A stretch of DNA of 55,530 nucleotides from Natrinema mahii (GTDB lineage: Archaea > Halobacteriota > Halobacteria > Halobacteriales > Natrialbaceae). The translations under genes were made by a program, and so were the position numbers. Below, piece after piece: positions 1 to 55,530 of the stretch. The DNA lies in the NCBI GenBank assembly GCA_000690595.2, contig JHUT02000011.1, positions 51,410 to 106,939 on the forward strand. The letters are read 5' to 3'. Numbering within the stretch: position 1 is the stretch's first letter; each line of letters begins with the position of its first letter. Under the pieces are notes generated by a model, which saw nothing but the letters and a program-made list of their open reading frames with translations, was not told the DNA's origin and did no database searches.

Positions 1-99
1 GCCGCGTTGGCCCGCCGCTCGACCGCCACGTCTGCCGCGTTGGCCCGCCGCTCGACCGCCACGTCTGCCGCGTTGGCCCGCCGCTCGACCGCCACGTCT
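1..99. repeat. 33-bp tandem repeat, three exact copies
   Basis: Bases 1-33, 34-66 and 67-99 are identical, and the next copy diverges after about 7 bases. The unit is 11 codons long, so copy-number change keeps the minus-strand reading frame. The array may continue left of the window. It encodes the repeated ADVAVERRANA segment of the coiled-coil protein. Confidence 0.95.
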
Positions 100-314
100 G
101 CCGCGTCGCCGCCGCCGACGGCTCCCTCGAGCGCGTCGACTCGTCCCTCGAGGTCGGCCAGTCGGCAGTCGTGTGCCTCGAGGCGCTCGACGGCCGCCTC
201 GAGCTCGGCGGCCAGCGACGCGAGGTCCTCGAGCGCCGCCACCTCGGGGTCGCCGTCGACGACCGCGCGCTCGAGCGCCGACAGCCGTCGTTCGATCCGT
301 TCGATGTCGCTCAT
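1..314 (-). CDS. DUF7310-like coiled-coil protein, N-terminal part (runs off left edge)
   Basis: The frame opens with ATG at 314 (MSDIERIERRLSALERAV) and stays open to the window edge, giving 104 codons. It is almost entirely heptad-like charged/leucine coiled coil (ERIERRLSALER, LEAAVERLEAHDCRLADLE). From about residue 72 it enters an exact 11-residue repeat (ADVAVERRANA). Proteins starting this way with a predicted coiled coil are known in haloarchaea as the DUF7310 family. I place it there from memory of the N-terminal pattern. Function unknown. A TTTATC box on the minus strand at 339-344, 25-30 nt upstream, suggests a leaderless transcript. The C-terminus is outside the window. Confidence 0.7.
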   Translation of the reverse strand, partial: MSDIERIERRLSALERAVVDGDPEVAALEDLASLAAELEAAVERLEAHDCRLADLEGRVDALEGAVGGGDAADVAVERRANAADVAVERRANAADVAVERRANA

Positions 315-338
315 GGCGAGCGTTGCCCCGCGATCACG

Positions 339-344
339 GATAAA
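339..344 (-). promoter_or_regulatory. TATA-like box for the coiled-coil gene
   Basis: TTTATC on the minus strand lies 25-30 nt upstream of the ATG at 314. This is the spacing expected for archaeal leaderless transcripts. Confidence 0.4.
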
Positions 345-470
345 CCCCAGACCGAGTTCGTTCGGTACCGCCCAGCGAGTCGATGAACGAGTCGTTTCGA
401 CCGGTAAACGAGACGTTCCGTCGGATGAGTCCCACTGAATCCGGGGTAACCGACGAAACGGTCGGCCCCG

Positions 471-477
471 TATATAG
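471..477 (+). promoter_or_regulatory. TATA box for the 91-aa membrane protein gene
   Basis: TATATAG lies in an otherwise GC-rich stretch, 34-40 nt before the ATG at 511. This places transcription start near 500 with a short leader. Confidence 0.55.
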
Positions 478-510
478 CCCGCGGCGAGCAACGGTCGACC
501 GACGAGTTCG

Positions 511-786
511 ATGGCGAGTCCCCCCTCTCTCGACGATCGACGATCCGCGGGCTCGAACGTTCCGGACGGCCGCTCCGACGAGGATCACGGCGTCCTCGAG
601 CGCGCCGTCCCGAGACTGGCGACGCCGATCCGCGCCGTCGGGTTCTGGGCGGCGATCGTTCTCCCCGCAGCCTACCTCCCCTTGCTCGCGACCGGCCTCT
701 CCTCGGCGCTCGAGGGCGGGCTCTTTCTCGGTCTGCTTGCCGGCAACCTGCTGTCGCTGTACGTCGGCCACGCGCATCGCCGGTAG
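511..786 (+). CDS. small haloarchaeal membrane protein, function unknown
   Basis: A 91-aa protein. Residues 1-36 are charged and acidic. They are followed by two hydrophobic segments (about 42-62, VGFWAAIVLPAAYLPLLATG, and 67-85, GGLFLGLLAGNLLSLYVGH) and a short basic end (HRR), so two membrane helices with a cytoplasmic N-terminus are likely. It has its own TATA box at 471 and ends 7 bp before the stop of the convergent EamA gene. I do not recognise a named family. The codon use (high GC3) and promoter make it a credible gene. Confidence 0.7.
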   Translation: MASPPSLDDRRSAGSNVPDGRSDEDHGVLERAVPRLATPIRAVGFWAAIVLPAAYLPLLATGLSSALEGGLFLGLLAGNLLSLYVGHAHRR

Positions 787-793
787 GGACCGC

Positions 794-1717
794 CTACTCG
801 CTCGCTTCCCGCGAGCGGAGCTGGCCCAGTTCCCGCCGGATCGCCCGCCGTTTCACGAGGAGGAAGCCGCCGACGATGACGCCGAAGCCGACCAGCGCGG
901 CGGCGTCGACGACTTCGCCGAGATAGAGCCAGCCGACGACGGCCGCGACGATCGGGGCGACGTAGGAGACCATGTTGATCTCGACGGCACCCAGTCGCTC
1001 GAGCAGTTCGAAGTAGATGAGGAAGCCGACGGCGCTTGCTCCCACCGAGAGGTACGCGAGCGCGCCGATCGCCTCGGGGTGGGTCCAGTCGGTCGGCACG
1101 ATCGGTTCGCCGAGTGCGAGGCTCACGAGGTGGAGCATGGCCGCGCCGCCGAGCATCGACCAGGCCTCCATCGTCTCGATCGGGAGGTCGGCGTCGATCC
1201 GGCGGGTGAGGACGCTGCCGAGGGCAAAGGCCAGCGCGGCACAGAAGACAAGTCCCTTGGCCACGGCGTCCGTCGCGAGCAAGCTGCCCGGATCGGGGCG
1301 GACGACGATGGCGACGCCGACGAGTCCGACGACGACGCCGACGAGACCGACCGGCGAGAGCGCGTCCGACGGGACGAGCGCCCGCGCGAACCCGGTACTC
1401 AGGACCGGCGAGAGGCTCACGACGATGGCGGCCGCCGCGGCGGTCGTGTGCAGTTGGCCGACGAACAGGAATGCGTGGTAGGCCGCGATCAAGAGTCCGG
1501 CACCGACGAGGACCTGCCACCAGCCGGCCCGGTCGCGCGGGCGCCAGTCGGCGACGACGGCCGCGTAGACGAGCATCAGGACGCCGGCGACGTCGTATCG
1601 CAGCGCCGCAAACAGTATCGGCGGGAGATGCGACAGGCCGGCGCTGATCGCGACGAACGCCGATCCCCACAACGCTGCAAGCACCAGAAAGAGCGAGAGG
1701 GTTCGATAGCGGCTCAC
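794..1717 (-). CDS. EamA/DMT-family transporter
   Basis: A 307-aa polytopic protein with about ten hydrophobic helices arranged as two repeats of five. It begins SRYRTLSLFLVLAALWGSAF, and the 'ALWGSAF' signature is typical of EamA (drug/metabolite transporter superfamily) proteins. The second EamA half begins near residue 150 (AKGLVFCAALAFALGSVL). It ends in a charged cytoplasmic tail. Start is GTG at 1717. Family members export amino acids, metabolites or drugs, and the substrate cannot be read from sequence. It is convergent with the small membrane gene and separated by 91 bp from the next minus-strand gene downstream of the dpp cluster. Confidence 0.9.
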   Translation of the reverse strand: MSRYRTLSLFLVLAALWGSAFVAISAGLSHLPPILFAALRYDVAGVLMLVYAAVVADWRPRDRAGWWQVLVGAGLLIAAYHAFLFVGQLHTTAAAAAIVVSLSPVLSTGFARALVPSDALSPVGLVGVVVGLVGVAIVVRPDPGSLLATDAVAKGLVFCAALAFALGSVLTRRIDADLPIETMEAWSMLGGAAMLHLVSLALGEPIVPTDWTHPEAIGALAYLSVGASAVGFLIYFELLERLGAVEINMVSYVAPIVAAVVGWLYLGEVVDAAALVGFGVIVGGFLLVKRRAIRRELGQLRSREASE

Positions 1718-1808
1718 GGTGGCTCTCCCGCGAGAAAGGGCCTATGAATTTCGGTTCGGGTCGACGCCGGCGAGCGCTCGGTCGACCGGCCGCCACCGGG
1801 CCGCAGTC

Positions 1809-2174
1809 TCAGAGCGACGGCAGTTCGCGGATCTCGACTTTCTCCTCGGTCTGTCTGAACTGCTCGAGCAGGGGTTTGATGTCGTCGAACCCCCCACCGA
1901 GGACGATATCGCCGCTGCGGAGGTCGTAGTCGACGATGTCGTAGTCGGCGAGCCGCGGGAGGTGGTTGTGGACCAGCGAGACGTAGATCCGCTGGCGCTG
2001 TTCCTTCCCGACCGACGCGGGGCGGGCGTCGAGTTCCCAGGCGGCGACCTGCGTGACGACGTCCTCGAGGTTCGCGGTCGCGTCCTCGGCCAGCTGATAG
2101 AGGAGATACCGGCGCTCGGACTCGGCGAGGAGAGAACAGGCCGCTTCCATCCGGCTCGCGTTCGTCTGGTTCAT
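1809..2174 (-). CDS. DUF7344-like winged-helix protein
   Basis: A 121-aa protein starting MNQTNASRMEAACSLLAESE. A GTG five codons upstream (2189) is also possible, but the ATG fits better. The pattern 'ESERRYLLYQLAEDATANLEDVV ... YVSLVHNHLPRLADYDIVDYD' is the helix-turn-helix and wing of the haloarchaeal DUF7344 domain, an ArsR-like fold found alone or in regulators. No sensor domain is present. It lies downstream of dppF on the same strand with a 175-bp gap, so it could have its own promoter. Target unknown. Confidence 0.75.
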   Translation of the reverse strand: MNQTNASRMEAACSLLAESERRYLLYQLAEDATANLEDVVTQVAAWELDARPASVGKEQRQRIYVSLVHNHLPRLADYDIVDYDLRSGDIVLGGGFDDIKPLLEQFRQTEEKVEIRELPSL

Positions 2175-2349
2175 ACCTCGAGCAGGCACCCAGTGGTATT
2201 ACACCTGCTGCCAATACAGATTGGGTCCGTGTCCTCGGCGAACGAGTATCGGTTTCGAGACCGGTCGCCAGATACGCTGTACTCGCCCAGTATGCCGAAT
2301 TCGCCGTTTGTATGGCGTCTCGAGACTGTTACGTTCGTCGAAATGCTCG

Positions 2350-3666
2350 TCAGTCCAGGGAGTCGGGAGCCGGTGTTCGTTCGATCGCATCGTCGTGGAG
2401 GTGACAGGCCACCGGATGCGATCCGTCGCCCAGTTCGGGGTGATCGCGCTCGCAGACGCTTTCGTACGCCGTCCGAAGTCGGTCCTCGGCCGCGTCCCAG
2501 TCCCCGGTCGCCAGTTCGGCGAGGGCGTCCTCGACGATCGCGTCGTGTCGCTCCGGCAGATCGACCGCGAGCAACCGGTCTTTCAGCGCCGCGACGAACG
2601 CGGGAACGTCCGCCGCCGGAACTCCGCCGTCGTCGATCGTGAACTGATCGTCCCCGCCGACCGATTCGAGGGAGACGTCCCGTTGCTCGATCCGCTGACG
2701 GAGCGTCATGAGCGCGCGATAGGTTTCGCGGTCGATGTCGAGATCGTCGGGCGGAATCACCATCGGACACCGAGTTCGGAACCGACAGCCGCTCGGCGGG
2801 TCCCGCGGGGACGGCACGTCGCCGGCGAGCGTCTCCCGGTCGCGCTCCCGCTCGTCGGTCGAGGCGCGCGGGACGCTCTCGAGCAGGGCCCGCGTGTAGG
2901 GGTGGTCCGGATCTGCGAACAGGTCCTCGACGGGGGCGATTTCGACGACTTCGCCGAGGTACATCACCGCGACGCGGTCGCAGACGTGCCGAATCACGGA
3001 GAGGTCGTGACTGATCAGGAGATACGTGAGGTCGAACTCGTCTTGCAGGTCGTCGAGCAGGTTCAACACCTGTGCCTGAACGGAGACGTCGAGCGCCGAC
3101 GTGGGCTCGTCCAAGACGACGAAGTCGGGCTCGAGCGCCAGCGCGCGGGCGATCCCGATCCGCTGGCGCTGGCCGCCGGAGAACTCGTGGGGGTAGCGAT
3201 CGATCTGGTCGGCCGAGAGGCCGACGCGCTCGAGCAGGTCCCGGACCCGCTCTCGCCGCTCGGTGTCGGTCCCGACCCCGTGGACGTCGAGGGGCTGTCT
3301 GACGATGTCGCCGATCGTCATTCGCGGATCGAGACTCGAGAACGGGTCCTGGAAGACGACCTGTGCGCGCCGGCGGAAGTCGGTGAGAGCGGCCCCGCCG
3401 AGGTCGTAGACGTTCTCGCCGTCGAACTCGACTCGCCCCTCGGTGGGCTCCTGCAGGCGAAGCAGCGTTTCCCCCGTCGTCGACTTCCCGCAGCCGGACT
3501 CCCCGACAAGCCCCAGGGTCTCGCCCTCGTGGATGTCGAAGCTGACGCCGTCGACGGCGCGGACGGGGACCGGTTCGTCCCCGAACAGGCGATCGAGGAG
3601 CGAATCGTTCTCCCAGAAGTACTTCCGGAGACCGTCGACGCGAACGAGCGGCGCGTCGACGCTCAC
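2350..3666 (-). CDS. dppF: dipeptide/oligopeptide ABC transporter ATP-binding protein (DppF type)
   Basis: A 438-aa ATPase that powers peptide import together with DppD. Visible are Walker [10 protein letters not shown], a Q-loop, the ABC signature FSGGQ and Walker [15 protein letters not shown]-terminal oligo_HPY-type extension carries Cys motifs (GCRFRTRCP and a distal Cys/His pair). The acidic insert of roughly 110 residues between the cysteines is what haloarchaeal DppF proteins usually show. It is the last gene of the operon and overlaps the end of dppD by 4 bases (ATGA at 3663-3666). Substrate class (di- or oligopeptide) is inferred from the family. Confidence 0.92.
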
Positions 3667-4976
3667 TGGCGTTCACCCCCGGTGTTCTCGGCCGGCTGCT
3701 GTGGCCGCTCCTCGGGAGGCTCGGTCCCGGGCTCCGCTGGCTCGGCGTGTTCGTCCCCAACCGGTCGTTTCGACTCGTCGAAGTAGCCGTCCGAGAGCGC
3801 CGCGTCCTCGTCGTACTCCCGTTCGGCGAGGACACAGCGCGCTCGGTGGGCATCGCTCCCGCCGGCCGGATACTCCGGCGGGTGTTCGAGACACGCCGTC
3901 ATCGCTTTCGGACACCGATCGGCGAACTGACACCGGTCGTCCATCTCGTGGTCGAGGAGGCTCGGCACGTTCCCCGGGATAGGCTGGAGCCGGTCGGCCG
4001 TTCGACGATCCGCATCGCGTCGCGTTGCACCTCCCTCGAGGTCGGGAACCGAGCCGAGTAGCCCCGCCGTGTAGGGGTGGATCTGCTCGTCGAAGACGTC
4101 CTCGAGGGTCCCGCGCTCGACGATCTCGCCCGCGTACATCACGCCGACCCGGTCGCACATGCGGGCGATGACACCGAGGTTGTGCGTGATCAGCAGGATT
4201 GTCATCCCGGTTTCCCGCTGGAGGTCGTCGAGGAGGTCGAGGATCTGGGCCTGGATCGTCACGTCGAGTGCTGTCGTCGGCTCGTCGGCGATCAGCACGT
4301 CCGGTTCGCCGGCCAGCGCCTGCGCGATCATCGCTCGCTGGAGCATCCCGCCGGAGTACTCGTGTGGGTACTCGTCGGCTCGTTCGACCGGGTCCGGAAT
4401 GCCGACCAGCTCGAGCAGTTCGATCGCCCGGTCGCGGCTCTCCTCGCTGACGTACCGCCGCGAGGGAAAGACGTTGGAGAGCAACAGCGATCCCAGCGAG
4501 TACTCCGCGGACTCGGTTCGAGCGCGGGTCGATCGCGGGGTGGCGCTGGCCCGCCGCTGGACCTCGACGGCCTCGGCGAGCTGTTCGCCGACGGTGAGCG
4601 TCGGGTTGAAGCTGCTCTCCGGATCCTGGAAGATCATGCTGAACGACGTCCCTCGTAGCGACCGCCTGACGTCGTCGGGGAGTTCGAGCAGTTTCACGAA
4701 CTCTCCGTCGATCGCGTTCGGGTGGTCGTCGGCGATCGCCTCGACGAGATCCGGGTTCCGGTAGCGGATCTCGCCGTCCGTGATCTCGCCCGGCGGCTCG
4801 ATCAGGTCCATGACGGAGCGGGCGGTGACGCTTTTCCCGCTCCCGCTCTCGCCGACGATCCCGAAGACCTCGCCGCGTTCGATCTCGAGGTCGAGCGACG
4901 AGACCGCGTTTACCTGTCCCTCTTGCGTGAAGTAGCGCGTCGAAAGGTCGGAGACGCGAAGTATTTCCTCTGTCAT
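3663..4976 (-). CDS. dppD: dipeptide/oligopeptide ABC transporter ATP-binding protein (DppD type)
   Basis: A 437-aa partner ATPase of the peptide importer. Walker A is GESGSGKS near residue 41, the signature is EYSGGM (in DppD proteins the usual Q is replaced by M) and Walker B is [13 protein letters not shown]. The C-terminal oligo_HPY region has [15 protein letters not shown] spacer rich in Ser/Arg (about 140-170) sits between the Q-loop and the helical subdomain. The last ~45 residues are a Pro/Glu-rich tail. The start overlaps the dppC stop by 4 bases and the gene is followed by dppF with the same overlap, so translation is probably coupled. Confidence 0.92.
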
Positions 4977-5968
4977 CTGCCTTCACCTTCGATGTTCGGA
5001 TCCAATGCATCGCGGAGCCAATCGCCGAGCAAGTTGACGCTGATCACCGCCAGGACGATCCCGATTCCCGGCACCATAGCGACCCACGGTCGGGTCCGCA
5101 GGACGTCCTGTCCGCGCTCGATCTCGTAGCCCCACGAGAGCGTCGTCCCGGAGAAGCCGAGATACGCCAGCGAGGCCTCGAGCAGGATGATCACCGCGAC
5201 CTGAATCGTCGCGAGGACGATGATCGGCGTGAGGCTGTTCGGAAGGACGTGTTTGAGCAGGATCGCCCTGTCGCTCGTCCCGAAACTCCGCGCGGCTTTG
5301 ACGTACTCCTCGCTGCGGATCGACAGCGCCTCGCCGCGAGCGACGCGAGCGAACCAGACCCAGGTGACGAGTCCGGCCACGATCGTGACCGTCCCGGGGA
5401 TCGGAATCCTGTCGGGCATCCCGTCGACGAGACCGACCGCGACGATCGGGTCGGGGACGTAGATCGGTGACTCGCCAAAGACGCCGATCAGCGCCAGGGC
5501 GAGGACGAGCGCCGGGAACGCGAGCATGGTGTCGGCGATGCGCATCAGTCCGTCGTCGACGCGGCCGCCGTAGTAGCCCGCGACCAGCCCGATCGGAACG
5601 CCGATCACCACGGCCAGTGCCGTCCCGAGGAGACCGACGAGCAGCGAGACTCGCGCTCCGTAGAGGAATCGGGAATAGACGTCCTGGCCGACGTTGTTCG
5701 TCCCGAGTACGTGTTCGGTGGTCGGCTCGACCGTCACGTCGGCGATATCGCCGTCGTCCGCGACCGACGTCGTGTATTCGTAGCCGAGCGGCGGATACTC
5801 CGCGCCCTGCTCGTCGTAGTAGCCCGTCCGCGTCGGATTGTGGGTGGCCAGTACCGGCGCGAACACCGCCATGAAGACGATCGACGCCAGCAGCACCAAC
5901 CCGAGCTTCGGGAGCAGGCTCTTCCTGAACGTCTGCCAGAGATTCGATCTGATTCGGTCCGAGATCAT
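4973..5968 (-). CDS. dppC: peptide ABC transporter permease (DppC type)
   Basis: A 331-aa inner permease. The start MISDRIRSNLWQTF at 5968 is chosen because it overlaps the dppB stop by four bases (ATGA). The longer in-frame extension upstream is only a shadow of dppB. An N-terminal OppC-like helix (LGLVLLASIVFMAVFAPVLA) is followed by a periplasmic segment and five membrane helices. The EAA loop of binding-protein-dependent permeases is visible as EEYVKAARSFGTSDRAILLK. It pairs with DppB to form the channel. Confidence 0.92.
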   Translation of the reverse strand: MISDRIRSNLWQTFRKSLLPKLGLVLLASIVFMAVFAPVLATHNPTRTGYYDEQGAEYPPLGYEYTTSVADDGDIADVTVEPTTEHVLGTNNVGQDVYSRFLYGARVSLLVGLLGTALAVVIGVPIGLVAGYYGGRVDDGLMRIADTMLAFPALVLALALIGVFGESPIYVPDPIVAVGLVDGMPDRIPIPGTVTIVAGLVTWVWFARVARGEALSIRSEEYVKAARSFGTSDRAILLKHVLPNSLTPIIVLATIQVAVIILLEASLAYLGFSGTTLSWGYEIERGQDVLRTRPWVAMVPGIGIVLAVISVNLLGDWLRDALDPNIEGEGR

Positions 5969-7032
5969 TGCTCGCTCACCCGCGGATCGAGATAGTTGTA
6001 GACGGCGTCGACGGCGATGTTGATCGTCACGAACGCGATGGCGATGAACACCACGATTCCCTGCATGAGCGGCCAGTCTCGCGTGCCGAGCGCGTCGATG
6101 AGCCGGAGCCCGAGGCCCGGCCAATTGAACACGGTCTCGGTGATGACTGCACCGCCCATCAGGGTCCCCATCTGGAGTCCGAGGACCGTAATGACCGGGA
6201 TCATCGTGTTCCGCAGCACGTGCTTGTAGCGAACGAGTACCGAGGGAAGCCCCTTCGCTTGACTCGCCGTAACGTAGGGCTTCCCGAGCTCGTCGACCAT
6301 ACCGCTCCGGGTGAGGCGAGTGATGAGCGCCGTGAAGTACGTTCCAAGCGTGAGCGCCGGAAGCGCGATGTGTTTCAGCCAGACCAGCAGGTCATAGACC
6401 GACCCGTACCGGACGAGCGTTCGCACGGCCTCCCCGAAGCCGACCGGTCGACGCCCGGTCGGGAAATCGTAGAAGCCGACGCTCGGGAAGGGGACGCTGA
6501 TGCTGGCCAGCGAGACCCACGACAGGCCGAAGGTCGGGTACGGGATTCCGAACCAGACGCCGAACACGAGGATCAGCATGAGCCCGAGCCAGAAGTTCGG
6601 CGTCGAGATGCCAAGCAGCGAGAACATCGTCGCTCCGTAGTCTGCCGGCTCGTTTCGTCGCGTCGCCGAAATCACGCCCAGGGGGATCGCGATGACGAGG
6701 GCGACGATCGTCGCAGCGATCGTCAGTTCGATCGTCGCGGGGATCCGTTCGATGACCATCGCTTCGACCTCCCGGTTCGACTGCCAGGAGTATCCGAAGT
6801 CGCCGGTGACCAGTTCCCGCACGTAGTCCAAGTACTGGACGTAGACCGGCTCGTCCAGTCCTTCCTCTCGCCTGACCTGTTCCACTAACTCCTGTGTCGC
6901 CCCTTCGGCGAGCATCAGGTTCGCCGGATCGCCGGGCGCAACCGCCCGGAGTCCGAACATGATCGTTACGACTCCCCAGATGACGACGATTCCCTGCAGT
7001 AATCGCCGTACGAGGAACTTAGCCATCGACAT
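5965..7032 (-). CDS. dppB: peptide ABC transporter permease (DppB type)
   Basis: A 355-aa permease. The N-terminus MSMAKFLVRRLLQGIVVIWG is the usual OppB/DppB first helix, and GDPANLMLAEGAT follows as in the family. The EAA loop reads KPYVTASQAKGLPSVLVRYK, and the protein ends NYLDPRVSEQ, the classical DppB C-terminus. A second ATG (7026) could also serve as start. The 64-bp gap to dppA holds no terminator that I can see, so the gene is probably co-transcribed with it. Confidence 0.92.
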   Translation of the reverse strand: MSMAKFLVRRLLQGIVVIWGVVTIMFGLRAVAPGDPANLMLAEGATQELVEQVRREEGLDEPVYVQYLDYVRELVTGDFGYSWQSNREVEAMVIERIPATIELTIAATIVALVIAIPLGVISATRRNEPADYGATMFSLLGISTPNFWLGLMLILVFGVWFGIPYPTFGLSWVSLASISVPFPSVGFYDFPTGRRPVGFGEAVRTLVRYGSVYDLLVWLKHIALPALTLGTYFTALITRLTRSGMVDELGKPYVTASQAKGLPSVLVRYKHVLRNTMIPVITVLGLQMGTLMGGAVITETVFNWPGLGLRLIDALGTRDWPLMQGIVVFIAIAFVTINIAVDAVYNYLDPRVSEQ

Positions 7033-7096
7033 GTGATAGTCTCATTAAATTGGAGGGTAGGGGACCGTCTCGTTCACTCTCAAGCGTGATCCGGTG

Positions 7097-8692
7097 TTAC
7101 GTCTCCATGCCCCAGATGTAGACGGTCTCGTCCTCGCGGGGCTCCCACTGGATGTCCTCTCTCACGCCGTAGATGCTCTCTTGGGTGTGGAGGAACAGGA
7201 ACGGTGCCTTCTCGTGGGCCAATTGGTTGACTTCCTCGAGTTGCGCCCGGCGCTCGTCGGGGTCCTCGATCTGTTGGCTCTCGAGGATCGCGTCGCTGAG
7301 TTCCTCGTCGTCGAACGTCCGGTTCGGGTTGTCCGGGATCGTAAAGAACCCTTGGACGCCGTAGTCGGTGTCGCCGGTAATGGTTCCCCAGCCGATCATG
7401 AAGAACGGGATCTCGAACTCGTCGGGGTCGACCCCGGCCTGGTTCGCGTCCGAGACGATGCCGAAGTCGACGATGTTGGCCTCGCAACTGACGTTCTCGA
7501 GTTGATCGATCTGGTCGGCGACCGTCTCGGCGACGTCGGCGTCGTTGAGATAACGGCCCTGCGGGGCGGTCAGTTCGATCTCCACGCCCCCGTACCCGCT
7601 ATCGTCGACGAGTCCCTCGGCCATCCCGATGTCCTGTTCGTAGGGTTCGATTTCGTCGTTGAAACCGTTGATCCCCGGCGCAACTGGCTGGCCGCGCGGT
7701 TCTCCGAATCCGCTGAGGATCGTGTCGACGATCTCCTGGTTGTCGACGGCGTAGTTCATCGCCTGTCGGAACTCCAGGCTGTCGAACGGCTCGACGGTGT
7801 TTTTCATCGGACAGAAGATGTTCCGGAAGCTGGTCACCTGCCTGATCTCGACGTCGTCGGCGCTCCGAACCGTATCGACGTCTTCCGGGAGAATGTTGAT
7901 CGTCAAGTCGGTCTCTCCCGTCTCGAGCGAGTTTACCCGACCGCTGGATTCGCCGTCCGCGTTGAACGTCACGCGCTCGAACGGCGGCTCGTCGCCCCAG
8001 TAGTCGTCGAATCGCTCGAGGACGATCTCCTCGCCCGAGGTGAAGTCGACGACCTCGTAGGGGCCCGTCCCGTTGAAGACCTCGGGATCGGCGCCGGAGA
8101 TCGCCTCGTTCTCGGCGTCGTAGTTTTCGATCGCCCACTCCATGTTCATCGCACGGGCGTAGTTCCCGAACTCGAACTCCGCGAGTCCGGGCGCGGCGGA
8201 GTACTCGACCGACACCGTCGTCTCGTCGACCGCGCTCGCACCATCGATCGACCCCAGTCCGAAGGTGCCGATCGGACTCGGGACGCCCATCTCCGGATCG
8301 ACGGTCCGATTGATCGTCCACGCGATGTCTTCCGCGGTCAGATCGTCTCCGTTGTGGAACACCACGTCGTCCCGGAGGGAGAGTTCGGTCGTCCCGTCGC
8401 CCTGGGCCTCCCAGTCTTCGACGACGCGGGAAAAGATGCCTTCCCCGGGCTCGAAGTCGAACAGCGGCTCGTAGATGTGGTCGTATACGTTGAAGAAGTC
8501 CCCCGTGATGTGATCGAGCGGATCCACCGTATCCGGGAACTGTGAGAGCGTGATCGTGAGTTCGTCGGTGCCGTCGTCGTCGGATGGATCACCGAGACAG
8601 CCACTCATCGCCGCGAGACCCGTCGTCCCCGCGGCACCGGTAATCTTCAGGAGCGTTCGTCGATCGAGCCGTTTCGTGTCTGTGATTCCCAT
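7097..8692 (-). CDS. dppA: peptide ABC transporter substrate-binding lipoprotein (DppA type, SBP family 5)
   Basis: A 531-aa secreted binding protein. The N-terminus KRLDRRTLLKITGAAG carries a twin-arginine motif followed by a lipobox-like LAAMSGC, so it is exported folded by Tat and lipid-anchored outside the membrane, as is common in haloarchaea. The mature part has family-5 signatures such as DDVVFHNGDDLTAEDIAW and FRQAMNYAVDNQEIVD. It delivers peptides to DppBC. ATG at 8692 is preferred over GTG at 8698. It is the first gene of the operon; a TATA box ends 22 nt upstream and a palindrome lies further up. Confidence 0.92.
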   Translation of the reverse strand: MGITDTKRLDRRTLLKITGAAGTTGLAAMSGCLGDPSDDDGTDELTITLSQFPDTVDPLDHITGDFFNVYDHIYEPLFDFEPGEGIFSRVVEDWEAQGDGTTELSLRDDVVFHNGDDLTAEDIAWTINRTVDPEMGVPSPIGTFGLGSIDGASAVDETTVSVEYSAAPGLAEFEFGNYARAMNMEWAIENYDAENEAISGADPEVFNGTGPYEVVDFTSGEEIVLERFDDYWGDEPPFERVTFNADGESSGRVNSLETGETDLTINILPEDVDTVRSADDVEIRQVTSFRNIFCPMKNTVEPFDSLEFRQAMNYAVDNQEIVDTILSGFGEPRGQPVAPGINGFNDEIEPYEQDIGMAEGLVDDSGYGGVEIELTAPQGRYLNDADVAETVADQIDQLENVSCEANIVDFGIVSDANQAGVDPDEFEIPFFMIGWGTITGDTDYGVQGFFTIPDNPNRTFDDEELSDAILESQQIEDPDERRAQLEEVNQLAHEKAPFLFLHTQESIYGVREDIQWEPREDETVYIWGMET

Positions 8693-8713
8693 ACCCACAC
8701 ATCATGATAGCAT

Positions 8714-8725
8714 TATTTATATATA
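8714..8725 (-). promoter_or_regulatory. TATA box of the dpp operon
   Basis: TATATATAAATA on the minus strand is centred about 28 nt before the dppA ATG, in a local AT-rich island. This predicts a leaderless or nearly leaderless mRNA. Confidence 0.7.
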
Positions 8726-8762
8726 CTGGTTGTTGAAGTAAGGGTCTATCTTATAGCCAATA

Positions 8763-8780
8763 TTGTACTATTTTGTACAA
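8763..8780. promoter_or_regulatory. inverted repeat TTGTAC-N6-GTACAA upstream of dppA
   Basis: A perfect 6-bp inverted repeat with a 6-bp AT spacer lies about 40-60 bp upstream of the dpp TATA box and 84-101 bp from the divergent TATA box of the RNase HI gene. The symmetry suggests a dimeric regulator site, possibly an activator site given its position upstream of TATA. No regulator gene is adjacent. Confidence 0.45.
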
Positions 8781-8863
8781 AATTAGCCTCATTCAGCCGT
8801 TTAGTTCGTTGAGTCCCCGATACAGTCTCCGGCTCGCTCACAGCGGCCGAGTACTGGCATAAC

Positions 8864-8869
8864 TTTAAG
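8864..8869 (+). promoter_or_regulatory. TATA-like box for the RNase HI gene
   Basis: TTTAAG lies 25-30 nt before the ATG at 8894, consistent with a leaderless transcript. Confidence 0.5.
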
Positions 8870-8893
8870 AAACCTACACCGCATACTACGGAT

Positions 8894-9532
8894 ATGGCCG
8901 CTCACGGCCGGCCCGCACTGCGGGACCTGTTTGACGAGTCGCCCACGCCTCACATCGCCCACCCCCCGCGGACCCACCACCGAGACTTCTACGTCGCCAC
9001 CGACGGGTCCTTCCGGGAGGCCGGCGGCGGGCTGGGGGCCGTTATCGAAACCCGCGACGGCACCCGCGTCGCGCGGATCGCGACCGCGGACGCGCCGCCG
9101 GACAACAACGTCGCGGAGTATCGCGCGTTGCATCTCGGACTGGACGTCCTGGCCGCTCGAGCGCCGCGAGACGCCGCGGTCGGCGTCCTCATCGATCACG
9201 ACGCGCTCGCCAGCAACGTCAACAGTACCATCCTCGCGACGCGCCACCCTGACGGGAAGTCGCCCCGTCCCGTCTCCGTCCCGACCGCGACGCAGTATCA
9301 CTGGCGCGGGATCCGCGCCCGTCTCAACGGGTTCGACGAAGTGCGGGCCGCCCGCATCGACAGCGATCAAAACCCCGCCCACCCGCTCGCGAACGCGCCC
9401 GACCAGTACCGCCACGTCAACCGCGAGCCCGACCGCTGCGTGCTTCCCGAGACGCCGGAACCGACCGCCGGCGAGTTCCCGCCGCCGTCTCGGGCCGATC
9501 GGAACAGCGGTGGCGGCCGCGCCTCCGACTGA
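8894..9532 (+). CDS. rnhA: ribonuclease HI family protein
   Basis: A 212-aa protein with an RNase H-like fold, predicted to cleave RNA in RNA:DNA hybrids. Catalytic carboxylates can be placed: D37 in ATDGSF, E75 in NNVAEYRAL and D101 in LIDHD. A fourth acidic position lies in RIDSDQNP. The arrangement (DGS, NNxAEY, then DxD) is that of the archaeal/bacterial type 1 RNase HI. The N-terminal ~30 residues and the C-terminal ~45 are extensions without recognisable domains. A TATA-like box at 8864 supports the chosen ATG. It is probably monocistronic, although the DUF2240 gene follows after 66 bp. Confidence 0.85.
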   Translation: MAAHGRPALRDLFDESPTPHIAHPPRTHHRDFYVATDGSFREAGGGLGAVIETRDGTRVARIATADAPPDNNVAEYRALHLGLDVLAARAPRDAAVGVLIDHDALASNVNSTILATRHPDGKSPRPVSVPTATQYHWRGIRARLNGFDEVRAARIDSDQNPAHPLANAPDQYRHVNREPDRCVLPETPEPTAGEFPPPSRADRNSGGGRASD

Positions 9533-9598
9533 TCGCCCGCGAGCGCGGACCGTCCGTAACCGTCATCGTTTTCTCGCCGCTCGAGCAAGTCGTCGCCG

Positions 9599-10057
9599 AT
9601 GAGTCTCCGCGTCGCGGTCGCGGCCCCGTTCATCCAACACGGGAGCCGTCGGCTCGAGGAAAACGAGTTCGTCGTCGCGCTCTCGCTCGATCGGGACTGG
9701 TTCTCCCCCGATCAGGCCAAGCGACTGATCGACATCGCGACGGAGGAGGGGCTACTCGACCGGACCGACGACGGGCTCGCGGCGACCTTCGAGCCGGGCG
9801 AGGTGACGATCCCCGAGGAGTTTGCCCCCGACGAGGACCTCCTGCGGAAGCGCTCGGCGTTCGAGCGCGTCCTGGACTCGCTGGTCGCCGAGGGCATGGA
9901 GAAACACGAGGCCGTCGGCGCGATCAACACCCTTCAGGGGGAGTTGGGGCTGACCATCGAGGCCGCCGCGGTGGTCTACGCCCGCCGCGAGGGACTCGAC
10001 GTCGCCGACCTCGCCCCCATCGCCCGCGAGGCCGTCCTCGACACCGAAGGCGACTAA
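9599..10057 (+). CDS. DUF2240 family protein
   Basis: A 152-aa protein matching the archaeal DUF2240 family in length and layout. The N-terminal half (VAAPFIQHGSRRLEENEFVV ... WFSPDQAKRLIDIATEEGLL) looks like a small winged-helix unit. The C-terminal half (LLRKRSAFERVLDSLV ... AINTLQGELGLTIEAAAVVYAR) is helical and resembles a UBA/ubiquitin-associated-like or regulatory helix bundle. Function is unknown. It sits between RNase HI and another small haloarchaeal gene, all on the plus strand with short spacers, so the three may form an operon. Confidence 0.8.
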   Translation: MSLRVAVAAPFIQHGSRRLEENEFVVALSLDRDWFSPDQAKRLIDIATEEGLLDRTDDGLAATFEPGEVTIPEEFAPDEDLLRKRSAFERVLDSLVAEGMEKHEAVGAINTLQGELGLTIEAAAVVYARREGLDVADLAPIAREAVLDTEGD

Positions 10058-10080
10058 TCCTCTCGCCCCGATCCACGGAT

Positions 10081-10494
10081 ATGGTCGAGGACCGGATCAC
10101 CGACGGCCGCCGCATCGCCGAACTCCTCTCGAGCGAACTCGACGGCCGCGAGGACGGCCTGCTCGAGCGTGTCGCCGTGACCAACGCCGACCGGGACGTC
10201 GAGCCGTCGGCCGACGGCACTCGCGCGTACGATGTCACCTACCGCGACGAGCGTCTCGCCCGCGTGTTCGTCCACGAGGACCGGGCCCGCCTCGAGTTCG
10301 AGGCGGGACAGGACCGAGCGGCCGACGCGGCGGCGACCCTCGAGCTTCGGGTCCGACCCAAGGCGACCGAGCCGCCGAAGACGCTGGTCTTCCTCGAGAG
10401 CGGGGCCGCCGTCAAGCGGGCGACCGACGTGGTCCAGCGAGTGGGGCGAGAACTCGAGGAAGCCGACGCGTGGAATCCAAGCACACCGAACTGA
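10081..10494 (+). CDS. conserved haloarchaeal protein, function unknown
   Basis: A 137-aa acidic protein starting 23 bp after the DUF2240 gene. An N-terminal helix (ITDGRRIAELLSSELDG) is followed by beta-rich sequence with alternating hydrophobics (ERVAVTNADRDVEPSADGTRAYDVTYRDERLARVFVHED, read as separate strands) and a C-terminal helix (AVKRATDVVQRVGRELEEA). No catalytic motif, Cys pair or membrane segment is visible. I do not recognise a named family. Strong GC3 bias and operon-like spacing support it as a gene. Confidence 0.75.
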   Translation: MVEDRITDGRRIAELLSSELDGREDGLLERVAVTNADRDVEPSADGTRAYDVTYRDERLARVFVHEDRARLEFEAGQDRAADAAATLELRVRPKATEPPKTLVFLESGAAVKRATDVVQRVGRELEEADAWNPSTPN

Positions 10495-10796
10495 GGCGTT
10501 CCCGGCGATGGCGCGCGCTGTGTCACGGTCCGCTCGGACGAGCGGGCCGTGACCCGAAGCCGTGCGAGGGATGAGCGAGTGAAACGAGCGAATCGGCTGG
10601 GGAGGGCGTGGCGGCTCCCTGTTGCCACGATAGCAAAACGACACGCTCATTTAATCTCTCCGCCGGTCAAGTGACGCGCATACTATACGTTGAAACGATT
10701 CACACACTGATCGCAACGCTGTCATGCGATCAGGTGTGCAATGCTGTCAGCGGCTACTATAGCTTCGTAGGTAGAGTACGACACGCTGGAAGCAGA
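10495..10796. other. gene-free interval between convergent genes
   Basis: About 300 bp without a credible gene. The first half is GC-rich. From about 10625 the composition becomes AT-richer than its surroundings. A 13-14 bp stem-loop sits at 10703-10738, and the motif GCTGTCA occurs both in the loop and again just after the hairpin (10741-10750). It could hold terminators for both flanking genes, or a decayed small mobile element. Confidence 0.5.
10703..10738. repeat. near-perfect hairpin in a convergent intergenic region
   Basis: The left arm CACACTGATCGCA (10703-10715) pairs with the right arm TGCGATCAGGTGTG (10725-10738), with a single bulged G. The loop is the 9-nt ACGCTGTCA. No T-run follows on either strand, so a bacterial-type terminator is not evident. 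Confidence 0.6.
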
Positions 10797-11456
10797 TCAC
10801 TCGAGCCCCTCGAGAACCCCCGGTAACGCCGCCGCGAGATCGCCCTGCTCGAGGTGGGCGACGGCTCGCGAGTCCGGTGCCGGTCCGTCCGACAGCAGCA
10901 CCTGCACCGCCGCCATCCCGGCCTCGGTCGCGCCCCGAACGTCGGCCTCGACCTCGTCGCCGACGTAGACCGCCTCGCCGGGCGCGACGCCCAGTTCGTC
11001 GGTGATCGCCTCGAAGGCGCGGGAGTCGGGTTTGCCCGCCTCGAGTTCGCCGGTCACCAGGGCGGCGTCGAAGGCGTCTTCCCAGCCCAGCGTCTCGAGT
11101 TTGTCCCGCTGGGCGCGGACGGGGCCGTTGGTCAGCAGGCCGACGCGGTAGCTCCCCCGGAGATCGGCGAGCATGGTCTCGACGCCGGGCAGGGGCTCGA
11201 GCGAGTCCGAAATCGTCTCCCGATACGCGGTCGCGACGGCGGCCGGATCGGCGTCGCTGTCGGTGCCCGCGAGCAAGTCCGCGAAAATCGGTTCGCGCGT
11301 CTCGCTGGTGAGGTTCCGACGGTGGGCCTCGAGGTAGGCCTCGCGGGAAAGCGAGGGCGCGCCCGTCGCGGTCGCGGCTTCCTCGAGAATGGTCGTCCGA
11401 TCCCGTCGGGGGACGGCGAGCGTGTAGTCGAGGTCGAAGACGACCGCGCGTGGCAT
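10797..11456 (-). CDS. HAD-superfamily hydrolase (phosphatase-like)
   Basis: A 219-aa haloacid-dehalogenase-superfamily enzyme. Motif I is VVFDLDYTL (residues 5-13, nucleophile Asp then acid/base Asp), motif II is LLTNGP, motif III is the Lys in ELEAGKPDSRAFE, and motif IV is YVGDEVEADVRGA. This is the usual order of a C1-capped phosphatase of the phosphoglycolate phosphatase/pyrophosphatase type. The substrate cannot be inferred. The start is set at ATG 11456 (MPRAVVFDLD) because motif I must begin near residue 5. The open frame continues upstream only as non-coding sequence. It is convergent with the upstream operon. Confidence 0.88.
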   Translation of the reverse strand: MPRAVVFDLDYTLAVPRRDRTTILEEAATATGAPSLSREAYLEAHRRNLTSETREPIFADLLAGTDSDADPAAVATAYRETISDSLEPLPGVETMLADLRGSYRVGLLTNGPVRAQRDKLETLGWEDAFDAALVTGELEAGKPDSRAFEAITDELGVAPGEAVYVGDEVEADVRGATEAGMAAVQVLLSDGPAPDSRAVAHLEQGDLAAALPGVLEGLE

Positions 11457-11764
11457 GGATATGTGAGAGGGCTCGAGCCGGTTGAAGCTATCCCTTCCGG
11501 TCGGCGAGCGTCTCGAGGCGTGGCTGCTGGGCTGGCTCACCACCGGATCCTCGGCGGCTTCTCAGTCGTCGATCCCCGTTCTCAGTCGTCGATCCTCGAG
11601 ATGCCCTGCCCGCGCTCGAGCAGCACGATTCCGATCGGCTCGAGTCGATCGGAGTACTGCATGAGCGACGTCCCGAGGACGCTCTCGTGGACAGTCACCC
11701 GTATCGGGTTCGACGCCGGATGCGGCGGCTATCGACTTTTGTGCGTGGCGACCGACCATCGGTC
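11457..11764. other. gene-free interval with a possible decayed small gene
   Basis: A 308-bp interval between two divergent genes. It holds a 20-bp imperfect tandem duplication (11559-11578 and 11579-11598, one mismatch) and a minus-strand stretch that looks codon-biased but is out of frame with itself (see 11582-11699). No strong TATA box was noticed on either strand. Confidence 0.45.
11582..11699 (-). pseudogene. possible frameshifted small ORF (about 38 codons)
   Basis: From a GTG at 11699 the minus strand reads VTVHESVLGTSLMQYSDRLE with strongly haloarchaeal codon use. The frame then shifts by one base near 11640, and an adjoining frame reads PIGIVLLERGQGISRIDD followed by TGA at 11584-11582. 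Removing one base near 11640 would give one continuous small protein. This could be chance, a sequencing error or a decayed gene. No homologue is recognised. The last codons are duplicated by the 20-bp tandem repeat just downstream. Confidence 0.25.
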
Positions 11765-12565
11765 ATGGAGGATCCGACCGACGCCGACGACCGATCGGCG
11801 AGACACGTCTGGTCGGCCGGCCGGTACCCCGCGATGGCACCGAACATGCTGCCGGCCATCGCGCGGCTGGTCAACGCCGCCGGCATCGATCCGGGCAACC
11901 GCGTCCTCGACGTCGGCTGTGGAACCGGCAACGCCGCGCTGACCGCCCGCCGGGCCGGTGCCGACGTGGTCGGCCTCGATCTCGCCCCCGAGATGCTCGA
12001 GCTGGCGCGTGACAACGCCGCGCTCGCGGGCCACGACGACATCGGCTGGCTCGTCGGCGACGCTGAGACCCTCCCGGTGCCCGACGACGCGTTCGACGTC
12101 GTCCTCTCGAACTTCGGGCACGTGTTCGCGCCGGACTCGACCCGCGCCGGGGCGGAACTCCGGCGAGTCACGAGGTCCGGCGGTCGGGTCTGTTTCACCG
12201 CGTGGTCGCCGACCGGCGTCGTCGGCGATCTCACTGCGGTCCTGACCGACCACGTCACGGCACCGCCGAGCGATCCGTGGGCCCACCTCGAGTGGGGCGA
12301 GCCCGACGTCGTCCGCGAGCGGTTCGCCGACGTGGCCGACCTGTCCTTCCAGCGGCGCTTGCTCGAGTTTCGCTACGCCACGCCGCGGCACTTCTGGCGG
12401 GAGTTCGCCGAGGAGTCCGGCCCGCTCTCGCCGGTTCTGCGGCGGATGGACGACGACGATGCCCGGGCCGCGCTCCGCCGGGACGCCGTGGGGGCGCTCG
12501 AGGACTGGTTCGGTGATAACGCGATCCGCGTCGAGTATCTGCAGGCCCGGGCCGTCGTCGCGTAG
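11765..12565 (+). CDS. class I SAM-dependent methyltransferase
   Basis: A 266-aa Rossmann-fold methyltransferase of the UbiE/Methyltransf_11 type. The SAM-binding motif I is RVLDVGCGTGNAAL, motif II is the acidic loop VVGLDLAPEML, and the post-I/motif III region is GDAETLPVPDDAFDVVLSNFG, characteristic of small-molecule methyltransferases. The C-terminal third (HFWREFAEESGPLSPVLRRM) is a helical substrate lid. The ATG at 11765 is preferred: the in-frame extension to 11687 is Arg-rich and resembles non-coding sequence. The methyl acceptor is unknown. It is monocistronic, with a 104-bp gap to the next gene. Confidence 0.88.
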   Translation: MEDPTDADDRSARHVWSAGRYPAMAPNMLPAIARLVNAAGIDPGNRVLDVGCGTGNAALTARRAGADVVGLDLAPEMLELARDNAALAGHDDIGWLVGDAETLPVPDDAFDVVLSNFGHVFAPDSTRAGAELRRVTRSGGRVCFTAWSPTGVVGDLTAVLTDHVTAPPSDPWAHLEWGEPDVVRERFADVADLSFQRRLLEFRYATPRHFWREFAEESGPLSPVLRRMDDDDARAALRRDAVGALEDWFGDNAIRVEYLQARAVVA

Positions 12566-12668
12566 CGTGTCCTTCCCGGTCCGGCTTCTCGTGGTGACGG
12601 TCAGGAACCGATCACAGTGACACATTCCGTAACGGGCGTTTTTGGCCGTTCCGCCTGTGGCGTTTCCC

Positions 12669-13760
12669 ATGGGCGTCTTCGATAGCTGGGACGGCAAGCG
12701 TGTCGCCTGGGTCGCGCTCGGACTCGTCCTCGCGGCCCTGATCGGCCTCGCTCTCTTCCGGTATATCGGCCCCTTCCTCTTCGCGATATTCCTGTACTAC
12801 GCCACGCGACCGCTCTACCGGCAGCTCGACCGGTTCATCGACCATCCGAACGTGACGGCGACGGTCACGATCCTGCTGATCATCCTCCCGATGCTGGCCG
12901 TCGTCGCCTACGCGGTCGTCGTCGCGCTCAGGGAACTCGATCAGTTCCTCGCGTCGAGCGACCTCGAGGTCGTCCGGTCGACCCTCCAGCCGTATCTGGG
13001 GATGGTCAGACGTGGCAACGTCGATCGACTTCGGGAGGCGATCGCCTCCGGCTCGGGCGGCTCGGTCGCGAGCGCTCTCCAGCAGGGCTTGCCGGGGGTC
13101 GTCGGCCGACTGCAGTCGATCGCCGCGGCCGGCTTCGGGATCCTCGCACGGTTCTTTCTCATGCTCACCATCCTCTTCTATCTCCTGCGGGACGACTGGA
13201 AGCTGCGACAGTGGTTTTACGAGAGCATCGACCACGACGAGGACATCGTCTCGTACACCCAGGCCGTCGACGACGACCTCGAGACGGTCTTTCTCAGCAA
13301 CCTGGCGGTCATCGCGGTCGCGGCCGGCGCGGCCGCCGTCGTCTTCTACGGGCTCAACTACGTCGCCTCGAGCGGACCCGTCGTCCCGACGCCGGTCCTG
13401 CTCGCCCTGCTCATCGGGATCGGAACGCTAGTCCCGGCGGTCGGAATGAAGATCGTCTACGTTCCGTACGGACTGGTCCTCCTCGGGGTCGCGCTGACGA
13501 CCCCGACGCCGCTCTGGCATCCGATCGCGTTCCTCGCGCTCACGCTGGTCGTCGTGGACACCGTCCCCGACTTCTTCGCGCGGTCGTTCCTCTCCGCGCG
13601 CAGCGGTGTCCACATGGGGCTGGTCCTCCTGGGCTACTTCCTCGGGACGCTCGCGTTCGGCTGGTGGGGGCTGTTCCTCGGCCCGATCGTCGTCGTCCTC
13701 GCGGTCCACTTCGGGGAGACGGTCGTTCCGGGCCTGGCCAGCGATTTCATGTGGGAGTGA
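12669..13760 (+). CDS. AI-2E family transporter (UPF0118 permease)
   Basis: A 363-aa membrane protein with about eight helices: two at the N-terminus (VAWVALGLVLAALIGLALF, YIGPFLFAIFLYY), a pair around 75-95, a large central soluble region (about 100-170), then a cluster in the second half ending with GYFLGTLAFGWWGLFLGPIV. 'GxxxGPxxV' near the end is the family's conserved end motif. Family members are trimeric/pentameric permeases, with some linked to autoinducer-2 or to Na+/H+ exchange. In haloarchaea the substrate is unknown. The start is ATG 12669 (MGVFDSWDGKRVAWV). Confidence 0.88.
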   Translation: MGVFDSWDGKRVAWVALGLVLAALIGLALFRYIGPFLFAIFLYYATRPLYRQLDRFIDHPNVTATVTILLIILPMLAVVAYAVVVALRELDQFLASSDLEVVRSTLQPYLGMVRRGNVDRLREAIASGSGGSVASALQQGLPGVVGRLQSIAAAGFGILARFFLMLTILFYLLRDDWKLRQWFYESIDHDEDIVSYTQAVDDDLETVFLSNLAVIAVAAGAAAVVFYGLNYVASSGPVVPTPVLLALLIGIGTLVPAVGMKIVYVPYGLVLLGVALTTPTPLWHPIAFLALTLVVVDTVPDFFARSFLSARSGVHMGLVLLGYFLGTLAFGWWGLFLGPIVVVLAVHFGETVVPGLASDFMWE

Positions 13761-13849
13761 CGGTCCGCGGCGCTGCTGCCGAGTACTGACGGTGACGGGC
13801 CCCGTTTTCGGCCCCACGAGTTATCGACGCGGGGCCGCATAGGAGAGAC

Positions 13850-14533
13850 ATGGCGTTCGATCCCGACGCGGTCGAGACCGTGACGTTCGACTCGTACAGC
13901 ACCATCGTCGACATCGACGCGGCCGAACGGGCGCTCGCCGACCGGGTCGACGATCCCGAACCGATCTCGCGGCTTTGGCGGCTCCGGTCGCTCGAGTACA
14001 CGCTCGTCGCGAACTCCCTCGACGCCTACCAGCCCTTCTACGAGATGAACCGCGACGCCCTGCAGTACGCGCTCGAGGTCCACGGCGTCGACGTCTCCGC
14101 CGACGAGCGCGAGGATATCCTGGCGGTCTATCACGAACTCGAGGTCTTCGACGACGTTCGCGATGGCATCGAGCGACTCCGCGAGGGTGGTTACGACTGT
14201 TATGTCGTTTCGAACGGCGATCCCGACATGCTCTCCTCGATGGTCGCCCACGCCGACGTCGGCGACCTCCTCGCGGACACGATCAGCGCCGACGAGGTGG
14301 GGACGTTCAAGCCGGCCGCCGAACTCTACCGCCACGCAGCCGCCCGGACCGGCACCCCCATCGACGGGGTCGTCCACGTCACCGCCGGCTGGTACGACGT
14401 CATGGGGGCGAAACACGCCGGCATGCAGGGCGCGTGGGTCGACCGGAAGGGACGCCCGTGGGAGCCGGTCGCCGGCGACCCGGACCTGACCGTCGAGTCG
14501 TTCCACGACCTGGCCGACGCGCTCGGCTGCTGA
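13850..14533 (+). CDS. haloacid dehalogenase, type II-like HAD hydrolase
   Basis: A 227-aa HAD enzyme. Motif I is VTFDSYSTIVD, with D14 the presumed nucleophile. The small helical cap covers about residues 20-100. Motif II is CYVVSNGDPDM, motif III is K in DEVGTFKPAAELY, and motif IV reads HVTAGWYDVMGAKHAGM. Together with the conserved sequence AWVDRKG this matches L-2-haloacid dehalogenase-like proteins, which cleave C-halogen bonds or are phosphatases. The type II label comes from the Ser after the nucleophile and the cap length. The actual substrate is unknown. Confidence 0.85.
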   Translation: MAFDPDAVETVTFDSYSTIVDIDAAERALADRVDDPEPISRLWRLRSLEYTLVANSLDAYQPFYEMNRDALQYALEVHGVDVSADEREDILAVYHELEVFDDVRDGIERLREGGYDCYVVSNGDPDMLSSMVAHADVGDLLADTISADEVGTFKPAAELYRHAAARTGTPIDGVVHVTAGWYDVMGAKHAGMQGAWVDRKGRPWEPVAGDPDLTVESFHDLADALGC

Positions 14534-14608
14534 CGCTCCGCGGAGTCCCCTCGTTTTCCCCGTGTGATCGCCGGCGAGGCGGGCCGAGCGCTGACCGACT
14601 CGAGTTGC

Positions 14609-16027
14609 TCAGTCTCGAAGTCGCCCGCCGAGGACCTTCGCGGCGACGAGGACGGGGTCCCAGGTGGTGTTAAAGGGTGGCGCGTACGCGAGGTCGTAGT
14701 TCTCCACGTCGGCGACGGTCGCGCCTTCCGAGAGCGCGGCGACGACGGCGTGGCTCCGATGGACTGCGCCCTCACCGTACTCGCTGGCGAGGCTGGCCCC
14801 GAGGACGCGTCCGGAGTCGCGGTCGGCGGTCAGCGTGATCCGGACGGTCCCGCCGTCGGGGTAGTAGCCCGCCCGCGACTTCGCCGTCACCGTCTCGCTG
14901 ACGGGGTCGAACCCGGCCGCGCGGGCCTCGTCGTGATCCAGTATCCCGGTGCGGGCGGCCTCGACGTCGAAGGCCTTGACCGCGGCCGTGCCGGCGACGC
15001 CGCCGCCCTCGGTCGGCGTCCCGGTGACCGTCTGCCCGATCGCGCGCCCGTGGCGGTTGGCCGTCAGCGCGAGCGGGACGTAGGTCGGCTCGCCCGTGAC
15101 GACGTGGGTCGCCTCCGCGCAGTCGCCCGCGGCGTAGACGTCGGGGGCGCTCGTCTCGCGGTAGGCGTCGGCCGCGATCGCCCCGGTCTCGCCGAGTTCG
15201 ATCCCGGCCGCTTTCGCGAGATCGGTCCGGGGTCGCACGCCGGTGCCGAGCAGGGCCATCTCGACTGGGACCCGATCGTCGGCGGTGACGACGGCCTCGA
15301 CGCGGTCGCCGCCCGCGAGTTCCCTGACCTCGGCACCGAGATGGAGCGCGACGTCTTCCTCCCGGAGGTGATCGGCGACGTACTCGCTGGTCTCGTCGCT
15401 GAAGCCGTTCAGTACGCGGTCGCCGCGCTGGAAGAGGTTCACTTCGAACCCGTTTGCGGCCAGCGCCTCCGCCATCTCGATGCCGATGTAGCCGCCGCCG
15501 ACGACGCCGACTGGGCCGGTACAGTCCTCGAGGTAGCGACAGGCCGGCCCCCGGTCGGGCTGTTGGAAGCCCTCGCCGTCGCGGGCGCGGGCGACGTACT
15601 CGCGGAGTTCCTTCCCGTCGCTCATCGAGCCAAGCGTATAGACGCCCTCGCGGTCGGTGCCGTCGATCGACGGGACGACGGCTTCCGCACCGGTCGCGAT
15701 CAGGAGGTCGCCGTAGGACTGCGTGACCGTCTCCGACTCGCTCTCGGCGGTGATCGTCCGGGCCTCGGTGTCGATCGCGACGACCTCGTGACCCGTCCGG
15801 AGATCGATGTCCCGGTCCTCGCGGAACTCCTCGGGCGTGACCGAGACGAGGGCCTCGAGCGACTGGATCTCTCCCTTGACGTAGTAGGGGAGCCCGCAGG
15901 CCCCGTAGGACACCCACTCGCCTTTCTCGAAGACGACGATCTCGCGGTCGGGGGCCTCGCGTCTGGCCTTGCTCGCCGCGGACATTCCGGCTGCGTCACC
16001 GCCGACGACGACGAACGGATCGCTCAT
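14609..16027 (-). CDS. FAD/NAD(P)-dependent disulfide oxidoreductase (CoA-disulfide reductase / NADH oxidase-like)
   Basis: A 472-aa flavoprotein. The N-terminal FAD motif is VVVGGDAAGMSAAS, and the single redox Cys is C44 in SYGACGLPYY, the hallmark of CoA-disulfide reductases and NADH oxidases that use one cysteine. The second dinucleotide motif is VGVVGGGYIGIEMAEAL, and the ATG/GD motif is DVYAAGDCAEA. The C-terminal dimerisation domain (Pyr_redox_dim) begins near residue 330 (GTAAVKAFDVEAARTG). It probably reduces CoA disulfide or O2 in redox homeostasis. The ATG at 16027 is chosen because the FAD motif follows directly. It is convergent with the HAD gene and downstream of the HxlR gene on the same strand. 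Confidence 0.88.
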   Translation of the reverse strand: MSDPFVVVGGDAAGMSAASKARREAPDREIVVFEKGEWVSYGACGLPYYVKGEIQSLEALVSVTPEEFREDRDIDLRTGHEVVAIDTEARTITAESESETVTQSYGDLLIATGAEAVVPSIDGTDREGVYTLGSMSDGKELREYVARARDGEGFQQPDRGPACRYLEDCTGPVGVVGGGYIGIEMAEALAANGFEVNLFQRGDRVLNGFSDETSEYVADHLREEDVALHLGAEVRELAGGDRVEAVVTADDRVPVEMALLGTGVRPRTDLAKAAGIELGETGAIAADAYRETSAPDVYAAGDCAEATHVVTGEPTYVPLALTANRHGRAIGQTVTGTPTEGGGVAGTAAVKAFDVEAARTGILDHDEARAAGFDPVSETVTAKSRAGYYPDGGTVRITLTADRDSGRVLGASLASEYGEGAVHRSHAVVAALSEGATVADVENYDLAYAPPFNTTWDPVLVAAKVLGGRLRD

Positions 16028-16090
16028 ACTGACCGTGTAGTCGGGGAGACACATAACTGCTGACCGGACCGCGGCGGTCCGGCACCGGAC

Positions 16091-16462
16091 TCAGACGACC
16101 GACGCCGATTCGTCCGACGCGGCCGCGAGGTGGTCGCGCCCCCAGTCGCGCATCGCCGTGATGACGGGCTCGAGCGACTGGCCGAGGTCGGTCAGCGAGT
16201 ACTCGACGCGGACCGGTTTCTCGCTGACGATCTCGCGGTCCACGAGTCGTTTCTCCTCAAGGTCCTCCAGCGCGTCCGAGAGGACCTTGCTCGAGATGCC
16301 GCCGACCTCCTCCTCGAGGGCGTTGAACCCGAGGGGCCCGTTCTCGAGCAGCCGGTGGACGATGACCGTGTGCCACTTCTTGCCGAGCAGCGTCGCGGTC
16401 GAGGTGATCGGACACCACTCCTCGCCCGCACACCAGACCTCGAGTTCCTGTTGGTCTTCCAT
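16091..16462 (-). CDS. HxlR-family winged-helix transcriptional regulator
   Basis: A 123-aa regulator. CAGEEWCPITSTATLLGKKW gives the conserved Cys residues and the 'C-P-(x)-T-x-LLG-K-W' entry of HxlR proteins. The helix-turn-helix runs through NGPLGFNALEEEVGGISSKV, and the wing is LVDREIVSEKPVRVEYSLT. HxlR proteins often sense redox or electrophile stress through the N-terminal Cys. It is divergent from a thioredoxin-reductase-like gene, and the 237-bp spacer is full of GTAAC/GTTAC palindromes, so it probably controls both directions. Confidence 0.9.
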   Translation of the reverse strand: MEDQQELEVWCAGEEWCPITSTATLLGKKWHTVIVHRLLENGPLGFNALEEEVGGISSKVLSDALEDLEEKRLVDREIVSEKPVRVEYSLTDLGQSLEPVITAMRDWGRDHLAAASDESASVV

Positions 16463-16492
16463 ACGCGTGCGTAGGCGTCGGAGCCGTTTATA

Positions 16493-16699
16493 GTTACGTC
16501 CTGTAACCGACTTACCGACTGTTACCTAGAGCCTTCCGGTGACCGGGCCGTCCCGTCCGCTGTTCGGTCGCGACGTGTCGAAACCGTTCGGCGAACGCGT
16601 GCGCTCGGTGCCCGCTCGCGGGGGTCACTTACCGACTCGTAACCGGGTTACCGTTACGATAGCTGATGGTTATACGTAAGGAGAGGTAACCGAGTTACC
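16493..16699. promoter_or_regulatory. cluster of GTAAC/GTTAC inverted repeats between divergent genes
   Basis: Visible sites: GTTAC-GTCCT-GTAAC (16493-16507), GTAAC at 16503 facing GTTAC at 16521 across the CTTACC repeat, GTAACC-G-GGTTAC (16639-16651, perfect) and GGTAAC-CGA-GTTACC (16685-16699, perfect). The first sits just upstream of the HxlR start and the last touches the ATG of the reductase gene. This placement fits an autoregulated HxlR operator array. The assignment of the regulator is an inference. Confidence 0.65.
16685..16699. promoter_or_regulatory. palindromic operator candidate abutting the start codon at 16700
   Basis: GGTAAC-CGA-GTTACC is a perfect palindrome ending at base 16699, directly before ATG at 16700. 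A protein bound here would block transcription start or elongation of the thioredoxin-reductase-like gene. Confidence 0.6.
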
Positions 16700-17746
16700 A
16701 TGAGTGAGTCAGACGGAACGACCCGCGATTCGATCGCAAACGACCGCCGGTACGACGTCGCCGTCGTCGGCGGCGGCCCGGCGGGGCTGACGACCGCGCT
16801 GTACGCCGCGCGGCTCGGCCACGAGACCGCCGTCTTCGACCGCGGCGGCGGCCGCGCGGCTATGATGCAGGAGACACACAATGTCATCGGCACGCCGGAG
16901 TCGGTGTCGGGCAACGAGTTCCTCTCGACGGCCGTCGACCAGCTCCGGTTCTACGGTGCCGACTACCGGCGGGAGTTCGTGACCGGGATCGAACGCGCCG
17001 GGGACTCGTTCGACCTCGAGACGACCGAAGGACCCGCCGTCGCAGAGCGCGTCGTCCTCGCGACCGGCTTCAGCGACGAGCGGCCCGAGCCGCCGCTGCC
17101 CCGAACCGGCCGCGGGCTGCACTACTGCCTGCACTGTGACGCCTACATGTTCGTCGACGAGCCGGTCTACGTGATGGGATCGGGCGAGAGCGCGGCCCAC
17201 GTCGCGATGATCATGCTCAACTTCACCGACGACGTCGACCTGTTGCTGCGGGGCGACGAGCCGACCTGGAGCGACGAGACCGCGACCCTGCTCGCGGGCC
17301 ATCCCGTCGATATCGTCGACGAGGACGTGACCGGCGTCCGAAACGGCGACGACGGCTGGCTCGAGGCGCTCGAGTTCGACGACGGAACCGTCCGCGAGTA
17401 CCGCGGCGGCTTCGCCATGTACGGCAGCGACTACAACAACGACCTCGCGGCGTCGCTCGGCGCTGCGATCAACGACGACGGCACGGTCGCGGTCGACGAC
17501 CACGGCCGCACGAGCGTCGACGGGCTCTACGCCGTCGGCGACCTGACGCCCGGCCACAACCAGATCCCCGTCGCGATGGGCCAGGGCGCGAAGGCCGGAC
17601 TCGCGATCCACAAGGAACTGCGGGCGTTCCCGAAGTCGCTCGACGAACTCGAGGCCGAAGGGTCGGTTTCGGCGAGCGACGTTCCCGCGATGCCGGCCGA
17701 GTTGCGAGATCGAGCGAGCGACCACGCCTCGACGGCGGACGACTGA
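16700..17746 (+). CDS. thioredoxin-reductase-like NAD(P)/FAD oxidoreductase
   Basis: A 348-aa flavoprotein. The FAD motif is YDVAVVGGGPAGLTTALYAA, the redox-active CxxC is C143-L-H-C146 (HYCLHCDAYM), placed as in thioredoxin reductases, and the C-terminal FAD contact is GLYAVGDLTPGHNQIPVAMG. The NAD(P) motif is weak (VYVMGSGESAAHVA). The last ~35 residues are an acidic extension. It may reduce a thioredoxin or another disulfide partner. Its close link with a divergent HxlR gene and operator-like palindromes suggests induction by redox or thiol stress. No thioredoxin gene is adjacent. Confidence 0.88.
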   Translation: MSESDGTTRDSIANDRRYDVAVVGGGPAGLTTALYAARLGHETAVFDRGGGRAAMMQETHNVIGTPESVSGNEFLSTAVDQLRFYGADYRREFVTGIERAGDSFDLETTEGPAVAERVVLATGFSDERPEPPLPRTGRGLHYCLHCDAYMFVDEPVYVMGSGESAAHVAMIMLNFTDDVDLLLRGDEPTWSDETATLLAGHPVDIVDEDVTGVRNGDDGWLEALEFDDGTVREYRGGFAMYGSDYNNDLAASLGAAINDDGTVAVDDHGRTSVDGLYAVGDLTPGHNQIPVAMGQGAKAGLAIHKELRAFPKSLDELEAEGSVSASDVPAMPAELRDRASDHASTADD

Positions 17747-17835
17747 TCGCGAGCGACGACCGCGTCCGGTCGATACCGTGAGTTAGAGTGACTGCGTGGT
17801 CCGTCTTTTTGCCGCCGGTCGTCGAACCGTCTCGC

Positions 17836-17910
17836 ATGCAGATCGCATCGTCGCTCGGGTCCGCCGCGTTCGACCCCGCGGCTCCCGCCGTGGGTGGTAC
17901 CGGTGACTGA
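17836..17910 (+). CDS. possible 24-aa leader peptide overlapping the GH15 start
   Basis: ATG 17836 opens a 24-codon frame (MQIASSLGSAAFDPAAPAVG...) ending in TGA at 17908-17910. It overlaps the GTG start of the GH15 gene (17903) in another frame. The arrangement could couple translation of the enzyme to the leader. There is no independent evidence of expression, and it may be chance in GC-rich DNA. Confidence 0.25.
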   Translation: MQIASSLGSAAFDPAAPAVGGTGD

Positions 17911-19765
17911 GTCCGACGCGTATCCGCCGATCGAGGCCTACGGCGTCGTCGGTAACCGCGAGACCTGTGCGCTGGTCGCGCCCGACGGCTCGATCGACTG
18001 GTTCCCCTTCCCGCACCTCGAGTCGCCGAGCATCCTCGCGGCGATCCTCGACGCCGAGCGCGGCGGCCGGTTCCGGATCGCGCCGACCGCGTCCTTCGAG
18101 ACGGAGCGGCACTACGTCGGGAATACGAACGTCCTCGAGACGACCTTTGCCACCGACGACGGCGCGGCGACGGTGACGGACTTCCTGCCGCCGGCCGGCC
18201 GGACCGACCACCCGAAGAAGGTCCTCTACCGCAAGGTCGACTGCACCGACGGGGCCGTCGACCTCGCGGTCGACCTCGAGCCGCGGTTCGATTACGGCCG
18301 GGCGGAGACGTCGATCGAACGGGTCGAGAAAGGCATCCTCGCCGAGGGCGACGAGGAGCGGACGCTGCTCGAGAGCCCGGTCGACCTCGAGATCGACGAC
18401 GGGCGAGTCACCGGCGACCTCTCGATCGAGGCCGGCGAGACGGCGTGGTTCCTGCTCCGGTGTACGGGCGCCGAGGACGCCGACACGGACCCCGGGGCCG
18501 CGCTCGAGGAGACGATCGAGTACTGGACCGACTGGGCCCACGACTGCGAACCCGAGGCCGACTGCGCGTTCGAGGGGCCGTGGCACGAGCAGGTCGTCCG
18601 CTCGCAACTCGTCCTCAAGCTCCTGACCCACGCCGAATCCGGGGCGATCGCCGCCGCACCGACCACCTCGCTACCCGAGGACGTCGGCGGCGTTCGCAAC
18701 TGGGACTACCGATTCAACTGGCTGCGAGACGCCGGGTTCACCGTCCAGGCGCTGTTGAACCTCGGTACCGCCGAGGAGGCGACCGACTACTTCGACTGGT
18801 TCATGGACCGCTGTCGAGCCGACGATCCGGCCGCGATCCAGCCGCTGTACGGCCTGCACGGCGAATCGGCCCTCGAGGAACGGGAACTCGACCACCTCGC
18901 GGGCTATCGCGGCTCGCGGCCGGTTCGGATCGGCAACGAGGCGGCGCAGCAGCGCCAACTCGACGTCTACGGCGAACTCCTGCTGGCCGTCGACGAGATG
19001 CGCCAGCACGGCCGGGTGCTGGACGACGACGAGTGGGAACGAATTCGGACCATCGTCGACTACGTTCGCGACGTCTGGGACGAGCCCGACGCAGGCATCT
19101 GGGAGGTACGGGGCGGGGAGAAACAGTTCGTCTACTCGAACGTCATGTGCTGGGTCGCTCTCGATCGCGGCATCGAGATCGCCGTCGAACGTGGCGGCGA
19201 CGCCCCGCTCGCGGCGTGGCGGGAGACCCGCGAAGCGATCCGGACGGACGTCCTCGAGAACGGCTACGACGAGGCCGTCGGCGCGTTCGTCCAGTCCTAC
19301 GGGTCCGACGCGCTCGACGCGACGGGACTGTTGCTCCCGCTCGTCGGCTTCCTGCCGTTCGACGACGACCGCGTCCGCGGGACGATCGACGCGATCGAGC
19401 GGGAACTGGGCGACGACGACGTCTTCGTCTCGCGGTACGACGGCGACGACGGGCTCCCGGGCGAGGAGGGCGCGTTCGTCCTCTGCTCGTGCTGGCTCGT
19501 CGACGCGCTCGCGCTCTCCGGCCGCGTCGAGGCGGCCCAGTCCCGGTTCGAGTCGCTGCTCGAGTACCTGAACCCGCTGGGGCTGTTCGCGGAGGAGATC
19601 GACCCGGCGACGGGGACGTACCTCGGGAACTACCCGCAGGCGTTCAGCCACATCGGGATCGTCAACAGCGCCCTCTATCTGGGCTACGTCCGGGGGGTCG
19701 AGACGGCCGGCCCGCCGCCGATGGGGATTCGGCTCGGCGAGCCGGCCGTCTCGCTCGAGGAGTAA
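17903..19765 (+). CDS. glycoside hydrolase family 15 protein (glucoamylase/trehalase type)
   Basis: A 620-aa protein. The N-terminal beta-sandwich domain (YPPIEAYGVVGNRETCALVA, DGSIDWFPFP) and C-terminal (alpha/alpha)6 barrel match GH15 glucodextranase/glucoamylase/trehalase. The catalytic region is NWDYRFNWLRDAGFTVQA near residues 265-282. The conserved end LGNYPQAFSHIGIVNSAL follows. No signal peptide is seen, so it acts inside the cell on alpha-glucans, maltodextrin or trehalose. Start choice: GTG 17903 (MTESDAYPPIEAY) or GTG 17894. A 24-codon frame overlaps the start. It is followed after 89 bp by a VOC protein. Confidence 0.85.
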   Translation: MTESDAYPPIEAYGVVGNRETCALVAPDGSIDWFPFPHLESPSILAAILDAERGGRFRIAPTASFETERHYVGNTNVLETTFATDDGAATVTDFLPPAGRTDHPKKVLYRKVDCTDGAVDLAVDLEPRFDYGRAETSIERVEKGILAEGDEERTLLESPVDLEIDDGRVTGDLSIEAGETAWFLLRCTGAEDADTDPGAALEETIEYWTDWAHDCEPEADCAFEGPWHEQVVRSQLVLKLLTHAESGAIAAAPTTSLPEDVGGVRNWDYRFNWLRDAGFTVQALLNLGTAEEATDYFDWFMDRCRADDPAAIQPLYGLHGESALEERELDHLAGYRGSRPVRIGNEAAQQRQLDVYGELLLAVDEMRQHGRVLDDDEWERIRTIVDYVRDVWDEPDAGIWEVRGGEKQFVYSNVMCWVALDRGIEIAVERGGDAPLAAWRETREAIRTDVLENGYDEAVGAFVQSYGSDALDATGLLLPLVGFLPFDDDRVRGTIDAIERELGDDDVFVSRYDGDDGLPGEEGAFVLCSCWLVDALALSGRVEAAQSRFESLLEYLNPLGLFAEEIDPATGTYLGNYPQAFSHIGIVNSALYLGYVRGVETAGPPPMGIRLGEPAVSLEE

Positions 19766-19854
19766 GCCGCCCGCCAGCGGACGCCGGTCGTCCCGGGCCC
19801 GATCGCCGCCACGCAGACGGAAGCGTTTTTTCGCCGCGCTGGGTGGATCGACGC

Positions 19855-20274
19855 ATGGCAGCTCTCAGCGCCCACCACGTCGGTCTCACGGTCAGCGATC
19901 TCGAGGCGACGCTCGCGTTCTACCGCGATACCCTCGGTCTCACCGTCGTCGATCGGTTCGCCGTCGGCGGCGAGGCCTTTGCCGACGCCGTCGGGGTCGA
20001 GGACGCGAGCGCCGATTTCGCACACCTCGAGGCCGATGGCGTCCGGATCGAACTCGTCGAGTACGAGCCGGAAGCCCGGGGCTCGCCGGCGGCGGGGCTC
20101 AACCAGCCGGGGGCCGCCCACGTCGGGCTCTCGGTCGACGACCTCGAGGCCTTCGCCGCCGACCTCCCCGACGACGTCCCGACGATCAGCGGGCCGCGAA
20201 CGACCGAGAGCGGCACCACGATCATGTTCCTGCGCGATCCGGAGGGGAACCTGATCGAGGTCCTCGAGTCCTGA
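19855..20274 (+). CDS. VOC-family protein (glyoxalase/bleomycin-resistance-like)
   Basis: A 139-aa protein with paired beta-alpha-beta-beta-beta modules. HHVGLTVSDLEATLAFYRDT is the first module and AAHVGLSVDDLEAFAADLP the second. Presumed metal ligands are His in HHVGLTV, Glu in RIELVEYE, His in AAHVGL and Glu in DPEGNLIEVLE. The sequence 'DPEGNLIEVLE' is the classic VOC end. It could be a lactoylglutathione-lyase-like or methylmalonyl-CoA-epimerase-like enzyme, but neither can be fixed from sequence. Confidence 0.85.
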   Translation: MAALSAHHVGLTVSDLEATLAFYRDTLGLTVVDRFAVGGEAFADAVGVEDASADFAHLEADGVRIELVEYEPEARGSPAAGLNQPGAAHVGLSVDDLEAFAADLPDDVPTISGPRTTESGTTIMFLRDPEGNLIEVLES

Positions 20275-20369
20275 GACGGTTTGTTGTCCCCGTGCAACCG
20301 CAGATCGGTCGCGGTCCCGCCGGCACCGACTTCCAGTCGACCGTCCGATCCAGGCAGTTCGCTCGCGCC

Positions 20370-20663
20370 CTACCGGTTGCAGGCGAGCGTCGATCGGACC
20401 CGCTCCACGTCGGTCTCACACTGCGAACAGACCCGTTTCTCGGCGTCGATGTAGACGACCCCGCACTGCGGGCAGTGAAACAGGTTGCCGGGCGCGTCCG
20501 AGTCCCCGCCGCGGCCCCGCTTTGTGCCCCCCGCTGGCCCGTCCTCACCGCCGGTCTCGTCGCTCCCCGAACCGGCCGGCTCGAACAGCGTCGATCGAAC
20601 CCGTTCGCGGAGGCGACTCGAGAGCGACTGCGACTGCGACTCCGATTTCCGTCGGCTATCCAT
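20370..20663 (-). CDS. zinc-ribbon protein
   Basis: A 97-aa protein. The first ~60 residues are low-complexity, Ser/Arg/Gly/Glu-rich (MDSRRKSESQSQSLSSRLRE). The C-terminus has two Cys knuckles, FHCPQCGVVY and VCSQCETDV, forming a rubredoxin-like zinc ribbon. ATG 20663 is chosen because the upstream frame is Arg/Pro-rich non-coding sequence. It may bind nucleic acid or protein; no partner is identifiable. It lies opposite the pyrF gene, whose 5' end is 156 bp away. Confidence 0.75.
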   Translation of the reverse strand: MDSRRKSESQSQSLSSRLRERVRSTLFEPAGSGSDETGGEDGPAGGTKRGRGGDSDAPGNLFHCPQCGVVYIDAEKRVCSQCETDVERVRSTLACNR

Positions 20664-20818
20664 ACAGTGTTCGATCAGGATACGAACGAAGTACGTGATG
20701 CCTGAAGGATTTGGAACGGCGTCGTGACGCGGTCGCCGCTCGCGGCGGTCGAGTCGAGGCCGCCGACCCGCGCGGGCCGGATAGCAACCTTTTCGACCGT
20801 CGCGGGGCCACACCCGCC

Positions 20819-21619
20819 ATGAACTTCTTCGACCGCCTGCACGACCGCATCGAAACGGTCGACAGCGTCGTCTCGGTCGGGCTCGATCCCGACCCGTCGC
20901 GGCTGCCCGACCACCTGCAGGACCGCGACCTCCCCCGGTGGGCGTTCAACCGCCGCATCATCGACGCCACGCACGAACACGCCGCCGCGTTCAAACCCAA
21001 CGCCGCCTTCTACGAGGACCCGGACGGCTGGGCCGCCTTGGAGGAGACCATCGCCTACGCCCGCGGCAAGGACGTGCCGGTCCTGCTGGACGCAAAGCGG
21101 GCCGACATCGGCAACACGACCCGCCAGTACGCCCAACTGCTCGAGAAAGCCGATGCGATCACGGTCAACCCCTACATGGGCCGGGACTCGCTGCAGCCGT
21201 TCCTCTCGAACGAGGAAGCCGGCGTCTTCGTCCTCTGTCGGACCTCGAACCCCGGCGGATCGGACCTGCAGGACCTCGAACTCGAGACGGGCGAACCCGT
21301 CTACGAGCGGGTCGCCGCGCTCGCGGACCTCTGGAACGAGAACGACAACGTCGGCCTCGTCGTCGGCGCGACCAAGCCCGAAGAACTCGAGGACCTGCGC
21401 GAGCAGGTGCCCGATCTGCCCTTCCTCGTGCCCGGGATCGGCGCGCAAGGCGGCGACGCCGAGGCAGCCGTCGAGTACGGGCTGGCCGGCGGTGTTGGAC
21501 TGGTCAACTCCTCACGAGGAATCATTTTCGCCGGGGAAAACGATGGGGAAGACTTCGCGAGGGCCAGCGGACAGGCTGCGAAGCGACTCAAGAAGCGGCT
21601 CAATCAGTACCGAGAGTAG
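20819..21619 (+). CDS. pyrF: orotidine 5'-phosphate decarboxylase
   Basis: A 266-aa OMP decarboxylase, last step of de novo UMP synthesis. The DxKxxD motif is DAKRADIGNT (D91, K93, D96). The phosphate-binding region is FLVPGIGAQGG and the following GLVNSSRGIIF. Layout and length fit the type 2 archaeal/bacterial PyrF, which is longer than yeast-like single-domain enzymes. ATG 20819 gives MNFFDRLHDRIE. Apart from VapBC, 132 bp downstream, no pyrimidine gene is linked. Confidence 0.93.
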   Translation: MNFFDRLHDRIETVDSVVSVGLDPDPSRLPDHLQDRDLPRWAFNRRIIDATHEHAAAFKPNAAFYEDPDGWAALEETIAYARGKDVPVLLDAKRADIGNTTRQYAQLLEKADAITVNPYMGRDSLQPFLSNEEAGVFVLCRTSNPGGSDLQDLELETGEPVYERVAALADLWNENDNVGLVVGATKPEELEDLREQVPDLPFLVPGIGAQGGDAEAAVEYGLAGGVGLVNSSRGIIFAGENDGEDFARASGQAAKRLKKRLNQYRE

Positions 21620-21751
21620 TACCGATAGTAGCTGGCGCGCTCGAGGCGATCGCACTGATCTCGAGTCAGTGATCGTCGTCGGTACAGCGGTGGTCGGCGC
21701 ACTCCTCGCGCCGGCGAAACACCTACAAAGATGAATTCACTATGAATTCAT

Positions 21752-21949
21752 ATGAGTCGAACGTCTATTCCGGTCGATTCGGCCACCAAAGAACGGCTGG
21801 ACCGATTGAAGCGAGACGGCGAAACCTGGGACGAATTCTTAGAACGAGTCACCGCTACTGAAGAACCGATCGAAGCCGGGGCATGGTCGGACGAGCAAGC
21901 AGAACGGGCAAAGGAGTCGATCAGGAAGTCCCGGGAGAACTGGCGATGA
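21752..21949 (+). CDS. VapB-like antitoxin
   Basis: A 65-aa protein. MSRTSIPVDSATKERLDRLK begins a short beta strand and helix as in ribbon-helix-helix antitoxins. The Trp/Glu-rich middle (ETWDEFLERV) and helical C-terminus (SDEQAERAKESIRKSREN) are the toxin-binding part. The stop overlaps the toxin start by 4 bases (ATGA at 21946-21949). The arrangement and size are those of haloarchaeal VapBC pairs. It is preceded by an AT-rich box (TGAATTCACTATGAATTC) that repeats GAATTCA and may hold its operator and promoter. Confidence 0.8.
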   Translation: MSRTSIPVDSATKERLDRLKRDGETWDEFLERVTATEEPIEAGAWSDEQAERAKESIRKSRENWR

Positions 21950-22341
21950 CGTTTCTCGACAGTTCGACCATCATCGAATATCTGCGGAACGACCGAACTG
22001 TCATCGAGTATCTCGATGAGCGACAGCCGTGGTGGACGTCGACGATTTGCGTGTTCGAGGTCCTGAACGGGCCCGCGGGATCGCAAGACTTCGACCCGAC
22101 CGAAGAACGGCAGAAATTCAGCGGTGTGCAGGCGCTCGAGTTCAACGAACAGCTGGCTTTGGAAGCCTCACGGTTACGGAATGAGGCTATCGAGGACGGA
22201 AGCGAACTGTCTCATCGGGACGCCATGATCGCCGCAACTGCACGTTCGACCGGGGACGAATACGTAGTCGCTGATAGTGACTTCGAGATCCGGCCGCTCG
22301 AGGACGTGATGGACGTTACGAACCTTCACAACGAGGATTGA
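21946..22341 (+). CDS. vapC: VapC-like PIN-domain toxin (ribonuclease)
   Basis: A 131-aa PIN-domain RNase. The acidic active-site set is visible: D5 in TFLDSSTIIEYL, E38 in TICVFEVLNG (the Glu of helix 2), an Asp in HRDAMIAATA and a Glu/Asp pair in EYVVADSDFE. The N-terminal strand 'TFLDSS' plus 'VADSDF' is standard VapC. It probably cleaves tRNA or rRNA when freed from VapB. ATG 21946 overlaps the antitoxin stop. It is an isolated TA pair with no transposase adjacent. Confidence 0.88.
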   Translation: MTFLDSSTIIEYLRNDRTVIEYLDERQPWWTSTICVFEVLNGPAGSQDFDPTEERQKFSGVQALEFNEQLALEASRLRNEAIEDGSELSHRDAMIAATARSTGDEYVVADSDFEIRPLEDVMDVTNLHNED

Positions 22342-22494
22342 GCGACCGATCACGTCTTTCGTCGGACACGGGCCGCTCTCCCGCTGGGACCGTTTACTGT
22401 TCGTGTACAACTCGAGTGAGTGGATCTCGAGGCCATCCTCGAGCAGTCTGAGGGAACTACAGCCCTGTCTCAGGGCAACGAAACCGCCGGAAAG

Positions 22495-22752
22495 TTACGC
22501 GTCCCGACGATCGGATTCGACCACCCGTCCCGCGATCCGCCCGTCGACGACTCGACCGACGATCTCGACCGTCACCGGCTCCGTCGGCGGTCGTTCCTCG
22601 AGCCGGTCCAGTCCCTCGACGACGGCGATGTCCATCGGACTCGAGTCGTTCGGGTGGGCGGCGACGAGGACGCCGTCGCGCTCCTCGAGTCGGAGTCGAT
22701 ACCGCCTGCCGACGCCGACCGCCTCGCCCAGCAGGTCGCGGATCGAGGTCAC
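22495..22752 (-). CDS. small haloarchaeal protein, function unknown
   Basis: An 85-aa protein (MTSIRDLLGEAVGVGRRYRL...) with a beta-rich pattern (YRLRLEERDGVLVAAHPNDS; PVTVEIVGRVVDGRIAGRVV). No Cys, no membrane segment. GTG at 22752 is chosen because it follows the zinc-finger gene stop (22755) by two bases, giving an operon. This beta-barrel-like pattern with 'GRRYRLRLEE' could be OB-fold or PilZ-like, but I cannot place it. Confidence 0.6.
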   Translation of the reverse strand: MTSIRDLLGEAVGVGRRYRLRLEERDGVLVAAHPNDSSPMDIAVVEGLDRLEERPPTEPVTVEIVGRVVDGRIAGRVVESDRRDA

Positions 22753-22754
22753 GC

Positions 22755-22934
22755 TCAGAACCGGTTGATCTCCACGTTGTCGTTGCCCGGCCCTGGCTGG
22801 GCCTGCGACGCGCAGTCGGCACACAGCTCCATACTCTCATCGAAGTGAACCTCGCAGGCCAGTGTCCCGCAGTTGGAACACCGCTCCTGTGCGGGCCGGG
22901 ACTCACAGATCTGACAGAGGCCGCTAACGCTCAT
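22755..22934 (-). CDS. HIT-type zinc-finger protein
   Basis: A 59-aa protein. Cysteines run CQICESRPAQERCSNCG, then CEVHFDESMELCADC: two interleaved Cys pairs with a His, the layout of HIT-type zinc fingers. ATG 22934 is chosen; the longer upstream frame is non-coding. It is followed 2 bp later by the 85-aa gene. Haloarchaeal proteins of this kind are short and probably bind another protein. Confidence 0.75.
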   Translation of the reverse strand: MSVSGLCQICESRPAQERCSNCGTLACEVHFDESMELCADCASQAQPGPGNDNVEINRF

Positions 22935-23033
22935 AGCGAGGGTACGCGCTCGAGGGGCTTGAAACCGGGCCCAGAATAGAGGGCCGTATTTAGTTAAGCA
23001 TGAAAAGTGAGGTGGCACGATTTTGTGGTGTCC

Positions 23034-23267
23034 ATGCCAAAAATCGACCGCATCAGCGGGTGTAGCGACTGGATCGATTTGAGTTTTGTGGAGCGAGAGC
23101 GGACACCGCGACGGCTTATGAAACTCGGTATTCGACTTCATCTTGCTGGATTATCGCTTTCAAATACCGTTCAAGAACTCGAGAAGTTCGGTTTCGAACG
23201 GTCACGGAAGGCTATTGCGAGATGGACGAGGGCCAGCAATTGCTCTTTATACAATAGAGTTAAATAG
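23034..23267 (+). pseudogene. IS6-family transposase, N-terminal remnant
   Basis: The frame MPKIDRISGCSDWIDLSFVE, ERERTPRRLMKLGIRLHLAG and LSLSNTVQELEKFGFERSRK gives the N-terminal zinc-finger/HTH region of haloarchaeal IS6-type (ISH14/ISH15-like) transposases. It breaks off at about residue 65 and continues as unrelated sequence to a stop. The DDE core is absent, so the element is dead. The region downstream is AT-rich and appears foreign. I could not identify a terminal inverted repeat with confidence. Confidence 0.75.
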
Positions 23268-23284
23268 GAAAAAATAACAAGGCT

Positions 23285-23290
23285 TATTAC
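23285..23290 (+). promoter_or_regulatory. TATA-like box for the Tat-exported protein
   Basis: TTATTA lies 25-30 nt before ATG 23315, in strongly AT-rich DNA. This fits a leaderless transcript. Confidence 0.4.
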
Positions 23291-23314
23291 TGACAGTTTC
23301 ATATTTGGTTTTGC

Positions 23315-24118
23315 ATGCCGGATATTAATAGAAGAAAGCTGTTGACATCAGGAAGTGCGGCGGTAGGACTAACAGTAGTGCCGAGTATTGGAGCAGCTAG
23401 TAGTGATAATAAAGATGCTGATCAAGAAAAAGTAAACCTCAACGATAATACAGTCCTATTCGAAGACAAAAATAAACGTATAATTGGTGTTGACCTCAGT
23501 AAAACTAGTGATAAGAAGGGAGAAGAAAATACGGCTGACCGGAGGCGTTTCATCACGGTCACAGATAAAGAGTCCGGATCTGTTTCATTGGAGGAAGTTA
23601 GTGCCCAGCGGTACGATGAATTAACCAACAAGGAAGAAATGACTGCGGCGGGTACTCAAGGCACTACGGCCGCTAACAGTTCTCCAGTCACCACAGCCGA
23701 TGACGCTGCCGTCGTCGAGTATTCAGACACCTATTGGCACAATAAAGGAAGTTGTGACGTTTATGACGACCACACCCACGTCTGGGCAGGCGTTAGCGCC
23801 CAATTCGCTAACGAAATTGGCGATCTTAGCTGGGCATCAGTCTCGGCTGCTCTCATCTCGATTGTTGGATCATCAAGTCTCAGTGCAGGGATTTCCGCTA
23901 TACTTGTTGCAGGGATTACTTTTGTTGGTGGTGTTGCTGCGTACGTGACGAACACTTATGCACTTACTTTTGGCGTTGAGGAATGGGATCAGTCGGCACT
24001 AATCAAACAGATACCCATGTACTCAATTAGGACAGCGCCTGGTTATCATCTCGATGAAGATGAATTGAAGACAATAACACCTGTTCCTAATCAACATCCT
24101 ACCAGACCACACCGTTAG
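23315..24118 (+). CDS. Tat-exported protein with Gly/Ala-rich hydrophobic core; candidate halocin-like precursor
   Basis: A 267-aa protein. The N-terminus NRRKLLTSGSAAVGLTVVPSIGAASS has an RR motif (6-10) and a hydrophobic stretch ending in a plausible cleavage site near residue 28. Residues 30-130 are polar and low-complexity (Asp/Lys/Glu/Thr). A hydrophobic, Gly/Ala/Ser-rich segment (about 160-217) follows, ending in an Asn/Thr-rich turn. Only one Cys (147), so it is not halocin C8-like. This signal-leader-core order and the downstream four-helix membrane protein resemble a bacteriocin precursor with its immunity gene. The function is inference. Codon use is lower in GC than neighbouring genes, and an IS6 remnant lies just upstream. 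Confidence 0.45.
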   Translation: MPDINRRKLLTSGSAAVGLTVVPSIGAASSDNKDADQEKVNLNDNTVLFEDKNKRIIGVDLSKTSDKKGEENTADRRRFITVTDKESGSVSLEEVSAQRYDELTNKEEMTAAGTQGTTAANSSPVTTADDAAVVEYSDTYWHNKGSCDVYDDHTHVWAGVSAQFANEIGDLSWASVSAALISIVGSSSLSAGISAILVAGITFVGGVAAYVTNTYALTFGVEEWDQSALIKQIPMYSIRTAPGYHLDEDELKTITPVPNQHPTRPHR

Positions 24119-24210
24119 ACCTGGTAGATATATACCTTATATGATTTAAGTCGATTGGTACTGACCGCCATCATAGATCATGCACAAAATGTCAGAGAAA
24201 GGTTTATCTG

Positions 24211-24218
24211 TATATATA
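24211..24218 (+). promoter_or_regulatory. TATA box for the four-helix membrane gene
   Basis: TATATATA lies 15-22 nt before ATG 24233, with a TTTATC a few bases further up (24203-24208). One of the two probably sets a [15 protein letters not shown]. Confidence 0.45.
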
Positions 24219-24232
24219 CTTATACTGATATC

Positions 24233-24607
24233 ATGGAAGGAAATATAACACATCAATCTATTAGCCAAAATGGCATTAAATTGGCTCTTAGTTTGGCCTT
24301 CGGCGGAATGGGGATAGCATTCGCCTTCAAGACCAATACCGGCCTAGAGTCACTATCTGTCCTTGTGATCGGACTGAGTATTCTTTTTGGACTCATTGTC
24401 GGATTAGAGAGCGAAATTGAGTCATTCGAGTATGCCCTCGATCGGGGGTTCTGGTTGATTGCAGGAATATTTATTTTTACACTTATTGCTTTTATTGGAG
24501 AAGAATCGTCAGTACCGCTATTGATTAGCTTTGCACTTGCTTTCAGCGGCAGTGTCATTATCAGTACACTTGCAGTGACTGTTGTGAGAAAGCTTCGCCG
24601 CAGATAA
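24233..24607 (+). CDS. four-helix membrane protein, possible immunity protein
   Basis: A 124-aa protein. Four hydrophobic segments: ALSLAFGGMGIAFAF, LVIGLSILFGLIVGLE, GFWLIAGIFIFTLIAFIGE, and LLISFALAFSGSVIISTLAV, with a basic cytoplasmic tail (VRKLRRR). MEGNITHQSISQNG at the start has no signal peptide. It lies 115 bp after the Tat-exported protein on the same strand, in the same AT-rich insert, with its own TATA box. Small tetraspanin-like proteins adjacent to bacteriocins often give self-immunity. That role is only suggested by context. Confidence 0.6.
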   Translation: MEGNITHQSISQNGIKLALSLAFGGMGIAFAFKTNTGLESLSVLVIGLSILFGLIVGLESEIESFEYALDRGFWLIAGIFIFTLIAFIGEESSVPLLISFALAFSGSVIISTLAVTVVRKLRRR

Positions 24608-24942
24608 GTCGGTAATGTCTCTAACCCTAATTCCAGGACGATTGCCGCCAAGAGCCAGGAGATCAACCCGAGAAACCATTCCGTTCGGTCCATAGTTGCG
24701 ATTGAGTTGTGGTATTATTAACTATTTCTAGCCCATGATTGTACCGACAGGTGTCTCGGTCATGACGTCGAAACCGATCAGGCTGTCCCCACTTTCGACC
24801 CTGTTTGGGAATCCAGACTTCGTCTCCGGTTCGGTAGCCGCTCGAGCATCCGGCCGCCGATCTCCCGGATCGGGAGCTATCCCGTGCTATATTGTCCCAA
24901 ACCACGAGAAGGCTTTTGCCGTGTGCCTGCCTATCAGTGGGC
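24608..24942. other. gene-free interval
   Basis: The first ~85 bp on the minus strand read MDRTEWFLGLISWLLAAIVL from an ATG at 24693. This is a plausible membrane-protein start, but it runs into the opposite-strand gene and no full gene can be formed. The rest is a transition from AT-rich to GC-rich DNA with no feature that I can support. Confidence 0.4.
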
Positions 24943-26544
24943 ATGAGCCGTGACCGGGCCCTCCTCGAGCGGGCCCTGGACCGTGGCGAACAGGACGGTG
25001 GCAACGTCGAGTTCAAAGAGCGCTTGTCACGGGACGTCCACCTCGAGGGTGGCCGGCGGGAGAGTCTCGCTGCACAACTTCGACACCGCCTTCTTTCGGG
25101 TGACGGCGAGGCGACCTACGTCGTCGGCGTCACCGACGACGGCGGCCTCGCTGGTATCGATCCCGACACCTTCTCCGAGACGATGGACGTCCTCTCCTTG
25201 CTCGCGGAGGAAGCTGACGCCCACATCGAAGACGTCCAGACGTGGGGCATAAACGAGGGGCTCGTCGGCGTCGCGCAGGTCCGGGAGGGCGGCGTTCTCG
25301 AGACCGACGACGAACACGTCGTCGTCGGGACCGCCGGCCACGTCGACCACGGAAAGAGTACGCTCGTCGGCTCGCTGGTCACGGGCAAGGCCGACGACGG
25401 GGACGGCGCGACGCGGGCCTTCCTCGATGTCCAGCCCCACGAGGTCGAGCGGGGACTCTCCGCCGACCTCTCCTACGCCGTCTACGGGTTCGACGACGAG
25501 GGGCCGGTCCGGGTCCGAAATCCGAACCGCAAGGCCGACCGCGCCGAGGTCGTTCAGGAGGCCGACCGGCTGGTCTCGTTCGTCGACACGGTCGGCCACG
25601 AGCCGTGGCTCCGGACGACCATCCGCGGGCTGGTCGGCCAGAAACTCGACTACGGGCTGCTGGTCGTCGCCGCCGACGACGGCCCCACCCGCACCACGCG
25701 GGAACACCTCGGCGTCCTGCTCGCGACCGACCTCCCGACGATCGTCGCGATCACCAAGACCGACACCGTCGACCAGCAACGCGTCGACGAGGTCGAACGC
25801 GAGGTCGAACGACTCCTCCGGGAGGTCGACAAGTCGCCGCTTCGCGTCTCCCGCCACGGCGTCGACGCCGCCGTCGACGAGATCAGCGAGCGCGTCGTTC
25901 CGATCGTCGAGACCAGCGCGATCACCATGGACGGGCTCGAGACGCTGGACGAACTGTTCGATCGGCTTCCCAAGACGGCCCAGGACGCCGGCGAGTTCCG
26001 GATGTACGTCGATCGCAGCTACTCGGTCACGGGGGTCGGCGCGGTCGCCTCCGGCACCGTCATGGCCGGCGAAGTCGAGGCCGGCGACGAACTCCTGATC
26101 GGGCCGATGGCCGACGGCCGCTTCCAAGACGTCGAGGTCCGGTCGATCGAGATGCACTACCACCGGGTCGACAAAGCACAGGCCGGCCGGATCGTCGGCA
26201 TCGCCTTGAAGGGGATCAAAGAGAGCGCCATCGAGCGCGGGATGGTCTTGCTGCCCCGCGAGGCCGACCCCGACCCCGTCCGGGAGTTCGAGGCCGAGGT
26301 CATGGTCTTGAACCACCCCACCCGCATCGGCGAGGGATACGAACCCGTCGTCCACCTCGAGACGATCGGCGAGGCAGCGGCTTTCTACCCGGAGAACGGC
26401 CGGCTGCTGCCGGGCGATTCGGGGACGACCACTGTCCGGTTCAAGTTCCGCCCGTACCTCGTCGAGGAGGGCCAGAAGTTCGTCTTCCGCGAGGGTCGCA
26501 GCAAGGGCGTCGGGACGGTGACCGACGTCACCCCGATGGAGTGA
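24943..26544 (+). CDS. GTPBP1-like translational GTPase
   Basis: A 533-aa EF-Tu superfamily GTPase. N-terminal ~125 residues include a domain that begins MSRDRALLERALDRG. G1 is GHVDHGKST (132-140), G3 is DTVGHE (215-220), and G4 is TKTD (271-274). A G5-like SAI is present. Two C-terminal beta-barrels follow (domain 2 from GVGAVASGTVMAGEV; domain 3 ending RSKGVGTVTDV). This is the archaeal counterpart of eukaryotic GTPBP1/GTPBP2, implicated in ribosome rescue/mRNA surveillance. ATG 24943 is chosen; upstream sequence is Cys/Arg-rich and not domain-like. Confidence 0.85.
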   Translation: MSRDRALLERALDRGEQDGGNVEFKERLSRDVHLEGGRRESLAAQLRHRLLSGDGEATYVVGVTDDGGLAGIDPDTFSETMDVLSLLAEEADAHIEDVQTWGINEGLVGVAQVREGGVLETDDEHVVVGTAGHVDHGKSTLVGSLVTGKADDGDGATRAFLDVQPHEVERGLSADLSYAVYGFDDEGPVRVRNPNRKADRAEVVQEADRLVSFVDTVGHEPWLRTTIRGLVGQKLDYGLLVVAADDGPTRTTREHLGVLLATDLPTIVAITKTDTVDQQRVDEVEREVERLLREVDKSPLRVSRHGVDAAVDEISERVVPIVETSAITMDGLETLDELFDRLPKTAQDAGEFRMYVDRSYSVTGVGAVASGTVMAGEVEAGDELLIGPMADGRFQDVEVRSIEMHYHRVDKAQAGRIVGIALKGIKESAIERGMVLLPREADPDPVREFEAEVMVLNHPTRIGEGYEPVVHLETIGEAAAFYPENGRLLPGDSGTTTVRFKFRPYLVEEGQKFVFREGRSKGVGTVTDVTPME

Positions 26545-26721
26545 CCGGGCGTTCGGGTTTCGTTCGCCGCCTCGAGCGGCCGAATGGCCGGGGTTTGCTC
26601 GGGCAGCGTTCCGATCTGGCAGGTGTTGCTCCCTTTCGTCCGCAAAACGTATTAATTAGACGCGGCTAAACCACGACGTGATTGGGATCGTCGTCGAGCG
26701 CCCGCAGCCGTCGCGATTCGC

Positions 26722-27417
26722 ATGACCGGCTGGCTCGAGGTTCTCGTCGCCGCGTTCGTCCTGCAGCTGTCGGTGCTGCCCGGCGAGAAGGTGCAGTTCA
26801 TCATCGCCGGGCTGGCGACCAGATACGACCCGAAGATCGTGGTCGCCGCTGCAGGGACGGCCTTCGCCGGCTGGACGGCTATAGAGATCGCCTTCGGCGC
26901 GGCGATCCAGGGCGCGGTGCCCGCCGTCTACCTCGAGGTGATCACGGCGGGGCTGTTCCTCGCCTTCGCGGTGTTGCTCGTTCGGTCGGCACCCGGAACG
27001 AGTCGGCGACGGGTGGCGACAAACGGCGGGACGGCGACGGCCGAGGCGGTCGACGTCTCGCTGCTCGGCTACGACGTGCCGCCGTACCTCCGGGGGTTCG
27101 TCCCGATTTTCGTCCTGATGGCCATCGGGGAGTTCGGGGACAAGACCCAACTCGTCACGATCGGGCTGGCGATCGAGTACGGGGCCCGGCCCGCGATCTG
27201 GGCCGGCGAGATGCTCGCGATCGTTCCCGTGAGCGCGGCCAACGCGTACTTCTTCCACCGGTTCTCCCACCGCTTCGACGCCAGGCTGGCCCACTTTGCC
27301 GGTGCGGGACTGTTCCTCTTTTTCGGGCTCGATACCGTGTTGCAGCTTCTGACGGGGATTTCGATCTGGGAAACGATCGTCGAGGGCATCTCGACCACGA
27401 TCCTCGGGCTCGGCTGA
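26722..27417 (+). CDS. TMEM165/GDT1-family cation transporter
   Basis: A 231-aa protein with six to seven membrane helices in two halves. The second half carries a standard GDT1 motif, E137-F-G139-D-K-T142 (AIGEFGDKTQL). The first half has LPGEKVQF (21-26) where an ExGDKT motif is expected, so this half is degenerate. Family members move Mn2+ or Ca2+ across membranes. The loop between helices (91-115) is charged and variable. ATG 26722 is used. A TATTAATTA box at about 26649 lies 65-75 nt upstream. Confidence 0.82.
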   Translation: MTGWLEVLVAAFVLQLSVLPGEKVQFIIAGLATRYDPKIVVAAAGTAFAGWTAIEIAFGAAIQGAVPAVYLEVITAGLFLAFAVLLVRSAPGTSRRRVATNGGTATAEAVDVSLLGYDVPPYLRGFVPIFVLMAIGEFGDKTQLVTIGLAIEYGARPAIWAGEMLAIVPVSAANAYFFHRFSHRFDARLAHFAGAGLFLFFGLDTVLQLLTGISIWETIVEGISTTILGLG

Positions 27418-27522
27418 CTGTCCCGGGACGCGACGGCCCCGCCGGTCCTCGAGACGCGACGGCCGTCTCGGCCGGTCGAAACCAAAGTTGTATGTTCGTC
27501 TCGGTTCCTGCGCTAGAACAAG

Positions 27523-28311
27523 ATGGTACAGACGAGCGTTATCGGTTGTGGCAACATGGGGAGCGCCCTGATCAAGGGCCTCCATCGATCGGGGAATCAC
27601 ACGGTGACAGCGTGTGACCTCGATCCCGACGCACTCGAGTCGGTCGCCGACTACGTCGATCACACGACTTCGGAGGTCTCCGAAGCGGTGATCGACGCCG
27701 ACGTCGTCGTCGTTGCCGTGAAGCCGGACATCGTGGGCCCGGTGCTTTCGGATCTCGATCTCTCGCCGGACCAGACGTTGCTCTCTATCGCCGCCGGCGT
27801 CCCGACCGACTACGTCGAGGCCCGGACCGACGCGAACGTCGTCCGGATCATGCCGAACCTCGCCGCCGAGACGGGCGATATGGCCGCGGCCGTCACCGGC
27901 GACGACATCCCGGACGAAGTGCGACAGCTGCTTGACGACGTCGGCGAGTTCGCCGAGATCGACGAGGTGCAGATGGACATCGCGACCGCCGTCAACGGGA
28001 GCGGCCCCGCCTTCGTCTTCTATCTCATTCAGGCGATGGCCGAGGCCGGCGTCGAAGGCGGCCTCGCGGAGTCGGACGCGGAGACGCTGGCCGCCCAGAC
28101 GTTCAAGGGCGCGGCCGAGACCGTCCTCCGGTCGGACCGCAGCACCGAGGAACTGATCGACGCCGTCTGCTCGCCCAACGGGACGACCATCGAGGGCATG
28201 GAGGTCCTGTGGGACAGCGACGCCGACGCGGACGTCACCGCGGCGGTCCGGGCGGCCGAAGAACGATCCGCGGAACTGGCCGCCGACTTCGGCGATGAGA
28301 ACGATGCGTGA
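27523..28311 (+). CDS. proC: pyrroline-5-carboxylate reductase
   Basis: A 262-aa enzyme for the last step of proline synthesis. The Rossmann NAD(P) motif is [13 protein letters not shown], and [14 protein letters not shown] and [12 protein letters not shown] are family signatures. The substrate/dimer region is [20 protein letters not shown]. It is the first gene of a compact operon proC-proB-proA; the stop overlaps the proB start by 8 bases. Confidence 0.93.
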
Positions 28312-29137
28312 GGAACTCGAGGAGCCAAGCGTCGACGAGGCGCGACGGCTGGCGGCCGATGCGGACCGGGTGATCGTCAAGGCCGGGACCAACTCCCTGA
28401 CCGACGAGAACTCGAACCTGGACGACGACAAACTCGACAAACTCGTCGACGACCTCGAGGCCCTCCTAAAGCGGGACAAAGAGGTCATCCTCGTCTCCTC
28501 TGGTTCGATCGGGGCCGGGACTGGTCGGATCGAACAGTCGAGCGGGACCGTCGAGGAGTCCCAGGCCCTCTCGACCGTCGGCCAGAGTCTCCTCATGCAC
28601 CGCTACACCGAGAGCTTCGACCGCTACGACCGGAAGGTCGCGCAACTGCTTTTGACCCAGCACGACCTCGAGAACCCCGAACGGTTCACCAACCTGCGGA
28701 ACACGATCGAGACGCTGCTCGATTGGGGCGTCGTCCCGATCATCAACGAGAACGACGCCGTCGCGACCGAGGAGATCCGGATCGGCGACAACGACATGCT
28801 CTCGGCGGCGACGACGATGGGCGTCGACGCCGACCTGCTGGTCACCCTGACCGACGTCGGCGGCGTCTACACCGGCAACCCGAAGGAAGACGACGACGCC
28901 GAGCGCATCGACGCCGTCGGCACCAACTACGACGAGGTCCAGACGATCATCAGCGAGACCACGTCCGACGGCTTCGGCGGCATCAAGACCAAGGTCGAGG
29001 GCGCACGCGACGTCAGCGAACACGGCGTGCCGGCGATCATCGCAAAGTCAACCGCGCCCGACGTCCTCGAGAAGATCGCTACTGCCAAGCCCGTGGGGAC
29101 CGTATTCGTCCCCATCAACGGTGAGAGCGATGACTGA
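28304..29137 (+). CDS. proB: glutamate 5-kinase
   Basis: A 277-aa amino-acid kinase. [14 protein letters not shown] and [11 protein letters not shown] bind ATP and glutamate, [11 protein letters not shown] and the metal region ITSADTDVG equivalent ([11 protein letters not shown]) are visible, and [14 protein letters not shown] is the Lys-containing ATP site. There is no C-terminal PUA domain, typical of archaeal forms. ATG 28304 overlaps the proC stop. ATG 28295 is an alternative. Confidence 0.92.
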
Positions 29138-30467
29138 AACCGACATCGAAGCCGACGTCGCGGCGGCACAGGGCGCGGCCCTCGAGCTGGCGAAACTGTC
29201 CGACGAGGAGCGGCGGACAACGCTGTACGAGATCGCCGACGCCATCGAGGCCCGAACCGACGAGATCCTCGCCGAAAACGAGAAAGACGTCGAAGAGGGC
29301 AAGCGGCTGCTCGCGGCGGGCGAGTACACGCAGGCGCTGGTCGACCGACTGAAGCTCTCGGAGTCGAAAATCGAGAGCATCGCCGAGATGGTCCGCAGCG
29401 TCGCCGAACAGGACGACCCCCTCGGGAAGACGCTTTCCGCGCGGGAACTCGACGACGACCTCGAGTTGTACAAGGTCGCGGTCCCAATCGGCGTCGTCGG
29501 CACGGTCTTCGAGTCCCGGCCCGACGCGCTCGTCCAGATCGCGTCGCTGGCGCTCAAGTCCGGCAACGCCGTAATTCTCAAGGGCGGCAGCGAGGCGCTG
29601 CACTCCAACCGCATCCTCTTCGAGACCATCGAGGAGGCGGCCGCCGAGGCCGGCGTCCCCGACGGCTGGGCCCAGCACATCGAGGCCCGCGAGGACGTCG
29701 ACGCCTTGCTCGAGATGGACGACGCGATCGATCTCCTCATGCCGCGGGGCAGTTCGGCGTTCGTCAGTTACATCCAGGACAACACGAGCATCCCCGTGCT
29801 GGGTCACACGGAGGGGATCTGTCACGTCTACGTCGACGACGCGGCCGATCTCTCGATGGCCGAAGACATCGCCTACGACGCCAAGGTCCAGTACCCCGCC
29901 GTCTGTAACGCCGTCGAGACCCTGTTGGTCCACGAGGACGTCGCCGACGAGTTCCTGCCGGCGATCGCCGACCGCTACGAGACCGCCGATGTCGAGATCC
30001 GCGGCGACGAGGCAACTCGCGAGGTCGTCGACGTCGCGGCCGCGACCGAGGACGACTGGGACACCGAGTACGGCGATCTGATCGTCTCGATCCGCGTCGT
30101 CGACTCGCTCGAGGCCGCAATCGACCACGTCACGACCCACGGCTCGAAACACACCGAGTCGATCGTCACGGAAGACGCCGACCGCGCGCGGACGTTCATG
30201 CGCAGCATCGACTCCGCGAGCGTCTTCCACAACGCCTCGACGCGCTTCGCCGACGGCTATCGCTTCGGTCTCGGCGCGGAGGTCGGTATCAGCACCGGCA
30301 AAATCCACGCTCGCGGCCCCGTCGGGCTCGAGGGCCTGACCACCTACAAGTACCACCTCGAGGGCGACGGCCAGCTCGTCGCCACCTACGCCGGCGAGGA
30401 CGCGAAGCCGTTCACCCACGAGGAGTTCGACGCCGACTGGTCGCCCGGCCGGCTCTCGGACGAGTAG
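29130..30467 (+). CDS. proA: glutamate-5-semialdehyde dehydrogenase (gamma-glutamyl phosphate reductase)
   Basis: A 445-aa ALDH-superfamily enzyme. The catalytic Cys is C259 ([14 protein letters not shown]), [20 protein letters not shown] and [12 protein letters not shown] form the NADPH-binding region, and [17 protein letters not shown] is a ProA signature. It reduces gamma-glutamyl phosphate to the semialdehyde. ATG 29130 overlaps the proB stop (29135-29137) by 8 bases. The operon ends in a T-run at 30477-30482. Confidence 0.93.
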
Positions 30468-30476
30468 CGCCTCGAG

Positions 30477-30482
30477 TTTTTT
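30477..30482 (+). terminator. T-run behind proA
   Basis: TTTTTT follows CTCGAG 10 bp after the proA stop. A U-rich stretch is the usual archaeal termination signal. It overlaps the stop codon of the convergent gene. Confidence 0.5.
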
Positions 30483-31011
30483 ACTCGCGCGCGAGCGCGG
30501 CCCGGTAGCCGTCGCCCGCTCGCTCCGCGAGCCCCAGCAGCACCGCCCACTCGAGGAGCCGTTCGGTCCGCTCCGGATCGACTCGAGGGCGGCCGGATCG
30601 TCGCCGATCGTCGCTCGAACCATCCTCGCGGCGCTCGTCGACGACCTCGGCGACGGTCAGCGGCTCGTCCGCCGTCTCGAGCGTGGTACACACCGCGTCA
30701 GCGCCGTCCACGCGTGTCCGGAACGCCCGGCCGAGCCGCCCGCGCTCGAGCGGCCCCTCGACGGCGTCGCCCGCGTCGCCGCTCGAACCCGTCTCGCGGC
30801 GGTGAAAGCTTCCCGACTCCGCGGCCGCGAGCTCGAGCGCGTGCAGGAAGGTGAGCCACGTCGCGGCGGCCTCGCGGTCCTCGAGTGGGGTCTCGTCGAC
30901 GAGGTGGCCACAGCAGTCGTCGACGTCGCCGACCGTCGGGGGGAGGGTGCGGTAGAGCGTTTCGACGGTCTCGAGGTCGGCGGGCGGCTCGGGGACCGGC
31001 TTGAACCGCAC
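30481..31011 (-). CDS. conserved haloarchaeal protein with a C-terminal winged-helix-like region
   Basis: A 176-aa protein. The N-terminal part is helical (ADLETVETLYRTLPPTVGDV; TWLTFLHALELAAAES). The C-terminal ~60 residues (TTLETADEPLTVAEVVDERR ... RTERLLEWAVLLGLAERAGDGYRA) resemble a winged helix, with Pro/Arg-rich linkers. No family name can be given. The start is ATG 31011, 3 bases after the mch stop, so the two are an operon. Its role next to a folate-analogue enzyme is unknown. Confidence 0.7.
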   Translation of the reverse strand: MRFKPVPEPPADLETVETLYRTLPPTVGDVDDCCGHLVDETPLEDREAAATWLTFLHALELAAAESGSFHRRETGSSGDAGDAVEGPLERGRLGRAFRTRVDGADAVCTTLETADEPLTVAEVVDERREDGSSDDRRRSGRPRVDPERTERLLEWAVLLGLAERAGDGYRAALARE

Positions 31012-31013
31012 GG

Positions 31014-31946
31014 CTATAGGCCGAATGAGTCGACGAGCAGGTCCTCGTCGGTCTCGCCGTGGACGTAGGTCGGGCCGCCGATCACATCGATCGTTACGGT
31101 CGCGGGCGCGAAGAGATCCGAAGGCACCTCCCCGAAGTCCCAGTCGAGGTCGTCGAAGACCTCGCCGAAGGGGCGGCCGTGGTCCTCGGCGGCCGTCGAG
31201 GGGACCGAGTCGAAGACGTCGGCGTCCTCGCGAACGGTGAGGTGGGCGCGACCGCCGTAGGCGATGGCGTCGTTCGTGCGCGCGATGGCCGTGCGCTCGT
31301 CGCCCGCGACGGGCGCGACGGGCGCGCGCCCGGTCGCGGAGACGATGTCGAGCGGGTCGTACCCCAGCTCCGAGAGCCGGAAGGTCGCCAGTTCGGCCGC
31401 CCGGGCGGCGTTGGTGATCGAACCGACGAGGCTCGCGGTCGGGTAGGCAAGCAGGAAGACGCTGCTCGTTTCGACCTCCGCGAGGTCGGCGACCTGGTCG
31501 GCCGCGGCCGCCGTCGGCTCCCGTTCGGTCTCGAGGGCCAGCGCCGTCAGATCGAAGGCGTCGGTGTAGCCGATCCGGCGGAACTCCTCCTCGCGGGCCA
31601 CCAGCGCCCGGGCGGGCCCGCTGCCGAGACCCTCGAAGTCCTCGGTCGTCAGCTCCCAGCCGGCTTTCTGCGAACAGAGCAGCGCGAGCGCCGGCTGGTC
31701 GGTCGAGAGTTCGACGTAGGGGATCGACGCGTCGCCGAGTTCGCCCAGTTCGTAGCTCGGCGTCGCCATCCCGGCGGTCTGGATCTCGGTCAACAGGAGG
31801 CCGGCCTCGATGCCGCCGTCGAACTCGAGCCCGAAGTCCAGGACGGTCGATTCGTTCTCGAGGTCGTAGCCCCCGATATTCAACTCCTCGGCGTAGTCGA
31901 GGGCCTCGTCGACCAACTCGATCGCCATGCGATTGAGACTTTCCAT
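31014..31946 (-). CDS. mch: methenyltetrahydromethanopterin cyclohydrolase
   Basis: A 310-aa enzyme of C1 metabolism on tetrahydromethanopterin/folate carriers. It begins MESLNRMAIELVDEALDYAE and follows the Mch fold. Diagnostic stretches are SQKAGWEL, GSGPARALVAREEEFRRIGY and IGGPTYVHGE. In non-methanogenic haloarchaea it is usually discussed as acting on a folate carrier in one-carbon metabolism. It is transcribed with the downstream 176-aa gene. Confidence 0.93.
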   Translation of the reverse strand: MESLNRMAIELVDEALDYAEELNIGGYDLENESTVLDFGLEFDGGIEAGLLLTEIQTAGMATPSYELGELGDASIPYVELSTDQPALALLCSQKAGWELTTEDFEGLGSGPARALVAREEEFRRIGYTDAFDLTALALETEREPTAAAADQVADLAEVETSSVFLLAYPTASLVGSITNAARAAELATFRLSELGYDPLDIVSATGRAPVAPVAGDERTAIARTNDAIAYGGRAHLTVREDADVFDSVPSTAAEDHGRPFGEVFDDLDWDFGEVPSDLFAPATVTIDVIGGPTYVHGETDEDLLVDSFGL

Positions 31947-32055
31947 GGGGCGGGATTCAGCCTCCGGGGTAAAACCGTTTGTCCGTTGTCGTCTGACCGT
32001 CGTCTGACACCTGTCAGTTCGACGCCGGCGTCGGATCCGGACGCGAGACCGTCGG

Positions 32056-32370
32056 TCACTCCTCCTCGCTTCGGGCCGGCCGGCCGAGGTGTTCCTCGAC
32101 GACGTCGACCTTCTCGGCGGCGTCGACCTCGCGTGTGCGCTTGTCGTCGATCTTGAGAACAGTACTCACCCTGTCGGCGTCGACCGCGTCGTGGGCCGCC
32201 TGCGCGGCCGCGAAGAGTTCGTCGGTACGCTCGGCCTCGATCACCGTCCCCATCGGGTTCGTCTCGTAGCTCACGTCGAAGTCCTCGAGGGCGTCGACCG
32301 CCTTCGCGACCTCGCCGGCCATGCTGTCCTCGATCACCGGTGCGACGCTCAGGAGCGCGACTACCGTCAT
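32056..32370 (-). CDS. MTH1187 family thiamine-binding protein
   Basis: A 104-aa protein of the MTH1187/YkoF-like thiamine-binding family, a ferredoxin-like fold. VVALLSVAPVIEDSMAGEVA is the family N-terminus, and 'VSYETNPMGTVIEAERTDELFAAAQAAHDA' contains the conserved Glu. It binds thiamine or related compounds, as known for the family. It is monocistronic, with a 109-bp gap on one side and 172 bp on the other. Confidence 0.85.
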   Translation of the reverse strand: MTVVALLSVAPVIEDSMAGEVAKAVDALEDFDVSYETNPMGTVIEAERTDELFAAAQAAHDAVDADRVSTVLKIDDKRTREVDAAEKVDVVEEHLGRPARSEEE

Positions 32371-32542
32371 GGGCGGCGATGATGCTCGGGAGCGCCCTAA
32401 ATCCGTGCCATGCGGCCGGTTTCGCCGTCAGGACTCGCCCGACTGCCGGTTCGGTCGCGAACGCTCGTCGAGTCGGCGAGTCGCGGCGCTGGGGAGCGAC
32501 CGTCGCTGAAAAACGATCAGGACGACCCGAAACGGATCGGGC

Positions 32543-32896
32543 TCAGTTCGTGGTCGGGGCTCGGGGCGTCTCCGCGGGCGGGTAGATGATGACGTCGCCG
32601 TTGGCGTAGACGTAGACCTCGTGTTCGAGGGCGGTGAAGGCGATGTGTCCGCCCGTGCGTTCGGTGCCGTCGGCCTTCGTACTGAAGATGCGATCGAGCG
32701 CGTCGGGGTCGACGCTGTCGTAGAGGGAGAACTCCCCCTGGGAGACGTCGGTCTCCGCGATCGACGCGAGCGCGTGGACGATCGTCGTCGTGATCGTCGC
32801 GGTACCGTCGGGGTCGTGGTGGAAGACGTACCGGTCGTTGGGCTGGTCGTACTGGAGATCGTCCGTGCCCTCCGCGGGTGAGATTTCTGTCTGCAT
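32543..32896 (-). CDS. HalOD1 output-domain protein
   Basis: A 117-aa protein made of a single HalOD1 output domain: ITTTIVHALASIAETDVSQG, DALDRIFSTKADG and ALEHEVYVYANGDVIIYPP. HalOD1 domains occur alone or fused to response-regulator/sensor modules in haloarchaea; their binding partner is unknown. A TATA box on the minus strand at 32946-32953 gives a leader of roughly 20-25 nt. Confidence 0.85.
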   Translation of the reverse strand: MQTEISPAEGTDDLQYDQPNDRYVFHHDPDGTATITTTIVHALASIAETDVSQGEFSLYDSVDPDALDRIFSTKADGTERTGGHIAFTALEHEVYVYANGDVIIYPPAETPRAPTTN

Positions 32897-32945
32897 TGCT
32901 ATATCTGATCGTTCAATCGTGTATTAGACCGTAGTTACTCACAGT

Positions 32946-32953
32946 ATAAAAGC
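32946..32953 (-). promoter_or_regulatory. TATA box for the HalOD1 gene
   Basis: CTTTTATA on the minus strand, about 50 nt upstream of the start codon at 32896, in an AT-rich 100-bp stretch. Confidence 0.6.
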
Positions 32954-33316
32954 CACTCGCAGGCGAGAATAGTATTCATACGTGAAATACAGCCGCTGAT
33001 TAGTAATCGAAGACAAATACGACGAGGGCCGTCTATCACGGTCGTTCACGACCGCTCGAGCGGGGGTAAGCACTGGTTCCCGTCCGTTGCCCGGGACCAA
33101 CTCGAGCTTGTCCCGTGAACGTCCCGATTAGGCCCGCCGATCGCCCCGATGGACTGCTGCCGAGCGGCAATCGCGGCCGGGTCGCTCGAGCGCGGCGATC
33201 GGCCGCGAGTTCGCGATGCCTACCGGCCGTCCGTTCCGGGTCCGTCGCCGTCACGATGCCCGCCCGCTTGCCACGTCCGTCCGCGTCCTTATCCACACGG
33301 GCGCCCAATCGTTCCT
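32954..33316. other. gene-free interval
   Basis: About 360 bp between divergent genes. The first third is moderately AT-rich; the rest is GC-rich with short hairpins such as ACGGTCGTTCACGACCG. In-frame extension upstream of the DUF4112 gene is rich in Arg/Pro/Ser and looks non-coding. No promoter is clear for the DUF4112 gene (a weak CTTATCC at about 33289). Confidence 0.5.
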
Positions 33317-33760
33317 ATGGCTTCCGACACAACCGAGCGCCGTTCGGAACTGGAGACACTCATCGACGACCTCCCCGCGGCCGTCGACGACGCGGCGGTC
33401 ACGCGAATGCGCGTCGTCGCACACGCCCTCGACGAGGGGGTGCCGGTTCCGGGAACGGACTTCAAGATCGGTCTCGACCCGATCGTGGGCATCCTCCCGG
33501 GTGCGGGCGACACCGTCGCTGGGGCCGTCTCGCTGTATCTCGTCGCCGAGGCAGCGCGACTCGGCGTCTCGCTGTCGACGCTGGTGCGCATGGTCGCGAA
33601 CGTCGGCGTCGACACCGTCATCGGCTCCGTCCCCCTCCTCGGCGTCGCGTTCGACGCCGTCTGGAAGGCCAACAAGTGGAACCTGAAACTGGCTCTGCAG
33701 GACCTCGCCGACGAGGACGGCGAGACCGACACCGGACCGGACGTCGTGACGATCGAGTAG
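33317..33760 (+). CDS. DUF4112 family membrane protein
   Basis: A 147-aa protein. It contains 'FKIGLDPIVGILPGAGDTVAGAVS', the DUF4112 signature around a first membrane helix, and a second helix AAR-LGVSLSTLVRMVANVGVDTVIGSVPLLG, ending with FDAVWKANKWNLKLAL. Such proteins have two helices with a cytoplasmic N-terminus; function unknown. ATG 33317 is chosen. Confidence 0.85.
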   Translation: MASDTTERRSELETLIDDLPAAVDDAAVTRMRVVAHALDEGVPVPGTDFKIGLDPIVGILPGAGDTVAGAVSLYLVAEAARLGVSLSTLVRMVANVGVDTVIGSVPLLGVAFDAVWKANKWNLKLALQDLADEDGETDTGPDVVTIE

Positions 33761-33844
33761 CTACCCGTGTGAATCAAATCGAGAACGACTTCGCGGCTCA
33801 CGATGTCGAGTACGCGGTACTCGCCGGAGTTGTTCGCCGTAGAA

Positions 33845-33865
33845 GTGCGCTGGCTGGGATTTGAA
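33845..33865. repeat. second copy of the tRNA-Gly 3' end (att-like)
   Basis: TGCGCTGGCTGGGATTTGAA plus C is identical to the last 21 bases of the tRNA-Gly gene (33976-33996) and lies 131 bp away in the same orientation. Sequences before both copies (about 33782-33844 and 33931-33975) are also similar. Such a duplicated tRNA 3' end is the normal scar of integration by SSV-type or other tyrosine integrases. Confidence 0.85.
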
Positions 33866-33975
33866 CTACGTCGAGACGTTCCGGGTCGTTCGCTTTACTC
33901 ACTCCCGGGCTGCGACTCGTCTAGTTCAAATTCCAGAACGAGTTCCGTCGCTCACGGATTAGTTCACGACAGAAA

Positions 33976-34046
33976 TGCGCTGGCTGGGATTTGAACCCAG
34001 GTTGTGACCATGGCAAGGTCACGTGATACCACTACACTACCAGCGC
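33976..34046 (-). tRNA. tRNA-Gly(GCC)
   Basis: A 71-nt gene on the minus strand. The acceptor stem GCGCTGG pairs with CCAGCGC, the anticodon loop CTTGCCATG has GCC, and the T-arm is CTGGGTTCAAATCCCAG with the T-loop TTCAAAT. The discriminator base is A. CCA is not encoded. The D-arm GTGTAGTGGTATCAC is standard for tRNA-Gly. A TATA box on the minus strand lies at 34089-34094. Confidence 0.95.
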
Positions 34047-34088
34047 CCGCAGCGCCTCGCTGCACTCATACCTACTGTCGGATGGATG

Positions 34089-34094
34089 TATAAG
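34089..34094 (-). promoter_or_regulatory. TATA box for tRNA-Gly
   Basis: CTTATA on the minus strand, 43-48 nt upstream of the mature 5' end. This implies a short 5' leader removed by RNase P. Confidence 0.55.
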
Positions 34095-34098
34095 GGTT

Positions 34099-34113
34099 GC
34101 GAATCGAACCCGC
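34099..34113. repeat. T-arm-like fragment (first of two)
   Basis: GCGAATCGAACCCGC resembles the T-arm of a tRNA on the minus strand, without the rest of a tRNA. A related CGGAATCGAATCCGC lies at 34276-34290 (12 of 15 identical). Confidence 0.35.
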
Positions 34114-34137
34114 ATCGCCATGCTGCAGCATGGCGAT
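34114..34137. repeat. 24-bp perfect palindrome
   Basis: The half-site ATCGCCATGCTG is followed by its exact reverse complement with no spacer. It lies between the tRNA-Gly gene and the S10 operon promoter, 221 bp before the first operon gene. A dimeric protein site, an att core or a cruciform are possible; no function is established. Confidence 0.85.
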
Positions 34138-34295
34138 TCTCGAGTTATCGGAGCGACAGTTCCACCCCAAAGCCGGCAACATGGGCCGGATGGGACGCCG
34201 GTCGAGCGTGACTGGTCGTCACACGCGAGTGTGTGTCTGTTCGGCACGAATTCGCGGGTGTGAGCCGTTGACAGCCGGAATCGAATCCGCTATTC

Positions 34296-34303
34296 TTTTA
34301 AGA
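34296..34303 (+). promoter_or_regulatory. TATA box of the S10-spc superoperon
   Basis: TTTTAAGA in a T-rich patch, 56-63 nt before the first ATG (34359). Transcription would begin near 34325, leaving a leader of roughly 30-35 nt. Confidence 0.6.
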
Positions 34304-34358
34304 CCCTCTCCGCAATACATCGCTACAGTCTAGTGACGCGGCGCCGAAGCGTTTCGGC

Positions 34359-35234
34359 ATGACCGTCAGCATACTCGTGCCGTCGTCGCTCAGCCGGGAA
34401 GCCGAGGACAAACGCGAGGCCACTCGCAAACTCGGATACGTCGCCCGCGCGGCGACGGTCTTCCGGGCCGACCGCCTGCTCGTCTATCCCGACCGGGACG
34501 GCGAGACGGGGCGGTTCGACGGCGGGTTCGTGGAAACCGTCCTGCGGTACGCCGCGACGCCCCCCTACCTCCGCAACGAGGCGTGGGGGATGCGGGACGA
34601 ACTGGAGTATGCGGGCGTCTTGCCACCGCTCCGCGCGGTGTCACAGACCGGCTCCGAATCGAACGGTTCGGGGTCGTCAAGACAAGGGATCGTGACCGAG
34701 GTCGGACCTGAAGGGCGCGTCCGGGTCAATTGCGGACTGCAACACCCGATCTCCCTCAACGTACCGCCGAAAATGGCGGTCGAGGAGGGGGAGCGCGTGA
34801 CCGTCAGGATCTCTTCGCGACGACCGGTCCGAGCGAAACTCGTCGACGTTCCCCTCCCGGGGCTCGCCGTCGAGCGGACGGACCTTTCGACAGCACTCGG
34901 CCGTGAGGACGCCGGCGTCTGCATCGCCGCCTCCCGATTCGGTGAAGAACTCACCGTCGGGCGGCTCGAGACGTTGGCCGGACGCGTCCACCGTGACGGG
35001 ATGACCGTCGCGTTTGGCGCGCCCGAACGAGGGCTGCCGGATATCCTCGGAATCGAGGCATCCGCCGTCGGGACCGCAAAGGACGCGGCCGCCGGCGAGG
35101 ATGACGGAGTCGAACCCACAGCCGATCCGGGGTTCGACCTCTGGCTAAACACGGTTCCGGATCAGGGAAGCGAGGTCGTGCGAACGGAGGAGGCTCTGTT
35201 CGCGACCCTCGCTCCCCTCTCACTGCGAGAGTGA
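34359..35234 (+). CDS. putative RNA uridine N3 methyltransferase (SPOUT, DUF171)
   Basis: A 291-aa protein, first gene of the ribosomal superoperon in many haloarchaea. It begins MTVSILVPSSLSREAEDKREATRKL (read in parts) and belongs to the archaeal DUF171 SPOUT family, which methylates rRNA uridine N3. A trefoil-knot-type C-terminal region is GDGMTVAFGAPERGLPDILG. A small OB-like insert (about 110-150: QGIVTEVGPEGRVRVNCGLQ) probably binds RNA. Its stop lies 4 bases before the uL3 start. Confidence 0.85.
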   Translation: MTVSILVPSSLSREAEDKREATRKLGYVARAATVFRADRLLVYPDRDGETGRFDGGFVETVLRYAATPPYLRNEAWGMRDELEYAGVLPPLRAVSQTGSESNGSGSSRQGIVTEVGPEGRVRVNCGLQHPISLNVPPKMAVEEGERVTVRISSRRPVRAKLVDVPLPGLAVERTDLSTALGREDAGVCIAASRFGEELTVGRLETLAGRVHRDGMTVAFGAPERGLPDILGIEASAVGTAKDAAAGEDDGVEPTADPGFDLWLNTVPDQGSEVVRTEEALFATLAPLSLRE

Positions 35235-35238
35235 AAGC

Positions 35239-36258
35239 ATGCCACAAGCAAATACACCACGCAAAGGCTCACTCGGGTTCGGCCCACGGAAGCGCGCGAC
35301 CAGCGAGGTCCCGCGTTTCAACTCGTGGCCGGACACTGACGGACAGCCGACGCTGCAGGGCTTCGCGGGCTACAAGGCCGGCATGACCCACGTCGTCATG
35401 GTCGACGATAAAGCGAACTCGCCGACCGAAGGGATGGAAGAGACCGTCCCCGTGACGATCGTGGAGACGCCGCCGATGCGCGCGGTCGCACTGCGAGCGT
35501 ACGAAGACACACCGTACGGGAAGAAGCCGATCACCGAGGTCTGGACCGACGAGTTCGTTTCCGAACTCGACCGCGTCCTGGATCTCCCCGGTGACGACTA
35601 CGACCCCGACACTGCCGAAGACGAACTTCGGGACCTCCTCGCGGAGGGACGCGTCGACGACGTTCGCGTCATCACGCATACGGTGCCCACCGAGATTCCC
35701 TCGGTACCGAAGAAGAAACCCGACGTGATGGAGACCCGCGTCGGCGGCGGCTCCGTCGAGGAGCGCGTCGACTTCGCCCTCGAGACTGTCGCCGACGGCG
35801 GCGAACACGTCATGAACGACGTGTTCCGCGCCGGCGAGTACGTCGACGCAAGCGGCGTCACGAAAGGGAAAGGGACCCAGGGTCCCGTCAAGCGATGGGG
35901 CGTCCAGAAACGCAAGGGCAAACACGCCCGGCAGGGCTGGCGTCGCCGCATCGGCAACCTCGGCCCCTGGAACCCCAGCCGCGTCCGCTCGACGGTCCCC
36001 CAGCAGGGCCAGACCGGCTACCACCAGCGGACGGAACTGAACAAGCGCCTCGTCGACATCGGCGAGGGCGCTGACGCGACGGTCGACGGCGGCTTCGTCA
36101 ACTACGGCGAAGTCGACGGCCCGCACGCGTTGATCAAGGGCTCGCTCCCCGGGCCACAGCAGCGTCTCGTACGCTTCCGCCCGGCGATCCGACCCGGAGA
36201 CCAGCCGCGCCTCGATCCCGAGGTCCGGTACGTCTCCACCGCATCCAACCAGGGATAA
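35239..36258 (+). CDS. rpl3: 50S ribosomal protein uL3
   Basis: A 339-aa r-protein that binds the 3' end of 23S rRNA and organises the peptidyl-transferase region. N-terminal ANTPRKGSLGFGPRKRATSE, then LQGFAGYKAGMTHVVMVDD, then the long internal loop GVTKGKGTQGPVKRWGVQ are the classic archaeal L3 markers. It follows the methyltransferase by 4 bp; uL4 follows by 3 bp. Confidence 0.97.
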   Translation: MPQANTPRKGSLGFGPRKRATSEVPRFNSWPDTDGQPTLQGFAGYKAGMTHVVMVDDKANSPTEGMEETVPVTIVETPPMRAVALRAYEDTPYGKKPITEVWTDEFVSELDRVLDLPGDDYDPDTAEDELRDLLAEGRVDDVRVITHTVPTEIPSVPKKKPDVMETRVGGGSVEERVDFALETVADGGEHVMNDVFRAGEYVDASGVTKGKGTQGPVKRWGVQKRKGKHARQGWRRRIGNLGPWNPSRVRSTVPQQGQTGYHQRTELNKRLVDIGEGADATVDGGFVNYGEVDGPHALIKGSLPGPQQRLVRFRPAIRPGDQPRLDPEVRYVSTASNQG

Positions 36259-36261
36259 CAC

Positions 36262-37014
36262 ATGGACGCAACAGTACGAAACCTGGACGGCTCGGACGCG
36301 GACACGATCGAGCTCCCGGCGGTCTTCGAGACCCAGTACCGCCCGGACCTGATCGCCCGCGCCGTTCGCGCCGCTCAGGCAAACCGAAAACAGGACTACG
36401 GTTCCGACGAGTTCGCCGGCCTCCGAACGCCGGCCGAATCGTTCGGTAGCGGCCGCGGTATGGCCCACGTCCCACGACAGGAGGGTCGCGCTCGCCGCGT
36501 TCCCCAGGCCGTCAAGGGACGCAAGGCCCACCCGCCCAAAGCCGAGAAGGACCAGTCCGAATCGATCAACACGAAAGCAAAGAAACTGGCCGTCCGCAGC
36601 GCCGTCGCTGCGACGACCGACGCCGAACTCGTCGCCGAGCGCGGCCACGAGTTCGACGAGGACGCCGAGATCCCCGTCGTCGTCGACGACGAGTTCGAGG
36701 ACCTCCAGAAGACCCGCGAGGTCGTCGACTTCCTCGAGGCAGCCGGCCTCGCGGACGACATCGAACGCGCCGACGAGGGACGCAGCGTCCGCTCCGGTCA
36801 GGGGAAAGCCCGTGGCCGCAAGTACAAGACGCCGACGTCGATCCTCTTTGTCACCTCCAGCGAGTCCGGCCCGTCGCGAGCGGCCCGGAACCTCGCCGGT
36901 GCCGACGTGACGACGGCCGCCGAGGTCAACGCGGAGGATCTCGCGCCCGGCGCCCAGCCCGGACGGCTCACCGTCTGGACCGAGAGCGCGCTCGAGGAGG
37001 TGGCCGAGCGATGA
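36262..37014 (+). CDS. rpl4: 50S ribosomal protein uL4
   Basis: A 250-aa r-protein near the exit tunnel. VRAAQANRKQDYGSDEFAG and GRGMAHVPRQEGRARRVPQA form the loop region. SILFVTSSESGPSRAARNLA and VTTAAEVNAEDLAPG follow in the C-terminal half. It overlaps uL23 by four bases (ATGA at 37011). Confidence 0.97.
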   Translation: MDATVRNLDGSDADTIELPAVFETQYRPDLIARAVRAAQANRKQDYGSDEFAGLRTPAESFGSGRGMAHVPRQEGRARRVPQAVKGRKAHPPKAEKDQSESINTKAKKLAVRSAVAATTDAELVAERGHEFDEDAEIPVVVDDEFEDLQKTREVVDFLEAAGLADDIERADEGRSVRSGQGKARGRKYKTPTSILFVTSSESGPSRAARNLAGADVTTAAEVNAEDLAPGAQPGRLTVWTESALEEVAER

Positions 37015-37265
37015 GTTCGGTCATCGAACACCCGCTGGTCACGGAGAAGGCGATGAACGACATGGACTTCGAGAACAAGCTCCAGTTCGTCGTCAACCCC
37101 GACGCGACCAAGCCCGAGATTCGGGACGAGGTCGAGCAGCGGTTCGAGATTTCGGTCCGGAACATCAACACGCAGGTTACGATGAACGGCAAGAAGAAGG
37201 CGATCGTCCGCCTCGACGAGGAGGACGACGCTCAGGAAGTCGCTTCGCGAATCGGGGTGTTCTGA
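37011..37265 (+). CDS. rpl23: 50S ribosomal protein uL23
   Basis: An 84-aa r-protein beside the exit tunnel, docking site for SRP and chaperones. IEHPLVTEKAMNDMDFENKL and KKKAIVRLDEEDDAQEVASR match uL23. It overlaps uL4; uL2 begins two bases after the stop. Confidence 0.97.
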   Translation: MSSVIEHPLVTEKAMNDMDFENKLQFVVNPDATKPEIRDEVEQRFEISVRNINTQVTMNGKKKAIVRLDEEDDAQEVASRIGVF

Positions 37266-37267
37266 AC

Positions 37268-37990
37268 ATGGGACGACGCATTCAGGGACAACGACGCGGT
37301 CGCGGGACCTCGACGTTCCGTGCTCCCTCGCACCGATACAAGGCGAAGCTCGATCACAAGAAAGAGGAAGACGACGACATCGTGCGCGGGACGGTCGTGG
37401 ACATCGAACACGACCCGGCCCGGTCCGCACCGGTCGCCGCCGTCGAGTTCGAAGACGGCGATCAGCGACTGATCCTCGCCCCCGAGGGTGTCTCGGTCGG
37501 CGAGGAACTGCAGGTCGGCGTCTCCGCCGAGATCAAGCCCGGCAACACGCTGCCGCTGGCCGAGATCCCGGAGGGCGTGCCGGTCTGTAACGTCGAGTCG
37601 AACCCGGGCGACGGCGGCCGATTCGCCCGCGCCTCGGGGACCAACGCCGACCTGATCACGCACGACCGGTCGGCGGCGGTCATTCAGCTTCCCAGCGGCG
37701 AGGTCAAGCGCCTCGATCCGCAGTGTCGCGCCACCATCGGCGTCGTCGCCGGCGGCGGCCGCACGGAGAAGCCGATGGTCAAGGCAGGCAACAAGTACCA
37801 CAAGATGAAGGCCCGGGGCACGAAGTGGCCCCGCGTCCGCGGTGTCGCGATGAACGCCGTCGACCACCCGTTCGGTGGCGGCGGCCGACAGCACCCCGGC
37901 AAACCCAAGTCCGTCTCGCGGGACGCCCCGCCGGGACGGAAGGTCGGTGACATCTCGTCCCGACGCACCGGTCGAGGTGGCAACAAATGA
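37268..37990 (+). CDS. rpl2: 50S ribosomal protein uL2
   Basis: A 240-aa r-protein needed for subunit association and peptidyl transfer. [20 protein letters not shown] and the conserved His region [20 protein letters not shown] (His of DHPFGG) are clear. Its stop overlaps the uS19 start by four bases. Confidence 0.97.
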
Positions 37991-38409
37991 GTCAGGAGTA
38001 CCGAACCGGCCGCGAAGGTGAGTTCACCTACCGCGGTCACACGCTCGAGGAGCTGCAGTCGATGGAGCTCGACGAGGTCGTGGAACTGCTCCCCGCACGA
38101 CAGCGGCGAAGTATCGAACGCGGTCTCTCCGTCGAGAAGGAGAAACTGCTCGAGGAGGCCCGCGAAGCGGGCGAAGAGGAGACGGCGAACAACCCGATCC
38201 GAACGCACCTTCGGGACATGCCGATCCTGCCCGAGTTCGTCGGGCTGACCTTCGAGGTCTACAACGGACAGGCCTTCGAGCGCGTTCGCGTCGAACCCGA
38301 AATGATCGGCCACTACCTCGGCGAGTTCCAGCTGACGCGGACCTCCGTCGAGCACGGGCAGGCCGGTATCGGCGCGACCCGATCGTCGAAGTTCGTCCCA
38401 CTGAAGTGA
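37987..38409 (+). CDS. rps19: 30S ribosomal protein uS19
   Basis: A 140-aa r-protein of the small-subunit head. N-terminal acidic extension ([20 protein letters not shown]), and family markers [20 protein letters not shown] and [20 protein letters not shown]. The C-terminus is [12 protein letters not shown]. Confidence 0.97.
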
Positions 38410-38416
38410 TCATCGC

Positions 38417-38896
38417 ATGGGAATCAACTACTCAGTCGACGCGGACCCGGACGCCACGGCGAAAGCCATGCTTCGGGAGCGTCATATGAGCAACAAGCAC
38501 AGCAAGGAGGTCGCACGCGAGATCAAGGGCAAGACCGTCGGCGAGGCCCAGGCGTACCTTCAGGACGTAATCGACGAGAAGCAGTCGGTCCCGTTCAAGT
38601 CCCACAACGCCGGCGCGGGGCACCGCTCCGACGTCGACGGCTGGGACGCCGGCAAGTACCCCGAGAAGGTCTCGGGGGAGTTCCTCGACCTGCTCGAGAA
38701 CGTCGAAGCCAACGCGGACCATCAGGGCTTCGACGGCGAGTCCATGGAGATCGTCCACGTCGCCGCCCACAAGGTCGGCGAGTCCGTGGGCCGCAAGCCC
38801 CGCGCGATGGGGCGTGCGTCCTCGTGGAACACGCCGGAGGTCGACGTCGAGATCGTCGTCGAAGAACCCGAAACAGAGGAGGAGGACGATAGCTAA
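38417..38896 (+). CDS. rpl22: 50S ribosomal protein uL22
   Basis: A 159-aa r-protein lining the exit tunnel. MGINYSVDADPDATAKAMLR, KHSKEVAREIKGKTVGEAQA and the tip loop GHRSDVDGWDAGKYPEKVSG fit archaeal L22. An acidic C-terminal tail (VVEEPETEEEDDS) is halophile-typical. The uS3 start overlaps its stop by one base. Confidence 0.96.
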   Translation: MGINYSVDADPDATAKAMLRERHMSNKHSKEVAREIKGKTVGEAQAYLQDVIDEKQSVPFKSHNAGAGHRSDVDGWDAGKYPEKVSGEFLDLLENVEANADHQGFDGESMEIVHVAAHKVGESVGRKPRAMGRASSWNTPEVDVEIVVEEPETEEEDDS

Positions 38897-39843
38897 TGGC
38901 TGACGAACATCAATTCATCGAGAACGGCCTGCAGCGGTCCCAGATCGACGAGTTCTTCCAGGAAGAACTCGGCCGTGCGGGCTACGGTGGTATGGACGTC
39001 GCCAAGACGCCGATGGGAACGCAGATCGTCCTCAAGGCCGAGAAGCCCGGGATGGTCATCGGCAAGGGCGGCGAGAACATCCGGAAGGTCACGACGGCCC
39101 TCGAGGAGCGGTTCAACCTCGAGGACCCCCAGATCGACGTGCAGGAGGTCGAAGAACCCGACCTGAACGCACGGATCGTCGCGGACCGACTGGCCAACGC
39201 ACTCGAGCGCGGCTGGTACTTCCGGAAGGCCGGTCACACGACGATCGACCGGATCATGGAAGCCGGCGCGCTCGGTGCCGAGATCGTCCTCTCCGGGAAG
39301 GTCACGGGCGCTCGATCGCGCGTCGAGAAGTTCAACCGCGGCTACATCAAGCACAACGGCGAGCCCGCCGAGACGGTCGTCGACCACGGCCAGGGCGTCG
39401 CGGTCATGAAGCTCGGCACCATCGGTGTCGACGTCAAGATCATCCCGCCGGGCGCGGAGCTGCCCGACGACTTCGAGGTCAGCGAAGACATGGACCCCGA
39501 AGAGATCGTCCCCGACGCCGTCGAGGTCAACGAGGAAGGCGGCGTCGAGGAGCTCCTCGAGGGCGAGCCCGAGGACGACGAGGCCGCCGCGGCCGCGGCT
39601 GACGCTGCGGACGCCGACGAGGCCGACGCCGAGGCCGACCTCGACGAAGACGTCGTCGAGGAGGTCATCGAGGAAGAGGTCGAGGCCGACGCCGACGAGG
39701 AGTTCGACGATGTCGAGGTCCCCGGCGAAGACGAGGGCGTCGAGGAAGACCTCGAGGAACTCGAGGAAGACGTCGAGGCCGAAGCCGAGGAACTCGTCGA
39801 GGAGATGGAGGACGCGGACGAAGACGAGGGAGGTGACGCCTGA
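38896..39843 (+). CDS. rps3: 30S ribosomal protein uS3
   Basis: A 315-aa r-protein at the mRNA entry. N-terminal [20 protein letters not shown] and a KH domain with GxxG in [13 protein letters not shown] bind mRNA. The last ~95 residues are an extremely acidic tail (EEDDEAAA ... DEDEGGDA), a common haloarchaeal extension. The uL29 start overlaps its stop by one base. Confidence 0.96.
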
Positions 39844-40067
39844 TGGCGATCCTCCACGTCGAAGAGATCCGCGACATGACGCCCGCCGAGCGGGCGGAAG
39901 AACTCGAGGAGCTCGAGACCGAACTGCTGAACCAGAAGTCCGTCCTCGCCGCCGGTGGGGCCCCAGAGAACCCGGGCCGCATCGGCGAGCTGGGTCGCAC
40001 CATCGCGCGGATCAAGACGATCCAGCGCGAAGAGGGCGATCTCGAGGACGAAGCGGACGCCGAATAA
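39843..40067 (+). CDS. rpmC: 50S ribosomal protein uL29
   Basis: A 74-aa helical r-protein at the exit tunnel ([39 protein letters not shown]). A 15-bp gap precedes the RNase P gene. Confidence 0.95.
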
Positions 40068-40082
40068 CGCGATTACACACCA

Positions 40083-40490
40083 ATGGCACTGACACCCGAG
40101 ACGCTACCGCGACACGAACTCAACGGGCTCCCCGTGCGAGTCGTCGAGAGCGACGACTCCTCGCGGGTGGGCATAGAGGGGCGAGTCGTCATCGAGACGA
40201 CCAAGACCCTCTCCGTGGAGATCCGTGACCGCGGCGAGTCTCGGGTGGTGATGGTGCCGAAATCGGGCTCGGTATTCGAGTTCGCGATCACAGATGACGC
40301 CGCCGAGGACGCGAAGTCCTCGGGGACTGCGTCCAAACTGGCCGACACTCAACCTGCAGCGGGGGACGATCGTTCCGCCGCTGGAGATAGCGCTGGCGAG
40401 GACGTAGCCTACGTTACGGTCGATGGATCGCGCTTGCTCTCACGACCCGCCCGACGCACGGAAACGAATGGTGACTCACCATGGCAATAG
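40083..40490 (+). CDS. rnp1: ribonuclease P protein component 1 (Rpp29/Pop4)
   Basis: A 135-aa protein. The Sm-like barrel (LTPETLPRHELNGLPVRVVE; GIEGRVVIETTKTLSVEIRD; VMVPKSGSVFEFAI) is Rpp29, which with Rpp21 and other subunits assists the catalytic RNA in tRNA 5' processing. It resides in the S10/spc operon of archaea by common rule. The last ~40 residues are variable. uS17 overlaps its end by 10 bases. Confidence 0.93.
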   Translation: MALTPETLPRHELNGLPVRVVESDDSSRVGIEGRVVIETTKTLSVEIRDRGESRVVMVPKSGSVFEFAITDDAAEDAKSSGTASKLADTQPAAGDDRSAAGDSAGEDVAYVTVDGSRLLSRPARRTETNGDSPWQ

Positions 40491-40915
40491 GACTAGACGT
40501 TGAAACCCCTCCGGAACCAGAGAACCCGGAGGAATACGACTACGAGAAGTGTCCGTTCTACGGCGAACTCTCCGTTCGAGGGCAGATCCTCGAGGGGACG
40601 GTCGTCTCGACGGACATGGACAAGACCGTAGTCGTCGAGCGAGAGTACGATGTGGCGGTCCCGAAGTACGACCGACACATGAAACGACGCTCGCGCATCC
40701 CGGCTCACGTACCGGGCGTGCTCGAGCCGCTCTCGGTCGGTGACACGGTCAAGATCGCAGAGACCCGACCACTGTCGAAGACGAAATCGCACGTGGTCGT
40801 CGAAGTAACCGACGAAGCGACCGCCGAGGACCTCGCGGAGCTGACCAGCCAGGCCGAGCCTGAGCCGGCGCTCTCCGACGAGGACCTCGCCGCCGCCGAA
40901 GAGGGTGATCAGTGA
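40481..40915 (+). CDS. rps17: 30S ribosomal protein uS17
   Basis: A 144-aa r-protein. [20 protein letters not shown] (OB-fold start) and [20 protein letters not shown] are family markers. A C-terminal acidic extension of about 30 residues ([17 protein letters not shown]) makes it longer than most. The start overlaps the rnp1 stop; uL14 begins with an ATG overlapping its stop by one base. Confidence 0.95.
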
Positions 40916-41313
40916 TGGAGGCGATGAAGGCCGACGTCACGCAGGGCCTGAAGAAGGGCTCGTTGGTCACGTGTGCCGACAACACCGGCGCGCGTGAACT
41001 GAAGGTCATCAGCGTCGCGGGCTACCACGGCACCAAGAACCGCCAGCCGAAGGCGGGGATCGGTGACAAAGTGACCGTCTCGGTCACCAAGGGTACGCCC
41101 GAGATGCGCCGACAGGTCCTCGAGGCCGTCGTCGTCCGCCAGCGGAAGTCGATCCGCCGGCCCGACGGCACGCGGCTGAAGTTCGAGGACAACGCGGCGG
41201 TCATCATCGACGAGAACGAAGAGCCCCGCGGCACGGAGATCAAGGGGCCGATCGCCCGCGAAGTCGCAGAGCGCTTCGGAGCAATCGCCAGTACGGCGAC
41301 GATGATCGTATAG
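40915..41313 (+). CDS. rpl14: 50S ribosomal protein uL14
   Basis: A 132-aa r-protein at the subunit interface. [20 protein letters not shown] and [20 protein letters not shown] are typical. ATG 40915 is used. A GTG at 40912 and an ATG at 40924 also exist; the ATG at 40915 matches the family N-terminus. Confidence 0.96.
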
Positions 41314-41315
41314 AT

Positions 41316-41672
41316 ATGACTGAACAACCACACAAACAGCGAACGCAGACGCGAAACGCGCCGCTGCACGAGCGACAGAAGCAGCTGCACGCGACGCTGT
41401 CCGACGACCTCCGCGAGGAGTACGACACCCGTCGAACCCGCGTCAACGCGGGCGACACGGTCGAGGTCATGCGCGGCGACCACGCCGGCGAGGAAGGCGA
41501 GGTCATGCGCGCGATCCTCGAGGACGGAACGATTCACGTCGAGGACGTGACCGTCGAGACGGCCGACGGCGAGGAAGTGCCGCGGCCGCTGGACCCGTCG
41601 AACGTCCGCATCACGGACCTCGACCTCGAGGACGAGCGTCGCGAGGCGCGTCTCGAAGGTGATAGCGAATGA
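41316..41672 (+). CDS. rpl24: 50S ribosomal protein uL24
   Basis: A 118-aa r-protein with a KOW motif ([20 protein letters not shown]), which initiates 50S assembly at 23S rRNA. The acidic C-terminus is halophile-typical. eS4 overlaps its stop by four bases. Confidence 0.95.
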
Positions 41673-42367
41673 CGAAACACCAGAAACGACTATCCGTACC
41701 GAAGTCCTGGCCGGTCGAGCGAAAGACCGAGACCTTCACGGTCAAGGCCGACGCCGGTCCCCACGGCGAAGACGGCGTGCCGCTCGTCGTCCTCCTGCGG
41801 GACGTCCTCGGCTACGTGGACTCGCGGAAGGAAGCACGGTACGCCCTGAGCGAGGATGCGATCCTGATCAACGGCGACGCGATCAACGACGAACAGCGCC
41901 CGATCGGCATGTTCGACATCGTCGCGTTCCCCGGTCGCGGGGAGTACTACCGTGTCTTCCCCGACGAGGGCGGTCGGCTCGCGCTGACCGAGATCGACGA
42001 GGAGTCGGCCCAGAGCCGCCTCGGCAAGATCGAGGGCAAACAGCAGGTTCCCGGCGGCGACACGCAGCTCACGCTGCACGACGGGACCAACGTCCTCGTC
42101 GACGACGACGAGTACCAGGCGAACGACTCGATCGTCGTCGACAACGACGACAAGTCGATCGTCGCGCACTTCCCCTACGAAGAGGGAGCGCTCGTGACGG
42201 CCGTCAGTGGCAATCACGGCGGCAAGATCGGCGAGGTCGACGCGATCGACGTCACGCCGGGCAGCGGCTCGAACCGAGTCGGCGTCTCGACGGACGACGG
42301 CGGCTTCGAGACCGTTGAGGAGTACGTCGTCGTGATCGACGAGAACTTCACGGGTGATGACGAATGA
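41669..42367 (+). CDS. rps4e: 30S ribosomal protein eS4
   Basis: A 232-aa archaeal/eukaryotic r-protein. [18 protein letters not shown] and [20 protein letters not shown] belong to the S4-RNA-binding domain, and the C-terminal KOW-type region contains [14 protein letters not shown]. Overlaps with uL24 and uL5 by four bases. Confidence 0.96.
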
Positions 42368-42897
42368 GCGAAGCCGAAGCCGACTTCCACGAGATGCGCG
42401 AACCGCGCGTCGAGAAGGTCGTCGTCCACATGGGCGTCGGTCAGGGTGGTCGCGAACTCGGCAAAGCCGAAGACATCATCGAGGAGATTACGGGTCAGGA
42501 AAGCGTCCGGACCCAGGCGAAAAAGACCGAACCCGACTTCGGCATTCGCCAGGGCGACCCGATCGGCACGAAGGTCACCCTTCGTGACGACGACGCCTAC
42601 GAGTTCCTCGAGAAGGCGCTGCCGCTGACGGAACTCTCCCCGGCGCAGTTCGACGACACGGGCAACTTCAGCTTCGGCGTCGAGGAACACACCGACTTCC
42701 CGAGCCAGGAGTACGACCCGAACGTCGGGATTTTCGGGCTGGACGTCACCGTCAACCTGGTGCGTCCGGGCTACCGGATCGCCAAGCGCGACAAGGCCAC
42801 CCGGTCGATCCCGTCGAAGCACCGACTGACCCCCGAGGACGCGCTCGCGTTCATCGAGGCGAACTTCGACGTCAGCGTGGAGACAGACGATGAGTGA
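42364..42897 (+). CDS. rpl5: 50S ribosomal protein uL5
   Basis: A 177-aa r-protein binding 5S rRNA and the P-site t[23 protein letters not shown] and [20 protein letters not shown] are the markers. The uS14 start overlaps its stop by eight bases. Confidence 0.96.
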
Positions 42898-43078
42898 AAG
42901 CGAAACAGAAGCGGACGACGACCGCACGGGCGAGCACGCCGCAAAGCGGACGGGACAGATCGAGTCCTGTCAGCGCTGTGGTCGCGAGCAAGGACTCGTC
43001 GGCAAGTACGACATCAATCTCTGCCGACAGTGCTTCCGCGAGATCGCCCGCGAGATGGGATTCAAGAAGTATCGATAA
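42890..43078 (+). CDS. rps14: 30S ribosomal protein uS14, zinc type
   Basis: A 62-aa r-protein. [20 protein letters not shown] with a second pair CRQC gives the Cys4 zinc site. The N-terminal ~20 residues are acidic and unlike bacterial S14. uS8 starts one base after the stop. Confidence 0.95.
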
Positions 43079-43079
43079 C

Positions 43080-43472
43080 ATGACCGGAAACGATCCACTC
43101 AGCAACGCGCTCTCGGGACTCGACAACGCCGAGAGCGTGGGTCATCTCACCCACGAGGTAACGCCCGCCTCGAACGAGATCGGCAGCGTACTCGAGGTCT
43201 TCTACGACCGCGGGTACATCGACGGCTTCGAGTACGTCGACGACGGCAAAGCCGGTCAGTTCGAGGTCGAACTGAAAGGAGCGATCAACGAGTGCGGCCC
43301 TATCAAGCCCCGCTACGCCGTTGGCGCTGAAGACTTCGAGAAGTGGGAGAAGCGCTATCTCCCCGCTCGAGACTTCGGTGCGCTCGTCGTCACGACGAGC
43401 AGTGGCATCATGAGCCACTACGAGGCACGCGAGCAGGGTATTGGGGGCCAGGTGATCGCATACGTCTACTAA
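43080..43472 (+). CDS. rps8: 30S ribosomal protein uS8
   Basis: A 130-aa r-protein. [20 protein letters not shown] and the C-terminal motif [20 protein letters not shown] fix the family. ATG 43080 is used rather than upstream in-frame starts, which lie inside uS14. Confidence 0.96.
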
Positions 43473-43474
43473 CC

Positions 43475-44008
43475 ATGCGAGTTGAACTGGAAATCCCCGA
43501 AAACGTAACCGTCGAGGTCGATCGGTTCGACGTGACCGTCGAAGGTCCGGAAGGCACCGTTTCGCGGCGCCTCTGGTACCCCGACGTGACCGTCGAGACA
43601 GACGACGACCAGGTGGTCATCGAAAGCGGTGCCGAGGACGCGAAGACGAACTCGACCGTCGGCACCTTCGAGAGCCACATCACCAACGCCTTCCACGGCG
43701 TGACCGAGGGCTGGGAGTACGAGATGGAGGTCTTCTACTCTCACTTCCCGATGCAGGTCCGCGTGGAGGGCGAGGAGGTCGTCATCGAGAACTTCCTCGG
43801 CGAAAAGGCACCGCGACGAACGACTATCCACGGTGAGACGGACGTCTCCGTCGACGACGAGCAACTCGTCCTGTCCGGCCCCAGCAAGGAAGACGTCGGA
43901 CAGACGGCGGCGGACATCGAGCAGCTGACGAAGGTCAGCGGCAAGGACACCCGTATCTTCCAGGACGGGGTCTACATCACCAACAAACCCGCGAAGGGAG
44001 GTGCCTGA
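43475..44008 (+). CDS. rpl6: 50S ribosomal protein uL6
   Basis: A 177-aa r-protein near the sarcin-ricin loop. MRVELEIPENVTVEVDRFDV and the two repeated folds, ending in RIFQDGVYITNKPAKGGA, are typical. ATG 43475 is two bases after the uS8 stop. Confidence 0.96.
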   Translation: MRVELEIPENVTVEVDRFDVTVEGPEGTVSRRLWYPDVTVETDDDQVVIESGAEDAKTNSTVGTFESHITNAFHGVTEGWEYEMEVFYSHFPMQVRVEGEEVVIENFLGEKAPRRTTIHGETDVSVDDEQLVLSGPSKEDVGQTAADIEQLTKVSGKDTRIFQDGVYITNKPAKGGA

Positions 44009-44011
44009 TAG

Positions 44012-44722
44012 ATGGCAGACGACGAACCCCAGGAACTCGAGGACATCAGCGGCGTCGGCGCGAGCAAGGCAGACGCACTGCGTGACGCCGGCTTCGAGTC
44101 CATTCAGGACGTCAAGGAAGCCGATCAGGACGACCTCGCCGAGGCCGACGGCGTCGGGAACGCGCTGGCGGCCCGTATCAAGGCCGACGTCGGTGACCTC
44201 GAGGTCACCGAGGAGACCGAGGCCGAGATCGAAGACGAAGGCGCAGAAGAAGAAGAGCCGGACGAAGACGTCGAAACCGAACTGCAGCCCCGCGGGCTGA
44301 CCGAGAAGACGCCCGACCTCTCCGAGGACGAGGAGCGACTCCTCAACCGACGGAAAAAGGAGGGGAAGCCGCAGTTCAACCGGCAGGACTACCACAAGAA
44401 AAAGCGGACGCCGGAGTCCTGGCGTCGACCCCGCGGCACGCTGTCCAAGCAGCGCCGCGGCGTCAAGGGCAAGGGCCCGAAAGTCCAGGCCGGCTACCGG
44501 ACGCCGACCGCGGTTCGTGGCAAGCACCCGAGCGGCTTCGAGGAAGTCTACGTCGAGAACACGGACGACCTCGAGGGCGTCGACGGCGACCGCGAGGCGG
44601 TCCGGATCGCCTCGGCGGTCGGCGCGCGCAAGCGCGAACGCATCGAGGAACAGGCCGAGGAACAGGGCGTCCGCGTCCTGAACCCGACCTACGAGGAAGT
44701 CGAGGTGGAAGCAGATGACTGA
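44012..44722 (+). CDS. rpl32e: 50S ribosomal protein eL32 with N-terminal helix-hairpin-helix domain
   Basis: A 236-aa r-protein. The N-terminal ~70 residues are a HhH unit ([40 protein letters not shown]) joined by an acidic linker to the L32e core ([40 protein letters not shown]). This fusion is known in haloarchaea. The eL19 start overlaps its stop by eight bases. Confidence 0.95.
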
Positions 44723-45164
44723 TCTCTCCGCACAGAAGCGACTGGCCGCCGACGTCTTGGACGTCGGCGAGAACCGCGTCTGGCTCGACCCTGACGCCCA
44801 GGGCGACATCGCCGAAGCGATCACCCGCGACGAGATCCGCGAACTCGTCGACGAGGGTCGCATTCAGGCCGACGAACCCTCGGGCAACTCCCGCGGTCGC
44901 GCCCGCGAGCGCAACGCGAAACGCGCCTACGGCCACCAGAAGGGCCAGGGCAAGCGCCGCGGCAAGAAAGGCGCCCGCCAGAACGAGAAAGACGAGTGGC
45001 AGGACAAGATTCGCGCACAGCGTCGGAAGCTGCGTGAACTCCGCGACAAGGGCGAACTCTCGCCCACGCAGTACCGCGAGCTCTACAAGAAGGCTGGCGG
45101 CGGGGAGTTCCGTAGCGTCCGGTACCTGTTGAACTACATCGACGACAACTACGGTGACCAATAA
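44715..45164 (+). CDS. rpl19e: 50S ribosomal protein eL19
   Basis: A 149-aa helical r-protein ([46 protein letters not shown]-like helix). uL18 overlaps its end by one base (45164). Confidence 0.95.
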
Positions 45165-45712
45165 TGGCGACAGGACCACGATACAAAGTACCGATGCGGC
45201 GTCGCCGTGAGGTCCGGACGGACTACCACCAGAGGTTGCGCCTGCTGAAATCGGGGAAGCCCCGCCTCGTCGCTCGCAAGAGCAACAAGCATACTACGGC
45301 GCAGCTGATCACTCCCGGACCTCAGGGAGACGAGACGCTCGCAAGCGCACACTCGAGCGACTTGGAGGAGTACGGTTGGGACGCACCCACGAGCAACATT
45401 TCGGCGGCGTATCTGACCGGCCTGCTGGCCGGCCAGCGAGCCGTCGAGGCCGGGATCGAGGAGGCAGTGCTTGACATCGGCCTCAACACCGCGACGCCGG
45501 GCAACAAGGTGTTCGCGGTCCAGGAGGGGGCGATCGACGCCGGCCTCGAGATCCCGCACAACGATAGCGTACTGGCGGACTGGTCGCGCACCCGCGGCGA
45601 GCACATCGCCGAGTACGCCGAGCAGTTAGACGAGCCGCTCTACAGCGGCGAGTTCGACGCGACTGACCTCCCCGAACACTTCGACGAGGTACGAGAGGCG
45701 ATTCTCGAATGA
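45164..45712 (+). CDS. rpl18: 50S ribosomal protein uL18
   Basis: A 182-aa 5S-rRNA-binding r-protein. [20 protein letters not shown] and [10 protein letters not shown]-like ([15 protein letters not shown]) are the markers. uS5 overlaps by four bases. Confidence 0.95.
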
Positions 45713-46365
45713 GTGGAAACAACTACAACGACGGCGGATGGGAACCGGTTACCCGTCTCGGCCGAATGGTTCAGGAGGGCGACATCGAGACGATGGAGGA
45801 CGCCCTCAATTCCGGCCTCCCGCTGAAGGAACCCGAGCTCGTCGACCAGCTCCTTCCCGGACTGGAAGACGAAGTGCTGGACATCAACATGGTCCAGCGG
45901 ATGACCGACTCCGGACGGCGCGTGAAGTTCCGCTGCGTCGTCGCCGTCGGTAACCGCGACGGGTTCATCGGCTACGCGGAAGGCCGCGACGACCAGGTCG
46001 GCTCCGCCATCCAGAAGGCGATCGGTATCGCGAAGCTGAACATGATCCAGGTCCCCCGCGGCTCGGGTTCCTGGGAGGACCGTTCGGACCGGCCACACTC
46101 GCTGACCCGACGGACGACCGGCAAGGCCGGCTCCGTCGAGGTCGAGCTCATCCCCGCCCCCGAAGGGCTGGGGCTGGCCGCCAGCGACACCGTCCGTCAC
46201 GTCCTCGAACTGGCCGGTATCGAGAACGCCTGGACCAAGAGTCACGGCAACACTCGAACGACGGTCAACCTCGCGAAAGCGACCTACAACGCACTCGAGA
46301 ACGCCTCCCAGTCGCGGCATCCGCGCCGTCGACCCAACCGTGAGGAAGCCGAGGTGAGCGAGTGA
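45709..46365 (+). CDS. rps5: 30S ribosomal protein uS5
   Basis: A 218-aa r-protein contributing to decoding fidelity. The dsRNA-binding-like half contains [20 protein letters not shown], and the S5 C-domain has [20 protein letters not shown]. The uL30 start (ATG 46365) overlaps its stop by one base. Confidence 0.96.
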
Positions 46366-46832
46366 TGAAGGCAATCGTACAGGTTCGCGGCGAAGTGAAC
46401 CGACAGGACGACGTCCAGGACACGCTGAAGATGCTCAACATCCACAGCGTCAACCACTGCGCGCTCGTCCCCGAGACCGACGCCTACGAGGGGATGATCG
46501 CGAAGGTCAACGACTACGTCGCTCACGGCGAACCCGACGCCGACGTTCTCGAGACGCTGCTCGCGAAGCGAGCCGAGCCCCTCGAGGGTGACCAGTCCGA
46601 CGTCGACGAAGCGTGGTTGGCCGACAACACCGAGTACGACGACTTCGGTGCACTGGCCGACGCGCTCCTGGCAGAGGAGACGACGCTTCGTGACGAGGGA
46701 CTGTCACCGACGCTTCGACTTCACCCACCGCGAGGGGGTCACGAGGGTATCAAAAAGCCGACCATCGAGGGCGGCCAACTCGGAAAGCATACAACGGGGC
46801 AGATTAACGACCTGCTAGAATCGATGCGATAA
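46365..46832 (+). CDS. rpl30: 50S ribosomal protein uL30
   Basis: A 155-aa archaeal-type L30, longer than the bacterial form. [20 protein letters not shown] and LRLHPPRGGHEGIKKPTIEG are markers. A GTG at 46362 is the alternative start. Confidence 0.95.
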   Translation: MKAIVQVRGEVNRQDDVQDTLKMLNIHSVNHCALVPETDAYEGMIAKVNDYVAHGEPDADVLETLLAKRAEPLEGDQSDVDEAWLADNTEYDDFGALADALLAEETTLRDEGLSPTLRLHPPRGGHEGIKKPTIEGGQLGKHTTGQINDLLESMR

Positions 46833-46834
46833 CC

Positions 46835-47314
46835 ATGACGAGCAAAAAACGACGCCAACGCGGATCGCGCACCCACAGCGGCGGTTCCCACAAGAACCGA
46901 CGCGGTGCGGGCCACCGTGGTGGCCGCGGCCGTGCCGGGCGCAGCAAACACGAGTTCCACAACTACGAACCGAAGGGCAAACACGGCTTCAAGCGTCCCC
47001 ACGACATCCGCGAAACGGTCGCGGAGATCGACGTCCAGAAACTCGACGAGGACGCGATCCTCTATGTCGCAGAGGACCTCGCCGAGGAGACCGACGGTGG
47101 CTACGCTCTCGACGCTCGCGATATCGTCGAGGACGGCCACGAGGTCGACAAAGTGAAAGTCCTCGGTTCCGGACAGGTTCGCAACGAACTGACCGTCACG
47201 GCTGATGCCTTCTCCGACGCAGCGGAAGAGAAGCTCGAGGCCGCTGGCGGCGAGGCCGTCCTCACGGAGCGCGCACAGGAGGACGCCGCCGACGACGAAC
47301 AGGACGAGGAGTAA
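46835..47314 (+). CDS. rpl15: 50S ribosomal protein uL15
   Basis: A 159-aa r-protein. RRQRGSRTHSGGSHKNRRGA and GHRGGRGRAGRSKHEFHNYE give the Gly/Arg-rich N-terminal part. The C-terminal half is a folded domain with an acidic end (ERAQEDAADDEQDEE). secY begins 3 bases after the stop. Confidence 0.96.
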   Translation: MTSKKRRQRGSRTHSGGSHKNRRGAGHRGGRGRAGRSKHEFHNYEPKGKHGFKRPHDIRETVAEIDVQKLDEDAILYVAEDLAEETDGGYALDARDIVEDGHEVDKVKVLGSGQVRNELTVTADAFSDAAEEKLEAAGGEAVLTERAQEDAADDEQDEE

Positions 47315-47317
47315 CAT

Positions 47318-48778
47318 ATGGGATGGAAGGAAGCCGCTGAACCGGTCCTAACGCGGATGCCAGCAGTGCGCCGTCCGGAGGGGCACGTCCCCTTCAAGCG
47401 CAAGCTGATGTGGACGGCCGGCATCCTCATGTTGTACTTCTTCCTGACGAACGTCACGCTGCTCGGTCTGCAGTCCGGCGGGGCAAACGACCTCTTCGGC
47501 GAGTTCCGCGCGATCCTCGCGGGCTCGCAGGGGTCGGTGCTGCAGGTCGGTATCGGCCCGATCGTCACCGCGAGCATCGTCTTGCAGTTGCTCGGCGGGG
47601 CGAACCTGCTCGGACTCGACACCGACGATCCGCGGGACCAGGTCCTCTATCAGGGGCTCCAGAAGCTGCTGGTGGTCCTGATGGTGATCCTGACCGGGCT
47701 TCCGATGGTGTTCGCCGGCGGCTTCCTGCCAGCCCAGTCATCGCTCCAGCTCGGCGGTCTCGCCCTCGAGGGAACACAGGTTCAGCTCCTGATGTTCGCC
47801 CAGATCCTCGTTGGCGGGATCCTCATCCTCTACATGGACGAGGTCGTCAGCAAGTGGGGCGTCGGGAGCGGGATCGGCCTGTTCATCATCGCCGGCGTGA
47901 GCCAGCGACTGGTCACCGGGCTCGTCCAGCCCGCACAGGGCGGGTTCCTCTTTGACTGGTATCGCATCCTGACCGGCCAGGTCGACGTCGGATCGCTCGT
48001 TTCGGCGAGCGGTCTGCAGACGCTGCTGATCGGCGAGGGACAGCTCATCGCCTTGCTGACGACGCTGCTGATCTTCGGGATCGTCGTCTACGCGGAGTCG
48101 GTCCGCGTCGAGATCCCGCTGAGTCACGCCCGCGTCAAAGGCGCTCGCGGTCGCTTCCCCGTGAAGCTCATCTACGCGAGCGTCCTGCCGATGATCCTCG
48201 TCCGCGCCGTGCAGGCGAACGTCCAGTTCATGGGCCAGATCCTCAACCGGCAGTGGAGCGGCATGCCCGCCTGGCTCGGCACCTACTCGCAGGGCCAGCC
48301 CGACGGCGGGTTCTTCTACTACGTGTCGCCGATCTACTCGCCGCAGGACTGGATGTGGTTCACGGCGAACGTCTCCCAGGAGTGGTGGCAAGTGCTGATC
48401 CGCATCGGTATCGACGTCACGTTCATGGTCGTCGGCGGTGCGATCTTCGCCATCTTCTGGGTGGAAACGACCGACATGGGGCCCGAATCGACGGCAAAGC
48501 AGATCCAGAACTCCGGGATGCAGATCCCCGGCTTCCGACAGAACGTCGGCGTCATCGAGAAGGTCATGGAGCGGTATATCCCGCAGGTGACCGTCATCGG
48601 CGGCGCACTGGTCGGCCTGCTGGCCGTCTGGGCGAACATGCTCGGTACCATCGGTTCCGTCTCCGGGACGGGGCTGCTGCTCGCGGTCTCGATTACGTAC
48701 AAACTGTACGAGGAGATCGCCGAGGAACAGCTCATGGAGATGCATCCGATGATGCGCCAGATGTTCGGCAACGAATGA
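47318..48778 (+). CDS. secY: Sec translocon subunit SecY
   Basis: A 486-aa, ten-helix channel of the protein translocase. The N-terminus carries MPAVRRPEGHVPFKRKLMWT and the plug region follows TM1. The cytoplasmic loop with SHARVKGARGRFPVKLIYAS contains the Arg important for ribosome/SecA contacts. It is the last gene of the superoperon here; the usual following gene (adk-like) is absent and a foreign island begins 45 bp later. Confidence 0.97.
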   Translation: MGWKEAAEPVLTRMPAVRRPEGHVPFKRKLMWTAGILMLYFFLTNVTLLGLQSGGANDLFGEFRAILAGSQGSVLQVGIGPIVTASIVLQLLGGANLLGLDTDDPRDQVLYQGLQKLLVVLMVILTGLPMVFAGGFLPAQSSLQLGGLALEGTQVQLLMFAQILVGGILILYMDEVVSKWGVGSGIGLFIIAGVSQRLVTGLVQPAQGGFLFDWYRILTGQVDVGSLVSASGLQTLLIGEGQLIALLTTLLIFGIVVYAESVRVEIPLSHARVKGARGRFPVKLIYASVLPMILVRAVQANVQFMGQILNRQWSGMPAWLGTYSQGQPDGGFFYYVSPIYSPQDWMWFTANVSQEWWQVLIRIGIDVTFMVVGGAIFAIFWVETTDMGPESTAKQIQNSGMQIPGFRQNVGVIEKVMERYIPQVTVIGGALVGLLAVWANMLGTIGSVSGTGLLLAVSITYKLYEEIAEEQLMEMHPMMRQMFGNE

Positions 48779-48799
48779 ACACAGTCTGAACACTTATTG

Positions 48800-48822
48800 C
48801 CCTCCCATCGAAACAGGGAGGG
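48800..48822. promoter_or_regulatory. CCCTCCC-N9-GGGAGGG inverted repeat
   Basis: A perfect 7-bp stem with a 9-nt loop lies 22 bp after the secY stop and 1 bp before the ATG at 48824. CTTATT at 48793-48798 is a plausible TATA element. The repeat may be an operator of the following ribbon-helix-helix protein or a terminator of the superoperon. Confidence 0.6.
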
Positions 48823-48823
48823 T

Positions 48824-49573
48824 ATGAGTTCAGACGGAAACGACAACGATAGCGATCTCGACGATATTTCTCCGCACGTCCGCATCCGCGTTAAGCCTGA
48901 GACGAAACGCAAGTGGCTCGAGTACACGGACGAGAACGACCTCACGCTGACTGACTTGATCACTACCAGCGTGAACAACACCATTAGCGACGACTGGGTG
49001 CTCGCCGACGAACAAGACTCCACAGGAAGTGCAGAAGTCGATACGTCCGGACTCGAAGCAGGGGTGGAGACACTCAAAGACCGACTCTCCGCCATCGAAA
49101 CACAGTTAGACGATCTATCTGTCAGTGATGCCAGCAACGAAGATCTGGATCGGATGGAACTGGTTACGCTGGCGAACAACGTACACGACAAACTCCCTGT
49201 CGTGGCCGACGAAACCCAACTGATCGAAATCTCGCAACACGTTACTGGTCTCGACCATCAGGATCGACCGCGAGTCACCGGGACTGCCCAAGATATTTCC
49301 GCAGTGCTGGATGAGCCAGAGCATCAGATTCGAAGCGCTTTAATCTACCTTGAACAGCAGGAGAACACGAGCATTGCGAGTACGATCCATGACGGGACTC
49401 GCCGCTGGTTCGAGCGAGATCCGATGCTTGAAGACACCCAAGAGGTAGTAGAGAACTTGGAACTGGATCTTCCTCCTGAAGCTACGCTCGAGTTCGATTC
49501 AGCGTCCGAGTTTGACGACTACGAGCGGAGTGAGGATGACGTAGTGATTGAATCGGGTGATGACGATGAATAG
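48824..49573 (+). CDS. ribbon-helix-helix / winged-helix protein linked to an integrase
   Basis: A 249-aa protein. DISPHVRIRVKPETKRKWLE and YTDENDLTLTDLITTSVNNT form a ribbon-helix-helix-like N-terminus. A short coiled coil follows (ETLKDRLSAIETQLDDL), then a longer domain with 'TAQDISAVLDEPEHQIRSAL' that resembles a winged helix. The C-terminus is acidic. It ends within the start of the integrase gene (overlap of 14 bases), so the two are translationally coupled. It may be the excisionase or regulator of the element. Start ATG 48824 follows the inverted repeat. Confidence 0.7.
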   Translation: MSSDGNDNDSDLDDISPHVRIRVKPETKRKWLEYTDENDLTLTDLITTSVNNTISDDWVLADEQDSTGSAEVDTSGLEAGVETLKDRLSAIETQLDDLSVSDASNEDLDRMELVTLANNVHDKLPVVADETQLIEISQHVTGLDHQDRPRVTGTAQDISAVLDEPEHQIRSALIYLEQQENTSIASTIHDGTRRWFERDPMLEDTQEVVENLELDLPPEATLEFDSASEFDDYERSEDDVVIESGDDDE

Positions 49574-50621
49574 AAACGATACTGGGCAATTCGGATTGAA
49601 GTACGATCTCGATGAGGAACACACCGAGTACTTCGATGAGTATGGAGAGTGGGTGACGATCAATGTGGATAAGCAGACGACGATTGATCGGTTGAAGTCT
49701 GGCGTACGGGTGTGGTTGCATTGGTGCCAAAAACACGATGTGAACCCATATGAGGCGACTGAGAGAGACGTGCGGTTGTTCATCAAGTCGATGCAGCACG
49801 ATGAACTGGCGGAAACAACAATCACCCGGCGCGTAGCAACGGTGTCGAAGTACTACCACTTCCTCGCTACTGACCCAGTCATCGAGGTCGAGATTGAGAA
49901 CCCAACGAAAAATATCAGTCTCCCCAAGGACTACGATATTAAAAATCTCACCGAGTACGTTCGTGTTCTGGACGACGAAGGTCGCGACGACATTATCGCA
50001 CTCGACTACAAGCAGATCGAACCGATCTTCGATTACGTTCCCGGAAAGAAGGAATTCACCCGCGTGCGGAATAAGCTGATTTGCCACCTGTTTTGGCAGA
50101 CTGCGGTTAGAAGCGATGAACTGAGTCGATTCCGGGAGGATAACATTGATTGGGAGAACCGTGAGATCAAGATTCGCTCGTCGAAACTGAATCGGAAGGA
50201 TCATCCAGACCTGTACCACCGGCGTGTTTGGTGGGAACCAAATTTGGACTATCTAATGCGTCGGTGGGAGTCGAAGCGATCACAGGTTGATCCGAGTGGT
50301 GAGTGCCCGTATTGGCTTATTTCGGAAACAGGGAATCAGTTATCACCGAGTTATTTATCGCGGATTGTGAAGGATGCAGCTGATAACGCGGGAGTGAACG
50401 AACCACTGGTTCGAGGGGAAGATGGGGAGGTGCAGCAGTGGTTGTATACTGGCCATCGACTTCGGCACTCGAGAATTTCTCATTTAGCGAATGAAACGGA
50501 TCTCGATTTGAATTTCATCCGTATGATGGCTGGACATGCAAAAATGGACACGACGTTGAAGTATGTTGAAACGAATTGGGGTGCAGCACGGAACGCGTTT
50601 GAAGACGCGACTCACGTGTAG
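49560..50621 (+). CDS. tyrosine-type site-specific integrase
   Basis: A 353-aa recombinase, full length. An N-terminal core-binding (SAM-like) domain is RLKSGVRVWLHWCQKHDVNP to TRRVATVSKYYHFLA. The catalytic residues are R184 (TAVRSDELSR), a Lys in KIRSSKLNRK, H299 and R302 (TGHRLRHSRI), H326 (AGHAKMDTT) and nucleophile Y335 (LKYVET). All are intact, so it is probably active. Start candidates are 49548 (TTG), 49557, 49560 and 49566; 49560 keeps the overlap with the upstream gene. No transposase is nearby. Confidence 0.93.
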   Translation: MTMNRNDTGQFGLKYDLDEEHTEYFDEYGEWVTINVDKQTTIDRLKSGVRVWLHWCQKHDVNPYEATERDVRLFIKSMQHDELAETTITRRVATVSKYYHFLATDPVIEVEIENPTKNISLPKDYDIKNLTEYVRVLDDEGRDDIIALDYKQIEPIFDYVPGKKEFTRVRNKLICHLFWQTAVRSDELSRFREDNIDWENREIKIRSSKLNRKDHPDLYHRRVWWEPNLDYLMRRWESKRSQVDPSGECPYWLISETGNQLSPSYLSRIVKDAADNAGVNEPLVRGEDGEVQQWLYTGHRLRHSRISHLANETDLDLNFIRMMAGHAKMDTTLKYVETNWGAARNAFEDATHV

Positions 50622-50632
50622 TGCCTTCGCGT

Positions 50633-50684
50633 CAAGACGCAAAGGCGCCTTGGCGCCTTGATGCTTTAGCGTCTTTGCGTCTTG
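50633..50684. repeat. nested palindrome directly behind the integrase gene
   Basis: CAAGACGCAAAG (50633-50644) pairs exactly with CTTTGCGTCTTG (50673-50684). Inside it GGCGCC-TT-GGCGCC (50644-50657) and a further copy of GCGTCTT can be seen. The whole 60-bp block is built from variations of GCGTCTT. It begins 12 bp after the integrase stop. It could be an integrase arm-site array, attP, or a terminator. Confidence 0.75.
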
Positions 50685-50743
50685 GCGAAACGGCGTTTTC
50701 GGGCAGGAGAACGCTTAAGAGGATTGAATTCGATTATGGGATT

Positions 50744-50896
50744 ATGCCTGAAATTGAGATTGATGAGGAAGTCGCCATGGCCCTTAACCACGCCCTCGAT
50801 GGAGACGAATTCACCACTGAGAACGACCTACTCCGCGAGATCATGCATCAGAAGGGCTGGATACGGGCAGCCAAACGCAGCAATCCCGACAACTAA
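50744..50896 (+). CDS. small DNA-binding-like protein
   Basis: A 50-aa protein (MPEIEIDEEVAMALNHALDG...). The 'EIEIDEEVAMALNHAL ... ENDLLREIMHQKGW' pattern resembles a beta strand and two helices of ribbon-helix-helix or SeqA-N-like units. A TTAAG box at about 50714 lies 27-30 nt upstream. It stands behind the integrase and could regulate the element; this is uncertain. Confidence 0.5.
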   Translation: MPEIEIDEEVAMALNHALDGDEFTTENDLLREIMHQKGWIRAAKRSNPDN

Positions 50897-50916
50897 CCCT
50901 CACACCTTGTTCCCGT

Positions 50917-50935
50917 GCTAGCCGTTACGGCTAGC
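50917..50935. repeat. GCTAGCCG-TTA-CGGCTAGC stem-loop, left copy
   Basis: A perfect 8-bp stem with loop TTA, 20 bp after the small DNA-binding gene. A related stem (CTAGCCG-TC-CGGCTAG, 51983-51998) lies 1.05 kb away with similar flanks (CCCGT before, GCGC.CGAG after). The pair brackets the metzincin protease gene. Confidence 0.75.
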
Positions 50936-51065
50936 GCGAGCGGTTCTCTCACTGGTTTTCGAGCAGTCCGTCGTAGCGTTTAGACTCTCTGAGACCCTCG
51001 CCACTGGGTACGTACTGAGGAGAGTGCTTAGCAAAGTTTACTTCAACAAGTGATACCCAGACAAA

Positions 51066-51074
51066 TATTTATTA
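51066..51074 (+). promoter_or_regulatory. TATA box for the metzincin gene
   Basis: TATTTATTA in an AT-rich stretch, 33-41 nt before ATG 51107. Confidence 0.55.
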
Positions 51075-51106
51075 GAAACGTTACTTTCATCACTCGATAG
51101 ATCACT

Positions 51107-51877
51107 ATGCACAGACGCCGGGTTTTGGGCCTGTTCGGGGGAGGAGGGGCTCTTGGACTGGCATATTACTCTTTCAAAAACAACGTACTTGACCGGGGTA
51201 ATAGAAGTGGTTTTACCGTTCCCGAATCCTATCTAAATGACGATGATTTTGTGAATTGGCTTGACCGGATATATCGTGAAGGATTTTCTGGATTTGATGA
51301 TAGCATGCCTAATATACTCGTTGACGTGATAATTGTAGAAAACAATAGAGGGAACAATAGCTCAATTCCAGATGATGTTGTTGACAAAGTAGAGGAGAAA
51401 CATATCACGAAAGGAATTAACGCGATGGTTCAGGTTCGAGACGGTATATACCCATTTGACGACTTTACCCTTAACTACATGGAAATGGGGCCCGATAACA
51501 TTTCTCCCCATGTTGACAAATTCGTCAAGAGCGAAATCAGAGAGGAGATGAATGAAGCAGCCATTCAAGTAGTCATATTGCCGACCTACGGCCAGATAAT
51601 ACAATTTCCAGAGGAAGACGATGAGTGGGTGGGTTATAACAGTTCAGAGACTAATTCAATAGGGATATCAAGCACACCTGCAATCAAAAAGGATTATCAG
51701 GAGGATTTTGAGGGGGCCTTGTTACGAACATTCCTTCATGAACTTGGTCACGCATACGGACTTGACCATTCGCAGGATAAAAAGAGTATTATGTATAAGA
51801 AGATACACATGGGCTCTCGATCCGACTTTAGCGGGGAAGAATGGAGGAAGATTTGGGAAAGAATAGACTCTGACTGA
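51107..51877 (+). CDS. Tat-signal metzincin-type zinc protease
   Basis: A 256-aa protein. HRRRVLGLFGGGGALGLAYY is a twin-arginine signal with a hydrophobic stretch; no lipobox Cys is present, so it may be released or N-terminally anchored. The zinc motif HELGHAYGLDH (211-221) is a full HExxHxxGxxH, and the Met-turn is SIM (227-229) followed by YKK, so it is a metzincin of the archaemetzincin/matrixin-like group. The middle region (about 50-200) is not a known family to me. Codon use is AT-richer than chromosomal neighbours and stem-loop repeats flank the gene, so it is likely cargo of a mobile element. Confidence 0.8.
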   Translation: MHRRRVLGLFGGGGALGLAYYSFKNNVLDRGNRSGFTVPESYLNDDDFVNWLDRIYREGFSGFDDSMPNILVDVIIVENNRGNNSSIPDDVVDKVEEKHITKGINAMVQVRDGIYPFDDFTLNYMEMGPDNISPHVDKFVKSEIREEMNEAAIQVVILPTYGQIIQFPEEDDEWVGYNSSETNSIGISSTPAIKKDYQEDFEGALLRTFLHELGHAYGLDHSQDKKSIMYKKIHMGSRSDFSGEEWRKIWERIDSD

Positions 51878-51982
51878 CTGGTTCAGCAATAGTCCAGTTA
51901 CCCGTTCCCTGGGACTACAAAGAAACTCTTGGCATGGTTTCTCTGTGTCGGAGAACGCAGGGCATGCGACGCAACCCCCGTA

Positions 51983-51998
51983 CTAGCCGTCCGGCTAG
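51983..51998. repeat. CTAGCCG-TC-CGGCTAG stem-loop, right copy
   Basis: A 7-bp perfect stem with two-base loop, 105 bp after the metzincin stop. It matches the left copy (50917-50935) in the stem and shares bases on either side. Confidence 0.75.
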
Positions 51999-52059
51999 CG
52001 CACGAGACTAACTACGCGGCGATATGGACCATGTTGGCACATCGAACCTTGTGCAACGG

Positions 52060-52066
52060 TATTAAG
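52060..52066 (+). promoter_or_regulatory. TATA box for the 313-aa gene
   Basis: TATTAAG 25-31 nt before ATG 52091, the spacing of a leaderless transcript. Confidence 0.55.
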
Positions 52067-52090
52067 TCTACCACTTATGAACAGCGCTGT

Positions 52091-53032
52091 ATGTCCTCCG
52101 ACACCGTTTCGCCATTCAAGCTTCTCTGGCAGTACAATTACCCCTTCGCATACTGGGATAATCGACTTGAAAAAATCAACCCTCACAACCCTCAGGATCG
52201 ACTAGAGGCGCTGTACTGTCTTGTTCAACTTACAGACCTCTATTCGCACATTTTTGCAGCGAAAGTGCAGAATCCCGAAATGCCGTGGTTCTTTGTCGCT
52301 GAAGAAACTTACCGAGGAGATATTGATAACGTTCTTGAGAAACTCCGATTGTCGGATGTGGCGACGGTGGGAACTCTTGCGGAGGGACCTGATGGATTGG
52401 TGAATGTCGAAGCAAACGAAGAGTACGACGTGGATGTTATGGACGCGATTGCAGCAGGCTTTCTTGGGTGTCCTCACACCGTTGATGAGGACTCAAAGAG
52501 TGTCGAATTCGACGAGCCCCCTGAACTACATCGAGGTGTTTGCAATGCGATTCTTGACTATGCCGAAAACCAAACTGCACTGCTCAACGATTTCAAACAC
52601 GGGTTCCGAGTTCTTCCTGTTTCTCCGGATGATATCGATCAAATAGTAGAGGCGACGATGGTTTTTGATGAGAATGAACAAGAACGGCTTCAGAAGACCT
52701 TGGATAACTTAAGGGAGACATTGGTGTCAGATGAGTGGGGTTTCAGCTTTGTGAGATTATCGACGGAGTCAACGGACTATGGGTACGACTGTCAATTGGA
52801 TGTTTATCATGTGGATGCTTGGTCATGCTACAAATTTGCAGAGTTGACTCTGGATGCGCTATACAACCTGATTGCTCCTTCCCGCGGTATCACTCTGGAG
52901 GATTCACTTGAGGAGATTCCTGAGTTGATTTTGGAGGGGGAGGTCTCGGTCATGGATCATGTGTTCGGTATGGGGTTACCGCTTAGAGATGATCCTGAAG
53001 TTGTTGTCTCTAAGGAAGAGTTTCGATCCTAG
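52091..53032 (+). CDS. unrecognised 313-aa protein of the island
   Basis: A soluble acidic protein without signal peptide. The start MSSDTVSPFKLLWQYNYPFA is placed behind a TATA box; the in-frame extension further upstream is implausible. It has many aromatic and acidic residues and a conserved-looking internal region (HRGVCNAILDYAENQTALLN; YGYDCQLDVYHVDAWSCYKF). Five Cys are scattered without a CxxC pair. I see no nuclease, ATPase, methylase or membrane motif. It may be a sensor or regulator; I cannot assign a family. Confidence 0.65.
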   Translation: MSSDTVSPFKLLWQYNYPFAYWDNRLEKINPHNPQDRLEALYCLVQLTDLYSHIFAAKVQNPEMPWFFVAEETYRGDIDNVLEKLRLSDVATVGTLAEGPDGLVNVEANEEYDVDVMDAIAAGFLGCPHTVDEDSKSVEFDEPPELHRGVCNAILDYAENQTALLNDFKHGFRVLPVSPDDIDQIVEATMVFDENEQERLQKTLDNLRETLVSDEWGFSFVRLSTESTDYGYDCQLDVYHVDAWSCYKFAELTLDALYNLIAPSRGITLEDSLEEIPELILEGEVSVMDHVFGMGLPLRDDPEVVVSKEEFRS

Positions 53033-53170
53033 CTCCAGGTACCAGGAATGTGACTCATCCGGGGCAGATGTGTCTCAGCATCGGTGGAGTTCATGAAGAA
53101 CCTGGGGCAGTAGGACTCAAGGACTGTTTCAGATCGAGACTGCAATCGATGAACATTCATATTCTGTGAG

Positions 53171-53189
53171 AGCTATCGTAGAGATAGCT
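53171..53189. repeat. AGCTATC-GTAGA-GATAGCT inverted repeat at a start codon
   Basis: A perfect 7-bp stem with 5-nt loop. Its last base is the first base of the TTG start codon at 53189. It could hide the start in an mRNA hairpin or be an operator. Confidence 0.6.
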
Positions 53190-53734
53190 TGACGGATCAG
53201 ACTACAGAATCCTCTCGAGTTACTGTTCAAGCAGGGGAAACAACTAATATCGGTATCAATCTGGAGGGGATAGTCCCGACAGAGGCTCGAGTGATGGTTG
53301 ATGATGAAGTCGTTAAAACGACGGAATTGCCTGCTGATCTGCCGGAGTGGTGGTTTAATTTCTCACGAGATACACCCGGGCAGTATCATGTTGAGATTAT
53401 TGTTGAGGGCGAGTTTCCTGGACGACTAGGTCACCTTTACGAACAGGATGCGCTTGAGTTCGACAATACAGAAGCTCGTGCGGCGTGGGATGTTGTTGTT
53501 ACACCGGGTAAACAGAAATCAAAGATAGGGCGGGTTTGGGGTATCATCAAAGAGTTCCTTGCGATCTATTCTCTGGCCACTCTTGTACAGAAGGTGTATC
53601 TGAAGGTTCGGGAACTTCCGGGGCGACTGCGTCAAGCAGAGTCCGAGGAAACTGAGGACGTGAACGCGACGTTGAATGATTTTCAGACTGAAGATGCCTC
53701 AGATGGTGATTCGGGAGGTGGTGCTGAAAGTTGA
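53189..53734 (+). CDS. beta-rich protein with TTG start, function unknown
   Basis: A 181-aa protein. Residues 1-105 are rich in beta strands (SSRVTVQAGETTNIGINLEG; EARVMVDDEVVKT; YHVEIIVEGEF) like an Ig/CARDB-type sandwich. A helical segment follows (KIGRVWGIIKEFLAIYSLAT to LVQKVYLKVREL), perhaps membrane-associated, and an acidic Ser/Gly/Asp-rich tail ends it. TTG 53189 is the only start giving the whole domain. It is 156 bp behind the 313-aa gene. Confidence 0.55.
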   Translation: MTDQTTESSRVTVQAGETTNIGINLEGIVPTEARVMVDDEVVKTTELPADLPEWWFNFSRDTPGQYHVEIIVEGEFPGRLGHLYEQDALEFDNTEARAAWDVVVTPGKQKSKIGRVWGIIKEFLAIYSLATLVQKVYLKVRELPGRLRQAESEETEDVNATLNDFQTEDASDGDSGGGAES

Positions 53735-53860
53735 AACGCTCATCTGTACTAATCGACCAGTTATTTTGTCGTAGAAGGCAGGCAAGCCGACGCACGGAGG
53801 ACACGAACAAGGTGAACGCACCCGGTAGATTCATGTGTTATTTGGATAAAATAATGAAGC

Positions 53861-54466
53861 ATGGTAAGTTCAGACGGCTGCTACTTTTGCAATTCAGAGG
53901 TCGATATCGAGGAACACCATATCCTTCCACAAAGATTCGATGGATCTGATCTACCGGGCAATACGGTCGATCTTTGCCATGACTGTCACTGGAAACTCGA
54001 GCGTCTGTACAACAAGGATTTCTGGGAGGCGATTGGCGTCGATGATCCGCGAGCTACAAAAGAAAGTCATGTAACTTGTAATTACCACTCCTGCATGAAA
54101 TCAGCTGTGGGGAGCTACCATGCCAGTGGAGTTGTTGGTGGGAGTGGGCTGGTGTACCGATGCGAGGAACATATGCCAGATGGGGTGGAGAACGGTGGCG
54201 AAGAGGGTGATGATGAACTGGAGCTCCGGTCTATCGGGGAAGAGGAGGAACCGAGTACTCATATTGCGCGTTTAGAATTTGGTCTGGAGAATGAGCCTAT
54301 AACGCCAGATTCCATCGAGGATATGTATGATTTGGTTTTTGATCACTTGTATTTCGACGAATCGAATGGGGTCGTAACTGAGTTTCAGGCGTTAGTGAAT
54401 TCACAGATTTATCATGCGGAGTATTCGGATGGAACGTGGACTGTTAGCTATGAGGGTGACTACTGA
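53861..54466 (+). CDS. HNH-family endonuclease
   Basis: A 201-aa protein. The N-terminus has CYFCNSEVDIEEHHILPQRF, containing a CxxC and the H-H catalytic pair, then the Asn and second zinc pair in GNTVDLCHDCHWKLERL. This is the beta-beta-alpha HNH nuclease (about residues 7-50). The remaining 150 residues include a second Cys/His-containing segment (HVTCNYHSCMKSAVGSYHAS; YRCEEHMPDG), then an acidic region. Such HNH proteins occur in mobile elements and defence. A TATA-like TTGGATAAAATA lies about 20 nt upstream. Confidence 0.8.
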   Translation: MVSSDGCYFCNSEVDIEEHHILPQRFDGSDLPGNTVDLCHDCHWKLERLYNKDFWEAIGVDDPRATKESHVTCNYHSCMKSAVGSYHASGVVGGSGLVYRCEEHMPDGVENGGEEGDDELELRSIGEEEEPSTHIARLEFGLENEPITPDSIEDMYDLVFDHLYFDESNGVVTEFQALVNSQIYHAEYSDGTWTVSYEGDY

Positions 54467-54513
54467 GGGCTTTCGTCTCGTCTATCCTCTGCCAGTGATC
54501 AAGGCCACAACGT

Positions 54514-55395
54514 TCACCCGAGAATGATTAGATGTGCAAATAGCACTGTGAGGTTTTGGAACAACACCCGATAACGTATCTGAGACTGCTTTCGAAAGGA
54601 GGCTGCTCCGAACTGCTTGTAAAGCCGGTTTGTGGATGCACCTATTGATGTTGCTGAAACGAAGATGAGGAGTGAGACACCAAGACTTCCAAAAACGGCG
54701 GCTCCCCAAACCACACCAAACGATCGGAGAGCTAACCACCTCGTAAGCCCGACAAAGGCTTGCGCTGTTTCACCTGGCCGTGGAACGATCGTCTCAGGCT
54801 CCTTTTGCCGTAGTTGAACGACTGAATTAGGCAGTTCTTCGTCTGGCTTGGATAACTTGTGAGCTTCTTTGATTGCTCTATTCTGCTGTATTCGACGCCA
54901 TAACGCAGTATCGCTAGTGTTTGCCTGCCAACTCGCGATAACTATGTTAAATAAAATCTGTTCGGTCTTTGCGTACTTAATCTGGAGAGCAATAGGCACG
55001 AAAATGGTTGCTATGCTTAGGATGAATAACCACAAAACGTAGTTGAAGTACACTAAATCTTGTATCAGAAAGGCAACTTTGGCAATGACGTAGAGGATAC
55101 CGAGGATGCTAATTTCCACCATAAATTCGATGGAAGCTGCCATGAACGCGGAATGGGTATTCTCGCTTCCGTTCATAATGAGAATACGCCGTATGAGGGT
55201 GAGTGCTGCAAAAAGCACCATCAAAAATTTCAGTATTTGGTATGAGATGTCATTCTCTGTAGGATATGCAAGAACGATCGTCAGGATCAACATGAAAAAT
55301 GCAATCTCAAAATCAACCAAGCTGTCCAATGAGAGATCGTCATGAAACACCTCCCCCTCTGGGATCGGATCAATATCTATTCGACTCTCACTCAT
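54514..55395 (-). CDS. six-helix membrane protein, function unknown
   Basis: A 293-aa protein from ATG 55395 (MSESRIDIDPIPEGEVFHDD). The frame stays open to the right edge, but the sequence before this ATG looks non-coding and a TTAAG box precedes it by about 35 nt. Hydrophobic segments: FFMLILTIVLAYP, FLMVLFAALTLIRRILIM, FMVEISILGILYVIAKVAFL, YVLWLFILSIATIFVPIAL, then a 75-residue cytoplasmic loop with charged helices (RIQQNRAIKEAHKLSKPDEE), then two more (FGVVWGAAVFGSLGVSLLIF; LTVLFAHLIILG). It is convergent with the HNH gene. It may be an effector or transporter; the family is not recognised. Confidence 0.65.
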   Translation of the reverse strand: MSESRIDIDPIPEGEVFHDDLSLDSLVDFEIAFFMLILTIVLAYPTENDISYQILKFLMVLFAALTLIRRILIMNGSENTHSAFMAASIEFMVEISILGILYVIAKVAFLIQDLVYFNYVLWLFILSIATIFVPIALQIKYAKTEQILFNIVIASWQANTSDTALWRRIQQNRAIKEAHKLSKPDEELPNSVVQLRQKEPETIVPRPGETAQAFVGLTRWLALRSFGVVWGAAVFGSLGVSLLIFVSATSIGASTNRLYKQFGAASFRKQSQIRYRVLFQNLTVLFAHLIILG

Positions 55396-55530
55396 TATGT
55401 TGGAAAGTATACTAACGGGTCTTAATTCTACCGTGCTATCCTGTTCGGACTGACTCCACAGTAGGTGTACGACTATATCGCTGAGAGAAATAGACGGGGT
55501 CGAATCGAACCTCAGTACCTCACAAAGCAT

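What the first reader, a model, noticed from the sequence alone, without database searches (positions are those of the whole stretch)
23034..24607. Possible halocin/immunity cassette beside an IS6 remnant
A Tat-type protein with a polar spacer and a Gly/Ala/Ser-rich hydrophobic core (residues about 160-217) is followed 115 bp later by a four-helix membrane protein. Both have lower GC than their surroundings, and each has its own TATA-like box. The core is not Cys-rich, so this is not the halocin C8 type. Established: bacteriocin genes are often paired with small polytopic immunity proteins, and mobile DNA often surrounds them. The functional reading is inference.
Basis: partly seen in the sequence, partly recalled or inferred. 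Interest (0 to 1): 0.6.

Follow-up and report, generated by a model that had tools for sequence, protein, structure and literature searches.

The report
Halocin-like toxin gene with immunity partner
A small, recently acquired DNA island in a salt-loving archaeon carries a Tat-exported protein that looks like a membrane-attacking toxin and, beside it, a small membrane protein that probably protects the producer; the same two-gene pairing recurs in about 30 other haloarchaeal loci but belongs to no catalogued toxin family.

Summary
Positions 23315-24118 encode an intact 267-aa Tat prepro-protein with a Gly/Ala/Ser-rich hydrophobic core, followed after 114 bp by a 124-aa protein with four predicted membrane helices (24233-24607). 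With a truncated IS6 transposase (23037-23267) they form a 45% GC island of about 1.9 kb (22973-24862). All 11 congeneric genomes aligned lack it. The Tat protein belongs to a family of about 38 haloarchaeal loci (C147, H155, H261 conserved) with no Pfam, NCBIfam, PHROG or PDB family. In 30 of 38 loci a small membrane ORF lies 3-168 bp downstream on the same strand, against 1 of 14 Tat-protein controls and 0 of 30 other ORFs. Partner similarity tracks toxin similarity (Mantel r=0.58, p=2e-4). The family is not halocin C8: its N- and C-terminal domains do not align with C8 precursors, although a true C8 gene in the same genome has the same layout. Best explanation: a secreted, proteolytically released, membrane-inserting halocin-like toxin with a dedicated membrane immunity protein (confidence 0.62). 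Toxicity and immunity are untested. A 2019 survey of archaeal toxins that may list this family could not be read.

The parts
22973..24862 (.). Low-GC (45%) island of about 1.9 kb, absent from the same site in 11 of 11 congeneric genomes
   Evidence: blastn of window 20001-26600: homology stops at 22967-22976 and resumes at 24850-24898 in all relatives; in the nearest, L085, only 28 bp lie between
23037..23267 (+). Truncated IS6-family transposase (N-terminal part only)
   Evidence: NF033587 E 6.9e-11, profile positions 1-59 of 202
23284..23289 (+). TATA-like TTATTA about 26-31 nt before the toxin ATG
   Evidence: sequence; consensus match only
23315..24118 (+). Halocin-like Tat-exported precursor, 267 aa
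23315..23407 (+). Tat signal peptide (residues 1-31)
   Evidence: NRRKLL and GAAS; RR nearly invariant in 30 relatives
23408..23626 (+). Propeptide domain (residues 32-104), predicted four strands and a helix
   Evidence: AlphaFold2 model, pLDDT mostly 78-88
23627..23704 (+). Polar linker (residues 105-130), disordered at 108-115; proposed cleavage zone
   Evidence: pLDDT under 50 at 108-115; cleavage is inference
23705..24115 (+). Putative mature toxin domain (residues 131-267): beta-sheet framing a Gly-rich hydrophobic helical hairpin (173-211); conserved C147, H155, H261
24203..24208 (+). TATA-like TTTATC about 25-30 nt before the immunity ATG
   Evidence: sequence; consensus match only
24233..24607 (+). 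Putative immunity protein, 124 aa, four membrane helices

Best explanation
The island carries a halocin-type antagonism cassette. The Tat protein is a precursor: it is exported by Tat, a protease cuts the polar linker after the beta-rich propeptide domain, and the released C-terminal domain of about 135 residues inserts its glycine-rich hydrophobic helical hairpin into the membrane of a related archaeon and disrupts it. The four-helix membrane protein encoded just downstream stays in the producer's membrane and blocks the cognate toxin. The cassette was acquired recently at a mobile-DNA-marked spot. Shown: gene anatomy, family, conserved pairing, covariation and recent insertion. Predicted: domain layout and membrane topology. 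Inferred: proteolytic release, toxicity, membrane target and immunity.
For: Conserved pairing: 30/38 family loci have a 55-140 aa membrane ORF 3-168 bp downstream, against 1/14 Tat-protein controls (Fisher p 4e-6) and 0/30 other acidic ORFs. Partners diverge until unrecognisable yet track the toxin: Mantel r 0.58, p 2e-4 over 25 non-redundant pairs; the closest toxin relative, L005, has a homologous partner (profile E 1e-13), although placed upstream. Small partners evolve quickly but under constraint (dN/dS about 0.5-0.7 in most close pairs). In L052/L056 (Halostella pelagica) the toxin frame lacks the Tat start and hydrophobic core while the partner is intact. Patchy distribution and an empty site in 11/11 congeners. 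A true halocin C8 gene in the same genome has the same layout: Tat precursor, then a 125-aa four-TM ORF 78 bp downstream. Two-domain model with a helical hairpin in the C-domain. Weak glycine-zipper matches and one class IIc bacteriocin match among members.
Against: No toxicity or immunity data. No database or fold match to a known toxin. Six of 38 loci show no partner even when relaxed criteria and the upstream side are allowed. The nearest homologues of the immunity protein, in four genomes, lack a toxin neighbour; three are in or near htpX/pspAB loci, so the protein type may have a general envelope role. Cleavage is only inferred from a disordered linker. The conserved Cys/His residues could mean a metal-binding or enzymatic function instead of pore formation.
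Confidence: 0.62

Rival explanations
1. The Tat protein is a surface or envelope protein with no toxic activity, and the small membrane protein is its anchor, chaperone or processing helper.
For: Tat export and pairing fit equally; partner homologues beside htpX and pspAB, genes of membrane quality control and stress; conserved C147/H155/H261 could serve binding or catalysis.
Against: A helper would be expected to be conserved, but partners fall into many mutually undetectable sequence groups while toxins stay alignable; patchy distribution and recent island gain; a truncated toxin with the partner retained in L052.
Confidence: 0.2
2. A halocin-like toxin whose immunity lies in its own propeptide, as reported for halocin C8; the membrane protein has another role such as export or sensing.
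For: Separate beta-rich propeptide domain; [quoted passage not shown] 2005, cited in PMC6759562); six loci lack a partner.
Against: The propeptide does not align with C8 precursors; classical C8-like loci (L109, L110, L115, L116) lack the downstream membrane ORF, whereas this family nearly always has one.
Confidence: 0.1
3. An intracellular toxin-antitoxin pair or other mobile-element passenger.
For: Lies in a mobile-DNA-marked island next to a VapBC-like pair.
Against: Tat signal on the first protein, membrane topology of the second, no match in PADLOC or TA families.
Confidence: 0.05

Closest known systems
Halocin C8 family (NCBIfam TIGR04449; Pfam PF22862 Hac8_like_N)
   Same: Tat prepro-protein, hydrophobic Gly/Ala-rich C-terminal domain, haloarchaeal and patchy; about half of C8-type loci (16 of 31) also have a small membrane ORF downstream
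   Different: No TIGR04449 or PF22862 match in any of 30 members; one Cys instead of about ten in the mature domain; N- and C-domains do not align with C8 precursors (hhalign probability under 1%); predicted beta-framed hairpin
Class II bacteriocins with small membrane immunity proteins
   Same: Secreted Gly-rich membrane-active peptide next to a small polytopic immunity gene; one member weakly matches PF10439 (E 0.004)
   Different: Tat export instead of a double-glycine leader; larger mature domain with predicted beta strands; similarity probably convergent
HmHapP/HFX_0892 protease-activated precursor (PMC12893001)
   Same: Haloarchaeal secreted precursor activated by extracellular proteolysis
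   Different: Activity sits in its N-terminal 45 aa helices; no sequence comparison with this family was made here

Membership tests
Halocin C8 family | Cys-rich C8 domain (TIGR04449) at the C-terminus | tested here: not met
   0 of 30 members match at E up to 0.1; C-domain does not align with 31 C8-type precursors
Halocin C8 family | Tat signal and cleaved precursor | tested here: inconclusive
   Tat motif met; two domains with a disordered linker in the model; cleavage not shown
Halocin C8 family | Halocin 8-like N-terminal domain (PF22862) | tested here: not met
   No match among 30 members; N-domain profile does not align
Secreted toxin-immunity pairs (bacteriocin type) | Adjacent, conserved pairing of an exported protein and a small membrane protein | tested here: met
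   30/38 against 1/14 controls (control set)
Secreted toxin-immunity pairs (bacteriocin type) | Partner diversifies together with the toxin | tested here: met
   Mantel r 0.58, p 2e-4
Secreted toxin-immunity pairs (bacteriocin type) | Growth inhibition and specific protection | not testable with these tools
   Needs the bench

The most novel reading that the evidence does not exclude
A widespread, unnamed family of archaeal bacteriocins: Tat-exported precursors that release a beta-sheet-framed glycine-zipper hairpin toxin with a conserved Cys-His-His set, each with its own rapidly diversifying two- or four-helix membrane immunity protein, possibly related to proteins at the HtpX-PspAB envelope-stress locus.
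Probability: 0.35. Interest if true: 0.68.

Novelty: new variant of a known kind. Interest (0 to 1): 0.5.

Why it matters
Few halocins are known at the gene level, and immunity has been worked out for very few of them (own knowledge; C8 is the best-known case). A family of about 38 loci with a recognisable precursor signature and an adjacent candidate immunity gene would make haloarchaeal warfare directly testable in genetically tractable hosts, and would help sort many hypothetical Tat proteins.

Tried and rejected
Pfam, NCBIfam, PHROGs and PADLOC scans and PDB sequence search gave no family. Foldseek against PDB and BFVD gave nothing at E up to 0.001; VIA-align rows (best Z 5.9) covered only the small propeptide sheet and are not evidence. 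The immunity model matched only generic helix bundles (Fluc, Z 4.4). tblastn in plasmid and phage collections found no relatives. The genome-contig scan was weak (2 loci). Class-wide profile hits limited to profile positions 1-100 or so were discarded as Tat-signal matches. No terminal inverted repeats or target duplication convincingly frame the island. Alignment A4 contained one mistyped N-terminus and was replaced by A5. Makarova et al. 2019 (mBio 00715-19), which from memory predicts many archaeal toxins including C8 relatives, is not held, so prior listing of this family cannot be excluded. The halocin H4 plasmid record is not held, so H4 was not compared.

Full report
Observation. The window carries an intact 267-aa ORF (23315-24118) with a Tat signal and a 124-aa membrane ORF (24233-24607), 114 bp apart. 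Both have GC3 of about 40% in a genome where neighbouring genes have 87-89%. A truncated IS6 transposase lies just upstream. The best partner start is the ATG at 24233, because the 44% identical relative in the same genus (L022) starts at the equivalent point.

Island. Alignment of 20001-26600 with the same locus in 11 congeneric genomes shows homology ending at about 22972 and resuming at about 24863 in every one; in the nearest (L085, 90-94% identical flanks) only 28 bp lie between. The toxin-partner pair is therefore most simply a recent gain. The VapBC-like pair at 21752-22341 is a separate variable segment, shared only with L085.

Family. A single-sequence search found matches in 17 of 391 class genomes; a profile found about 38 core-containing loci. 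Alignment of 30 members shows RR, C147, H155 and H261 nearly invariant, a Gly/Ala-rich hydrophobic stretch and a T-F/I-G-x-x-E/D-x-D block. No member belongs to a catalogued family; weak matches are to Tat signals, glycine zippers and, once, a class IIc bacteriocin. The window's own genome holds further members: C7 (L064), C4 (L058, with a 73-aa two-helix partner) and possibly C3 (L002).

Partner. Using one fixed rule (55-140 aa, at least one membrane segment, ATG within 200 bp downstream, same strand), 30 of 38 family loci have a partner, against 1 of 14 other Tat proteins and 0 of 30 other acidic ORFs. The single positive control, L072, is itself a Tat protein with a Cys-bearing C-terminus and may be another halocin type. 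Relaxing the threshold adds L060, and L005 has its partner upstream. Some loci are near-duplicates (L033/L034, L049/L050, L051/L058), so the count overstates independence somewhat. Toxin and partner similarity correlate over 25 non-redundant pairs (Mantel r 0.58, p 2e-4). The toxins closest to the window (L005, L006, L007, L008, L010) have 120-127 aa four-helix-type partners, most remoter ones 64-84 aa two-helix partners.

Structure. The AlphaFold2 model (30 sequences, mean pLDDT 76; C-domain about 90) gives a propeptide of four strands and a helix (39-104), a linker disordered at 108-115, and a C-domain of two strands, two helices (173-186, 191-211) and three strands. No fold match was found. 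The partner is modelled as four helices.

Comparison with halocin C8. The same genome has two true C8-type genes; one (L096) is followed 78 bp downstream by a 125-aa four-TM ORF. Across 31 C8-type loci 16 have such an ORF; the four classical C8-like sequences do not. Profile comparison of the full proteins gives an alignment (probability 94.5%) whose convincing part is the shared Tat signal region; the N-domain and C-domain taken alone do not align. So it resembles a C8-type halocin system in layout but is not a member of that family.

Mechanism. Export by Tat, release by proteolysis at the linker, insertion of the helical hairpin into a competitor's membrane, and blocking by the cognate membrane protein is the most economical reading. 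Only anatomy, pairing, covariation and insertion are shown; everything functional is inferred. Extracellular protease activation of a haloarchaeal precursor has a published precedent (PMC12893001), though in an apparently different protein.

Complication. The closest homologues of the window's partner (L022-L025) have no toxin beside them. Three lie in or near htpX-pspAB loci. They may be orphan immunity genes or envelope-stress proteins from which immunity was recruited.

Noticed in passing
L098:3767-4138, L100:3880-4323, L101:3943-4314: Relatives of the putative immunity protein sit at htpX/pspAB membrane-stress loci without a toxin in three genera, as orphan immunity genes or envelope-stress proteins.
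   Followed up: partly
window 21752-22341: VapB-like (DUF7557/VAPB_antitox) and PIN-domain toxin-antitoxin pair, a separate variable insertion present in only one (L085) of 11 congeneric relatives.
   Followed up: partly
L096:907-2169 and L097 (own genome, contigs C16 and C2): Two genuine halocin C8-type genes elsewhere in the genome; the first has its own 125-aa four-helix ORF 78 bp downstream.
   Followed up: partly
L052 and L056 (Halostella pelagica): A relative whose toxin frame has lost the Tat start and hydrophobic core while the membrane partner is intact, as expected of retained immunity.
   Followed up: partly
L072 (control locus): A Tat protein with a Cys-bearing C-terminus (CTICTPSLYLYPVDC) followed 76 bp later by a 70-aa two-helix ORF: possibly another halocin-type pair.
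   Followed up: no
window 49000-55530: Second low-GC region (44-52%) with a tyrosine-recombinase-like ORF (49548-50621), an HNH-like ORF and a metalloprotease-like ORF, judged by eye only; looks like an integrated element.
   Followed up: no
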